Assembly (NCBI RefSeq): GCF_009856865.1
Contig: NZ_WVUD01000036.1
Location: 1 to 39,545 of the forward strand
DNA: 39,545 nucleotides
Direction of reading: 5' to 3'
From: Solidesulfovibrio aerotolerans
Lineage (GTDB): Bacteria; Desulfobacterota; Desulfovibrionia; Desulfovibrionales; Desulfovibrionaceae
Positions 1-39,545 of the stretch are shown piece after piece. Position 1 is the first letter of the stretch; each line of letters begins with the position of its first letter. Under the pieces are notes generated by a model. It saw only the letters and a program-made list of their open reading frames with translations, did not search any database and had not been told where the DNA came from. The position numbers and the translations under genes were made by a program.

Positions 1-102
1 CAGGCCGCTCGCGCCAGGGCCAGAGGCTACCGAAACGTCACGAACTTCATCACCATGATCTACCTGATCGCAGCCCAAATTGCCGACTTCCTTGCTCAAT
101 GA
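1..102 (+). pseudogene. C-terminal tail of a DDE transposase (ISL3-like), cut by the window edge
   Basis: Frame 1 is open from the first base to a TGA at 100-102 and encodes 33 residues. The segment ARGYRNVTNFITMIYL resembles the C-terminal end of ISL3-type (IS204/IS1001/IS1165) transposases, which often end in an ARGYR...MIYL-like stretch. The family call rests on this short pattern only. The rest of the gene lies left of the window, so it cannot be told whether the element is intact. It marks the left side of the low-GC, mobile-element-rich half of the window. Confidence 0.5.
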
Positions 103-137
103 ATTCCATTTGAAACGTCGAAGAACCAATTTTGATT

Positions 138-174
138 GGGCAAAATGGAGAGTCTACCGTCTCGGATTTTGCCC
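138..174. repeat. 9-bp inverted repeat downstream of the transposase tail
   Basis: GGGCAAAAT at 138-146 is matched by ATTTTGCCC at 166-174, a perfect 9-bp inverted repeat with a 19-nt spacer. It lies 36 bp after the transposase stop and could be a terminator without a T-run or part of the IS end. No function can be assigned from sequence alone. Confidence 0.4.
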
Positions 175-197
175 ACGTGATGCATTGCCCAGAAGGG

Positions 198-225
198 TTG
201 ACGGAATCGAAATCAATCGTATTTT
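198..225 (+). promoter_or_regulatory. Sigma70-type promoter of the EF-hand gene
   Basis: TTGACG (198-203), a 16-nt spacer and TATTTT (220-225) form a plausible -35/-10 pair. The expected transcription start is near 232, just upstream of the ribosome binding site at 242-247. The position fits the start codon at 252. Confidence 0.45.
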
Positions 226-251
226 GTAGGATCAACTTATCCGGAGGTTTT

Positions 252-542
252 ATGAAAAAATTTGCTGTGTTAACTTTCCTGAGTGCACTTCTAATTGCAG
301 TTTTTGCTATTGCTGGCGGAAAATATGACGGCCACTTTGGAGATATTGACAAAAACAGCGACAAGGTTGTTGTAAAAGAAGAATTCGTTGAATTTTTTAA
401 AGCGAATGGCGACCCAGCAGCGGCATTTGCCATCATCGACGTCGACAAATCTGGTGGCATAGACCATGACGAATGGCACGCTTTCAAGGAGGCACACGGT
501 TATGGCCATAAAGATTCAAACAATCCCGACGAGAAGAAATAG
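252..542 (+). CDS. Small secreted EF-hand calcium-binding protein
   Basis: A 96-aa protein with an N-terminal signal peptide (MKK, then a hydrophobic run to about residue 21, AIAG), so probably periplasmic or secreted. Two EF-hand loops are visible: DKNSDKVVVKEEF (Lys instead of Gly at loop position 6) and DVDKSGGIDHDEW, which is canonical with D1, D3, S5, G6, I8 and E12. Together they can form one paired EF-hand lobe that binds Ca2+. The tail is hydrophilic. An upstream in-frame ATG at 132 exists, but the start at 252 is preferred because it follows GGAGG by 5 nt and begins the signal peptide. Base composition is AT-rich compared with the right half of the window. The partner is unknown. It stands alone with its own promoter and is followed by a 315-bp gap. 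Confidence 0.8.
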   Translation: MKKFAVLTFLSALLIAVFAIAGGKYDGHFGDIDKNSDKVVVKEEFVEFFKANGDPAAAFAIIDVDKSGGIDHDEWHAFKEAHGYGHKDSNNPDEKK

Positions 543-857
543 CTAAAGACGCTCTGTGAACAGAAAGGCTGGGGTATTAATGATGTATGGATGGACCATT
601 AATCTAGAGTTGCAAGATTAATGGACAACAACAATTAATTTCTCGGCCTATTTCAATTGTGCATTTTATGTTAAAGTGATGAAATTTTGCTTACCATGAG
701 ATATATTGTTTTTGTTAGCCTCTGCCTTCAAATCAACGCTCATTAACCATCGTGTAAATAAATTCCGATGCAAAAGGCAGAACGACTGCTACAGTTTACA
801 AATCTATTGAGATATAGTTGTTTCTGAAAAGATCTTAATAACCACCAGGAAGCCACT
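543..857. other. Intergenic gap with one inverted repeat
   Basis: There is no convincing ORF in this AT-rich 315-bp gap. It holds a perfect 9-bp inverted repeat, CCATTAATC (596-604) and GATTAATGG (616-624), with an 11-nt loop. No T-run follows, so it is as likely an operator as a terminator. Nothing else was recognised. Confidence 0.5.
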
Positions 858-1331
858 ATGGACTTATTTTTTACTGCCATCACCTGGATTGGTTCATTAT
901 ATGTTCTTTTGCCCTTATCTATGTTGCTCTGCCTCCTGTTGGTTTTGGATGGAAAGTATGCCCAATCAACTTTTATTAGTTTAAGCTTGCTACTTACTGT
1001 AGCTTCTGTCCATGTGGCAAAGTTATTATTTCGCCGTCCGCGCCCTTCCTCTGAAGGACTTATTGTGGCTATGCCACCTGACTGGTCATTCCCCAGCGCT
1101 CACACAGCTCAGGCAACTTCTTTTTTCTTGTCCTTAACCTTTGTTATATTTCAATTCCTTCCGCCAACATGGGCAACATTGTTTTCTGTCTTGAACCTGT
1201 TTTTGGTATTCTGCGTAGGTTATTCACGCATTTACCTTCAAGTTCACTATGTTTCAGATGTCCTGGCAGGTTTTATTCTAGCTATGATTGTCGTAGCTGG
1301 GTTGTACTATGTTATTTTATTTAGAAAATGA
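858..1331 (+). CDS. PAP2-superfamily membrane phosphatase (lipid phosphatase)
   Basis: A 157-aa, strongly hydrophobic protein with the three signature motifs of type-2 phosphatidic acid phosphatases: KLLFRRPRP (KxxxxxxRP), PSAHTAQA (the PSGH block with Ala for Gly) and SRIYLQVHYVSD (SRxxxxxHxxxD, with the catalytic His and Asp). About five membrane segments surround these motifs. The family removes phosphate from phosphatidate, undecaprenyl diphosphate or related lipid phosphates at the membrane; the substrate cannot be told here. AGGA precedes the ATG by 6-9 nt. The gene lies 72 bp upstream of a dgkA-family kinase on the same strand, so the pair probably forms one unit acting on lipid phosphates. 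Low GC suggests acquisition by transfer. Confidence 0.85.
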   Translation: MDLFFTAITWIGSLYVLLPLSMLLCLLLVLDGKYAQSTFISLSLLLTVASVHVAKLLFRRPRPSSEGLIVAMPPDWSFPSAHTAQATSFFLSLTFVIFQFLPPTWATLFSVLNLFLVFCVGYSRIYLQVHYVSDVLAGFILAMIVVAGLYYVILFRK

Positions 1332-1403
1332 CCCCATGACTTCCAAAATCTAAATGGCTGGAAAGATTTAATCCCGGTTGTATCTGTAAAGGAGGAATTA
1401 CAC

Positions 1404-1787
1404 GTGCGAAATAAGTTTCTCGGACAGGGAGAATATGGGTATCACCCAATTCGAAAAATTAAGGTTTGCCTTTCTGGTCTTCGTTATGCTATTCGTTATG
1501 ATTTTAGTGTCGCTTACAAAGTATATCTTTCAATACTTATGCTTTTGATCTGTATCGTCCTGCATCAATGGATAGACGCTCTTCTTGTTATGGCGGCCAC
1601 AGGCTTGGTGCTTATTGCCGAAATGTTCAACAGCGCCATTGAAGCCCTGTGTGACTTTATTGAAACACATGAAAATGAGAAGATTAAAGTAATTAAAGAT
1701 ATATCAGCTGCTGCCACTGGAATATCGATTCTTCTTTGGGTCGTTGTTTTAGGCGCTGAGACAGTAAAATTTTTGAAAAACTATTAA
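1404..1787 (+). CDS. dgkA: Diacylglycerol kinase, DgkA family
   Basis: A 127-aa integral membrane kinase, the usual size for DgkA. It has an N-terminal amphipathic part (SGLRYAIRYDFS), three hydrophobic segments and the family signature AEMFNSAIEALCD with the catalytic Glu, followed by KVIKDISAAATG, the KDxxAAAV-like block. The family phosphorylates diacylglycerol to phosphatidate with ATP in the inner membrane; Gram-positive relatives use undecaprenol. The start is a GTG at 1404, chosen because GGAGGA (1391-1396) lies 7 nt upstream. It follows the PAP2 phosphatase, which could catalyse the opposite reaction. AT-rich like its neighbour. Confidence 0.9.
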   Translation: MRNKFLGQGEYGYHPIRKIKVCLSGLRYAIRYDFSVAYKVYLSILMLLICIVLHQWIDALLVMAATGLVLIAEMFNSAIEALCDFIETHENEKIKVIKDISAAATGISILLWVVVLGAETVKFLKNY

Positions 1788-2414
1788 GGCAAGATGTTTA
1801 TTTTGTTTTTAACGAATAACAGAATTTGAGTCTGAAATTTCCCATAACTTTTAAATCTTGTGTTTGAAACTATTCACAGATCTACCCAGGATTAAAGCCA
1901 AAGAAGAACATCTACTTTCACAAGCAGTATAGCAGCATATCTAATGCCACAAATTATCAAGCCTCTGGGAACTGACGAATCCTCGAGTTGTAGGTAGTGG
2001 TGTTCAATACTGGGCAACCGGGCAAGGCTGTGATCGACATGTGTTCATGCGGATGCACTTCCTGAAAGATAATGGACGGTAGGCTGGCCGCGTTGTGGTC
2101 ACAGGTGTCGATAATTTTCACGAGCGCGGCCGGCAAACCCGAATAGCACTGTCGTGCAATCCCTGGCGGTGGCTCCACCGGGGTGCCCAGCGGCACCAAT
2201 ACTGGCCGAACAGGAACAGCGCCCGATACCAGCCTACCTCTAGCACCTAGTATTATTAGCAATTTCAAAAAATGGAGCCTAGTTGTGCCGTCAAGCAATT
2301 CCACGGCGGCTATTCGCTTCAAAAAAACGCGAATATTCCTAGATCAATGCAAAATTTTCAGCATTCCAGACAAGGCCCCTTTACAATGAGGTCCAAACCA
2401 TTATCTTTAAAAAT
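1788..2414. other. Intergenic stretch without a recognised gene
   Basis: About 630 bp between dgkA and the candidate structured RNA. Small hairpins occur, for example GTGCC-CAGC-GGCAC near 2188-2201 and GGTGG-CT-CCACC near 2169-2180. A 121-codon open frame on the minus strand (1957-2322) has no recognisable domain and no good ribosome binding site, so it is not called. The GC-richer patch at 2000-2230 inside AT-rich surroundings may be the remnant of another gene. Confidence 0.4.
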
Positions 2415-3132
2415 ACAGGCACCCCATAAACGGGGCTAACTCTAACAGGAGTAGCGCTGTCACGAATGCCAACTCCCATAACCGGCGAATTAAGTCGCCA
2501 AAAATGAAGGCCATTCAGGGTGTATAACCCCGGCCTGAATTACGACAAGACTTTTCTTATCGTACATGACTGCGACACAGTACGAATTTATGCCAAGAAC
2601 GACTGACGCAGTAGAGAATGGTGACTGTTTTAAGATTGGCGGCAACGCTCAACTGAACATCAGGTGGATGGTTAACGCCGATGGACTACATTGTTCCATA
2701 AATGGCGAAGCGAGTCGCCCAAGACTGAAAGCCCCAACTGCGGTGCACAAGGGCTGAAAAGACGATAGGCAAGCGCCAATCGTCGAAATGAAGACCAAGA
2801 CTCCGATACCGAAGTCAACAGCAGAACAAGATACTTGGTGTAGTGGAGTTGTCGAAAGAAAACCAGCGTGAAAGCGCACAAGAAGACATGATGTTCCGCG
2901 CCCGGCTAAACGAGAGCCAGTAGTTACGGCACCGAAGGTTCTCTTCGGGACCCGACAAAGCGAAAGGGAATAACCTTCTCGCTAGGAGCTACGGCGATCG
3001 GCCTGGTCGCAATGACCGGCGCAAGCTGACAAAAGTCACGTAGGGTTGCAGGAACAGGTTTTCGACAGCACTTGCAATAAAATCGAGTAGCAGCCTCGCC
3101 GGGTCCCACATGGGATTCGGCGAGGCTTTTTT
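2415..3132 (+). ncRNA. Candidate large structured non-coding RNA (~700 nt) ending in a rho-independent terminator
   Basis: No credible protein is encoded, but the plus strand is packed with clean stems. Examples: GGCGA/TCGCC (2484-2499); AGGCC/GGCCT enclosing GGGT/ACCC (2508-2536); CTTATCG pairing with CGACAAG with one mismatch (2543-2561); GGCGA/TCGCC again (2704-2719); AGCCC/GGGCT (2730-2755); GACGAT-a-GGC-aagc-GCC-a-ATCGTC (2761-2784); CCGAAG/CTTCGG (2931-2947); AGCGA+AAGG/CCTT+TCGCT (2960-2984). A three-way junction is closed by CTACG/CGTAG (2989-3043) and contains GGTC/GACC and TGAC/GTCA hairpins. TTGCA/TGCAA lies at 3046-3077. The strand follows from the terminator at 3092-3132. The 5' end is uncertain. 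It does not match the consensus of RNase P RNA, tmRNA, 6S RNA or c-di-GMP-I riboswitches as I know them. Known ornate large RNA classes cannot be excluded without covariance models. Confidence 0.55.
3092..3132 (+). terminator. Rho-independent terminator of the structured RNA
   Basis: AGCCTCGCCG pairs perfectly with CGGCGAGGCT (10 bp) and is followed by a T-run. The loop itself holds a nested TCCCA-ca-TGGGA stem. It closes the hairpin-rich 2415-3132 region and fixes its strand. Confidence 0.8.
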
Positions 3133-3155
3133 AGGCGTCCCCAATGCCCCTAAAC

Positions 3156-3232
3156 GCCTCCCTGGCGGCCGTTGGCACTCTGCGCGGACTTTCGTCGCCA
3201 AAGAGCCGAAATCGCACGGTACGCCTCCCTGG
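3156..3232. repeat. Direct repeat CGCCTCCCTGG, two copies
   Basis: The 11-mer CGCCTCCCTGG occurs near 3156-3166 and again near 3222-3232, between the RNA terminator and the palindromic repeat downstream of the HU gene. No gene was seen in 3133-3401. Confidence 0.4.
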
Positions 3233-3282
3233 ACATTATTCTGGACATCTGCTCCGACTGGGCCGGAGGTATTTGCCCCCCT

Positions 3283-3372
3283 GCGAAAATGGTAAATGTC
3301 GTTTCGGGGCGAACACTGGACCTGCAAACGGCTTTCATCGGGTCCACGGGGCCTGGCGTTCTCCATTTTCGC
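3283..3372. repeat. 90-bp nested palindromic repeat, copy A
   Basis: Outer arms GCGAAAATGG (3283-3292) and CCATTTTCGC (3363-3372) are perfect inverted repeats. Inside are a small hairpin (GTTTCG/CGAAC) and a second hairpin TGGACC (3317-3322)/GGTCCA (3341-3346). The same layout, with compensatory base changes, recurs at 4560-4650. It sits just downstream of the HU/IHF stop codon. It may be a MITE/REP-like mobile repeat or a conserved folded RNA element. Confidence 0.65.
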
Positions 3373-3401
3373 GAGTCTTTCCCAGAGACCATTGCTTCAA
3401 G

Positions 3402-3680
3402 CTATTTGCGGTTAAGATATTCTTTCAAATCCCTTCCTGGCCTGAAAAAAGGGAGCTTCTTAGGCTTCACTTCCACTTGAATGCCAGTTTTAGGGTTCCG
3501 ACCTGTATAGCTTTCATAATTTTTTACTGCAAATGAACCGAATCCACGAAGCTCTACGCGGCCTCCATCGTTCAGAGCTTGTTTAATAGAGTCAAAAAAA
3601 TGGATTACAAAGTCGGCAGCAAATTGCGGATCAAGATTATACTTCTCAGAAAGCACTTTGATTAGTTCGCCTCTGTTCAT
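3402..3680 (-). CDS. HU/IHF-family nucleoid DNA-binding protein
   Basis: A 92-aa basic protein with the full HU/IHF fold signature: N-terminal MNRGELIKVLSEKY helix, the beta-arm region VELRGFGSFAVKNYESYTGRNPKTG containing the family GFGSF and GRNPxTG motifs, and the C-terminal PFFRPGRDLKEYLN. HU/IHF proteins bend DNA as dimers and serve in recombination, replication and transcription. The start at 3680 is preferred over upstream in-frame codons because it aligns with the family N-terminus and follows GGGGTGTAGA. It cannot be decided here whether it is HU-like or IHF beta-like. It is transcribed divergently from the MucR-type gene. Being inside an island, it may be an accessory copy rather than the housekeeping one. 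Confidence 0.92.
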   Translation of the reverse strand: MNRGELIKVLSEKYNLDPQFAADFVIHFFDSIKQALNDGGRVELRGFGSFAVKNYESYTGRNPKTGIQVEVKPKKLPFFRPGRDLKEYLNRK

Positions 3681-4033
3681 TCTACACCCCCATGTCGACA
3701 GAGTATTAACTATCCAAAAGACTTGCAAGCATTCAGATGCCGCCAAGTGGATTTTCATCCAAGCGTTATCAGCTTCTCCAAAACCATCACAACGCTTCCT
3801 TTTCGCGAAACAAATCAGTCAGTGCATATTACTGCGCTATGTATTAAGCAAAAATACCCACACAATAAAACTAATTGTTCATAAATTTTTATTACACATG
3901 CTTCCGAAGAACACTCTAGCTGAATCACACTGAAATTTTATAGAACTTAGCGCTTGACAATTGCCTTGAATTTGTGATTATTCTTCTTATCAGTATTTTT
4001 CATTTTGCAACAAAGCCATCCAGCGAGGACATA
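3681..4033. other. Divergent AT-rich intergenic region between the HU and mucR-like genes
   Basis: This 353-bp gap separates two divergently transcribed DNA-binding protein genes. It is AT-rich, as expected for a regulatory region bound by H-NS/MucR-like proteins. Apart from the promoter at 3954-3981, no further gene or repeat was recognised. Confidence 0.45.
3954..3981 (+). promoter_or_regulatory. Probable promoter of the mucR-like gene
   Basis: A consensus -35 TTGACA (3954-3959), a 16-nt spacer and GATTAT (3976-3981) lie about 50 bp upstream of the ATG at 4034. The -35 is perfect; the -10 matches four of six positions. Confidence 0.4.
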
Positions 4034-4441
4034 ATGGACGAATATCTTCAATGCGCTCTTGAGATTGTGAAGGCCCAGGCTACTGCCCGACCCATGACAG
4101 AAGATGAAATCGTCAGCATGGTCAATTCCATCGCCAAGGGTATTGCTGCTCTCAGCACCGGCCAAATCGCCACCAGTGATGCCGATGCTACCGCCTCGGC
4201 CATGGACCCGAAAAAGGCCATCAAGGAATCCTCGGTTACCTGCCTTGAGTGTGGGAAGTCCTTCAAGGTCATTACCAAGAAGCACTTGGCCTCCCATGGC
4301 CTAACTCCCGAGGAATATAAGGAAAAATACGGCTATAAAAAGTCTCAGGGGCTTGCGTGTAAATCCTTGACCCGGGCACGCCGCACCAAGATGAAAGACA
4401 TGAAGCTTTGGGAGCGGCGGACCAAGGACAAAGCCGAATAG
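4034..4441 (+). CDS. MucR/Ros-family zinc-finger transcriptional regulator
   Basis: A 135-aa protein. Residues 1-65 are acidic and may oligomerise. The C-terminal half has the prokaryotic Ros-type zinc finger: VTCLECGKSF with two Cys, then KKHLASH with two His (C-x2-C-x10-H-x3-H), followed by GLTPEEYKEKYG, a typical Ros/MucR block, and a basic tail. Family members in alphaproteobacteria (Ros, MucR) bind AT-rich promoters and control exopolysaccharide, motility and virulence genes. The start at 4034 is chosen over an upstream ATG at 3974 because it matches the family N-terminus and follows GAGGA. The gene is directly upstream of the exopolysaccharide operon, so control of that operon is a reasonable but untested inference. 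A terminator follows at 4489. Confidence 0.88.
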   Translation: MDEYLQCALEIVKAQATARPMTEDEIVSMVNSIAKGIAALSTGQIATSDADATASAMDPKKAIKESSVTCLECGKSFKVITKKHLASHGLTPEEYKEKYGYKKSQGLACKSLTRARRTKMKDMKLWERRTKDKAE

Positions 4442-4488
4442 CAATGTTTACCATTCGATGCCGCCCGGCCTGATGCGGCCTCCCCCTT

Positions 4489-4527
4489 AGCCCCAGCGCG
4501 CCTCCCGTGCTGGGGCTTGTTTTGTCT
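4489..4527 (+). terminator. Terminator after the mucR-like gene
   Basis: AGCCCCAGC (4489-4497) pairs perfectly with GCTGGGGCT (4509-4517), followed by TGTTTTGTCTT. It separates the regulator from the exopolysaccharide operon. Confidence 0.8.
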
Positions 4528-4559
4528 TGACGGATGCATGCCTAACCAGACAACCATCC

Positions 4560-4650
4560 TCGAAAATGGAGAATTCTGTCAGGGGTGACAACTCGGGACC
4601 AAATCGGCTGACGATTCGGGTCCCGGCCACTTGGCGTCCACCATTTTCGA
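4560..4650. repeat. 91-bp nested palindromic repeat, copy B
   Basis: Outer arms TCGAAAATGG (4560-4569) and CCATTTTCGA (4641-4650) are perfect inverted repeats. Inside lie TGTCA-GGGG-TGACA-like and GGGACC (4595-4600)/GGTCCC (4619-4624) hairpins. Distances between the parts equal those in copy A (3283-3372) to within one base, and the inner arms differ by compensatory changes. It occupies the leader region between the mucR terminator and the glycosyltransferase start at 4750, so it would be transcribed with the operon if the promoter is upstream. Confidence 0.65.
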
Positions 4651-4749
4651 AGTCCGGACCGCCCCCCCCCATGGACCCCTTTTTGCAAATTTGTTCGGAG
4701 CAAGCTCGGCAGCATTGATTGCATTTCCTGCTGAAAGAAGGACTGTATT

Positions 4750-6339
4750 ATGCTTAAAATCCTGAAAAGAAAAAAGAATACAGGCTCATGCTCGTCCAAA
4801 CGGTTCTTTGACTGCGAAGACAAACCTCGACGAATCAAGGCCCGTTTTTTTTCATTTCTCACAATCATAATCGGCCTCTTTTACCTTTACTGGGTCTACG
4901 CAGCCGTCAACAGAGAGCACGCGATTGCAGCTACGCTCTTTTTGCTCGCGGAAATTGCTTGCTGGGGATTGTTTTGTTTTGCAACAATCGGTCTTTGGCG
5001 TTTGCGCTTTAAATCTCCGGAAGGCTTACCAGGTGACGGCAGCTTCTCCGTGGATATTTTCATTCCAACATACAGCGAGCCCCTTCAATACCTTACTACC
5101 ACTCTTCGAGCCGCAAGTCGTATTGAATATGCCGGGGCAATCGAGCGCTACGTGCTCGATGACGCAGGCCGTTCGGAAGTAGAGACCCTAGCAATGTCTC
5201 TCGGATTCCATTATCTCTCACGTCCCAAAAGCAAACAGCCAAATGCCAATGCTAAAGCGGGAAACTTAAATTTTGGATTGCGTCAGACCCATGGCGATCT
5301 CGTGCTTGTGCTTGATGCAGACCAAATTGCTCAGCCAAACATGCTCAATGCATTGATCGGCTACATGCGTTTTGAAAAAGTCGCATTTGTCCAGTCCAAG
5401 CAGAGCTACCTGACCCAGGAAGGCGATCCATTCTACAACAAATCACAAGTATTTTACGATATCGTCCAACTTGGAATGGACAATAACGACATGGCCATTT
5501 CCAGTGGCACAGGGGTTCTATACCGCCGTGAAGCGCTGGAAAGCATCGGAGGCTTTGTAGAATGGAATATTGTCGAAGATCTTACCACATCCTATACACT
5601 GCATGCTCACGGATGGAAATCGTTTTACTTTCCTCATGCACTCAGCCGTGGGTTGGCCCCTACGAGCATTGGCGGAGTCTATCAGCAGCGCGGGCAATGG
5701 GCCTTAGACACCATGCGAATTTTCATTTGGGACAACCCTTTTTTTAAAAAAGGGTTGAACCTCCTTGCCAGAATTCAATACTCGACAGTGGCGCTCTCCT
5801 ACATTTGTTCCGCATTTCTTTTTCCGTTTTTTTATCTTATTCCCATCTGGAGTTATGTTACTGGCTACACAATTCTTACCCGTCCTGAGGGTGAATTCCT
5901 TGTAATACGTGCCATTTATTTTATTGCAATGATCATTGCAACACACTATCTCTGCTACAAGCAGCAGCCAGGAAAGCAATTCCGGATGTTGGCCGGACTT
6001 TTCCCAATCTATATGTCAGGCATTGTCCGGGCTTTTTTTTACCCGATAGGGAAAAAACCGGGATATTGCCCGAACAATGCCACACTAGGTTGCTCGCTGG
6101 CCTCTAAAAGCAAACAGCCCCTAATGGCTATTTTGCCTCAGGTTGTCATTCTGCTGCTCAATCTCATCATGCCTTTTATTTCCTTGTTTTTCGGCCTTTG
6201 TGAGCCACGAATTATCGCTGCCAATATCCTTATTTCCGCAATAGCCATCTGGAGTATGTCCCAGGTCGTCTGGGCTGCCCTGTTCCCGGGCGATTGGGAG
6301 CCGGAGGAGGACCCGGACAATGTCTATTCTCTCGATTAA
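4750..6339 (+). CDS. Membrane-bound processive glycosyltransferase family 2 (cellulose-synthase-like)
   Basis: A 529-aa BcsA-like enzyme without a PilZ domain. Two N-terminal membrane segments (about 35-55 and 60-82) are followed by a cytosolic GT2 domain: VDIFIPTYSEP, LDDAG (Asp137/138), LDADQ (the DxD at 189-191), NIVEDLTTSY (catalytic Asp277) and the acceptor motif QQRGQW (312-317). Several C-terminal membrane helices form the likely channel. Family members polymerise UDP-sugars, often glucose, and extrude the chain. Two things are odd. The motif normally written QxxRW reads Q-R-G-Q-W here, with Gln316 for Arg. There is also no C-terminal PilZ domain, so no direct c-di-GMP control. GAAGGA precedes the ATG. 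The stop overlaps the next gene by 20 bp, which shows tight co-expression. The polymer is unknown; the GH8 gene in the operon favours a beta-1,4-glucan-like product. Confidence 0.9.
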   Translation: MLKILKRKKNTGSCSSKRFFDCEDKPRRIKARFFSFLTIIIGLFYLYWVYAAVNREHAIAATLFLLAEIACWGLFCFATIGLWRLRFKSPEGLPGDGSFSVDIFIPTYSEPLQYLTTTLRAASRIEYAGAIERYVLDDAGRSEVETLAMSLGFHYLSRPKSKQPNANAKAGNLNFGLRQTHGDLVLVLDADQIAQPNMLNALIGYMRFEKVAFVQSKQSYLTQEGDPFYNKSQVFYDIVQLGMDNNDMAISSGTGVLYRREALESIGGFVEWNIVEDLTTSYTLHAHGWKSFYFPHALSRGLAPTSIGGVYQQRGQWALDTMRIFIWDNPFFKKGLNLLARIQYSTVALSYICSAFLFPFFYLIPIWSYVTGYTILTRPEGEFLVIRAIYFIAMIIATHYLCYKQQPGKQFRMLAGLFPIYMSGIVRAFFYPIGKKPGYCPNNATLGCSLASKSKQPLMAILPQVVILLLNLIMPFISLFFGLCEPRIIAANILISAIAIWSMSQVVWAALFPGDWEPEEDPDNVYSLD

Positions 6340-9205
6340 ATCAAAACGACGCACCCTCATATTGGCGGGATTTATTGCGTTCTGGGTCATTGCCGCACTC
6401 TGGACCGTCAATAAATTTAATCCTGAATTCTGGAAAGACGGTTACTCGTACTATAAAGACGCCCAGGCATTTTTGGAGAAAAACGACCTTGAAGCGGCCA
6501 GGAACTCCATCCGCAAAGCGCGAACCCGGGATGCAAAAACTTCTGGCTATCTCGTTTTTGAAGGCTCCATCTGCGAAAAGCTGGGACTGCCCGACGAAGC
6601 GGCCCAAGCCTATAGCCAGGCTCTGGCCCTTGCACCCAACGATCCAGAGGCTGGCCTTGGGCTGGCCAGAATACTGCTGGCCCAGGGAAAGACACAGGAG
6701 GCGGCAACAATCCTGAGCCAGCTTGCGGCAACGGACTTGGACACGAGCATATTGGAACGACGGGCCGGGATTTTGGCTCAATACGGTGAACATGTTCGGG
6801 CCATGGCTGATTATGAGCGATTGCTTGCCGGAGATCCAGACAACGCCGGCTACCTGCGCGGATATAGCGCCTCGGCCATGGCCGTGAAGGACTGGAATAG
6901 CGCACAGAAAACCCTGTCAAAACTACTTTCAGTCTCTCCCGACGCTGCGCTTTCGGACTGGGCCAGGGGGCAACTGGTCATTGCGCTTCGGGCCGTTGGA
7001 AAGACGGCGGAAGCGTATGCGCTCCTGACAGCTGCTCCGCAAGCTACCAATGCGACTATGCGTGCCCAACTTGCTATGGAGCTTGAACTTTTTTCCGAAG
7101 CTATGCCGCTCCTGGAACAGCTTATCAAAACTGACCCTGGCAACGCAGACGTCGCCAACCAACTGGGCACAGCCTTGCGCGCCTTGGGACGTCTCGATGA
7201 AGCCTACACCCTTTTCTCTGCTTTCCCGGACGCTGGCAATCTTCGCCCACGTGCAGAACTGGCCCTGCAGCTTGAGAAGTTCGACGAAGCTGCCAAACTG
7301 TACCTGCAATTGACCAGGACGGAATCGGCTGCTGTGCTGGACAGAGAAAAACTGGCCTACGCCCTGGACCGGGCGGCCCAAAACAATAATCAAGCCCTTG
7401 CCCCGGTCGTGTCGTCCTCGACAGCGGTCGCACCGGCCGCCCCTGTGGCAACTGCAGCCGGCACCATACCCGACCCTTTGCCCGGCGATGCTGCAGCTGA
7501 GAAAGAATACAAAGCGCTGATAGCCTCGGAGCAAGCCTCCGAAGAAACAAAACTTCGCTATTCCTGGCTCCTGATGCGAGCGAAGCGCTACGCAGAAGCC
7601 TACGATCTTGCGCGCAATCTCCAGCATCTGACCGAACGCCCCGAAGAGTTGGAACTGGCTGCTAACGCTGCCTTTCTGGCTGGTAAATACGCTGAGGCCG
7701 CCCCGTTGCTTGAGTCCGCGGCGACCCGGCAGCCACAAAATACGATTTTTTTGCGCAATTTGGCCGACGCTTACGACGCACTTAAACAGCCCAGCCAAGC
7801 GGCGAGGACTTTGGACCGTCTCTTGGAGTTGGAGCCGAGAAACCGGGAGGCCCGGCTCAAGCTCGCTGGGTTGCTGGCAAGGGCCGGAGACAAGCGCCGG
7901 GCTGAAGATCTGTATCGACGTCTGCTTGATGACGAGCCGGAGAACACGCGTTTGGTTGATGAACTGGCCACGCTTTACGAAGCCCAGGGACGCCATACCG
8001 CCGCCATAGCCGTGCTGAGCAAGGCTCCCCCGTCAGTCCTCGCCGATCCCAACCTCATCTTTCGACTCGCCCGGCTGTACACCTGGATAAAAGATTATCC
8101 CGCCGCCATCCGCTGGTACACACGTTTTCTCGCCGCAACGGGCATACCCGCTGCCCAGCGCGCACAGGCCGGCATGGCCCTGGCCGGGGCCTATCTAGAA
8201 ACCGGGGATCTTGCTGCAGCCCAAAAGCAACTCCAGACCCTGCGGGCGGCGGTATCAACTTCGCCTGAACTGTTGCTCCTGGCGGCCCGGACAGCGATGG
8301 AATCAAAACAGCCGCAGCAGGCCGTAACGATCCTCGAGCGACTTGCCAGCCTGCGCCCGCTCAACGCACAGGAGACCCAGTGGCTGGCCGGACAATACAG
8401 ATTGATAGGCAATAAGCATAAAGCCCTTGCCCTTTACGAAAAAGCGATGACAGCTGGATGGCTAACAGCAGCCAACAGCCTGGAAGCACTTGGCGATCTG
8501 CGCTTCGACGCCGGACAATTCACCGCAGCTCTGACCGCCTTTCAGCAGGCGGAGAAAGACAACACAGTTGGCCGCCTCGCCCTTAAATTGGCCCGTGCAG
8601 CAGACAAGGCTGGCAACAAGGCACTCGCCAAGGCTGCTTATGACCGCTTTCTGGCGGGTAATCCCGATGATCCGGAGTTATTGCTGGAAACCGCCCGATA
8701 CGGCATCAACTCGGGCAACTACGCCCAGGCTTTGAATTTATATGAAAAGGTAGTGGCCCAAAAAGGCAGCAAAGGCTTGTTGTTGGAACTGGCCCAGGCA
8801 AACTTGGCGGCCAAGCGATTCGCCATGGCCGAAAGTTGGGCACAGCAAGCCGTACAGGCTGGGGAAGGCGGATTTAAGGCCACGTTGGCCCTGGTGCAGG
8901 CCCTGCATCTGCAAGGTAAAATTTCTGAGGCGGACAAGTTGTTGCGAGAGAACAAGCAAGCCATCATGGCGCATCCCGAGGGCCGTCAGTGGCTGGGTTA
9001 CGTGGCTGTAGCCAGGGATCGTCAGCTTGAGGCCTACGATATCTTCAATGACCTCGCCAAAACAGACGAAGGTGATCCGGGCAAAATGTGGTTATGGCGG
9101 GGTATTGCCGCCACTCGGCGCGGCGACTACGCGCGGGCTAGGGAGAGCTTTGACAAGGCTCGGCAATACGGCGCGAGCGTACCCCAGACGGCCATCGACC
9201 AGTAA
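6320..9205 (+). CDS. Inner-membrane-anchored TPR protein of the exopolysaccharide operon (periplasmic scaffold)
   Basis: A 961-aa protein with a basic N-terminus and one membrane segment (about residues 12-30), then TPR repeats almost to the end. Examples are GYLVFEGSICEKLGLPDEAA, and PDEAAQAYSQALALAPNDPE with the usual 34-residue spacing. An Ala/Pro/Val-rich linker (about 355-390) splits the array into two blocks. In BcsC, PgaA and PelB a TPR superhelix of this kind leads the polymer across the periplasm to an outer-membrane pore; here the pore is encoded separately by the next gene. The ATG at 6320 lies inside the end of the glycosyltransferase gene, with GGAGGAGG upstream, so translation is probably coupled. 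The substrate-guiding role is inferred from context. Confidence 0.82.
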   Translation: MSILSIKSKRRTLILAGFIAFWVIAALWTVNKFNPEFWKDGYSYYKDAQAFLEKNDLEAARNSIRKARTRDAKTSGYLVFEGSICEKLGLPDEAAQAYSQALALAPNDPEAGLGLARILLAQGKTQEAATILSQLAATDLDTSILERRAGILAQYGEHVRAMADYERLLAGDPDNAGYLRGYSASAMAVKDWNSAQKTLSKLLSVSPDAALSDWARGQLVIALRAVGKTAEAYALLTAAPQATNATMRAQLAMELELFSEAMPLLEQLIKTDPGNADVANQLGTALRALGRLDEAYTLFSAFPDAGNLRPRAELALQLEKFDEAAKLYLQLTRTESAAVLDREKLAYALDRAAQNNNQALAPVVSSSTAVAPAAPVATAAGTIPDPLPGDAAAEKEYKALIASEQASEETKLRYSWLLMRAKRYAEAYDLARNLQHLTERPEELELAANAAFLAGKYAEAAPLLESAATRQPQNTIFLRNLADAYDALKQPSQAARTLDRLLELEPRNREARLKLAGLLARAGDKRRAEDLYRRLLDDEPENTRLVDELATLYEAQGRHTAAIAVLSKAPPSVLADPNLIFRLARLYTWIKDYPAAIRWYTRFLAATGIPAAQRAQAGMALAGAYLETGDLAAAQKQLQTLRAAVSTSPELLLLAARTAMESKQPQQAVTILERLASLRPLNAQETQWLAGQYRLIGNKHKALALYEKAMTAGWLTAANSLEALGDLRFDAGQFTAALTAFQQAEKDNTVGRLALKLARAADKAGNKALAKAAYDRFLAGNPDDPELLLETARYGINSGNYAQALNLYEKVVAQKGSKGLLLELAQANLAAKRFAMAESWAQQAVQAGEGGFKATLALVQALHLQGKISEADKLLRENKQAIMAHPEGRQWLGYVAVARDRQLEAYDIFNDLAKTDEGDPGKMWLWRGIAATRRGDYARARESFDKARQYGASVPQTAIDQ

Positions 9206-9278
9206 AAAAACAGCCCCAGAAAAACAGACACAAGCCCGGCGTAACGTAAAATCGGGCAAACGCAAAAGGGATAGCACC

Positions 9279-10484
9279 ATGAAACCTCTCGCACGATTCC
9301 TGCTGGCCCTGGGATTGCTGGTCCTGCCGGTTATTGACGTGGGGGCCTCCTCCCTTCAGGAAAGCGGTGAACTGCGCCCCTTCATCCCTCATCTGGTTCA
9401 GCCGTCGGAAGACGTGGTGCCAGTTGTGGCAACTAATGACGAGTCCCTGTCCGCCGAAATAGCCAAAGCTGAAAAGGAACTCGAAGCGCGGCGTAAGTCG
9501 TCGGTAAGCTTATACAGTTCAGGTTTTCGTGACAAGAACGACATCACAGTAATGCATGGTGGTTTGTTCGCAGCAGCCAACTTTCTGGACTCACTCAACG
9601 CCCGCTTGCTCTTCATGACCGGCCAACTTCATCAGGATGCAAAGAGCCAGCGCCGTGAAACCGACATTTGGCGGACGGCTGCTTCACTGGGGGTGGCGGA
9701 TCTCTTTCTCACGCCGCGTATCATCGTCTGGGGGGCCGCAGGTTACGAAACCTTCACCCTCAACAGCCCGGAATCGCAACTATCCATGGACAGCGAGGGC
9801 GACCTGAACCGCTGGAGTCGCACGCCCATGTATAGGGGCTACCTTGTCGGAGGCCGCCTCGGGGTGAAATACGTTTTTGGTAATGAATCCGAATTGGGAT
9901 TGGAGGCAAAACGGGAAAGCCTCTGGGCCGAACACGACAAGTTCGACACACGTGTATTCAATCGGGTAGAGGATATGACCAAGATGGCGGCAGACATGGC
10001 GGCTAATAAGGGACGCATATTTGCCAACATTGTGACTTTTCCAGAACAGCAGTTACACCTTGACGGTGGATTCGATTCCCTTGAAGATGGTAATCTTCGC
10101 CGATGGGGGTATGCCCACTATCAGGTCCCAGTTTTGTGGAGTCAAGATAAGCACTGGACAGTTCTTCGGCCAAATTTTTATGTGGAGTCCTGCACTGAAA
10201 ACAAGGCAGGTTACTTTTCTCCAGACTCACACATCACCACGGGCGTCATGCTGCATACAATTCATAACTTTAAATATGTTGACTTGGAAGCTGAGGTGAA
10301 TCCTCAACTTCTTTGGACCCGCAACCAAACTAAAAATGGCGAAACCCAAGAAGGCATTCACGGCTTAGTCAACATAACCTATAAATACGAAGACCTTAGG
10401 CTGGGCGTTGGTGGCTTCGCCTATGCTGATACGGACAATTACTGGATATACCGTGCAAACGTATTTCTGAAATATTCATTTTGA
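9279..10484 (+). CDS. Outer-membrane beta-barrel protein, likely polysaccharide export pore
   Basis: A 401-aa protein with a clear signal peptide (MKPLARFLLALGLLVLP..., cleavage near GASS). A short coiled or charged segment follows (SAEIAKAEKELEARRKS), then alternating amphipathic strands rich in Tyr, Trp and Gly up to a C-terminal ...NVFLKYSF. The terminal Phe and alternating pattern are typical of outer-membrane barrels recognised by BamA. No specific family was recognised, though the position after a TPR scaffold fits the barrel half of BcsC. The start at 9279 is preferred over an in-frame ATG at 9027, because 9027 lies inside the TPR gene and 9279 starts the signal peptide after AAAAGGG. 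It ends 7 bp before the GH8 gene. Confidence 0.72.
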   Translation: MKPLARFLLALGLLVLPVIDVGASSLQESGELRPFIPHLVQPSEDVVPVVATNDESLSAEIAKAEKELEARRKSSVSLYSSGFRDKNDITVMHGGLFAAANFLDSLNARLLFMTGQLHQDAKSQRRETDIWRTAASLGVADLFLTPRIIVWGAAGYETFTLNSPESQLSMDSEGDLNRWSRTPMYRGYLVGGRLGVKYVFGNESELGLEAKRESLWAEHDKFDTRVFNRVEDMTKMAADMAANKGRIFANIVTFPEQQLHLDGGFDSLEDGNLRRWGYAHYQVPVLWSQDKHWTVLRPNFYVESCTENKAGYFSPDSHITTGVMLHTIHNFKYVDLEAEVNPQLLWTRNQTKNGETQEGIHGLVNITYKYEDLRLGVGGFAYADTDNYWIYRANVFLKYSF

Positions 10485-10491
10485 GAAGGTC

Positions 10492-11628
10492 ATGATGCAA
10501 GGGAAAAATCACTGGGTTCTCTTTTTTTGTATGCTCATGTTGATGGTTATGCCAGGATGCACCCGTGATGCCCTGCCCCAAAATCCGACTGCGGCATTTC
10601 TGGACGAGGCCTGGGTCGCCTACAAAGGCGTGTTTATCAAACCTGAGGGCTATGTTTGGGACCAAGCCCGGCGGGAAGTAACGAGCGAAGGCCAGTCCTA
10701 CGCTCTCCTGCGAGCAGTCTGGATGGAGGACAGGGCCACTTTCGATCTGGTGTTCAATTGGACTGAAGCTCATCTTGCCCGTCCGGATGGCTTGTATTCC
10801 TGGCAATGGACGCCGGATGACGGCGGCCGCGTTATCGACGCTAACACCGCAACCGATGCTGACCAGGACATCACTTTTGCCCTAATCCTAGCGTCCCGGG
10901 CCTTCCAGGAGCCTGCTTATCTTGAGCGGGCGCGCACCTTGCTGACGGCTATCCGCCTGCATACGGGAATTATGCTGCCCGCCGGCTGGATACCCGGAGC
11001 CGGCAACTGGGCAGTGGCTGAACGAATCATCAATTTTTCCTATTTTACGTTTTACGCATACCCCGCCTTTGCCTCCGTTGACCCGAACGGAGAATGGCTT
11101 GGGGTACGAGAACGCGCCTATGATCTGTTGTCGCAGTTTCTGTCAACCCCTGGGGTTCTGCTGCCTGCAGATTTCGCAGTCATTGATGAAGCTGGAGCCT
11201 TTATGCCCGTTGCGGGTAAGGGCAAACTTTCCGACAGTTTTTCATTTGACGCGATGAGAATTTACTGGCGCGTGGCCCTGGATTGCCTTCTCAACCATCA
11301 TCTCCGCGCCTGCAGCGATCCGTCGAGAACCAGAAATATTGTGGACATATTGGCTCGGGATGGAACGATATACTCTCGTTACAGTGTGACGAGTAAAAAA
11401 GAATCAAACGATACATCCGTAAGCTTTTTGGGCAGCCTGATGCCTTCTCTGGGATTGGCTTATCCGCAAATTGCCAAGGCTCTCGTTGATAAAGAACTTT
11501 CTCCCGAAAAACTTAGACCTATTATTCGCAACCCAGACCGGTACTACGATAACAATTGGACATGGTTCGGACTTGCCGCTTGGTCTGGATTCATTACTTC
11601 AAAGATATCCGCCAAGTCAGAGCCTTAA
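10492..11628 (+). CDS. Glycoside hydrolase family 8 (BcsZ-like endoglucanase), probable lipoprotein
   Basis: A 378-aa protein. The N-terminus is a hydrophobic signal ending in MVMPGC, a non-standard but possible lipobox, so it may be a periplasmic lipoprotein. GH8 landmarks are present: TSEGQSYALL with Glu66 as general acid, NTATDADQD (the ATDAD block, 119-126), NFSYFTFYAYP (NPSYxxP-like) and SFSFDAMRIYW with Asp252, matching the BcsZ general base region. In cellulose operons BcsZ trims beta-1,4-glucan in the periplasm and is needed for efficient export. ATG codons at 10492 and 10495 are both possible after GAGAAGG. It is the last gene of the operon; no strong terminator follows at once. Confidence 0.88.
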   Translation: MMQGKNHWVLFFCMLMLMVMPGCTRDALPQNPTAAFLDEAWVAYKGVFIKPEGYVWDQARREVTSEGQSYALLRAVWMEDRATFDLVFNWTEAHLARPDGLYSWQWTPDDGGRVIDANTATDADQDITFALILASRAFQEPAYLERARTLLTAIRLHTGIMLPAGWIPGAGNWAVAERIINFSYFTFYAYPAFASVDPNGEWLGVRERAYDLLSQFLSTPGVLLPADFAVIDEAGAFMPVAGKGKLSDSFSFDAMRIYWRVALDCLLNHHLRACSDPSRTRNIVDILARDGTIYSRYSVTSKKESNDTSVSFLGSLMPSLGLAYPQIAKALVDKELSPEKLRPIIRNPDRYYDNNWTWFGLAAWSGFITSKISAKSEP

Positions 11629-11710
11629 CAAGCTTGTTTTGTTGAAATGTAATTTTTCGTACCCGCTCACACCCTCTGGACATTTTCTATGAAATGCCCA
11701 TTGTTTTCAA

Positions 11711-11894
11711 ATGGATCACGCCATGGCGTCTGCCAAGCTCATTACGTCTGAAGTGGTCAGGCACACACCGTGGCCCATGCTGGGCTTCGTCCATGAACTG
11801 ACTGTCGAGAACCGGAAGCTCCGGCTCGAAATTGAAGCACTTCAGGCCAAGCTCAATCAGAACTCAATCAGAATTCCGGCAATTCCAATAAGCC
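11711..11894 (+). pseudogene. Remnant of an IS66-family transposase (TnpC N-terminus), frameshifted
   Basis: The reading frame from 11711 encodes a coiled-coil ENRKLRLEIEALQAKLNQNS, the typical start of IS66 TnpC. The frame is then lost because CTCAATCAGAA occurs twice in tandem (11852-11862 and 11863-11873). Removing one 11-bp copy restores LNQNSGNSNKP, the IS66 NQNSxNSxKPP hallmark, directly before a TGA. Only the first ~60 codons of a protein that is normally about 500 aa remain. It is a dead fragment. Confidence 0.7.
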
Positions 11895-12210
11895 TTGAAA
11901 CCAAGGGCCGCCTTTGGAGGCACCTCCATGAACGCGGGATTGTCCTGAGCAGTAATCCTGACCGCATTGGTACCCTCAAGTTTGTGAATGGTATCCACCA
12001 CCGCGTTCTTCATTTGGATTTCAGTGAATGCTTTAAGGACACCTTCCGTCGTCGCGGGGAGGGTGCCGAGAATGGACAGGAAAACAATATTTATTGCTCC
12101 TGAAATGCTGCCCCATGGGAACGAGGACGGCTGGGATTCTCATGTCGGTTCGACCGGAACTGACGACTTTTACACCGACATTTAGCCCTGCTGGACCATT
12201 CAAAAGACGA

Positions 12211-12249
12211 CAGCCCCTGCGCCATAACGGCCAGGGGCTGTTTGGCTTT
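12211..12249 (+). terminator. Terminator-like hairpin
   Basis: CAGCCCCTG (12211-12219) pairs with CAGGGGCTG (12232-12240), followed by TTTGGCTTT. It could be the operon terminator displaced by the IS66 insertion. Confidence 0.5.
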
Positions 12250-12671
12250 CAAGAGCCTCCCGAGTGCTGACTGCCACGAGAAATGCACCGCGCCCTGGCG
12301 TATCGAAGGTCTGGCCATTTTCCGCGTGTACGCCAAGCACAGGGCAGTTTCCACCTCAGACGGCCTAGCGCCCTATTTGCAAATAAAAACTCCCTGTGTG
12401 CCTTTCTGCGCAGAATATGAGATGGGTTAAGGTTGGCCAACAAAATGCCACCTAACCCGAATAGTGCTGTTCGCCTTGCCCATGCCTATGCCCCCCCGGC
12501 CGTGCTGGATTAGGGCACTCTCGGGAAAATGGGCAAATGGTCACCGGGGGGGCACATTGGCTATGACTGGGTAGGGCGACGACAGAGGACCCATTCGACG
12601 CAATTAACGGGGCCAATTCGGGCCGGATTTTTACACTAAGATGTCCTTAACTATCAAAGAAGGACATCACT

Positions 12672-12842
12672 TTGGAAAAGAAAAAATCGAGATACAACTG
12701 GGATGTAGTTTTCAATTTTGTCCCCTTCGAGTCGCAAGAGCAGAGAGACTTGCATTACAATATCTTTGTTAAATCCATTTTTTGTCTAAAGAATTGCGAT
12801 AGTACAAAAACTGAGTCTACCGAAGAAGCTAAAGCTGCTTAG
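12672..12842 (+). CDS. Hypothetical 56-aa protein with TTG start
   Basis: A short ORF begins with TTG at 12672, preceded by AAGAAGGA (ending 12664) at a spacing of 7 nt, and stops at TAG 12840-12842. The product is soluble and Lys-rich at the N-terminus (EKKKSRYNWDVVFNFVPFE). It has an aromatic middle, two Cys (FCLKNC) and an acidic tail (TESTEEAKAA). The balanced composition and strong Shine-Dalgarno argue that it is real. The family is not recognised. It lies between IS debris and an XRE regulator at the island edge. Confidence 0.5.
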   Translation: MEKKKSRYNWDVVFNFVPFESQEQRDLHYNIFVKSIFCLKNCDSTKTESTEEAKAA

Positions 12843-12886
12843 GAGTTTGCAATACTATTGATGAGTTAAGACGGCTGCCGGTTCGA

Positions 12887-13156
12887 TTAGGTACCAGAGA
12901 TTCTATCCCACCCCACCCCTGCCGTACCTTTTTTTAGGAACTGTTCAATCTTCCGCAAGTTTCCCCTCTTTGGCTTGACTCCGCGTATTTCCCAGTTGAG
13001 GATACTGCTCTCGTCAACGGACAGAGCTTCGGCCAAGTCAGTTATTTGAAGGCCGAGGTCCATCCGTTTTTTTCGGATTTCCTCTCCAAGAAAGCGGGGC
13101 GCTGCGGGGTATCCTTTGCAGAAGATTGTCTTGGGAAATTCAAAGTGTAAAGTCAT
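12887..13156 (-). CDS. XRE-family helix-turn-helix DNA-binding protein
   Basis: An 89-aa protein. Residues about 27-80 form a Cro/CI-type HTH: EEIRKKRMDLGLQITDLAEA, then LSVDESSILNWEIRGVKPKRGNLRKIEQFL, with the usual helix-turn-helix spacing. The N-terminus (MTLHFEFPKTIFCKGYPAAPRF) is not part of the domain, so translation could also begin further in. Short proteins of this kind often regulate mobile elements. Its promoter end faces the truncated comM fragment, 45 bp away, so the gene sits exactly at the island-chromosome junction. Confidence 0.75.
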   Translation of the reverse strand: MTLHFEFPKTIFCKGYPAAPRFLGEEIRKKRMDLGLQITDLAEALSVDESSILNWEIRGVKPKRGNLRKIEQFLKKGTAGVGWDRISGT

Positions 13157-13201
13157 ATAACTATTCAATAATGCTGAATAAATTGAGTTTGAAATCTGTA
13201 C

Positions 13202-13689
13202 CGAACCCTTGTCCCTGCGGCTATCTGGGCGATGACCGCCACGCCTGCACGTGTGGTGACGCCGAGGTGCGGCGCTACCGTTCGCGCCTGTCCGGGCCAC
13301 TTTTGGACCGCATCGATTTGCAAGTGGAAGTGCCGGCTGTGCCGTACAAGGATCTCAAGGCCGACGCCTCGCCGGTGACCTCGGCGGTCATGCGGGCGCG
13401 GGTGTTAACGGCGCGCGAAATTCAGGCCGAGCGCTATGCCGGACAACCGCTGACGGTCAACGGCCGTCTTTCGGGGCGGCATCTGGCGGTCCACTGCCGC
13501 CTCACGGCCGAGGGCCATGGTTTTCTGGAGGGTGCTGTACGGCGGCTTGGCCTGTCGGCCCGGTCGCACACCCGGATTTTGCGCATCGCCCGCACCATCG
13601 CCGATCTCGACGCCGAGGCCGAACTGCGGGTGGAGCATCTGGCCGAAGCGGTCAATTTGCGGAGTTTGGACCGGCAGCGGCTGGTGTAG
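13202..13689 (+). pseudogene. comM: comM (YifB/Mg-chelatase-like AAA ATPase), C-terminal remnant only
   Basis: From 13202 the frame encodes NPCPCGYLGDDRHACTCG, RYRSRLSGPLLDRIDLQVEVP and a C-terminal RTIADLDAEAELRVEHLAEAV, all typical of the last third of ComM/YifB. ComM is a hexameric helicase-like ATPase of about 510 aa that promotes branch migration during recombination. Only about 162 codons are present. Upstream of NPCPCG the sequence switches to unrelated AT-rich DNA, with no Walker A or B motif. An in-frame ATG at 13171 could give a chimeric product but has no ribosome binding site. The gene is therefore truncated. Its 3' end overlaps the convergent kinase gene by 38 bp. The missing 5' part should lie elsewhere if an island split the gene. 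Confidence 0.88.
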
Positions 13690-16255
13690 CCGGCCGCACC
13701 TCCAGCACCTTGGCCACGGCGCGCAGGAGCTGGTCCATGTCGCAGGGCTTGGTCACGAACTCATCCATGCCGGCGTCCAAAAACCGCTTGCGGTCGCCCT
13801 CCAGGGCGTAGGCCGTCAGCGCCACCACCGGCAATCGGCGGTTGACCCCGGGCACCTCACCGTTGCGGATGTGCGATACCGCCGTCAATCCGTCCATCAC
13901 CGGCATCTGCACGTCCATGATCACCAAATCCACCGGCTCCATGGACAGCCGCCGCAAGGCGTCCTCGCCGTTGCCCGCTTCGATGACATCGTGGCCAAGC
14001 TTGCGCAGCCCACGGGCCAAGGCCAGGCGGTTGATGGCCTCGTCCTCCACCACCATGATCCGCAGCGGCGGCAAATGCACCGGCTCGGCCGCCTCCGCAT
14101 CGGCCGCATCCGCCGAAGCAGCCACCGGCCACAGCGGCACGGTCAGATAAAACGTGCTGCCATACCCCGGCTGGCTCTCCACCCAGATACTGCCGCCAAG
14201 CAACTCGGCCAGCCGGCGGGCAATGGAAAGGCCCATACCCGTGCCGCCGTAGCGCTTGGTCAGATAGTCCTCGGCCAGGGTGAAACTCTCAAAAATGGTC
14301 GCCTGCTTCTCCGGCGCAATGCCGATGCCGGTGTCGGCCACGCTGACAACGAGACTCAGGCCGCTGAAATCGGCGGACACAAAAACGCGCTTGGTATGAA
14401 CCGGCTGGGCCGTCGCATCAAAACGCCGCACCCGCACCGCAATGCCGCCGGTGGGCGTGAAGCGGATGGCGTTGTCGATGAGATTGGACAGAATCTGGCG
14501 CAACCGGAACGGATCGCCCAGCAGCTTGTCGGGAAGCGAGGCATCCACGTCGAGGTCAAAGGTCAGCCCGGCCAGCCCGGCCCGCACGGCAAAGGAATTG
14601 CGCATCGAATCCAGCAGCCGGCGCAGGCCAAACTCGCGCAGCATAGGCGACAGGGAGCCTGACTCGACGTTGGCCAGCTCCAGCAGATTGTCCACGATCT
14701 CCACCAGCCGGTCCGTGGAGTCGCGCACCGTCTGCCAGTATTCCATCTGCCCCTCGGCCCCGCCCTCCAGCACCGCCAGTTGGGCCATGCCGAGGATGCC
14801 GTTTATGGGCGTGCGCAATTCGTGGCTGATGTTGGCCAGAAACTGGGTCTTGGCCTCGCTGGCTGCTTCGGCCCGGCGCTTGGCCGCGATAAGCTCCTCT
14901 TCCACCCACCGCCGGGTCGCCGCCATCTCAAAAAGCACCACCAGCCGCCCCACCGCCCGCAGCGAGCGCTCGGCATAGTCGCTCCCGGCGTCGGCCAGGA
15001 AAATCAGCCCCTTGGAAGGTTGCCCCGCCGGGTGCAGCGGCAAGACCAGGAAACGCTCGACCCGGTCAAGACCGGGCAGATTCGGACCATAGCCTTCCAA
15101 GGTCGTCGTGGAGTTATTGAGGATGGTTGCGCCGGAGTTGAGCGTGGCGGCAAAGGGACCGCCGAACTGCCCGGCGTCGTCGGCAAAAAGATCACAGTCT
15201 TCGGGGCGCATCGGCCCCACGCTCCCGTCCGGCTGGGTCACAGACAGCCAGTCCAGCCGCCCGGCCGGGCTGGACACCCGGCCAACGGCCCCCAACCGGC
15301 TGCCTGTCAGCCAAAGGGCTTGGTGGAGCAGACGCCCGGCCATCTCGCGCAGATCCTGCCCCCCAGGAGCCAGGTCCAAAGCTGTGCGCGACATGGCCGC
15401 ACCGGTCAACAGCGCCTGGCGCAGCAGCCGGGACGTCCGTTCGCGTCTCTGGCCAAGCCGCAAAAATTGCAGCCCGTGGGCAATATCGTCGGCCATCTGG
15501 GTCAGCAGCGCGACTTCCTTGTCGCTAAAATCCCGTTGCACCCGCTCAAAGATGCTGACAGCCCCGACCACCCGGCCGCCGACGCGCAGCGGATAGGCCA
15601 TGCCGGACTGGAAAAGCGCCAAAGGCGGCGGCCTGTCCGGCCAATTCTGAAAGGCCGGATCATCCTGGCTATACGACATCAAAACCACGCGGCCTTCCCG
15701 GATGGCTGTGCCGGTGGGGCCACGCCCCCGGGCCGAGTCGTCGTAATGCACGCCAAGGCTGTCCAGCCACTCTGCGTTCTGGCCGGCCCGGGCCGCCACC
15801 AGCACCCGCTTGTCCGGCCCGGGTTCGGCCAGCCCCACCCAGACCAGACTGTAGCCGGATTGGTCCACCAGGGCCTGACACACGCGCCCCAGCAAGTCGT
15901 CGCGGTTCGTGGCCCGGATCAATTCGTGATTGACGGCGCTTAAGGCCAAAAGCGCCCGATTGGTGTGATCGAGTGCAACGCTGGTCCTGGCCGCCGCAGC
16001 GCTCTGGTCCGACAACTCCTGGCGCAGCCGGCGATTTCGTTCCACCAGGGCCGCAACCAGCAGCCCGGGGACAATCGCAAAAAAGAACATGGCCAGAGCG
16101 AAAATCCAAAAGGCCCGGCTGCCCTCGCCCGGCCACAAGTGGAGATGCCAATACCCCCCCGCAAGCAGCCCTGCCGCCAGGACGCCGGACGTGGCGACTC
16201 CGGCCAGACAGGCTGCAAGTTTATCCCGAAGGGGCTGTGGGCGCAAAAGGTGCAT
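13652..16255 (-). CDS. Hybrid sensor histidine kinase with two GAF-like domains and a receiver
   Basis: An 867-aa protein. Two membrane helices (about 12-35 and 48-70) are followed by a short coiled coil, a GAF domain (about 105-265), a second GAF-like region (about 285-445), a coiled coil, HisKA with the phosphorylated His478 in ISHELRTPINGILG, and HATPase with the N box around Asn592-595, DTGIG (641-645) and GGTGMGLSIA. A receiver domain carries the phospho-acceptor Asp781 in IMDVQMPVMDG and the conserved TKP Lys. It senses an unknown, probably cytosolic, signal and passes phosphate to its own receiver; a further partner is not encoded nearby. The start at 16255 (ATG, GAGG 9 nt upstream) begins just before the first membrane helix; the longer upstream extension is Arg-rich and unlikely. 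It converges on the comM remnant. Confidence 0.9.
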   Translation of the reverse strand: MHLLRPQPLRDKLAACLAGVATSGVLAAGLLAGGYWHLHLWPGEGSRAFWIFALAMFFFAIVPGLLVAALVERNRRLRQELSDQSAAAARTSVALDHTNRALLALSAVNHELIRATNRDDLLGRVCQALVDQSGYSLVWVGLAEPGPDKRVLVAARAGQNAEWLDSLGVHYDDSARGRGPTGTAIREGRVVLMSYSQDDPAFQNWPDRPPPLALFQSGMAYPLRVGGRVVGAVSIFERVQRDFSDKEVALLTQMADDIAHGLQFLRLGQRRERTSRLLRQALLTGAAMSRTALDLAPGGQDLREMAGRLLHQALWLTGSRLGAVGRVSSPAGRLDWLSVTQPDGSVGPMRPEDCDLFADDAGQFGGPFAATLNSGATILNNSTTTLEGYGPNLPGLDRVERFLVLPLHPAGQPSKGLIFLADAGSDYAERSLRAVGRLVVLFEMAATRRWVEEELIAAKRRAEAASEAKTQFLANISHELRTPINGILGMAQLAVLEGGAEGQMEYWQTVRDSTDRLVEIVDNLLELANVESGSLSPMLREFGLRRLLDSMRNSFAVRAGLAGLTFDLDVDASLPDKLLGDPFRLRQILSNLIDNAIRFTPTGGIAVRVRRFDATAQPVHTKRVFVSADFSGLSLVVSVADTGIGIAPEKQATIFESFTLAEDYLTKRYGGTGMGLSIARRLAELLGGSIWVESQPGYGSTFYLTVPLWPVAASADAADAEAAEPVHLPPLRIMVVEDEAINRLALARGLRKLGHDVIEAGNGEDALRRLSMEPVDLVIMDVQMPVMDGLTAVSHIRNGEVPGVNRRLPVVALTAYALEGDRKRFLDAGMDEFVTKPCDMDQLLRAVAKVLEVRPATPAAAGPNSAN

Positions 16256-16414
16256 CACGGAGAACCTCACCAATTCTTTACACCTAACCCGCCTGCACCA
16301 AAAACGGAAGAGCCTTTCGCAACCACCGACACCCGACCGATACCCAACCGTCCGGCACGGCCGCCGGCCGCGCCGCAATCCCGGCCGGAAACCCCGGAAA
16401 AGCCGATAGGGAGG

Positions 16415-16443
16415 TTGACGGGACACACCGTCCGGCGTATTGA
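16415..16443 (+). promoter_or_regulatory. Sigma70-type promoter of the 49-aa membrane protein
   Basis: TTGACG (16415-16420), a 17-nt spacer and TATTGA (16438-16443) form a good promoter about 46 bp upstream of the ATG at 16489. Confidence 0.45.
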
Positions 16444-16488
16444 CTTCGTCACCAATTTCACGCCATTCGACCCGAAGGAGTAGCAGCT

Positions 16489-16638
16489 ATGAGCATGGTT
16501 TCGGAACTCGTCACGAACATGGGCCATTCCACCGATCAAGGCTTCTTCGGGGTCACGGCCATCTATGTCTACATGGCCATCATCGTCACGGTGGCCTTCA
16601 TCCGCATCCGCCAGTTCCTCAAAGAAGACCACCACTAG
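16489..16638 (+). CDS. Small single-pass membrane protein, 49 aa
   Basis: ATG at 16489 follows AAGGAG (16475-16480) at 8-nt spacing, and the frame runs to TAG at 16636-16638. It has its own promoter upstream and a perfect terminator (16678-16699) downstream, which together argue strongly for a real monocistronic gene. The product has a polar N-terminus (MSMVSELVTNMGHSTDQG), one hydrophobic helix (GVTAIYVYMAIIVTVAFI) and a charged tail ending KEDHH. It resembles in size the small subunits of membrane complexes, but no family is recognised. Confidence 0.7.
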   Translation: MSMVSELVTNMGHSTDQGFFGVTAIYVYMAIIVTVAFIRIRQFLKEDHH

Positions 16639-16677
16639 ACCGCATCCGATGCCCGGCATCGGACAGACCGTTATTTG

Positions 16678-16699
16678 AGCCGCCTTCGGGCGGCTTTTT
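16678..16699 (+). terminator. Terminator after the 49-aa gene
   Basis: AGCCGCC-TTCG-GGCGGCT (16678-16695), with a UUCG-type tetraloop, followed by a T-run to 16699. Confidence 0.9.
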
Positions 16700-16773
16700 G
16701 TCTTGTGCCGCCCCGTGGCCCGAAAGCCGCTGGGCGGGCTTTCTTTGAAGGCTATCCTGCCCGGCCCGGACGC

Positions 16774-16801
16774 AAAAAAAGCGGGGAGCTGCCTCCCCGC
16801 T
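16774..16801 (-). terminator. Terminator of rmlA
   Basis: Read on the minus strand, AGCGGGGAG and CTCCCCGCT form a 9-bp stem with a 4-nt loop, followed by seven T. It lies 26 bp after the rmlA stop. Confidence 0.88.
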
Positions 16802-16827
16802 TCAAAAAATCCCGCCCGGAACGAGCG

Positions 16828-17697
16828 CTACGCCTCGCTGATGATCTCCATGAGGTACTGGCCATAGTCGTTTTTGAGCATATCCTTGGCCAAAACCGCC
16901 ACTTGATCGGCGTTAATATAACCCATGCGGTAGGCAATCTCCTCCAGGCAGGCCACCAGCACCCCCTGGCGCTCCTGGATGGCCTGCACGAAGCTCGACG
17001 CATGCAGCAGCGACTCATGGGTGCCGGTATCGAGCCAGGCATAGCCGCGCCCGAGGAATTCCACCTTGAGCTTGCCGCGCTGCAAATAGACGTTATTGAG
17101 ATCCGTGATCTCCAACTCGCCCCGGGGCGACGGTTTGAGCCCCTCGGCCACCGACACCACGTCGTTGTCGTAAAAATACAGCCCCGTCACCGCAAACTTG
17201 GACTTGGGCTGCTCAGGTTTTTCCTCAATGCTGATGACGTTTTTCCCGGCGTCAAATTCCACCACGCCGTAGCGTTTGGGATCGCGCACCTTGTAGCCAA
17301 AAACCACGCCGCCCTCGGTGAGCTTGGAGCAGCGCTGCAGCACAGACGCCAGCCCCTGGCCGTAAAAGATGTTGTCGCCCAGCACCAGACACACGGTATC
17401 GTTGCCGATAAATTCCTTGCCGAGCACAAAGGCCTGGGCCAACCCTTCGGGTTTGGGCTGCACCTTGTAAGAAAAGGACATGCCCAGGCTCTTGCCGTCG
17501 CCAAGCATCTCCGCAAAGCGCGGCAGATCCGTGGGCGTTGAAATAATGAGCACGTCCCGGATGCCGGCCAACATCAGCACGGACAGCGGATAATAGATCA
17601 TGGGCTTGTCGTAGATGGGCAAAAGCTGTTTGCTCACCACCCGGGTGATGGGATACAGCCGCGTACCGGAACCGCCAGCCAAGATGATACCTTTCAT
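16828..17697 (-). CDS. rfbA: Glucose-1-phosphate thymidylyltransferase (RmlA/RfbA)
   Basis: A 289-aa protein, the normal RmlA length. It starts with [18 protein letters not shown], the nucleotide-binding loop of the family, followed by [28 protein letters not shown] (metal-binding Asp), EEKPEQPKS and [13 protein letters not shown]. The enzyme makes dTDP-glucose from dTTP and glucose-1-phosphate, the first step to dTDP-L-rhamnose and other deoxysugars for O-antigen and exopolysaccharide. The start at 17697 is fixed by family alignment and GAGGA 7 nt upstream; an in-frame upstream extension is not credible. rmlBCD are not adjacent. It is transcribed divergently from mog and ends in its own terminator. 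Confidence 0.96.
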
Positions 17698-17796
17698 CCG
17701 TTTTCCTCGCTTGATAAGCCGTCCTTCCCGGACGTATCGTTGGCTTGCTTTTGACCCAATCATCAAAAAACCGCAAGGCCCGCAAAGGATGCCACC

Positions 17797-18603
17797 ATGG
17801 GAAGCGCCCTCACCCTGTCCGCACACGATGCCATTGAGTTCACCGCCGACAGTCGTATCCACATTCTGGAGAGCGCTGCCGCCTACGACATCCCCGCCGC
17901 CGCCCTCGTCAGCACCGCCGGCCGCCTGCCGCGACTGGCCGTGGGCACCATTCTGACCCCGCCAACCGGCAGCCCGGCGCTCCAGATCATCGGCGTTGCC
18001 AGCCGCCCAGGCTGCGGCGACATCCCGGCCAGCCGGATGTTGTGCGCCAAGGCGCTGACCCCGGGTCGCCTGCCGGCCGGCGAAACGGTCTTTTCAGCCC
18101 AAAAAACCGGCTTGGCCCTGGCCTGGATCACCTTAAGCGACAAGGGCAGCCAGGGCCTTCGTGCCGACGCCGCCGGACCAGCCATTGCCGCCGCCTGCGC
18201 CGAGTCCCTGACCCTGTGCCTGACCCAGGGCCACATCCTGCCCGACGAACCCGGGGAATTAAAAGCCCTGCTGGTCGATCTGGCCCTCACCCAGGGCTTC
18301 GACCTCGTGGTCACCACCGGCGGCACCGGCCTGTCCCCGCGCGACTCCACCCCCGAAGCCACCCAGGCCGTCATCGAAAAGCGCCTGCCTGGCTTTGAGA
18401 CCGCCATGCTGCTCGCCTCCCTGGCCAAGACCAAACACGCCATGCTCTCGCGCGCCGTGGCCGGAACCCTCGGCCAGGCCATCATAGTCAACGTGCCCGG
18501 CTCGCCCAAAGCCGTGCACGAAACCCTGGCCGCCATCCTGCCAGCCATCCCCCACGGCCTGGACAAACTGCGCGGCGATCCCGCCGACTGTGCCCAGTTG
18601 TAA
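17797..18603 (+). CDS. mog: Molybdopterin adenylyltransferase (MogA/MoaB-like) with N-terminal extension
   Basis: A 268-aa protein. Residues about 105-268 are a MoaB/MogA domain: [12 protein letters not shown], the signature [17 protein letters not shown] (302-318 region of the gene product's second half), [11 protein letters not shown] and [13 protein letters not shown]. The enzyme adenylates molybdopterin before molybdenum insertion, a step needed for formate dehydrogenases and other Mo/W enzymes. The first ~100 residues form a separate domain not found in the ~170-aa MogA of E. coli. It has an all-beta look ([18 protein letters not shown]) and may be a reduced MOSC-like domain; this part is not firmly identified. 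The gene stands alone and converges on yceI across a repeat element. Confidence 0.88.
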
Positions 18604-18644
18604 GGGGTGAAAGAGAAAAGAGAAGAGTAGAAGAGAAGACGAAG

Positions 18645-18867
18645 ATGCCTCCGGCGGCCGGGGGCCTGAGGCCCCCGGACCCCCCACCGGGAAAAGTTTT
18701 TAGGGGTTTTGGACGTTGGCTGGCACACTGGCCGGCTCCCGGCCTGGACAGCCAGCACGGCAGGCTTGCCCGCTCCCATCCACCGTCGCGGCCACGCCGT
18801 TCCCCCTTAACCCCTTGCCTTCCAGGAGGGATTCCAAAGGGGTCACCCCTTTGGCCGCCGGAGGCAT
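18645..18867. repeat. REPIN/MITE-like intergenic element, copy 1
   Basis: A perfect 15-bp terminal inverted repeat, ATGCCTCCGGCGGCC (18645-18659) and its complement (18853-18867). With one indel it extends outward to CGAAG/CTTCG. Just inside each end is a hairpin: GGGGGCC-tga-GGCCCCC on the left and AAAGGGG-tc-CCCCTTT-like on the right. A related copy lies at 30168-30427. It fills the gap between the convergent mog and yceI genes and may act as a bidirectional terminator. Confidence 0.65.
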
Positions 18868-18902
18868 TCTTCGCCTCTTCTGCCTTCTCTCCTCAATTGC
18901 GG

Positions 18903-19598
18903 CTACTGCGGTTTGACGCAGCCCGGCCGTGCGGCCAGGGTTTCGCCGCTGACGCGGATGTCGGTGACGTCGCCAACTGCTCCCATCTTGAAATACTTAC
19001 CTGTGCCCACATGGTAGTCCAGGCGGTTGATGGAAAAGTACGCCTCGTAGCCGGTCACGTCCACGCAGGGCATCATGGGATGGGGCTTGGTGCCCAGCAG
19101 CGCGACCGGAATGGTCACGGTCTTGGCCACGTCTTTGATGGTGAGCGTGCCGGACACATTGGCCTTGTCCTTGCCGGCCGGGGCTATGCGGCTTCCGGTA
19201 AAGGTCATGGCCGGGTAGGCGGCGACGTCCAGGAATTCGGCGGTGCGCAGATGGGTGTCCCGGGCGGCCACGCCGGTATCGACGCTCTGGGTTGCAACGG
19301 AAAAGGCCACCCGGCCCTTGGCCATATCCTTAGCCGGGATGTGGATGGTGCCGGAAACGGTGTTGAAGCGTCCGGCCACCGGGGCCACGATGTGGCGGAT
19401 CCAGAAGGTGGCGGCCGTATGCGGCGGGTCGAGCGTTGCGCCGTCTGTGACTGGTGCGGCGTCAGGGGCTTTGGCCGGGGCGGCTGCCACCGGCTGGGTT
19501 TCCTGGGACGGTGCAGCTGCCGACTGGGCCAGGGCCGCGCCCGCCAGCAGGGCAATCAGGGCCAGACCGGCCAGACAGGACAAATGGAAATGACGCAT
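18903..19598 (-). CDS. YceI-family periplasmic lipid-binding-like protein
   Basis: A 231-aa protein with a signal peptide (to about residue 25, ALAQS), a 30-residue Ala/Pro linker and a YceI domain (about 55-225). The domain shows DPPHTAATFWIRHI, VSGTIHIPAKDM, DTHLRTAEFLDVAAYPAMTF and SGTLTIKDVAKTVTIPV, all typical. YceI proteins form a lipocalin-like barrel that binds isoprenoid or other apolar ligands in the periplasm. GGAG precedes the ATG. Two Cys near the C-terminus (MMPCVD, RPGCVK) might form a disulfide. No operon partner; it is divergent from the aconitase gene 279 bp away. Confidence 0.92.
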   Translation of the reverse strand: MRHFHLSCLAGLALIALLAGAALAQSAAAPSQETQPVAAAPAKAPDAAPVTDGATLDPPHTAATFWIRHIVAPVAGRFNTVSGTIHIPAKDMAKGRVAFSVATQSVDTGVAARDTHLRTAEFLDVAAYPAMTFTGSRIAPAGKDKANVSGTLTIKDVAKTVTIPVALLGTKPHPMMPCVDVTGYEAYFSINRLDYHVGTGKYFKMGAVGDVTDIRVSGETLAARPGCVKPQ

Positions 19599-19877
19599 GG
19601 TGGTGTTCTCCTATGCCTTGGCAGGCACTGTATAGAGGATGTCGTCGGTGTCGAAACGCCATTTGGGCGGGGCCTTGCCGTCGCTTCAATTCGTGCGCAG
19701 GACCCTTTTGGTGATGCTGCCCTTGTGCGCCCGTTTTGACCGCATCGTCAAGACCAGGGGAGGACAGAACGGGAAGCGAGGGTGCGCCAAGCTGCGGACC
19801 ACTTGACTATTACGGCGCGGGGAGGCATGCAGGCCGGACATTTTATCCTTTCCCTCAGACCAAAAGGACTCCCTTCC

Positions 19878-21800
19878 ATGGCCCTCAATCTGACCCAGAA
19901 AATCATCAAGGCGCACTTGCTTTCCGGCGAAATGACCGCCGGGGCCGAGATCGCGCTTCGCATCGACCAGACGCTCACCCAGGACGCCACCGGCACCATG
20001 GCCTATCTTCAGTTTGAAGCCATCGGCCTGCCGCGCGTGCGCACCGAACTTTCCGTCAGCTACGTTGACCACAATACCCTGCAAATGGGTTTCCGCAATC
20101 CCGACGACCACGCCTATCTGCGCACCGTGGCCGCCAAGTTCGGCATCACCTTTTCCCCGGCCGGAACAGGCATCTGCCACCAGCTCCATCTGGAAAATTT
20201 CGCCAAGCCGGGCAAGACGCTGGTCGGCTCCGACTCCCACACCCCCACAGCCGGGGGAGTCGGTTCCATGGCCATGGGTGCCGGCGGCCTGTCCGTGGCC
20301 CTGGCCATGGCCGGCGAACCCTACGTCATTTCCATGCCCAAGGTGGTCAAGATCCATTTGACCGGCCAGCTTCCGGGCTGGGCCACGGGCAAGGATGTCA
20401 TCCTGCACCTGTTGGGCCTTTTGACCGTCAAGGGCGGGGTCGGAAAGGTTATGGAATACGCCGGTCCGGGCGTGGCCACCCTGTCCGTGCCCGAGCGCGC
20501 CGTCATCACCAACATGGGGGCCGAGCTTGGCGCGACCACCTCGATTTTCCCGTCCGACGACGTGACCAAGGCGTTTTTTACGGCCATGGGCCGGCCCGAG
20601 GACTACGCCCCCCTGGCCGCCGACGCCGGTGCGACCTACGACGAGGTTGTGGAAATCGACCTGTCGACTCTCGAGCCGCTGGCTGCCGCACCGCACATGC
20701 CCGACCGCATGGTCCGCATCGCCGATCTTGACGGCATGAAGGTCGATCAGGTCTGCATCGGCTCCTGCACCAATTCGTCCTACGCCGATTTAAAGGCCGT
20801 GGCCCAGATACTGGCCGGCAAGCGCATTGATCCGGCCACGGATCTGCTTATTTCCCCGGGCTCCAAGCAGGTGCTCAAGATGCTGGCCGCCGAGGGCCTT
20901 ATCGAGCCGCTGCTGGACGCCGGAGCGCGTTTGCTGGAATGCTCCTGCGGCCCGTGCATCGGCATGGGCGGTTCGCCGGTCTCGGCCGGCGTTTCGGCCC
21001 GCACGTTCAACCGCAATTTTGAAGGCCGCTCCGGCACCCAGGACGGGCAGGTCTATCTGGTCAGCCCCCAGACGGCAGCCCTGGCCGCCTTGCGCGGTGC
21101 CTTCACCGATCCGGCCACCTGGGGCGACGCGCCCGAAAAGGCCGACTTCCCGGCCGAGGTGCCCAGCATCCGCCATCTGTTCCTGCCGCCCCCGGCCGAC
21201 GGCGCGGCGGTTACGATCCAGCGCGGCCCCAACATCGCCCCGCTGCCGCCCTTTGGTCCCCTGCCGGCCGTCATTAAGGCCCCGGTGGCCCTTAAAGTCG
21301 GCGATGACATCACCACCGACCACATCCTGCCGGCCGGAGCCCAGATCACGGCCCTTCGCTCCAATATCCCGGCCATCAGCGAATACATCTTCAGCCGGGT
21401 GGACGCCGCATTCGTCGCGCGCATCAAAGAGCTCGGCAAGGGCGTCATCCTTGGCGGCGAGAACTACGGCCAGGGCTCAAGCCGCGAACACGCCGCCCTT
21501 GGCCCGCGCTATCTCGGCGTTGTCGCCGTGGTGGCCAAGTCCATGGCCCGCATCCACCGGGCCAATCTGGTCAATTTCGGCATCCTGCCGCTTTTGCTCG
21601 TCGATAAAGCCGACTACGACCGCATCCCGGCCGCAGCCGGCATTCGCCTGGATACAGCGACCCTGGCCCCGGGCCAGCCCGCGCCCATGACCGTGGAAGG
21701 CGTGGGCGAAGTCATGGTCGTTAACGACCTGACCGCCAAGGAACTCGACATCATCAAAGCCGGCGGCCTGCTCAATCAGGTCCGTCAGGCCCGCGCCTAA
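19878..21800 (+). CDS. Aconitate hydratase (Aquifex-type, ~640 aa)
   Basis: A 640-aa aconitase/IPM isomerase-superfamily enzyme. The [4Fe-4S] ligands are Cys297 (GSCTNSS), Cys357 and Cys360 (CSCGPCIG). Other active-site parts are seen in VGSDSHTPTAGG (about 117-128), DDITTDHILPAG and GENYGQGSSREHAALGPR, the latter with the C-terminal swivel domain Arg. The length is that of the short aconitases described as Aquifex-type, not the ~890-aa AcnA. It interconverts citrate and isocitrate, in sulfate reducers probably for biosynthetic 2-oxoglutarate. The start at 19878 fits the family (MALNLTQKIIKAHL); an upstream extension to 19782 is not supported. The next gene follows after 31 bp, so co-transcription is likely. 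Confidence 0.95.
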   Translation: MALNLTQKIIKAHLLSGEMTAGAEIALRIDQTLTQDATGTMAYLQFEAIGLPRVRTELSVSYVDHNTLQMGFRNPDDHAYLRTVAAKFGITFSPAGTGICHQLHLENFAKPGKTLVGSDSHTPTAGGVGSMAMGAGGLSVALAMAGEPYVISMPKVVKIHLTGQLPGWATGKDVILHLLGLLTVKGGVGKVMEYAGPGVATLSVPERAVITNMGAELGATTSIFPSDDVTKAFFTAMGRPEDYAPLAADAGATYDEVVEIDLSTLEPLAAAPHMPDRMVRIADLDGMKVDQVCIGSCTNSSYADLKAVAQILAGKRIDPATDLLISPGSKQVLKMLAAEGLIEPLLDAGARLLECSCGPCIGMGGSPVSAGVSARTFNRNFEGRSGTQDGQVYLVSPQTAALAALRGAFTDPATWGDAPEKADFPAEVPSIRHLFLPPPADGAAVTIQRGPNIAPLPPFGPLPAVIKAPVALKVGDDITTDHILPAGAQITALRSNIPAISEYIFSRVDAAFVARIKELGKGVILGGENYGQGSSREHAALGPRYLGVVAVVAKSMARIHRANLVNFGILPLLLVDKADYDRIPAAAGIRLDTATLAPGQPAPMTVEGVGEVMVVNDLTAKELDIIKAGGLLNQVRQARA

Positions 21801-21831
21801 ACAAACGGCGCCAGCGCGCTAAGGAGAACCC

Positions 21832-23787
21832 ATGCTCGACCCGATGCGGAAATACGCCCAATCCTGGGGCATCAAGATCGTCTTCGGACTGATCATCATT
21901 GTCTTCGTCTTCTGGGGCGTTGGCAATTTCAATGGCGACAAGGCCACCATTTTAGCCACGGTGGACGACCAGCCCGTTCTGATCAAGGACTACGAAAAGG
22001 CCTATCAGGAAAACATGCGGCTGGTGAAAAACAAAAACCCCAACGTTACGGACAAGGAACTGCAGGACGGCGGTTTTCGTTGGCAGGTTTTTCAAAACAT
22101 GGTGACCACCCGCTTGCTCGAAGAGCAGGCGAATAAACTCGGCATGGCCATCACCGCCGACGAGTTGCGGGCCGAAATCGCCAAGATTCCGGCTTTCCAG
22201 AACGAGTCCAAGCAGTTTGACCCCAAACGCTACGAAAATCTGCTCAAAGCCAACGGCGTGGCCCCGGGCGAGTTCGAGGCCGATTTCCGCCAGCAGCTCC
22301 TGTTGGAAAAACTGGTGGCCTTTGTCGGACTGCCGGCTGTCGTGGCCGAATCGGAAGCCCGCTCGATTTTCGACTTCATGCGCGAGCAGGCCGTCATCAA
22401 CTACATTCCCTTCACAGCGGCCGATTTCGCCAAGGGCGTGACGATCAGCGACGAGCAGATAAAGACGTATTACGACGCCCGCAAAGACGAATTCGCCACG
22501 CCGGCCCAGGTCAAGATCGATTTCGTGGAATTCACGCCCAAGGCCATGGCCAAGCCGGCAGAAATCACCGAGGCCGATATTGAAACCTATTACAAGGCCA
22601 ACCAGAAGAAATACGAGCGGCCCGAGCAGGTCCATGTGCGCCACATCCTCATGATGCTGCCGCCGGATGCCCCCAAGGACGTGGTGGACGCCGCCGAAGC
22701 GCGCATGAAGGCCATGGCCGAGAAAGTGCGCCAGGGAACGGATTTCGCCACCTTGATCCCCAAAGAGCCCACCAACGCCGACGGCATCATCGGCGAGGAC
22801 TGGGCCTGGCTGCCCAAGGGCAGCCTGCCCAAGGAATTCGGCCCCTTCGAGGACAAGGCGTTCAGCCTGAAAAAAGACGAACTCAGCGAGCCCGTGCGCA
22901 CCAGCCTGGGGCTGCATCTGATCCAGGGCGGCGAACATCAGGCCGCCGGCCAGCGCGCCCTGGCCGAGGTCAAGGACGAAATCCGCGCCGATCTGGCCGA
23001 ACAGCGCGCCGCCGACAAGCTGACCAAGGCCCTGGACGTGATCCAGGAGAAGCTTTCCTCGGGCGAAGCCCTGGAAGCGGCCGTGGCTGCGGAGAAGCTG
23101 GCCCTTAATACCTCCGAATTCTTTGCCAAGGACAACCCGCCCGCCAACCTCGGCCTGTCCGAACAGGCTCTGGAAGCTGTCTTTGCCCTCAAAAAAGGCC
23201 AGACCGCCGACACGCCCCTGTCCACCCAGGACGGGTTTATTCTGGTGCGGGCCAACGAGGTCAAAGAGCCGGGCGTCGAGCCGCTGGACGCCGTCAAGGA
23301 TGTCATCAAGAACCGGCTGACCGAGGAAGAGGGGCTGAAACGCGCCAAAGCCAAGGCCGACGAAGCCGCCAAGGCCATGGAGACCGAGGACGGCCGCAAG
23401 ACCGTGCTGGCCGAAAATAAAGCCAAAATTACGACGTCAGCGCCTTTTACCCGCCAGGGCTTCATCCCCGGCCTGGGCATGGCCCCGGTGCTGGTCCAGA
23501 CAGCCTTCGAGGCCCGGGAGCCGGGCTGGTTCAAGCCGGCCTTCGGCGTATCCGGTGCCTATGTGCTGGCTGGCCTGGACAAGCGCATCCCGGCCGATCC
23601 GGCCCTGTGGGACAAGGAGAAGGAACGCTGGCTGGCCACCCTCACCCAGTCCAAGCAGACGGAACTCTTCCGCTCCTATCTTGAGACCCTGCAGCAGGCT
23701 GCCCAGGTGGTCATCGTCAACGACGCCATCCTGGGACCGCAGCCCAAGAGCGCAGGGAATCCGGCCGGCGCAGTGACCGTCAAATAA
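21832..23787 (+). CDS. Membrane-anchored PpiD/SurA-like peptidyl-prolyl isomerase
   Basis: A 651-aa protein. A short cytosolic N-terminus and one membrane helix (about 14-34, IKIVFGLIIIVFVFWGV) anchor it in the inner membrane. A SurA_N-type chaperone region follows (about 40-190: NMVTTRLLEEQANKLG), then a parvulin domain (about 265-365: QVHVRHILMML through PVRTSLGLHLIQGG) and a second large Ala/Lys-rich chaperone part. This is the PpiD layout: a periplasmic foldase near the Sec translocon that helps proteins leaving the channel. GGAG precedes the ATG by about 7 nt. It lies 31 bp after the aconitase gene and is followed by a strong terminator. Confidence 0.92.
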   Translation: MLDPMRKYAQSWGIKIVFGLIIIVFVFWGVGNFNGDKATILATVDDQPVLIKDYEKAYQENMRLVKNKNPNVTDKELQDGGFRWQVFQNMVTTRLLEEQANKLGMAITADELRAEIAKIPAFQNESKQFDPKRYENLLKANGVAPGEFEADFRQQLLLEKLVAFVGLPAVVAESEARSIFDFMREQAVINYIPFTAADFAKGVTISDEQIKTYYDARKDEFATPAQVKIDFVEFTPKAMAKPAEITEADIETYYKANQKKYERPEQVHVRHILMMLPPDAPKDVVDAAEARMKAMAEKVRQGTDFATLIPKEPTNADGIIGEDWAWLPKGSLPKEFGPFEDKAFSLKKDELSEPVRTSLGLHLIQGGEHQAAGQRALAEVKDEIRADLAEQRAADKLTKALDVIQEKLSSGEALEAAVAAEKLALNTSEFFAKDNPPANLGLSEQALEAVFALKKGQTADTPLSTQDGFILVRANEVKEPGVEPLDAVKDVIKNRLTEEEGLKRAKAKADEAAKAMETEDGRKTVLAENKAKITTSAPFTRQGFIPGLGMAPVLVQTAFEAREPGWFKPAFGVSGAYVLAGLDKRIPADPALWDKEKERWLATLTQSKQTELFRSYLETLQQAAQVVIVNDAILGPQPKSAGNPAGAVTVK

Positions 23788-23811
23788 GCACCCGCCTCTC
23801 TTTGCACACGC

Positions 23812-23846
23812 AAGGGGCGCAGCCTGCCGGCTGCGCCCCTTTTTTG
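23812..23846 (+). terminator. Terminator of the aconitase-ppiD unit
   Basis: AAGGGGCGCAGC and GCTGCGCCCCTT pair over 12 bp with a 6-nt loop, followed by a T-run. It lies 25 bp after the PpiD-like stop. Confidence 0.9.
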
Positions 23847-24479
23847 TTGTGGCTCACCCACTTTTTCATTCTGGCCTTGCCCTGATTGCGCCACACCCGA
23901 CCGTCAGCGTCGTTGCGGTACTCACCCGCACTGTGTAGCGCTTGGCCTGGTTGTCCACGTTCCCCGACGCCCTCGCAGCCAGGCCCGCTGCCGTTGGCCG
24001 GCGCGGGCTGTTCCCTGGGAAAAAACGGCTGTTATTCCGGCTTTCAATCCCCAAAAAAATCCGCAGCAATGGCACGTGGCAAGGCCATGGCAAGTCACGG
24101 TCTGGTGGCATCGGCGTCACGGGCACCGCACGGTTCAGCGTTGACTTTGTAACAAGACAGTGGTTTTAGTGGCGCGCTTTGGGACGAAAACCAGTGTTTT
24201 CCGAGTGGGGGAGAGGCATTCGACCCTTTTTACGATCCCAAGCCCCTGTTATTCTCTTTTCGCCAGCAGCAAAAACTGTTCCCGGTACGGCTTTCACGGC
24301 GCACCGGCAGTGCACAGTGGCGACACATACCAGCCTACGCGTTTTAAACCCAAACCGTCTCGGTTTGTACATGTTTGCGACATGTACAAACCCTATCGTG
24401 CCTGGTCTTGCCTGGAATCGGCGCTGCCGAACAGGTGCGCGCCCACGGACCGACCCACCAGGGAGAGGAGTATTCGCCC
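23847..24479. other. Long upstream region of the double-cache gene
   Basis: About 630 bp without a credible gene. It carries the motif ACTTTGTAACAAGAC (24144-24158) and the overlapping palindromes at 24351-24392. The length of this leader and its palindromes suggest elaborate control of the downstream gene. Confidence 0.5.
24351..24392. promoter_or_regulatory. Overlapping, mutually exclusive palindromes upstream of the double-cache gene
   Basis: CAAACCG-tct-CGGTTTG (24351-24367) overlaps a larger palindrome, GGTTTGTACATG (24362-24373), a 7-nt loop, and CATGTACAAACC (24381-24392), a perfect 12-bp match. The middle GGTTTG is shared, so only one stem can form at a time. It lies 88 bp before the start codon. 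This may be a repressor operator or an RNA switch; the sequence does not decide which. Confidence 0.6.
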
Positions 24480-26534
24480 ATGGACAGGGAACTCGTCAAA
24501 CGCCACGAACAGACACTGCTGCGGGCCATGAACTCGGTCGATGCGTGCCAAAACGTCCTCGGCCGTCTGGACCGCCAGTGGACCCGGGCCACCCTTACCG
24601 GCAAAATCAATTGCAGCCGCATCGCCCAGACGCTGATTGACTTCATCAGCAGCACCCAGGACAATTTCTCCAGCCTGCAACGCAATCTGCTGGACACCCT
24701 GGTGCTGGAAAACACCCAGAAAGTGGTGCTGGAAATCGCCGCCGTGGCCCAGGTCGCCATCGACATTCTCAAGCGCAATCTCTTTGAGCGCACCGCCGAC
24801 GTCGGGTTTCTGGCCACTGACGACGACATCGTCCAATTCCTGCTCGCCGGCGATTACACCAGGGACGCCGTGGCCGCCATCGAGGAGCGTCTGGCCGAGT
24901 ACCGCAACAAATATACCGTCTACTGGGAGATTGCGGTGATCGATGCCGGCGGCACGGTGCGCGCCCACCTCGACCGCCAAAACCCGCTGCAGCACTGCGC
25001 CGATCCGCTCCTGGCCCAGGCTATGGACAGCGAGCAGTATGTGGAGACCTACGGCCCAACCGATCTGGCCCCCGGACGCGGCGACGTGCTGGCCTATTCC
25101 CAGGCCATCCGCCATCCGGCAAGCGGCGCTCCCCTTGGCGTCCTGGCCTTGCTGTTTGATTTCGAAGGCGAGATGGCCGGCATCTTTGAGAGCCTCAAAC
25201 GCTCGTCCGACGACCTCGTCATCATGATTCTCGACGAGACCGGCCGGGCCATCGCCACAAGCGATGCGATGAACGCTCCCCAGGGCCGCAGGTATCCCCT
25301 GGCCCTGCGCGACGCCTTCCACATGGCCCAGCTTGGCGGCGAGCCGTATCTGGCCAAGACGCTGGCCACCAAGGGTTATCAGGGCTTTATCGGCCTGCCC
25401 TGGTACGGCCACGTGCAAAAACGGGTGGCCACAGCCTTTCGCAACGATAGAAGCGGCCACGACTTTGACGAGGCAGCCATCCGGCAAAACGCCATCTTCT
25501 CGGCCCGGCTCATCGAGGTGGAGGAAGCGTCGGAAAACGTGCTGTCGGACCTGGAACTGGTGGTGCAAAACGGCGAGATCATGGCGGCCAAGAAGTCGGT
25601 CCAGGCCGATGTATCGGAGCGGGTGGAGGCCCAAGCCCTGCCCCATGTGCTGGGCGAGGTCAAAAAAATCGGCGATCAGGTGCAGCATGTCTTCCAGGAA
25701 TCCACCGGCGATCTGCTGCGGCTCGTCACGTCCTCGCGGCTGCACGACGCCCAATTCTTAGCCGCCCTGGCCATCGACATCATGGACCGCAACCTCTACG
25801 AGCGGGCCAACGATTGCCGCTGGTGGGCGCTGACCTCGGACTTCCGCCGATTCCTGGACCAGCCGCGCCTTGGCGAGGCCGACCGCAACCGCATGCGCGA
25901 GATTTTGGCGTATATAAACAGCCTCTACACCGTGTATTCCAACCTGTTTGTCTATGATCGTGAAGGCCACGTCGTGGCCTGCTCCAACCCGAACGAGCAT
26001 CGCCGGGAAGGCCGGGTGTTACACGAGCCCTACGTGGCCGAGACGCTGTCCATCACCGACTCCCAGCTCTACCGGGTGTCTGCTTTCGAGACCACCGACC
26101 TCTATACGTCGGCCGACGGCCTGGCGCGCCACACCTACATCTACAACGCCCCCATCACCTCGCTGGCGCGACCGGACACGGTTGTCGGCGGTATCGGCGT
26201 GGTCTTTGACTCCGAGCCGCAGTTTCTCTCGATGCTCACCGACTGCCTGCCCCGCGACGGCCAGGGTGGCATCCTGGAAGGCTCGGAAGGGATGTTTGTG
26301 GAACCAAGCGGGCGCATCGTGGCTTCGACCAACCCGGAGCACGCTCCGGGAGACGTCATCGATCTGGCCGGGGTGTTCTGCCAACTGTCCTGCGGCCAAC
26401 TCACCGCCCATCTGGTGGCCGAGGGTGAGCAGCTCTACGCCGTGGGCTGCGCCCACTCTGCCGGCTACCGGGAATTTAAGCGCGGCGACGGCTATACCAA
26501 CGATCTGCTCGGGGTGATACGGGTGCGCATTTAG
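24480..26534 (+). CDS. Soluble protein with two cache-like sensory modules, no output domain
   Basis: A 684-aa protein without a signal peptide or membrane helix. Two halves share a pattern: the first has AQVAIDILKRNLFERTADVG followed by DDIVQFLL and NKYTVYWEIAVIDAGG, the second has AALAIDIMDRNLYERANDCR followed by SDFRRFLD and SLYTVYSNLFVYDREGHVV. Both continue into cache/PAS-like sheets (VAYSQAIRHP-type and IGVVFDSEPQ). The C-terminus (EQLYAVGCAHSAGYREFKR then DGYTNDLLGVI) is like the end of other cache-type proteins. No kinase, GGDEF or MCP output is present, so it may pass its signal by protein contact. The ATG at 24480 follows GAGAGGAG. It converges on a chemoreceptor gene with a shared terminator, which suggests but does not prove a chemotaxis link. 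Confidence 0.65.
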   Translation: MDRELVKRHEQTLLRAMNSVDACQNVLGRLDRQWTRATLTGKINCSRIAQTLIDFISSTQDNFSSLQRNLLDTLVLENTQKVVLEIAAVAQVAIDILKRNLFERTADVGFLATDDDIVQFLLAGDYTRDAVAAIEERLAEYRNKYTVYWEIAVIDAGGTVRAHLDRQNPLQHCADPLLAQAMDSEQYVETYGPTDLAPGRGDVLAYSQAIRHPASGAPLGVLALLFDFEGEMAGIFESLKRSSDDLVIMILDETGRAIATSDAMNAPQGRRYPLALRDAFHMAQLGGEPYLAKTLATKGYQGFIGLPWYGHVQKRVATAFRNDRSGHDFDEAAIRQNAIFSARLIEVEEASENVLSDLELVVQNGEIMAAKKSVQADVSERVEAQALPHVLGEVKKIGDQVQHVFQESTGDLLRLVTSSRLHDAQFLAALAIDIMDRNLYERANDCRWWALTSDFRRFLDQPRLGEADRNRMREILAYINSLYTVYSNLFVYDREGHVVACSNPNEHRREGRVLHEPYVAETLSITDSQLYRVSAFETTDLYTSADGLARHTYIYNAPITSLARPDTVVGGIGVVFDSEPQFLSMLTDCLPRDGQGGILEGSEGMFVEPSGRIVASTNPEHAPGDVIDLAGVFCQLSCGQLTAHLVAEGEQLYAVGCAHSAGYREFKRGDGYTNDLLGVIRVRI

Positions 26535-26634
26535 CCCGGAGAGCACACGAGCATCCCGGGCCGTCGTTTTCCAAGTAGTTTGTCCCGGCGCTCGCAAGGC
26601 CATGGCAGTTGCCGTGTACCAGCGGCCCAGAGGC

Positions 26635-26673
26635 AAAATGGCCCTGGCGCGTTTGCCGCGCCAGGGCCATTTT
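26635..26673. terminator. Bidirectional terminator between the double-cache gene and the chemoreceptor
   Basis: AAAATGGCCCTGGCGCG (26635-26651) pairs perfectly over 17 bp with CGCGCCAGGGCCATTTT (26657-26673). A/T ends on both sides make it usable in both directions. Confidence 0.88.
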
Positions 26674-26697
26674 GGAAGTATGCCGGAGCAACCGCTG

Positions 26698-28812
26698 CTA
26701 AGCCGGCAGTTGCCGGCGGGTCGCGCTCTGGCCTTCCAGGGAGCGGATGAGGTCGTTTAAGACCACTGCCTGCTCGGCCAGTTCGGCCACGGCCCGGGCC
26801 GCCTCGCGCATGGCTTCCGCCGTTTCCGAGGCGCTGCCGTTTATTTCCTCGATATGGCGGTTGATCTCCTCGGTGGCCGACGATTGTTCTTCGGCCGCCG
26901 TGGCAATGGCCCGGACCTGATCCGACGACTGGCCGAACATATCCAAAAGGCCCGCCAGCCCCTGGGCGGCCTGATCGGTGCGGGCCATGGACTGTTCTAT
27001 GGTCTGCTTGGCCCGGTCCATGCCGGTGAGCGTCCCGCTCACGCCGCGCCGGATGCCGGACACTGCCTCGCCCACTTCCTTGGTGGCGCTCATGGTCTTC
27101 TCGGCCAGCTTGCGAACCTCGTCGGCCACCACAGCAAAGCCCCGGCCGGCATCCCCGGCCCGGGCCGCCTCGATGGCGGCATTTAAGGCCAGCAAATTGG
27201 TCTGGTCGGCGATATCCTCGATGGTCTGGGCGATGGAGCCGATGCCGTCGGCCTTGCCGCTTAAATCCGACACCGAATCATAGACTGCCTGGAAACCGAC
27301 GCTGATGCCGTGCACGTCGGACTTGACCTGCTCCATCTGCCGGCCGCCTTCTGCGGCTGCGGCCTTGGACTGCTCGGCCAGCCGGGCGGTGGTTTCAGCG
27401 TTGCGGGCGATCTCCAGCACCGAAGCGGTCATCTCCTCCACGGCCGTGGCGGTTTCGTTGATGCGGCCGGACTGGTGTTCGGCGCCCTGGGAGGATTCCT
27501 CGATCTGGGCCGAAAGCTCGGCCGAGGCCGAGGAGACGATGCCGACCACTTCCTTCAGATGATTGGCGGCATCCAGCATGCCTTGAACCCGGGCCGTCTC
27601 GGCCCCGGCCGTCGCCTGCTCCGCCACCGTGACGGCGGCTTCAGCCTGGGCCGCCTTGCTCTCGGCCTCGGCGGTTTTGGCCATGATCTGGCTGACGTTG
27701 GCTTCCAGGGTGGCCGAAGTCTGGTTGAGGGCCTCATAGACCTGCCCGATCTCGTCGCGGCGGCGCACGGTCAAACGCGCTGCGTAGTCGCCACGGCCGA
27801 TGGCCTCCAGGTGCCGGATCATCCGGCCCAGGGGACGAAACACGTCGGCATTAAAGAATAACGAGAGAACGACGCAGATGGCAGCCAGGATGGCGGCAAA
27901 GCCCAGGGCCGCCTTCCACATGAGGCTTTGCATCGGCCCCACCAGTTCGTCGTATTCGACAAAGGTCAAAAACTTCCAGCCAAGCCCCTTGGCCGTGGAC
28001 GTCAGGGCCAGATAGCGTTTGCCGTCCATGTCGAGCAGACTGTGGCCGTCTGGGGCCTTAAACGCCGCATCCAGGGCCGGCACGCCCAATTCACCAATTT
28101 TTTTGAAATTGTGCTTGTCGTTTCTCGGATTGGAAATGACCACACCGTCGCCCTGGACAAAGACTACATACCCGGTCTGGGCAATGCGGATGTTTTTGAC
28201 AATGTCGGTCAGCACGCCCAGGGAGATATCCACGCCCACAGCGCCAAGAACCCTGCCCTTTTCCACGGCCACCTTGACCACGCTGACCACGGCCTCGCCG
28301 GTGGTGGACATATAGGCTTTGGAAATAATGGGCACGTCCGGGGTCGGCAGGGCCTCCTGGTACCAAGGGCGCTTGCGGGGATCATAGCCGGCGGGCATCT
28401 CCCCGGGCACGCTGGAGACGAAGCCGCCGTCGAGCGAACCGAAAAAGACTTCCACATAGGCCGGGTGGGCGACCTGGACCCGGGTGAAAAGCGCGGTGAT
28501 CTCCTGGCCCAGGCCGTCGTCAGGGCGGGGGACGGACTTTACCTTCTGCGTTGTGGCGACATACGAGGTCAAGGTGTTGTCCACCCGACGCAGCAGGGGA
28601 TCGCCAGCCAGTTGCAGCACGTTCTGCTTGGACTGCTCCATGAAAATCGCCATGGCGTTTTCCAACTGGCCTATTTCCTTTCGGATTGCGCCAACATGGA
28701 GAGCCAGCGTGTCATTGTAGATGGTATTGAATATAATCCCTAAAACGATAGTGGTTGGAATGGAAATGACCAGAACGAGCTGGAGCATTATTCTGAATTT
28801 GATTGATCGCAT
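26698..28812 (-). CDS. Methyl-accepting chemotaxis protein with dCache sensor, amino-acid type
   Basis: A 704-aa chemoreceptor. Membrane helix 1 (about 8-30) is followed by a periplasmic dCache_1 domain (about 35-280), helix 2 (about 288-312), a HAMP domain and a long cytosolic MCP signalling hairpin with [38 protein letters not shown]. The membrane-distal pocket has Tyr143, Arg148, Trp150, Tyr151, Tyr167 and Asp195. The first four and the Asp have the spacing known for amino-acid-binding dCache domains (Y-x4-R-x-W-Y...Y...D), and Tyr167 is one position further on. No CheR-binding pentapeptide is seen at the C-terminus (SATRRQLPA). An amino acid ligand is a fair prediction. The gene is monocistronic with a terminator shared with the convergent cache protein. 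Confidence 0.93.
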
Positions 28813-29011
28813 GGATGCGTCCTTGTGCTTAAACGGTCAATTCCAAATTTGATTCTGCAGCAGCCCAAAACAAAAGCGATACGCTCCAATCAATACGACT
28901 AAAGAGACAGATTGCACCGCATGCCACTTCTTCATGAGTATGAGTATCCATACATCATGTGTCGATTCAGTCACAAGAGTGTGGCGAAGCAGTGTTTGCG
29001 GCACCGGCCCC

Positions 29012-29482
29012 TCAGACCGACACAAACTCCACCCGAACCGCGTCGTCTGCAAAATCCACCAGGGCCAGACTGCCGCCGGGGGTCAGCGCGCCGGGATTAA
29101 TAAGCCGCGTGGTGCCATAGAGGGTGTTCTCGGCAGTGTGGGAGTGGCCGAAAAAGATGACGTCAAAGCGGCCGGCCAGGGCTTCGGCGATACGCGCCGA
29201 CAGGCCCGGACGCGGCCCCCAGCCGTGGACAGCGGCCACGCGCCTCCCGGCAATGATCCGCTCGGCCAGCGGTTCCAGCTGCGCGCCAAGATCATACCCG
29301 TCGCAGTTGCCGGCCACCGACACATGCCCCGGATGCTGGAGCAGGTGGCTCCAGACGGCAAAGCCGGTGTGGTCGCCGCAGTGGAAAATATAATCCGCCG
29401 GGGCCAGCCAGCGGTCGTAGACGGCCTCAAAAAACGCGTTGGGGGCGCGCAGATGGGTGTCGGAAATAACCGCTGCCCGCAT
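29012..29482 (-). CDS. YfcE/MJ0936-type metallophosphoesterase
   Basis: A 156-aa protein with the calcineurin-like phosphodiesterase motifs in order: MRAAVISDTHL, FHCGDHTG, VAGNCDGYD, VAAVHGWGP, FFGHSHTAE and LINPGALTPGG. These supply the Asp, His and Asn ligands of a dinuclear metal site. The HGH block reads HGW, a minor change. E. coli YfcE cleaves phosphodiesters in vitro with an unknown natural substrate; the same uncertainty holds here. The ATG is 3 bp after the HD-phosphohydrolase stop on the same strand, so the two form an operon. Confidence 0.93.
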   Translation of the reverse strand: MRAAVISDTHLRAPNAFFEAVYDRWLAPADYIFHCGDHTGFAVWSHLLQHPGHVSVAGNCDGYDLGAQLEPLAERIIAGRRVAAVHGWGPRPGLSARIAEALAGRFDVIFFGHSHTAENTLYGTTRLINPGALTPGGSLALVDFADDAVRVEFVSV

Positions 29483-29485
29483 GGG

Positions 29486-30121
29486 TCAGTCCTTATGGGC
29501 CACGCCGTTTTTGCGGTTCCACCACTGTTTATCCGGGCCGTTAAACCACCATTCGGCGTGATCCGTCTCGGCCAGGGTCTGAGCCAGCCGGCGGCCGGGT
29601 TCGGTGCGAAGCCTGGCCATGGCCGCTTCGATCCAGGCGGCGGCGTAGCGGTTGCCCAAATCCAGCTCTTCTTTCAAATTGGCGATCAGATCGATCTGGT
29701 CGGCGTCCTGGGCGAGTCTGGCTTCCAGGCTGCCGGCTGCCTCCAACTCGTCATGCAGGGGCATAACGACATCGGTCAGCCCCGTGCCGGCCAGTGCGTC
29801 GGTCATCGCTCGGCGGGAATCGGCCGCGTTATACAGCTTATTGACGTAGTTGAAATCGCCGGTGCGGGCCTCGTGCAGATCGTGAAACAGGCACATGGCC
29901 ATGGTGCGGTAGGGATCGGCCCCGGCATTTAGGGCCAGGGTGAAGCCGATAAGCGCCGTGCGGAAGCTGTGCTCGGCCACGTTTTCCGAACCCGAGCCCA
30001 GGAACTGATAGCCGGTGCGCGGGGTCTTTCGCAGCATACCGGCCTCGAAAACCAGATCGGCCAGCCGGGTCAGCCGGTCGCGGTCGCTCATGTCCACCTT
30101 GCCCAGATCCTCAGTCGTCAT
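29486..30121 (-). CDS. HD-domain phosphohydrolase (YfbR-like)
   Basis: A 211-aa protein of the HD superfamily. The metal-binding residues are visible in ENVAEHSFRTALIGF (His), MCLFHDLHEARTGD (HD pair) and AQDADQIDLI (last Asp). This arrangement is that of YfbR-type 5'-nucleotidases, which dephosphorylate deoxynucleoside monophosphates, though related proteins differ in substrate. The C-terminus is aromatic (AEWWFNGPDKQWW). The start at 30121 is preferred over an upstream extension that would run through a repeat element. It is the first gene of a two-gene unit with the YfcE-like phosphodiesterase. Confidence 0.88.
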   Translation of the reverse strand: MTTEDLGKVDMSDRDRLTRLADLVFEAGMLRKTPRTGYQFLGSGSENVAEHSFRTALIGFTLALNAGADPYRTMAMCLFHDLHEARTGDFNYVNKLYNAADSRRAMTDALAGTGLTDVVMPLHDELEAAGSLEARLAQDADQIDLIANLKEELDLGNRYAAAWIEAAMARLRTEPGRRLAQTLAETDHAEWWFNGPDKQWWNRKNGVAHKD

Positions 30122-30167
30122 GCTTTGCTCTCTCTGCGGCCCGGCCAACCGGGCAGACGCCGGTACT

Positions 30168-30427
30168 TTTTCGCCTCCGGCGGCCGGGGGGGATACCCCC
30201 CCCGGACCCCCTTGATAGGAGAAGTTTTTCAAGTGGTTATGGGCGTTATTGCAACGGTGCCAGGAGCAAAAAATGCGCTCGTCGGTCGAGCCGAACCGTC
30301 GCACGCTTCTGCCCTCTTCGCTCGCGCGTCCCCGTCCACCGTCGCGGCAACGCCCTCCCCCCTTTACCCCTGCCAGGGAGGGTCCGGGAGGGGGTTACCC
30401 CCTCCCGGCCGCCGGAAGCATTCTTCG
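30168..30427. repeat. REPIN/MITE-like intergenic element, copy 2
   Basis: The ends TTTCGCCTCCGGCGGCC (left) and GGCCGCCGGAAGCATTCTTC (right) form an imperfect terminal inverted repeat. Inside are GGGGGGG-ata-CCCCCCC on the left and GGGAGGGGG-tta-CCCCCTCCC on the right. The plan equals copy 1 (18645-18867), including the internal TCCACCGTCGCGGC stretch and a GAAGTTTTT/AAAGTTTTT block, but the hairpin arms have changed in a paired fashion. It fills the gap between the HD gene and argJ (30122-30448), in which no gene is seen. Confidence 0.62.
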
Positions 30428-30448
30428 TCTTCTACCTTCCCAAATGGC

Positions 30449-31651
30449 CTACGTGCGGTAGTCGGCGTTGATTTTGATATAGTCGTAGGTCAGATCCGAG
30501 GCCAGCAGCAGGTAGCGGCCCGGTCCGCCGCCCAGTTCCACGTCGATGGGGATTTCGCCCCGGCGCATGTGGGGGGCGAGCAGCGCGTCCAGGTCATCGG
30601 CCACGGGCATGCCGCCCTCAAAGACCGGCACCCCGCCGATGCGCACGGCGACGTCCTCGGGATCAAACACGGCACCGCTGCGGCCAAGGGCGGCCACGAT
30701 GCGCCCCCAGTTGGCGTCGCGGCCGAAAAAGGCCGTCTTGACCAGCGGCGAATTGCCCACGGCCCGGGCCGCCAGTTCGGCGTCGGCGTGGGAGGCCGCG
30801 CCCCGGACCTTGATGCGCAGGATTTTGGTGCCGCCCTCGGCGTCCTGGACCAGCATGGCGGCCAGGGTCTGGCACACGTCGGCCATGACCGCCAGCAGGG
30901 CCTGCCGGCCCTCGGCCGAGTCGATGACCACTTCGGACGCGCCGTTGGCCAGGGCCAGGACGCAGTCGTTGGTGGAGGTGTCGCCGTCCACGGTGATGCT
31001 GTTAAAGCTGCGGTCGGCAGCGGCGGCCACGGCCTCCTGCCACCACAGCGACCCGACCTTGGCGTCGCACAACAGCACCCCGATCATGGTGGCCATATTG
31101 GGGGCGATCATGCCGGCACCCTTGGCCATGCCGAGCACCCGCACTTCGCCGGAGTCGGTGACCAGCGTGCCCCAGGCAATCTTGGGGAATCCGTCGGTGG
31201 TCATGATGGCCTTGGCCGCCGCCACGGGCGAGGTTTCGCCAAGGCTGGCGGCCAGGGCAGGCACGACGGCCTTCCATTTGTCCATTTTCAGCCGCGCCCC
31301 AATGACGCCGGTGGAGGCCGGCAGGATCTCGTTGGGCGAGAGGTCGGTGGCCTTGGCCACCAGGGCCAGGGTTTCGCGGCAATCGGCGATGCCGGCGGCA
31401 CCGGTGCAGGCGTTGGCCTGGCCGGCATTGATGAGGATGGCCCGGGCATGGCCGCCGGTTGTGGCGATGTGCCCCTTGGCCACGGTGACCGGCGCGGCCT
31501 GGAACAGATTCTGGGTAAACACGCCGGCAGCGGCGGCCGGGCCGTCGCTGACAATCAGGGCCAGATCGTCGCGGCCGGTGCTATATTTGAAACCGGCGGC
31601 GGCGGTGGCGAAGGAAAAGCCTTTGGGCACAGGGATGACGGACGAAGGCAT
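30449..31651 (-). CDS. argJ: Glutamate N-acetyltransferase / amino-acid acetyltransferase (ArgJ)
   Basis: A 400-aa ArgJ, normal in length. The self-cleavage site lies in KGAGMIAPNMATM: the chain is expected to be cut between Ala187 and Thr188, with Thr188 as nucleophile. Other family blocks include INAGQANACTG, STGVIG, MTTDGFPK, SFNSITVDGDTSTND and FGRDANWGRI. The enzyme recycles the acetyl group from N-acetylornithine to glutamate in arginine synthesis; whether it also uses acetyl-CoA is not visible. AAGGAG lies 6 nt upstream of the ATG. No other arg gene is adjacent. Confidence 0.96.
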   Translation of the reverse strand: MPSSVIPVPKGFSFATAAAGFKYSTGRDDLALIVSDGPAAAAGVFTQNLFQAAPVTVAKGHIATTGGHARAILINAGQANACTGAAGIADCRETLALVAKATDLSPNEILPASTGVIGARLKMDKWKAVVPALAASLGETSPVAAAKAIMTTDGFPKIAWGTLVTDSGEVRVLGMAKGAGMIAPNMATMIGVLLCDAKVGSLWWQEAVAAAADRSFNSITVDGDTSTNDCVLALANGASEVVIDSAEGRQALLAVMADVCQTLAAMLVQDAEGGTKILRIKVRGAASHADAELAARAVGNSPLVKTAFFGRDANWGRIVAALGRSGAVFDPEDVAVRIGGVPVFEGGMPVADDLDALLAPHMRRGEIPIDVELGGGPGRYLLLASDLTYDYIKINADYRT

Positions 31652-31713
31652 AGGTGCTCCTTATCGCAATTGCAGGGTCTCGTCTTTGGGCTGCTGCTCG
31701 TCCAACCAACCTG

Positions 31714-32187
31714 TCAGGGCTGTGCCCGGGGACTGGCCGCCGGGGCGACGGGGTTGCGCGGCGGCGCTTGCAGCTCCTCGCGGGTGATCACGCCGTCGTT
31801 GTTGGCGTCGAAGCGGCGAAATTCGCGTTCCTGAACGTTGCGCCATTCTTCCAGGGTGACCCGGCCGTTGCGGTCGGCGTCCAGGGCCTCAAAGCGGGCG
31901 GCCTGTCCTGGCGCGGCGGCAGGAGCGGCCGCAGCCGGAACCGGGGCCGGCTTGGCCACCGGGGCCGGCACGGCCAGGGGGCGCTCGGCCAGCCTGGGAG
32001 CCGGCCCGCCGGCAGGCGACTGGGCCGGCCCAGCCGTTGCGCCCGCTTCCCCCTGGGGCAAATCCGGCGACGGATAGGACGTCTGGGCGACCCGGGCCGG
32101 CGTCTGCGGACTCGTGGCGGTGCAGGCCGCACCGCCAAGGGCTGCGGCCAGGGCCAATACGGCTGCATAACGGGTGGTTTGCCGCAT
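31714..32187 (-). CDS. EF-hand lipoprotein with Pro/Ala-rich linker
   Basis: A 157-aa protein with a signal peptide ending in a lipobox-like GGAAC (Cys about 22), so probably a lipoprotein. A long Ala/Pro/Val linker (about 25-95) carries the C-terminal EF-hand pair: DADRNGRVTLEEW and DANNDGVITREEL, both canonical Ca2+ loops with Gly at position 6 and Glu at 12. The linker would let the Ca2+ module reach across the periplasm. Possible roles are Ca2+ buffering or Ca2+-dependent contact with a partner; nothing in the sequence decides. It lies 62 bp upstream of argJ on the same strand, so they may be co-transcribed. Confidence 0.85.
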   Translation of the reverse strand: MRQTTRYAAVLALAAALGGAACTATSPQTPARVAQTSYPSPDLPQGEAGATAGPAQSPAGGPAPRLAERPLAVPAPVAKPAPVPAAAAPAAAPGQAARFEALDADRNGRVTLEEWRNVQEREFRRFDANNDGVITREELQAPPRNPVAPAASPRAQP

Positions 32188-32331
32188 GGGCAACGCTCCT
32201 TGGCCGGTCCTCGCCGGCACTCCCTTGCCCCCGGACAAATCGGGCAACGCGGGGTCTTTGTTTACACCAAACGCGAGCGACCGGCCATACCCGGTCTTGA
32301 CAGTCCCCCGCTGCTTTGCCAAGCCCCGGGC

Positions 32332-33687
32332 ATGTACAAAGCCTGTTTGCCGTTGCTGCTCGCAGCGACGTTCGCCCTCGCCCCTGTCCCGGTCCGGGCC
32401 GCCTCCCTGGACAACGAGCTTTTCATCGGAACCGAGGCCCTGTTGCGGGGTCGCTTTGAATTGGCGAGCCAGAGCTTTGCCCAGGCCCTGGCCCTGGACC
32501 CGGACAATCCCTATGCCCGCACCCGGCTGGGGCTGGCCCTTTGGGGCGCAGGCCAAGCCGCCACCGCCCGGGCGGAACTGGAAAAAGCCCTGGCGGCGCG
32601 GGCCGACGATCTTTTTGCGTTGTGGAGCCTTGGCTGCCTGGATCTGCTGGCCGGGCAGCCGGCGGCGGCGGCCGGGCGTTTCGCGGCCCTGGCCAAGGCC
32701 GATCCCGGCAACATCCGAAGCATTCTCGGGCTTGGGCTGGCCGCCCTGGAGGACGGCCACACGGCCGAAGGCGTCGGCCTTTTGGCCACGGTGCAGCAGA
32801 CCGGGTCCGACGACGCCCTGGTCCGATTTCTGTGCGGCTATGCCTTCTGGCTTTTAAACGCCCCGGCCAATGCCCGGCTGGAGTTGGAACGCTCGCTCGA
32901 ACTTGAACCGCGCAGCACCGCCTGCCTGGAACTGCTCGGGCTGGTCTATCACCGCCAGGGCCAGCCGCAGTTGGCGGCCAGCGCCTGGGGGCAAGCCCTG
33001 GCCATCGACCCGCACGCGGCGGGGGCGCGATTTTTCTTGTCACGTCTGGCCGAGGACGAAGGCCTGGCCGCGACCCTGGCCGACCGGCCGGCCGAGGCCA
33101 AACGGGCCTACGAGCGCGCCCTTGCGGCAGACCCGGGCAATGCGGCAGCGGCCAAGGCCCTGGGGCTGGCCATCATGCCGCCGCTGGCCCAGCCCGGGGA
33201 GGCCAGAGGGGTTTCGCCTCGTCGGGACCGCCCCAGCGGCGGGGAAACGGTCTCCCGGACTGCCGGGGCGACAAAAAAAGCGGTGCAGCCGGGCAAGGCG
33301 GCCGGCAAGGGCACCATCGAGGGCAACGCCCCGGCCGAGACGACGGCCACGGTGCCGCCAATCCCGACGCCGCCGGATACCGTCGCAAAACCGGCTGCGC
33401 CGCCAGCCAAAAAGTCGCGCAAGGCAAAGGCCGCAGACGCCGCAGCCACCTCCGCCGCGCCCCCGGCTCCAGGGCCGGCGGCCGCCCCGGCCGAGACGCC
33501 GGCCACGGTGCCGCCAGTCCCGACGCCGCCGGATGCGGTCGAAAAGCCGACTGCGCCGCCAGCCAAAAAAGCACGCAAGGCAAAGGCCGGCGTTACAGCA
33601 GCCACACCGGGCGCGACTGCCCCGGCAACACCGCCAGCGCCACCGGCCGCCACCACGCCGGCCGGCGAGGGCGCCCCCCCCTGGTAA
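32332..33687 (+). CDS. Exported TPR protein with a repeated Lys/Pro-rich tail
   Basis: A 451-aa protein: signal peptide (1-24, ...PVRAAS), then about seven TPR units (30-285; for example RFELASQSFAQALALDPDNP and AEAKRAYERALAADPGNAAA), then a disordered tail (290-451). The tail contains two copies, 52 codons apart, of ATVPPxPTPPD...APPAKK-xRKAKA, giving Lys/Arg clusters separated by Pro/Ala. TPR arrays bind partner proteins; the basic Pro-rich tail could contact the cell wall or an acidic polymer. The Shine-Dalgarno is weak. It is divergent from the EF-hand lipoprotein gene, 144 bp away. Confidence 0.75.
   Translation: MYKACLPLLLAATFALAPVPVRAASLDNELFIGTEALLRGRFELASQSFAQALALDPDNPYARTRLGLALWGAGQAATARAELEKALAARADDLFALWSLGCLDLLAGQPAAAAGRFAALAKADPGNIRSILGLGLAALEDGHTAEGVGLLATVQQTGSDDALVRFLCGYAFWLLNAPANARLELERSLELEPRSTACLELLGLVYHRQGQPQLAASAWGQALAIDPHAAGARFFLSRLAEDEGLAATLADRPAEAKRAYERALAADPGNAAAAKALGLAIMPPLAQPGEARGVSPRRDRPSGGETVSRTAGATKKAVQPGKAAGKGTIEGNAPAETTATVPPIPTPPDTVAKPAAPPAKKSRKAKAADAAATSAAPPAPGPAAAPAETPATVPPVPTPPDAVEKPTAPPAKKARKAKAGVTAATPGATAPATPPAPPAATTPAGEGAPPW
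33337..33600 (+). repeat. 156-bp direct repeat coding the TPR protein tail
   Basis: The segments starting at 33337 and 33493 are near-identical for about 105 bp and are offset by exactly 156 bp (52 codons). Differences are mostly silent or conservative, which points to a tandem duplication within the gene. Confidence 0.7.
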
Positions 33688-33807
33688 GCGCACGCCCGGG
33701 TATCGGCCCGCACCGTCGCCGCAACCTGTGCCGCGCTCTGTTGACGCGCTCTCCCTCTTGCGACAAGCTGTAACAAGACCTCCACCGGAGGTGCCAAGGA
33801 GTTCGCT

Positions 33808-34116
33808 ATGATCCGATTATTTCTCGCCCTGCTTTTCGTTTTGTCCATGGCTGCGACCGCTTCGGCCCAGGCCTTTGGACCCAAGAATTATCCTGACTGT
33901 GCCATGCTGTACGCCAAAAAAGCGGCTTCACTGGACGGCGGCATGCTCATGCGCCGGGCCTGCCGCTGCCGTTTTCAGGATAAAACCGCCCCGGAGTGCA
34001 AGGAGTACACACAGGCGGCCCTGGACTGCCTCATCACCAACGTCGGGGCGGTGGCCCGCGACGAAGAGGTCTGGGGAGTGGAACGGGCCTGTCGCAGCAA
34101 GAATCCGGTGAAATAA
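33808..34116 (+). CDS. Small secreted cysteine-rich protein
   Basis: A 102-aa protein with a signal peptide (1-20, ...TASAQA). The mature part has six Cys (PDCAM, RRACRCRF, PECKE, LDCLI, RACRS), which could form three disulfides, or bind a metal. Lengths and spacings do not match a c-type haem motif (no CxxCH). No family is recognised. CCAAGGAG lies about 7 nt upstream of the ATG, and a strong terminator follows at 34153. It stands alone. Confidence 0.72.
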   Translation: MIRLFLALLFVLSMAATASAQAFGPKNYPDCAMLYAKKAASLDGGMLMRRACRCRFQDKTAPECKEYTQAALDCLITNVGAVARDEEVWGVERACRSKNPVK

Positions 34117-34152
34117 GCGGCACCCGCGTCCTGGACAACGGGTGCGCCCAAA

Positions 34153-34183
34153 CCAAAGAGCCGGCGCAAGGCCGGCTCTTTGG
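34153..34183. terminator. Bidirectional terminator
   Basis: CCAAAGAGCCGGC and GCCGGCTCTTTGG form a perfect 13-bp stem with a 5-nt loop. It serves the Cys-rich gene on the plus strand and probably the 30-aa minus-strand ORF that faces it. Confidence 0.8.
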
Positions 34184-34248
34184 GGAAACGGCCGCCAGCC
34201 CGCCAAAGTGGCGGGGACGGTGTTTCACTTTCTTATTTCGTTAAACAG

Positions 34249-34341
34249 CTATTGCGGTTTGAGCACGGCATCGGCCATTCGGGACAAGGCAAAGCAACAC
34301 ACAACCACGAGGGATACCAGGATAAGTTTTTCTACGAACAT
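34249..34341 (-). CDS. Tiny single-pass membrane peptide, 30 aa
   Basis: On the minus strand an ATG (34341) follows GGAGG at 8-nt spacing and opens a 30-codon frame to TAG at 34249. The product starts MFVEKLILVSLVVVCCFALS, a single membrane helix with two adjacent Cys, and ends in a short polar tail (LKPQ). The good Shine-Dalgarno, the membrane-peptide composition and the terminator downstream speak for a real gene, but it is very short and no family is known. Chance is possible. Confidence 0.45.
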   Translation of the reverse strand: MFVEKLILVSLVVVCCFALSRMADAVLKPQ

Positions 34342-34433
34342 GGGCGTAACCTCCGCTTGGCATTCTCTCTAGCAACCGGCGTGCCAGCCGATCCCAGGGC
34401 CAAGGCCGTGCGCCCACCGCGCCAACCAGCCGC

Positions 34434-34467
34434 AAAAAAAAGCCCCCCGGCGAACCGAGGGGCTTTT
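34434..34467 (-). terminator. Terminator of the upp-uraA operon
   Basis: Read on the minus strand, AGCCCCTCGG and CCGGGGGGCT form a 10-bp stem with one mismatch and a 4-nt loop, followed by a T-run. It lies just after the uraA stop. Confidence 0.85.
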
Positions 34468-34489
34468 CGATCGGGAGCCGGCCGAGCCG

Positions 34490-35740
34490 TCAGGCGTCTT
34501 TGGGCGAGCGGGGCAGCACGGCGTTTAAGACCACCCCCACCACGCCGGCCAGACCGATGCCTTCCAGGTGAATGCCGCCAAAGGAAAAGGCCATCTTGCC
34601 CATGCCGAAAACGATAATGAGCGCCACGATGGCCATGTTGCGCGGCTCCATGAGATCAGCCCCCTCGCGCACCAGGGAGTTAAGCCCGACCACCATGATG
34701 GCACCGAACAGCAGCAGCATGATGCCGCCCATGACCGGCGTGGGGATGGTCTGGAGCAACGCCCCGAGCTTGCCCACAAAGGCCAGGCAGACGGCAGTGA
34801 CGGCCGCCCAGGTCATGAGCGCCGGATTATAAATCTTAATCAGCGACACCGCACCCGTGACCTCGGCATAGGTGGTCAGCGGCGGGCCGCCCAGGCAGCC
34901 GGCCAACAGCGTGGCCACGCCGTCGCCCATAAGCGAGCGGTGGACGCCCGGATTCTCCAGATAGTTGCGCCCCGTCACCTGCCCAATGGCAATGACCCCG
35001 CCGAAATGCTCGATGATGGGGGCAATGGCCACCGGCACGATAATGAGCACGGCGTCGAGGTTAAACTCCGGCCCCACAAACGACGGCATGGCAAACCACG
35101 GCGCAGCCGCCACAGGCGTAAAATCCACCATCCCCAGAAACAGGCTGGCCGCGTACCCGGCCCCGATGCCGCACAAAATCGGCACCAGCCGCAACAGCCC
35201 CCGGCCCCGGATGGCCACCAGCACCGTGACGGCCAGGGAAAACAGCGACACGCCCATGGCCATGGTTTGCGGGTACAAAACAGCCGCGCCGTCGCCGGTC
35301 TTGCCCATGGCCATGTACACGCCGACCGGGGCCAGGATCAGGCCGATGACCATGATGACCGGCCCGGTGACGATGGTGGGCAAAAGCTTGAGGAGAAAGC
35401 CCACGCCCCGCCATTTGATGACCAGCGCCGCCAGCATGTAGGCAAACCCCACGCAGGCCAGGGCACCGAGTGTGGCCGGCACGCCGTAGGTCTTCACGCA
35501 ATACATAATGGGTGCGATAAAGGCGAACGACGAACCCAAAAAGATCGGGATGCGAAATTTGGTAAGCACCTGATAGATCAAGGTGCCTACACCAGCGCAA
35601 AAAAGGGCCACGTTGGGATTAAGGCCCGTTAAGAGCGGCACCAGCACCAGCGCCCCAAAGGCCACAAAAAGCATCTGCGCCCCCACGGGGAAATCCCGCA
35701 GCCGCAGTTTGTAGTCGCTCCCCGAATCCTGCGTCATCAC
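34490..35740 (-). CDS. uraA: Uracil permease (UraA, NCS2 family)
   Basis: A 416-aa integral membrane protein with about 14 hydrophobic segments. NCS2 landmarks: FLGSSFAFIAPI in segment 3, a conserved acidic residue in VAIAPIIEHFGGVIAIGQVTGRNY, the segment 10 motif GDGVATLLAGCLGGPPLTTYAEVTGAV, and PTPVMGGIMLLLFG. UraA imports uracil with a proton. It follows upp on the same strand, so imported uracil can be trapped as UMP at once. Between the two genes lie four 32-bp direct repeats, unusual inside an operon. The ATG may be either of two adjacent Met codons; a GGAGGGAG-type sequence lies upstream. Confidence 0.96.
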   Translation of the reverse strand: MMTQDSGSDYKLRLRDFPVGAQMLFVAFGALVLVPLLTGLNPNVALFCAGVGTLIYQVLTKFRIPIFLGSSFAFIAPIMYCVKTYGVPATLGALACVGFAYMLAALVIKWRGVGFLLKLLPTIVTGPVIMVIGLILAPVGVYMAMGKTGDGAAVLYPQTMAMGVSLFSLAVTVLVAIRGRGLLRLVPILCGIGAGYAASLFLGMVDFTPVAAAPWFAMPSFVGPEFNLDAVLIIVPVAIAPIIEHFGGVIAIGQVTGRNYLENPGVHRSLMGDGVATLLAGCLGGPPLTTYAEVTGAVSLIKIYNPALMTWAAVTAVCLAFVGKLGALLQTIPTPVMGGIMLLLFGAIMVVGLNSLVREGADLMEPRNMAIVALIIVFGMGKMAFSFGGIHLEGIGLAGVVGVVLNAVLPRSPKDA

Positions 35741-35782
35741 TCCCTCCTCGTCACATGGCCCGTGGCCGGCTGACCGGCCGCT

Positions 35783-35910
35783 CCGATGCAGTGACGTCCG
35801 TGCCTGTTGTTATTCCGATGTAGCGACATTCCCAATCGTTGATATTTCGATAGAGCGACGTCAGTACCAGTCGTTATCCCAATGAAATTGAGTCCGTGCC
35901 GTGGCTATTT
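35783..35910. repeat. Four diverged 32-bp tandem direct repeats between upp and uraA
   Basis: Units start at 35783, 35815, 35847 and 35879, an exact 32-bp period. Each resembles CCGATGNAGNGACGTCCGTG followed by CCNGTNGTTATT. The last unit runs across the upp stop codon (35905-35907). The units have drifted but keep length, so 32 bp (three helical turns) may matter. No CRISPR-like spacers are present. Confidence 0.65.
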
Positions 35911-36531
35911 TGTGCCGAAAATCTTGTCGCCGGCATCGCCCAGGCCCGGCAGGATATAGCCGTGTTCGTTTAAGCGCTCGTCAATGGCGGCGGTATAGAT
36001 GGCCACGTCGGGATGCTCTTTTTCCAGCCGGGCCAGCCCTTCCGGGGCGCAGACCAGAAACAGGCCCATGATGCGCCGGCAGCCGGCTTCCTTGAGCAGA
36101 TTGATGGTGGCGATAAGGGTGCCGCCGGTGGCCAGCATGGGATCGAGGATCATGGCGTGGCGCTTGTGGATTTTTTTGGCCAGCTTGACGTAATAGCGCA
36201 CCGGCTCCAGCGTTTCCTCGTTGCGATACATGCCGACCACGCTGACCTTGACCCCGGGGATCATGTCGATGACGCCGTCCATCATGCCAAGGCCGGCCCG
36301 CAGGATGGGGACCACGGTGATCTTTTTGCCGACAATCTGGTCCACTTCCACCGGCCCGGCCCAGCCGTGGATCATTTTTTTCTCGGTGGGCAGGGACTTG
36401 GTGGCCTCGTAGGTCAGCAACCGGCCGATTTCGTTGGCCAGTTCCCGGAAATTTTTGGTGCTGATACTGTTTTCACGCAGCAAGCCAAGCTTGTGGCGCA
36501 CCAGGGGATGATCGACGACGGTGACGGGCAT
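35905..36531 (-). CDS. upp: Uracil phosphoribosyltransferase
   Basis: A 208-aa enzyme of the usual length. The PRPP-binding motif is [17 protein letters not shown], and the C-terminal [18 protein letters not shown] closes the uracil pocket. The N-terminus [15 protein letters not shown] is typical. It makes UMP from uracil and PRPP. It is the first gene of a two-gene unit with uraA. GGAG lies upstream of the ATG. Nothing odd in the protein. Confidence 0.97.
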
Positions 36532-36715
36532 GGCAGCTCCTGCGGGTGTTTACGGTGGAGGCGGGTGTGCCGGTTCCGGCTGGCGTATGGCTACACCAGA
36601 AAACCGCCCCAGGCCGCCCCGGCGGGGGGGGCGGCGGGCGGACTGCGTTTAGCCGGCGTTGTGCCGGCTTGGGCCGGTGGGGTCAAGAGGCAACGCGGGA
36701 CAAGGCCCCGCAGAT

Positions 36716-36765
36716 AAAAAGGCAGGCCGGGCGGAGAAACGGCTTTGGCCGCCTCCCCGCCCGGC
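36716..36765 (-). terminator. Terminator of the second chemoreceptor gene
   Basis: On the minus strand CCGGGCGGGGAG pairs with CTCCGCCCGG (one bulge), followed by CTGCC and a T-run at 36716-36720. The remaining gap to upp (36532-36715) is very GC-rich with no gene seen. Confidence 0.6.
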
Positions 36766-36784
36766 ACAAGCGGGGACGCCGCGA

Positions 36785-39058
36785 TCAGCCGGCCTTGAGG
36801 GATGTCACCAGCCGGTTCAGATTTTCGGCCTGCTCCGCCAGCTCTTCGACGGACCCGGCCGCCCGGGCCATGGCCTGGGCCGTGTCGTCGGAGATGCGGT
36901 TGATGTCCTCAACAGCCCGGTTGATCTCCTCGCTGGCGGCGGATTGCTGCTCGGAGGCCGTGGCGATGGAGCGCACCTGATCGGCGGAACTCTCCACAAT
37001 GGCCACGATCTCTTCCAGCACAGTACCCGACCGGCCAGCCAACTCCGTGGCCTGATCAACAGCCCGGGCCGCGCCCTCGACGCCGTCGATGCTCGACTTG
37101 GCCCCGGCCTGGATGGCGTGCACGGCCGCGCCCACTTCCTTGGTGGCGGTCATGGTCTTTTCGGCCAGTTTGCGCACCTCGTCAGCCACCACCGCAAAGC
37201 CCCGGCCCGCGTCGCCGGCCCGGGCAGCCTCGATGGCGGCGTTTAAGGCCAGCAGGTTGGTCTGGTCGGCAATGTCGGAAATGACACCGATGATCGTGCC
37301 AATGCCGTCGGCTTGCTGGCCCAGCGCATCCATGTTGGTGCGAAGAGCGGCCGCGCGGTCCTGGACAGCCCCGATGGCCGCCACCACCTGACGCACCATG
37401 CCGGCCCCGTCGTTGGCCTTGTCCCGGGCGGTGCCGGCGCTCTGGGCCGCCTCGGAGGCGTTTTTCGCCACTTCGAGCACCGTGGCGTTCATCTCTTCCA
37501 TGGCCGTGGCGGTTTCGCCGGCGTGCTGGCGCTGGATGTCCGCCCCTTCCTTGGACTGGTCAATCTGGGAGGCCAAGGCACCTGAGGCGTCGGACACGGC
37601 CCGGGCCACATCCTCAATCCGGGCGGCCGCGTCGAGCCGGCCCTGGCGCTGGGCCTCGGCCGCCTGACTGCGGGCCACCTCGGCCTCGGCCACGGCAGCC
37701 TGGGCCTGCTCGGCTGCGGTGGCGGCTTCGCGGGTTTTTTCCTCGGCCTGGGCGATCATTGTCTTGAGGTTATCGACCATGCGCGTGAGCGCCTTGGCCA
37801 AAACGCCGGTCTCATCCACCTGATTGATGGCCAGGGTCTGGGTGAAATCGCCCTCGGCCACCTTGCCGGCAAAGGCCGTGGCCTGACGCAGGGGGCGTAC
37901 GAGGCTGGCGGCAAAAACCCACAGCACGGCCAGCGCCGCCGCCGCGACCCCAAGGCCCACGCCGATCTGCCACACGGTGGTCTCATGCCCCCGGGCGGCC
38001 ATCTCGGCGTCGAGCTTCTTGCTTTCGGCCAGCACGATATTGCCGTGCACCCGGACCAGCACGGCCCAGGGCCGGTCGGTGCGGCCAAGCTGGATGGGGG
38101 CCAGAGCCCGGTACAGGCCGGTGACGTCGCTGACGTCAACCATGGATTTGCCTTCCTTAATCCCCTTGGCCAGATCTTCCCAATCCTTTGAGATAACGCT
38201 TAAAGCCTGCCCCACAGCCTCGGGCTTCTCGCTGCTGGCCACGACCAGACCGTCATGGCTGATGATGGCCACATCGCCCTGGCCGCCGTACAGGGAGGTA
38301 TCGACCTTTTTGGACAACTCCTGGAGAAAATTAAGCCGCAGATCAGTACCGGCCACGCCCAGGAACTTGCCGTCTTTTTTGACCGGCACAGACAGGGTGG
38401 TCAGCCATTCCTGGCGACCCTGGACAATATAGGGAAAGGGGTCGAGCACGCTTTCCTTGCCGGATTCGCGCGGCCAGAGATACCAGCCGCCCTTGCGCAC
38501 GCCGTTGGGGTGGCGGTCCTGGCTTTCAAATTCGACCAGGGGCTGCAGCGCGATCTTGCCGGCCTGATCGCGGTTCCAATAGGGCACAAAACGGCCCGTC
38601 TCGTCGTGATTATCCTTGGCCGCGCCGGCAAATTCCGTGTCCCGGCCGTCCAGCGCGCCGGGTTCCCAGGCCGAATAGGTGCCCAGATACTGCGGGTTGT
38701 TTTTAAGGACTTCGACCAGGATGGTTTCGAGTACGTTGCGCACCGGATTTTTGACGCCATCCGGGTCGGTCGCCGCGCGGGCATACTGCTCGCGCAGCAC
38801 CTCAAAAGTCTTGGCCATGGTGCGGGCGGTGACGAGGTTGTCTTCCAGGGCGCTTTGGATGACTGCGGCCTGGGTGGCGGCCAGGGAGCCGAGATTGCGC
38901 TTGGCCTCGTCTTCCAGCAAAGTTCCCACCCGCTTTGAGACGAACTCCTGGGTCTGACCCGAAGAATACAGGCCATAGCCGACCAGGGCGGCGGCGGTGA
39001 CCAGCAGACAGATGCCTGCGAGCAAGATAATTTTAGCCTGGATCGATTTCAGTTGCAT
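36785..39058 (-). CDS. Methyl-accepting chemotaxis protein with large dCache sensor
   Basis: A 757-aa chemoreceptor: membrane helix 1 (about 9-31), a periplasmic dCache domain (about 40-350; [49 protein letters not shown]), helix 2 (about 365-390), HAMP ([18 protein letters not shown]) and a cytosolic signalling hairpin with the conserved tip [20 protein letters not shown]. The sensor belongs to a dCache group with the TYSAWEP and YWNRD blocks and differs from the amino-acid type of the other receptor here; the ligand is not known. The C-terminus (LVTSLKAG) has no CheR tether. No che genes are nearby. Monocistronic. Confidence 0.93.
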
Positions 39059-39545
39059 GGGTTTCTCCCGCCTCGGATCCGGTAGTTACATTCGAAACCA
39101 CTGTTATGCCATCACCCACACCCAGGCCTTGCATTGCGGAACATTGTTATTACAACAACAAAATAGGTCGCCTAACCGTTGGCCTGGGCTTGCCAGCCGC
39201 CACTCCAGAAAAAGAAGTCGGCACCGGATTGTAACGAAGTAGCATCAACTTTGTCACAAGGCAAGCCAGGAATCACCCCAACCGTGGCAACACCATTTTC
39301 AGGGCGTGCCGGCTGCGGCGACGAACGCCGCCGTTGCGGCCCGGCTGCTGCAACAGTGCTTGCGTGGTCGGCCAGAGACTTGTGGCGGTGCGCATTGCGT
39401 ACGCAGTGCCATTCCATTTCATTTCTGTCCGGCTAATTTAGAAGAGATAGCCTGCTAGAATTGTTTGGTTTTAAGCGTTGCCGTCGCGGGTCAATGAGGT
39501 CGAGAATTTCACATTGCTGAAACAGATTTCGTTGCACCAGCCGGG
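39059..39545. other. Upstream region of the chemoreceptor, to the window end
   Basis: No complete gene. It holds ACTTTGTCACAAGGC (39248-39262), similar to a motif upstream of the double-cache gene, and a small TTGTT/AACAA inverted repeat near 39146-39160. At the right edge a minus-strand frame is open from 39544 to a stop at 39433 (37 codons; LFQQCEILDLIDPRRQRLK). It may be the tail of a gene beyond the window, but this is weak. Confidence 0.35.

Follow-up and report, generated by a model that had tools for sequence, protein, structure and literature searches.

A candidate gene for a large modular RNA in Solidesulfovibrio, with compact relatives in the Desulfovibrionaceae

To our knowledge, only few bacterial RNAs of the size discussed here are known, and most of them have no assigned function. 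CsrB carries a repeated binding-type unit and has a promoter and a terminator of its own. GOLLD, ROOL and OLE are characterized by their length, a dense conserved structure and a poorly understood role (PMC12286853), and the RNA presented here resembles them in these respects. The Soda Lake RNA (smtA motif, HRC-65-1) is likewise large, structured, restricted to a genus, located upstream of a gene and supported by covariation, according to PMC11109978. For Oleidesulfovibrio alaskensis, PMC11124144 gives 37 ncRNAs in 18 Rfam families.

The window analyzed in this study, a stretch of 39,545 nt from Solidesulfovibrio aerotolerans, carries at 2414-3132 on the plus strand what we regard as the gene of a free-standing large RNA with a modular build (about 719 nt), as judged from the -10 element, the fold and the homologues within the genus. 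A first-pass annotation had proposed that a large structured RNA lies at this place and is ended by a terminator of its own, and the homologues, the compensatory base changes and the conserved promoter and terminator bear this out. That the RNA family exists and has the modular anatomy described below is nearly certain. The family is new and lies outside any Rfam family tested; this novelty is claimed for the family and not for its mode of action. None of the 4227 families of Rfam 15 (including GOLLD, ROOL, OLE, HEARO and the group I and II introns) matched the window at its gathering score, in line with the earlier suggestion of a class without known match, and E-value scans of the RNA and 18 relative loci against Rfam yielded nothing at gathering score. 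No published description was found in the open literature searched.

The RNA locus in the window

A sigma-70-like promoter is predicted at 2380-2407 on the plus strand (-35 TTTACA at 2380-2385, -10 TATCTT at 2402-2407, spacer 16). Since the -10 element ends at 2407, transcription would be expected to start near 2414, within one or two bases of the start given in the first-pass annotation. The TA..T of the -10 element is the same in 15/15 aligned copies; the same holds for TTTACAA of the -35 element, but by construction, as the copies were trimmed at that string. The leader forms the hairpin P1 (CCCC/GGGG, 2422-2435), seen in the alignment and in the consensus fold. It is followed by module 1 (2474-2693) with CAUA and the P3 hairpin at 2484-2499, H2, and H3 at 2541-2564, by module 2 (2694-2889) with CAUA and the P3 hairpin at 2704-2719 (loop AGCGAG) and H3 at 2761-2784, and by a terminal domain (2890-3091) with the conserved hairpin CCGAAG-GUUCU-CUUCGG at 2932-2948. 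The P3 loop of module 1 reads AUUAAG and thus ends with AAG in place of GAG. At the 3' end lies an intrinsic terminator (3092-3132), the pairs of which are kept with two-sided changes in the homologues. Its stem (3092-3127) comprises 16 pairs, 11 of them G-C, precedes a T run and has a z-score of -7.4, so that the terminator recognized earlier is a real one. This stem is symmetric to such a degree that blastn matches its reverse strand as well.

The plus strand of 2415-3132 folds with -258.1 kcal/mol, a value that dinucleotide shuffles (n=20) fall far short of (z -6.97), and this fits the density of stems reported in the first-pass annotation. Without the terminator the z-score is -4.5 (30 shuffles), compared to a span of -3.4 to +2.6 for ten control segments from the same window. 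Seven other homologues reach z-scores of -2.4 to -4.2 without their terminators, four of them within the control range. As the energy alone fails to set every homologue apart, our case rests on covariation. A good fold is likewise obtained for the complementary strand (z -5.2), which is to be expected for a paired sequence. The three-way junction assigned earlier to 2989-3043 did not hold up: it can be drawn, but its fold is not better than that of shuffles (z -0.94), and it is not conserved, since the corresponding stretches of the loci L079 and L071 do not have it in their best folds.

The locus had been described as lacking credible coding potential, and we came to the same conclusion. The longest plus-strand frame from stop to stop that ends inside the RNA has 72 amino acids; on the minus strand there are frames of 110 amino acids at 2649-2981 and of 135 amino acids extending out to 3396. 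None of ten frames reached the Pfam cut-off, two weak matches (E 0.026 and 0.03) being far below, and a decayed protein gene was rejected on this ground. A small ORF behind GGAGG was rejected as well, since the ATG is absent, by eye, from 6/15 aligned leaders (L071, L074, L075, L076, L080, L084) and some module spacings are not divisible by three.

A mobile setting, as suggested in the first-pass annotation, is not indicated, because the family is present in 14/14 genomes of the genus and no match was obtained in plasmid, phage and viral collections (blastn with the window copy and an exact pattern). Further downstream, at 4750-11628, the window contains a cellulose-like cluster (glycosyltransferase, TPR protein, glycosyl hydrolase family 8) beside a MucR-type regulator.

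Homologues, modules and covariation

With the window copy as query, blastn gave matches in 9/198 genomes including its own, and the sole match outside the genus (31 nt) was taken for chance; with either of two other copies as query, 14/14 Solidesulfovibrio genomes are matched. The genome of S. aerotolerans itself possesses a second full-length copy on contig C104 (71% identity to the window copy) and a third, htpX-linked copy on C117. The blastn alignment of the window with locus L002 covers the full length at 71% (E 1e-88). A covariance model of the leader, R1, recognizes the window at 2410-2499 with 91.7 bits (E 1e-18), the window copy being one of the 14 sequences from which R1 was built. 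Altogether 17 copies were extracted, 14 of them (one per genome) linked to htpX and three orphans. The window RNA is thus no single case but an orphan paralogue of the RNAs located in front of htpX.

The same layout is found in all 17 copies: TTTACAA and a leader of ~100 nt are followed by tandem modules of ~200 nt, and after the terminal domain an intrinsic terminator closes the RNA. Two modules are present in 11 copies, three in 3 copies and four in another 3, and the length after the promoter ranges from 707 to 1136 nt. The module alignment comprises 37/43 modules (those of L078, L079 and L081 were omitted as near duplicates). Invariant in it are CA.A and the P3 hairpin GGCGA....AGTCGCC; as A.A and the P3 stem served to locate the modules, their invariance is largely given by construction. 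The terminal-domain hairpin CCGGAG-GUUCU-CUCCGG has kept its loop in 15/15 aligned copies, and AGGUUCUCU of this hairpin is equally the same in 15/15, while one stem pair is changed on both sides among the aligned copies. The terminal-domain model R2 matched 14/297 genomes of the order, 11 of them in the genus; the three matches outside (L128-L130; E 0.003-0.07) look coding-like by eye and were taken as chance. A third type of paralogue in Solidesulfovibrio, about 350 nt long with one module and the same kind of terminator, is convincing in 3/14 genomes: L041 (G013:C152), L173 (G010:C1:1581899-1582234) and L174 (G004:C1:3011891-3012204).

The first-pass annotation had named covariation in homologues as a check, and compensatory changes are found both in the modules and in the compact relatives. 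Within the modules, 10/19 pairs show two-sided changes compared to 6.8 in shuffles (8/500 as high), and the covariation score is 0.174 compared to 0.095 (0/500 as high). No shuffle out of 500 was as high in the cells paired or in the cells with double changes, and 23/500 were as high in further pair types; slid versions of the module structure scored lower on each measure. In H2, 4/6 pairs are changed on both sides with 74% of the cells paired, and in H3 6/8 pairs with 78%; these two helices played no part in locating the modules. In the compact relatives (67 distinct aligned rows), 14/17 pairs have double changes compared to 4.1 in shuffles, and 97.5% of the cells are paired, with 95-99% in the three helices, figures that are favored by an alignment fitted to the structure of the model.

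These compact relatives extend the family beyond the genus. At E≤0.1, R1 has matches in 53/288 genomes of the Desulfovibrionaceae, belonging to 16/44 genera; the part of these matches that was read, which includes some but not every one of the weak hits, holds many true relatives and some chance hits. Two hits outside the genus (L112 and L114) proved coding-like when read and were dropped. Many of the relatives are compact: they measure about 220 nt, possess a promoter-like site of their own and consist of ACGGAGGGU, P3 and a following domain, which encloses a CCGG hairpin and has GUGCGCC/GGCGCAC as its closing stem immediately ahead of the U tract. The model R3, built from 24 compact RNAs that were picked by the hairpin pattern with a GAG loop, matched 86/348 genomes of the order at E≤0.01 (15/59 genera), 80 of them at 1e-5 or better, these 80 being in the same family. 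In an even sample of the phylum, 5/297 genomes were matched, of which three are family members at 5e-6 or better; the other two have E-values of 0.001 and 0.009. A pattern scan of genome contigs gave 4/20 stretches outside the Desulfovibrionaceae (L140, L144, L149, L150), which lack the leader and terminator layout by eye and were taken as chance.

We consider GGAGG, CAUA and a five-pair P3 hairpin with a six-base loop ending in GAG as the core of the family, as deduced from the aligned sequences. Another structured domain and the intrinsic terminator come after this core, which in Solidesulfovibrio is multiplied two to four times in tandem together with about 140 nt. Among the distinct compact rows, GGAGG occurs in 66/67 and the GAG loop end in 67/67, the latter count leaning on the GAG-based selection of the R3 training sequences. 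Since R3 matches 0/14 Solidesulfovibrio genomes, the link between the compact and the large RNAs rests on R1. R1 matches 13/20 loci fetched at R3 places (E≤0.1) and gave 40 matches over 40 sources, all of them on these RNAs by eye, many of these sources having been brought in by R1 itself. The link is also supported by intermediates, namely the htpX-linked single-module RNAs L102, L105 and L242 and the ~350-nt paralogues in Solidesulfovibrio.

The three orphans are the window copy on contig C91, its 94% counterpart in genome G007 (L079) and the C104 copy (L071). Their consensus fold has a z-score of -14 against 40 column shuffles, and of its 211 pairs 146 are unchanged between the window and the C104 copy, 18 are changed on one side, 12 on both sides and 35 are broken. 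Common to the three are a changed terminal-domain hairpin and a first-module loop with an AAG end (in L079 read separately from the module map). With regard to the core, the window copy has retained CAUA and the hairpin in module 2 and CAUA with an AAG-loop hairpin in module 1, and has lost GGAGG (0 compared to 0.9 expected), as has L079. The window copy and the G007 copy differ by about 6%, their flanking blocks by 3% and 5%; the 3' domain of the RNA, with a difference of 2%, is the exception to this higher divergence, which speaks against a strong constraint on the window copy. In the G007 locus, dgkA and the RNA are about 1.1 kb further apart, and this extra stretch includes a TerC-family gene (window 1978-2142 versus L079 3293-4535). 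The loss of GGAGG together with the AAG end in one of the two loops suggests that the window copy may be decaying or changed.

The htpX setting and the possible role of the RNA

In 14/14 genomes of the genus, one copy each has an htpX-like start codon 20-36 nt behind the terminator match. The Peptidase_M48 domain is present in the tested downstream ORFs of L077 and of L102, the latter from another genus. The terminator lies directly before an ORF in the 14 htpX-linked copies, which is not so for the three orphans (L079, L071 and the window copy). A single module is found in the htpX-linked RNAs from three genomes of another genus (L102, L105, L242), in which the terminator arm reads CCTCGTCC.

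We favor, tentatively, a free-standing regulatory RNA that presents its core several times to one partner, a reading that seems quite possible, if short of probable. The core, which persists in the compact and the large forms and is multiplied two to four times in the latter, is best read as a docking site. Action in trans is favored by the close pairs of compact RNAs and by the lack of a fixed downstream gene in the compact loci read. In at least 18/86 genomes two R3 matches lie a few hundred nt apart; examples are L215, L220, L221, L222, L228, L229, L230 and L233. Upstream of some of these pairs there is a DUF2784 gene (L215 by Pfam; L220, L221 and L233 by eye). The one partner, for which an RNA-binding protein is the most likely candidate, would then dock at each core, and with its modules in tandem a transcript would offer more such sites, in the manner of decoy RNAs. 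Such multi-site docking is possible but somewhat doubtful. With htpX behind the terminator, transcription that escapes termination would also yield htpX mRNA, and this read-through would link the levels of RNA and protease. The window copy has kept promoter, fold and terminator with no htpX behind; its altered GGAGG and altered first loop make a changed partner conceivable. In its widest form, our proposal is a new RNA class in which growth occurs by duplicating an entire folded domain of ~200 nt in tandem, with two, three or four docking domains per transcript among sister species, their number setting how many partners are held and the terminator coupling this platform to the membrane-stress protease HtpX. 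This combination is rather unlikely to hold in every part.

It might be argued instead that the RNA is a cis-acting attenuator, i.e. a 5' leader of htpX in which the sensing of a ligand or of membrane-protein stress determines whether the terminator is passed, with the orphans as relics or duplicates. The short distance to htpX in 14/14 genomes, hardly leaving room for a promoter between terminator and start codon, and the same arrangement in the three genomes of the other genus fit this well. Moreover, 8/14 copies of the genus have an upstream complement of 10-11 nt to the 5' arm of the terminator that is matched by only 1-3/100 shuffles, and in seven of these it lies at the same site, GCCGGGCGGGG. 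However, the best complement in the remaining 6/14 copies is no better than shuffles (39-100/100 as good), and the same is true for 3/3 copies of the other genus, so there is no antiterminator common to all copies. A GGACGAG complement seen upstream in L242, and by eye in L102, is not better than chance. Since the compact relatives also stand alone in the loci read and the orphans keep their fold, we regard attenuation as unlikely.

A base-pairing small RNA, in which the GGAGG region is the seed for C-rich targets and the hairpins provide stability or chaperone sites, would explain why GGAGG is kept in nearly every compact row within a region that has no consensus helix (RNAalifold). Against this stand the loss of GGAGG from the window copy and L079, its ability to pair with CUCC in htpX-type leaders, and an invariant hairpin loop that would be unusual for a pure seed RNA. 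This explanation is distinctly unlikely.

The size of 707-1136 nt, the extensive structure and repeated hairpins with arms that could exchange between copies are also reminiscent of a structural RNA that assembles with its own copies, like GOLLD, ROOL and OLE (PMC12286853). Yet no Rfam match to these three was obtained, the P3 and P4 stems change independently in the compact relatives (by eye), which speaks against strand exchange, and no phage link was found in the collections searched, which makes self-assembly improbable. A CsrA sponge of the CsrB/RsmZ kind is very improbable, even though csrA is present in 14/14 genomes, the units are repeated, and AGGA in L082 and GGA in L084 are 3.1 and 2.3 sd above shuffles, as GGA exceeds dinucleotide shuffles by no more than 1.7 sd in the remaining 16 copies, with 9 GGA in the window copy compared to 14.4 expected, and the match to RsmV is weak (E 0.13, 15.3 bits compared to 100) and, at 3098-3292, mostly beyond the RNA.

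Comparison with known RNAs

The regulatory RNA with several docking sites that we favor comes close to the CsrB/RsmXYZ decoys in having a repeated binding-type unit and a promoter and terminator of its own. It differs from them by the lack of a consistent GGA enrichment, by a conserved unit that consists of a hairpin and its flanks, and by a module of about 200 nt. With attenuator and riboswitch leaders it shares a structured RNA that ends in an intrinsic terminator close to the start of an ORF (htpX in 14/14 genomes); in contrast to these, such a gene is missing behind the window copy and behind those compact relatives that were read, the large RNAs have a size of 0.7-1.1 kb and a common antiterminator is missing. 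The Soda Lake RNA occurs in Thioalkalivibrio only and is >350 nt long according to PMC11109978, in the main text of which Desulfovibrio and htpX have no occurrence; it is set apart here by this description. The best sub-threshold match in Rfam was isrF (RF01389), aligned at 2967-3131 with 23.3 bits and E 0.00067. This is below the gathering score of 40, concerns the 3' part only and was not seen at E≤1 in the loci of five relatives.

The family comes in natural size variants of about 220, 350, 720, 930 and 1130 nt and includes compact relatives; its repeated hairpin is open to mutation, and a protease gene lies immediately downstream. It makes testable whether added folded domains add binding capacity in large RNAs. 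Compared to GOLLD, ROOL and OLE, to which it has no Rfam match at gathering score, the RNA described here is built from tandem modules of variable number, is present in every genome of one genus and not phage-linked, and has compact relatives of 220 nt.
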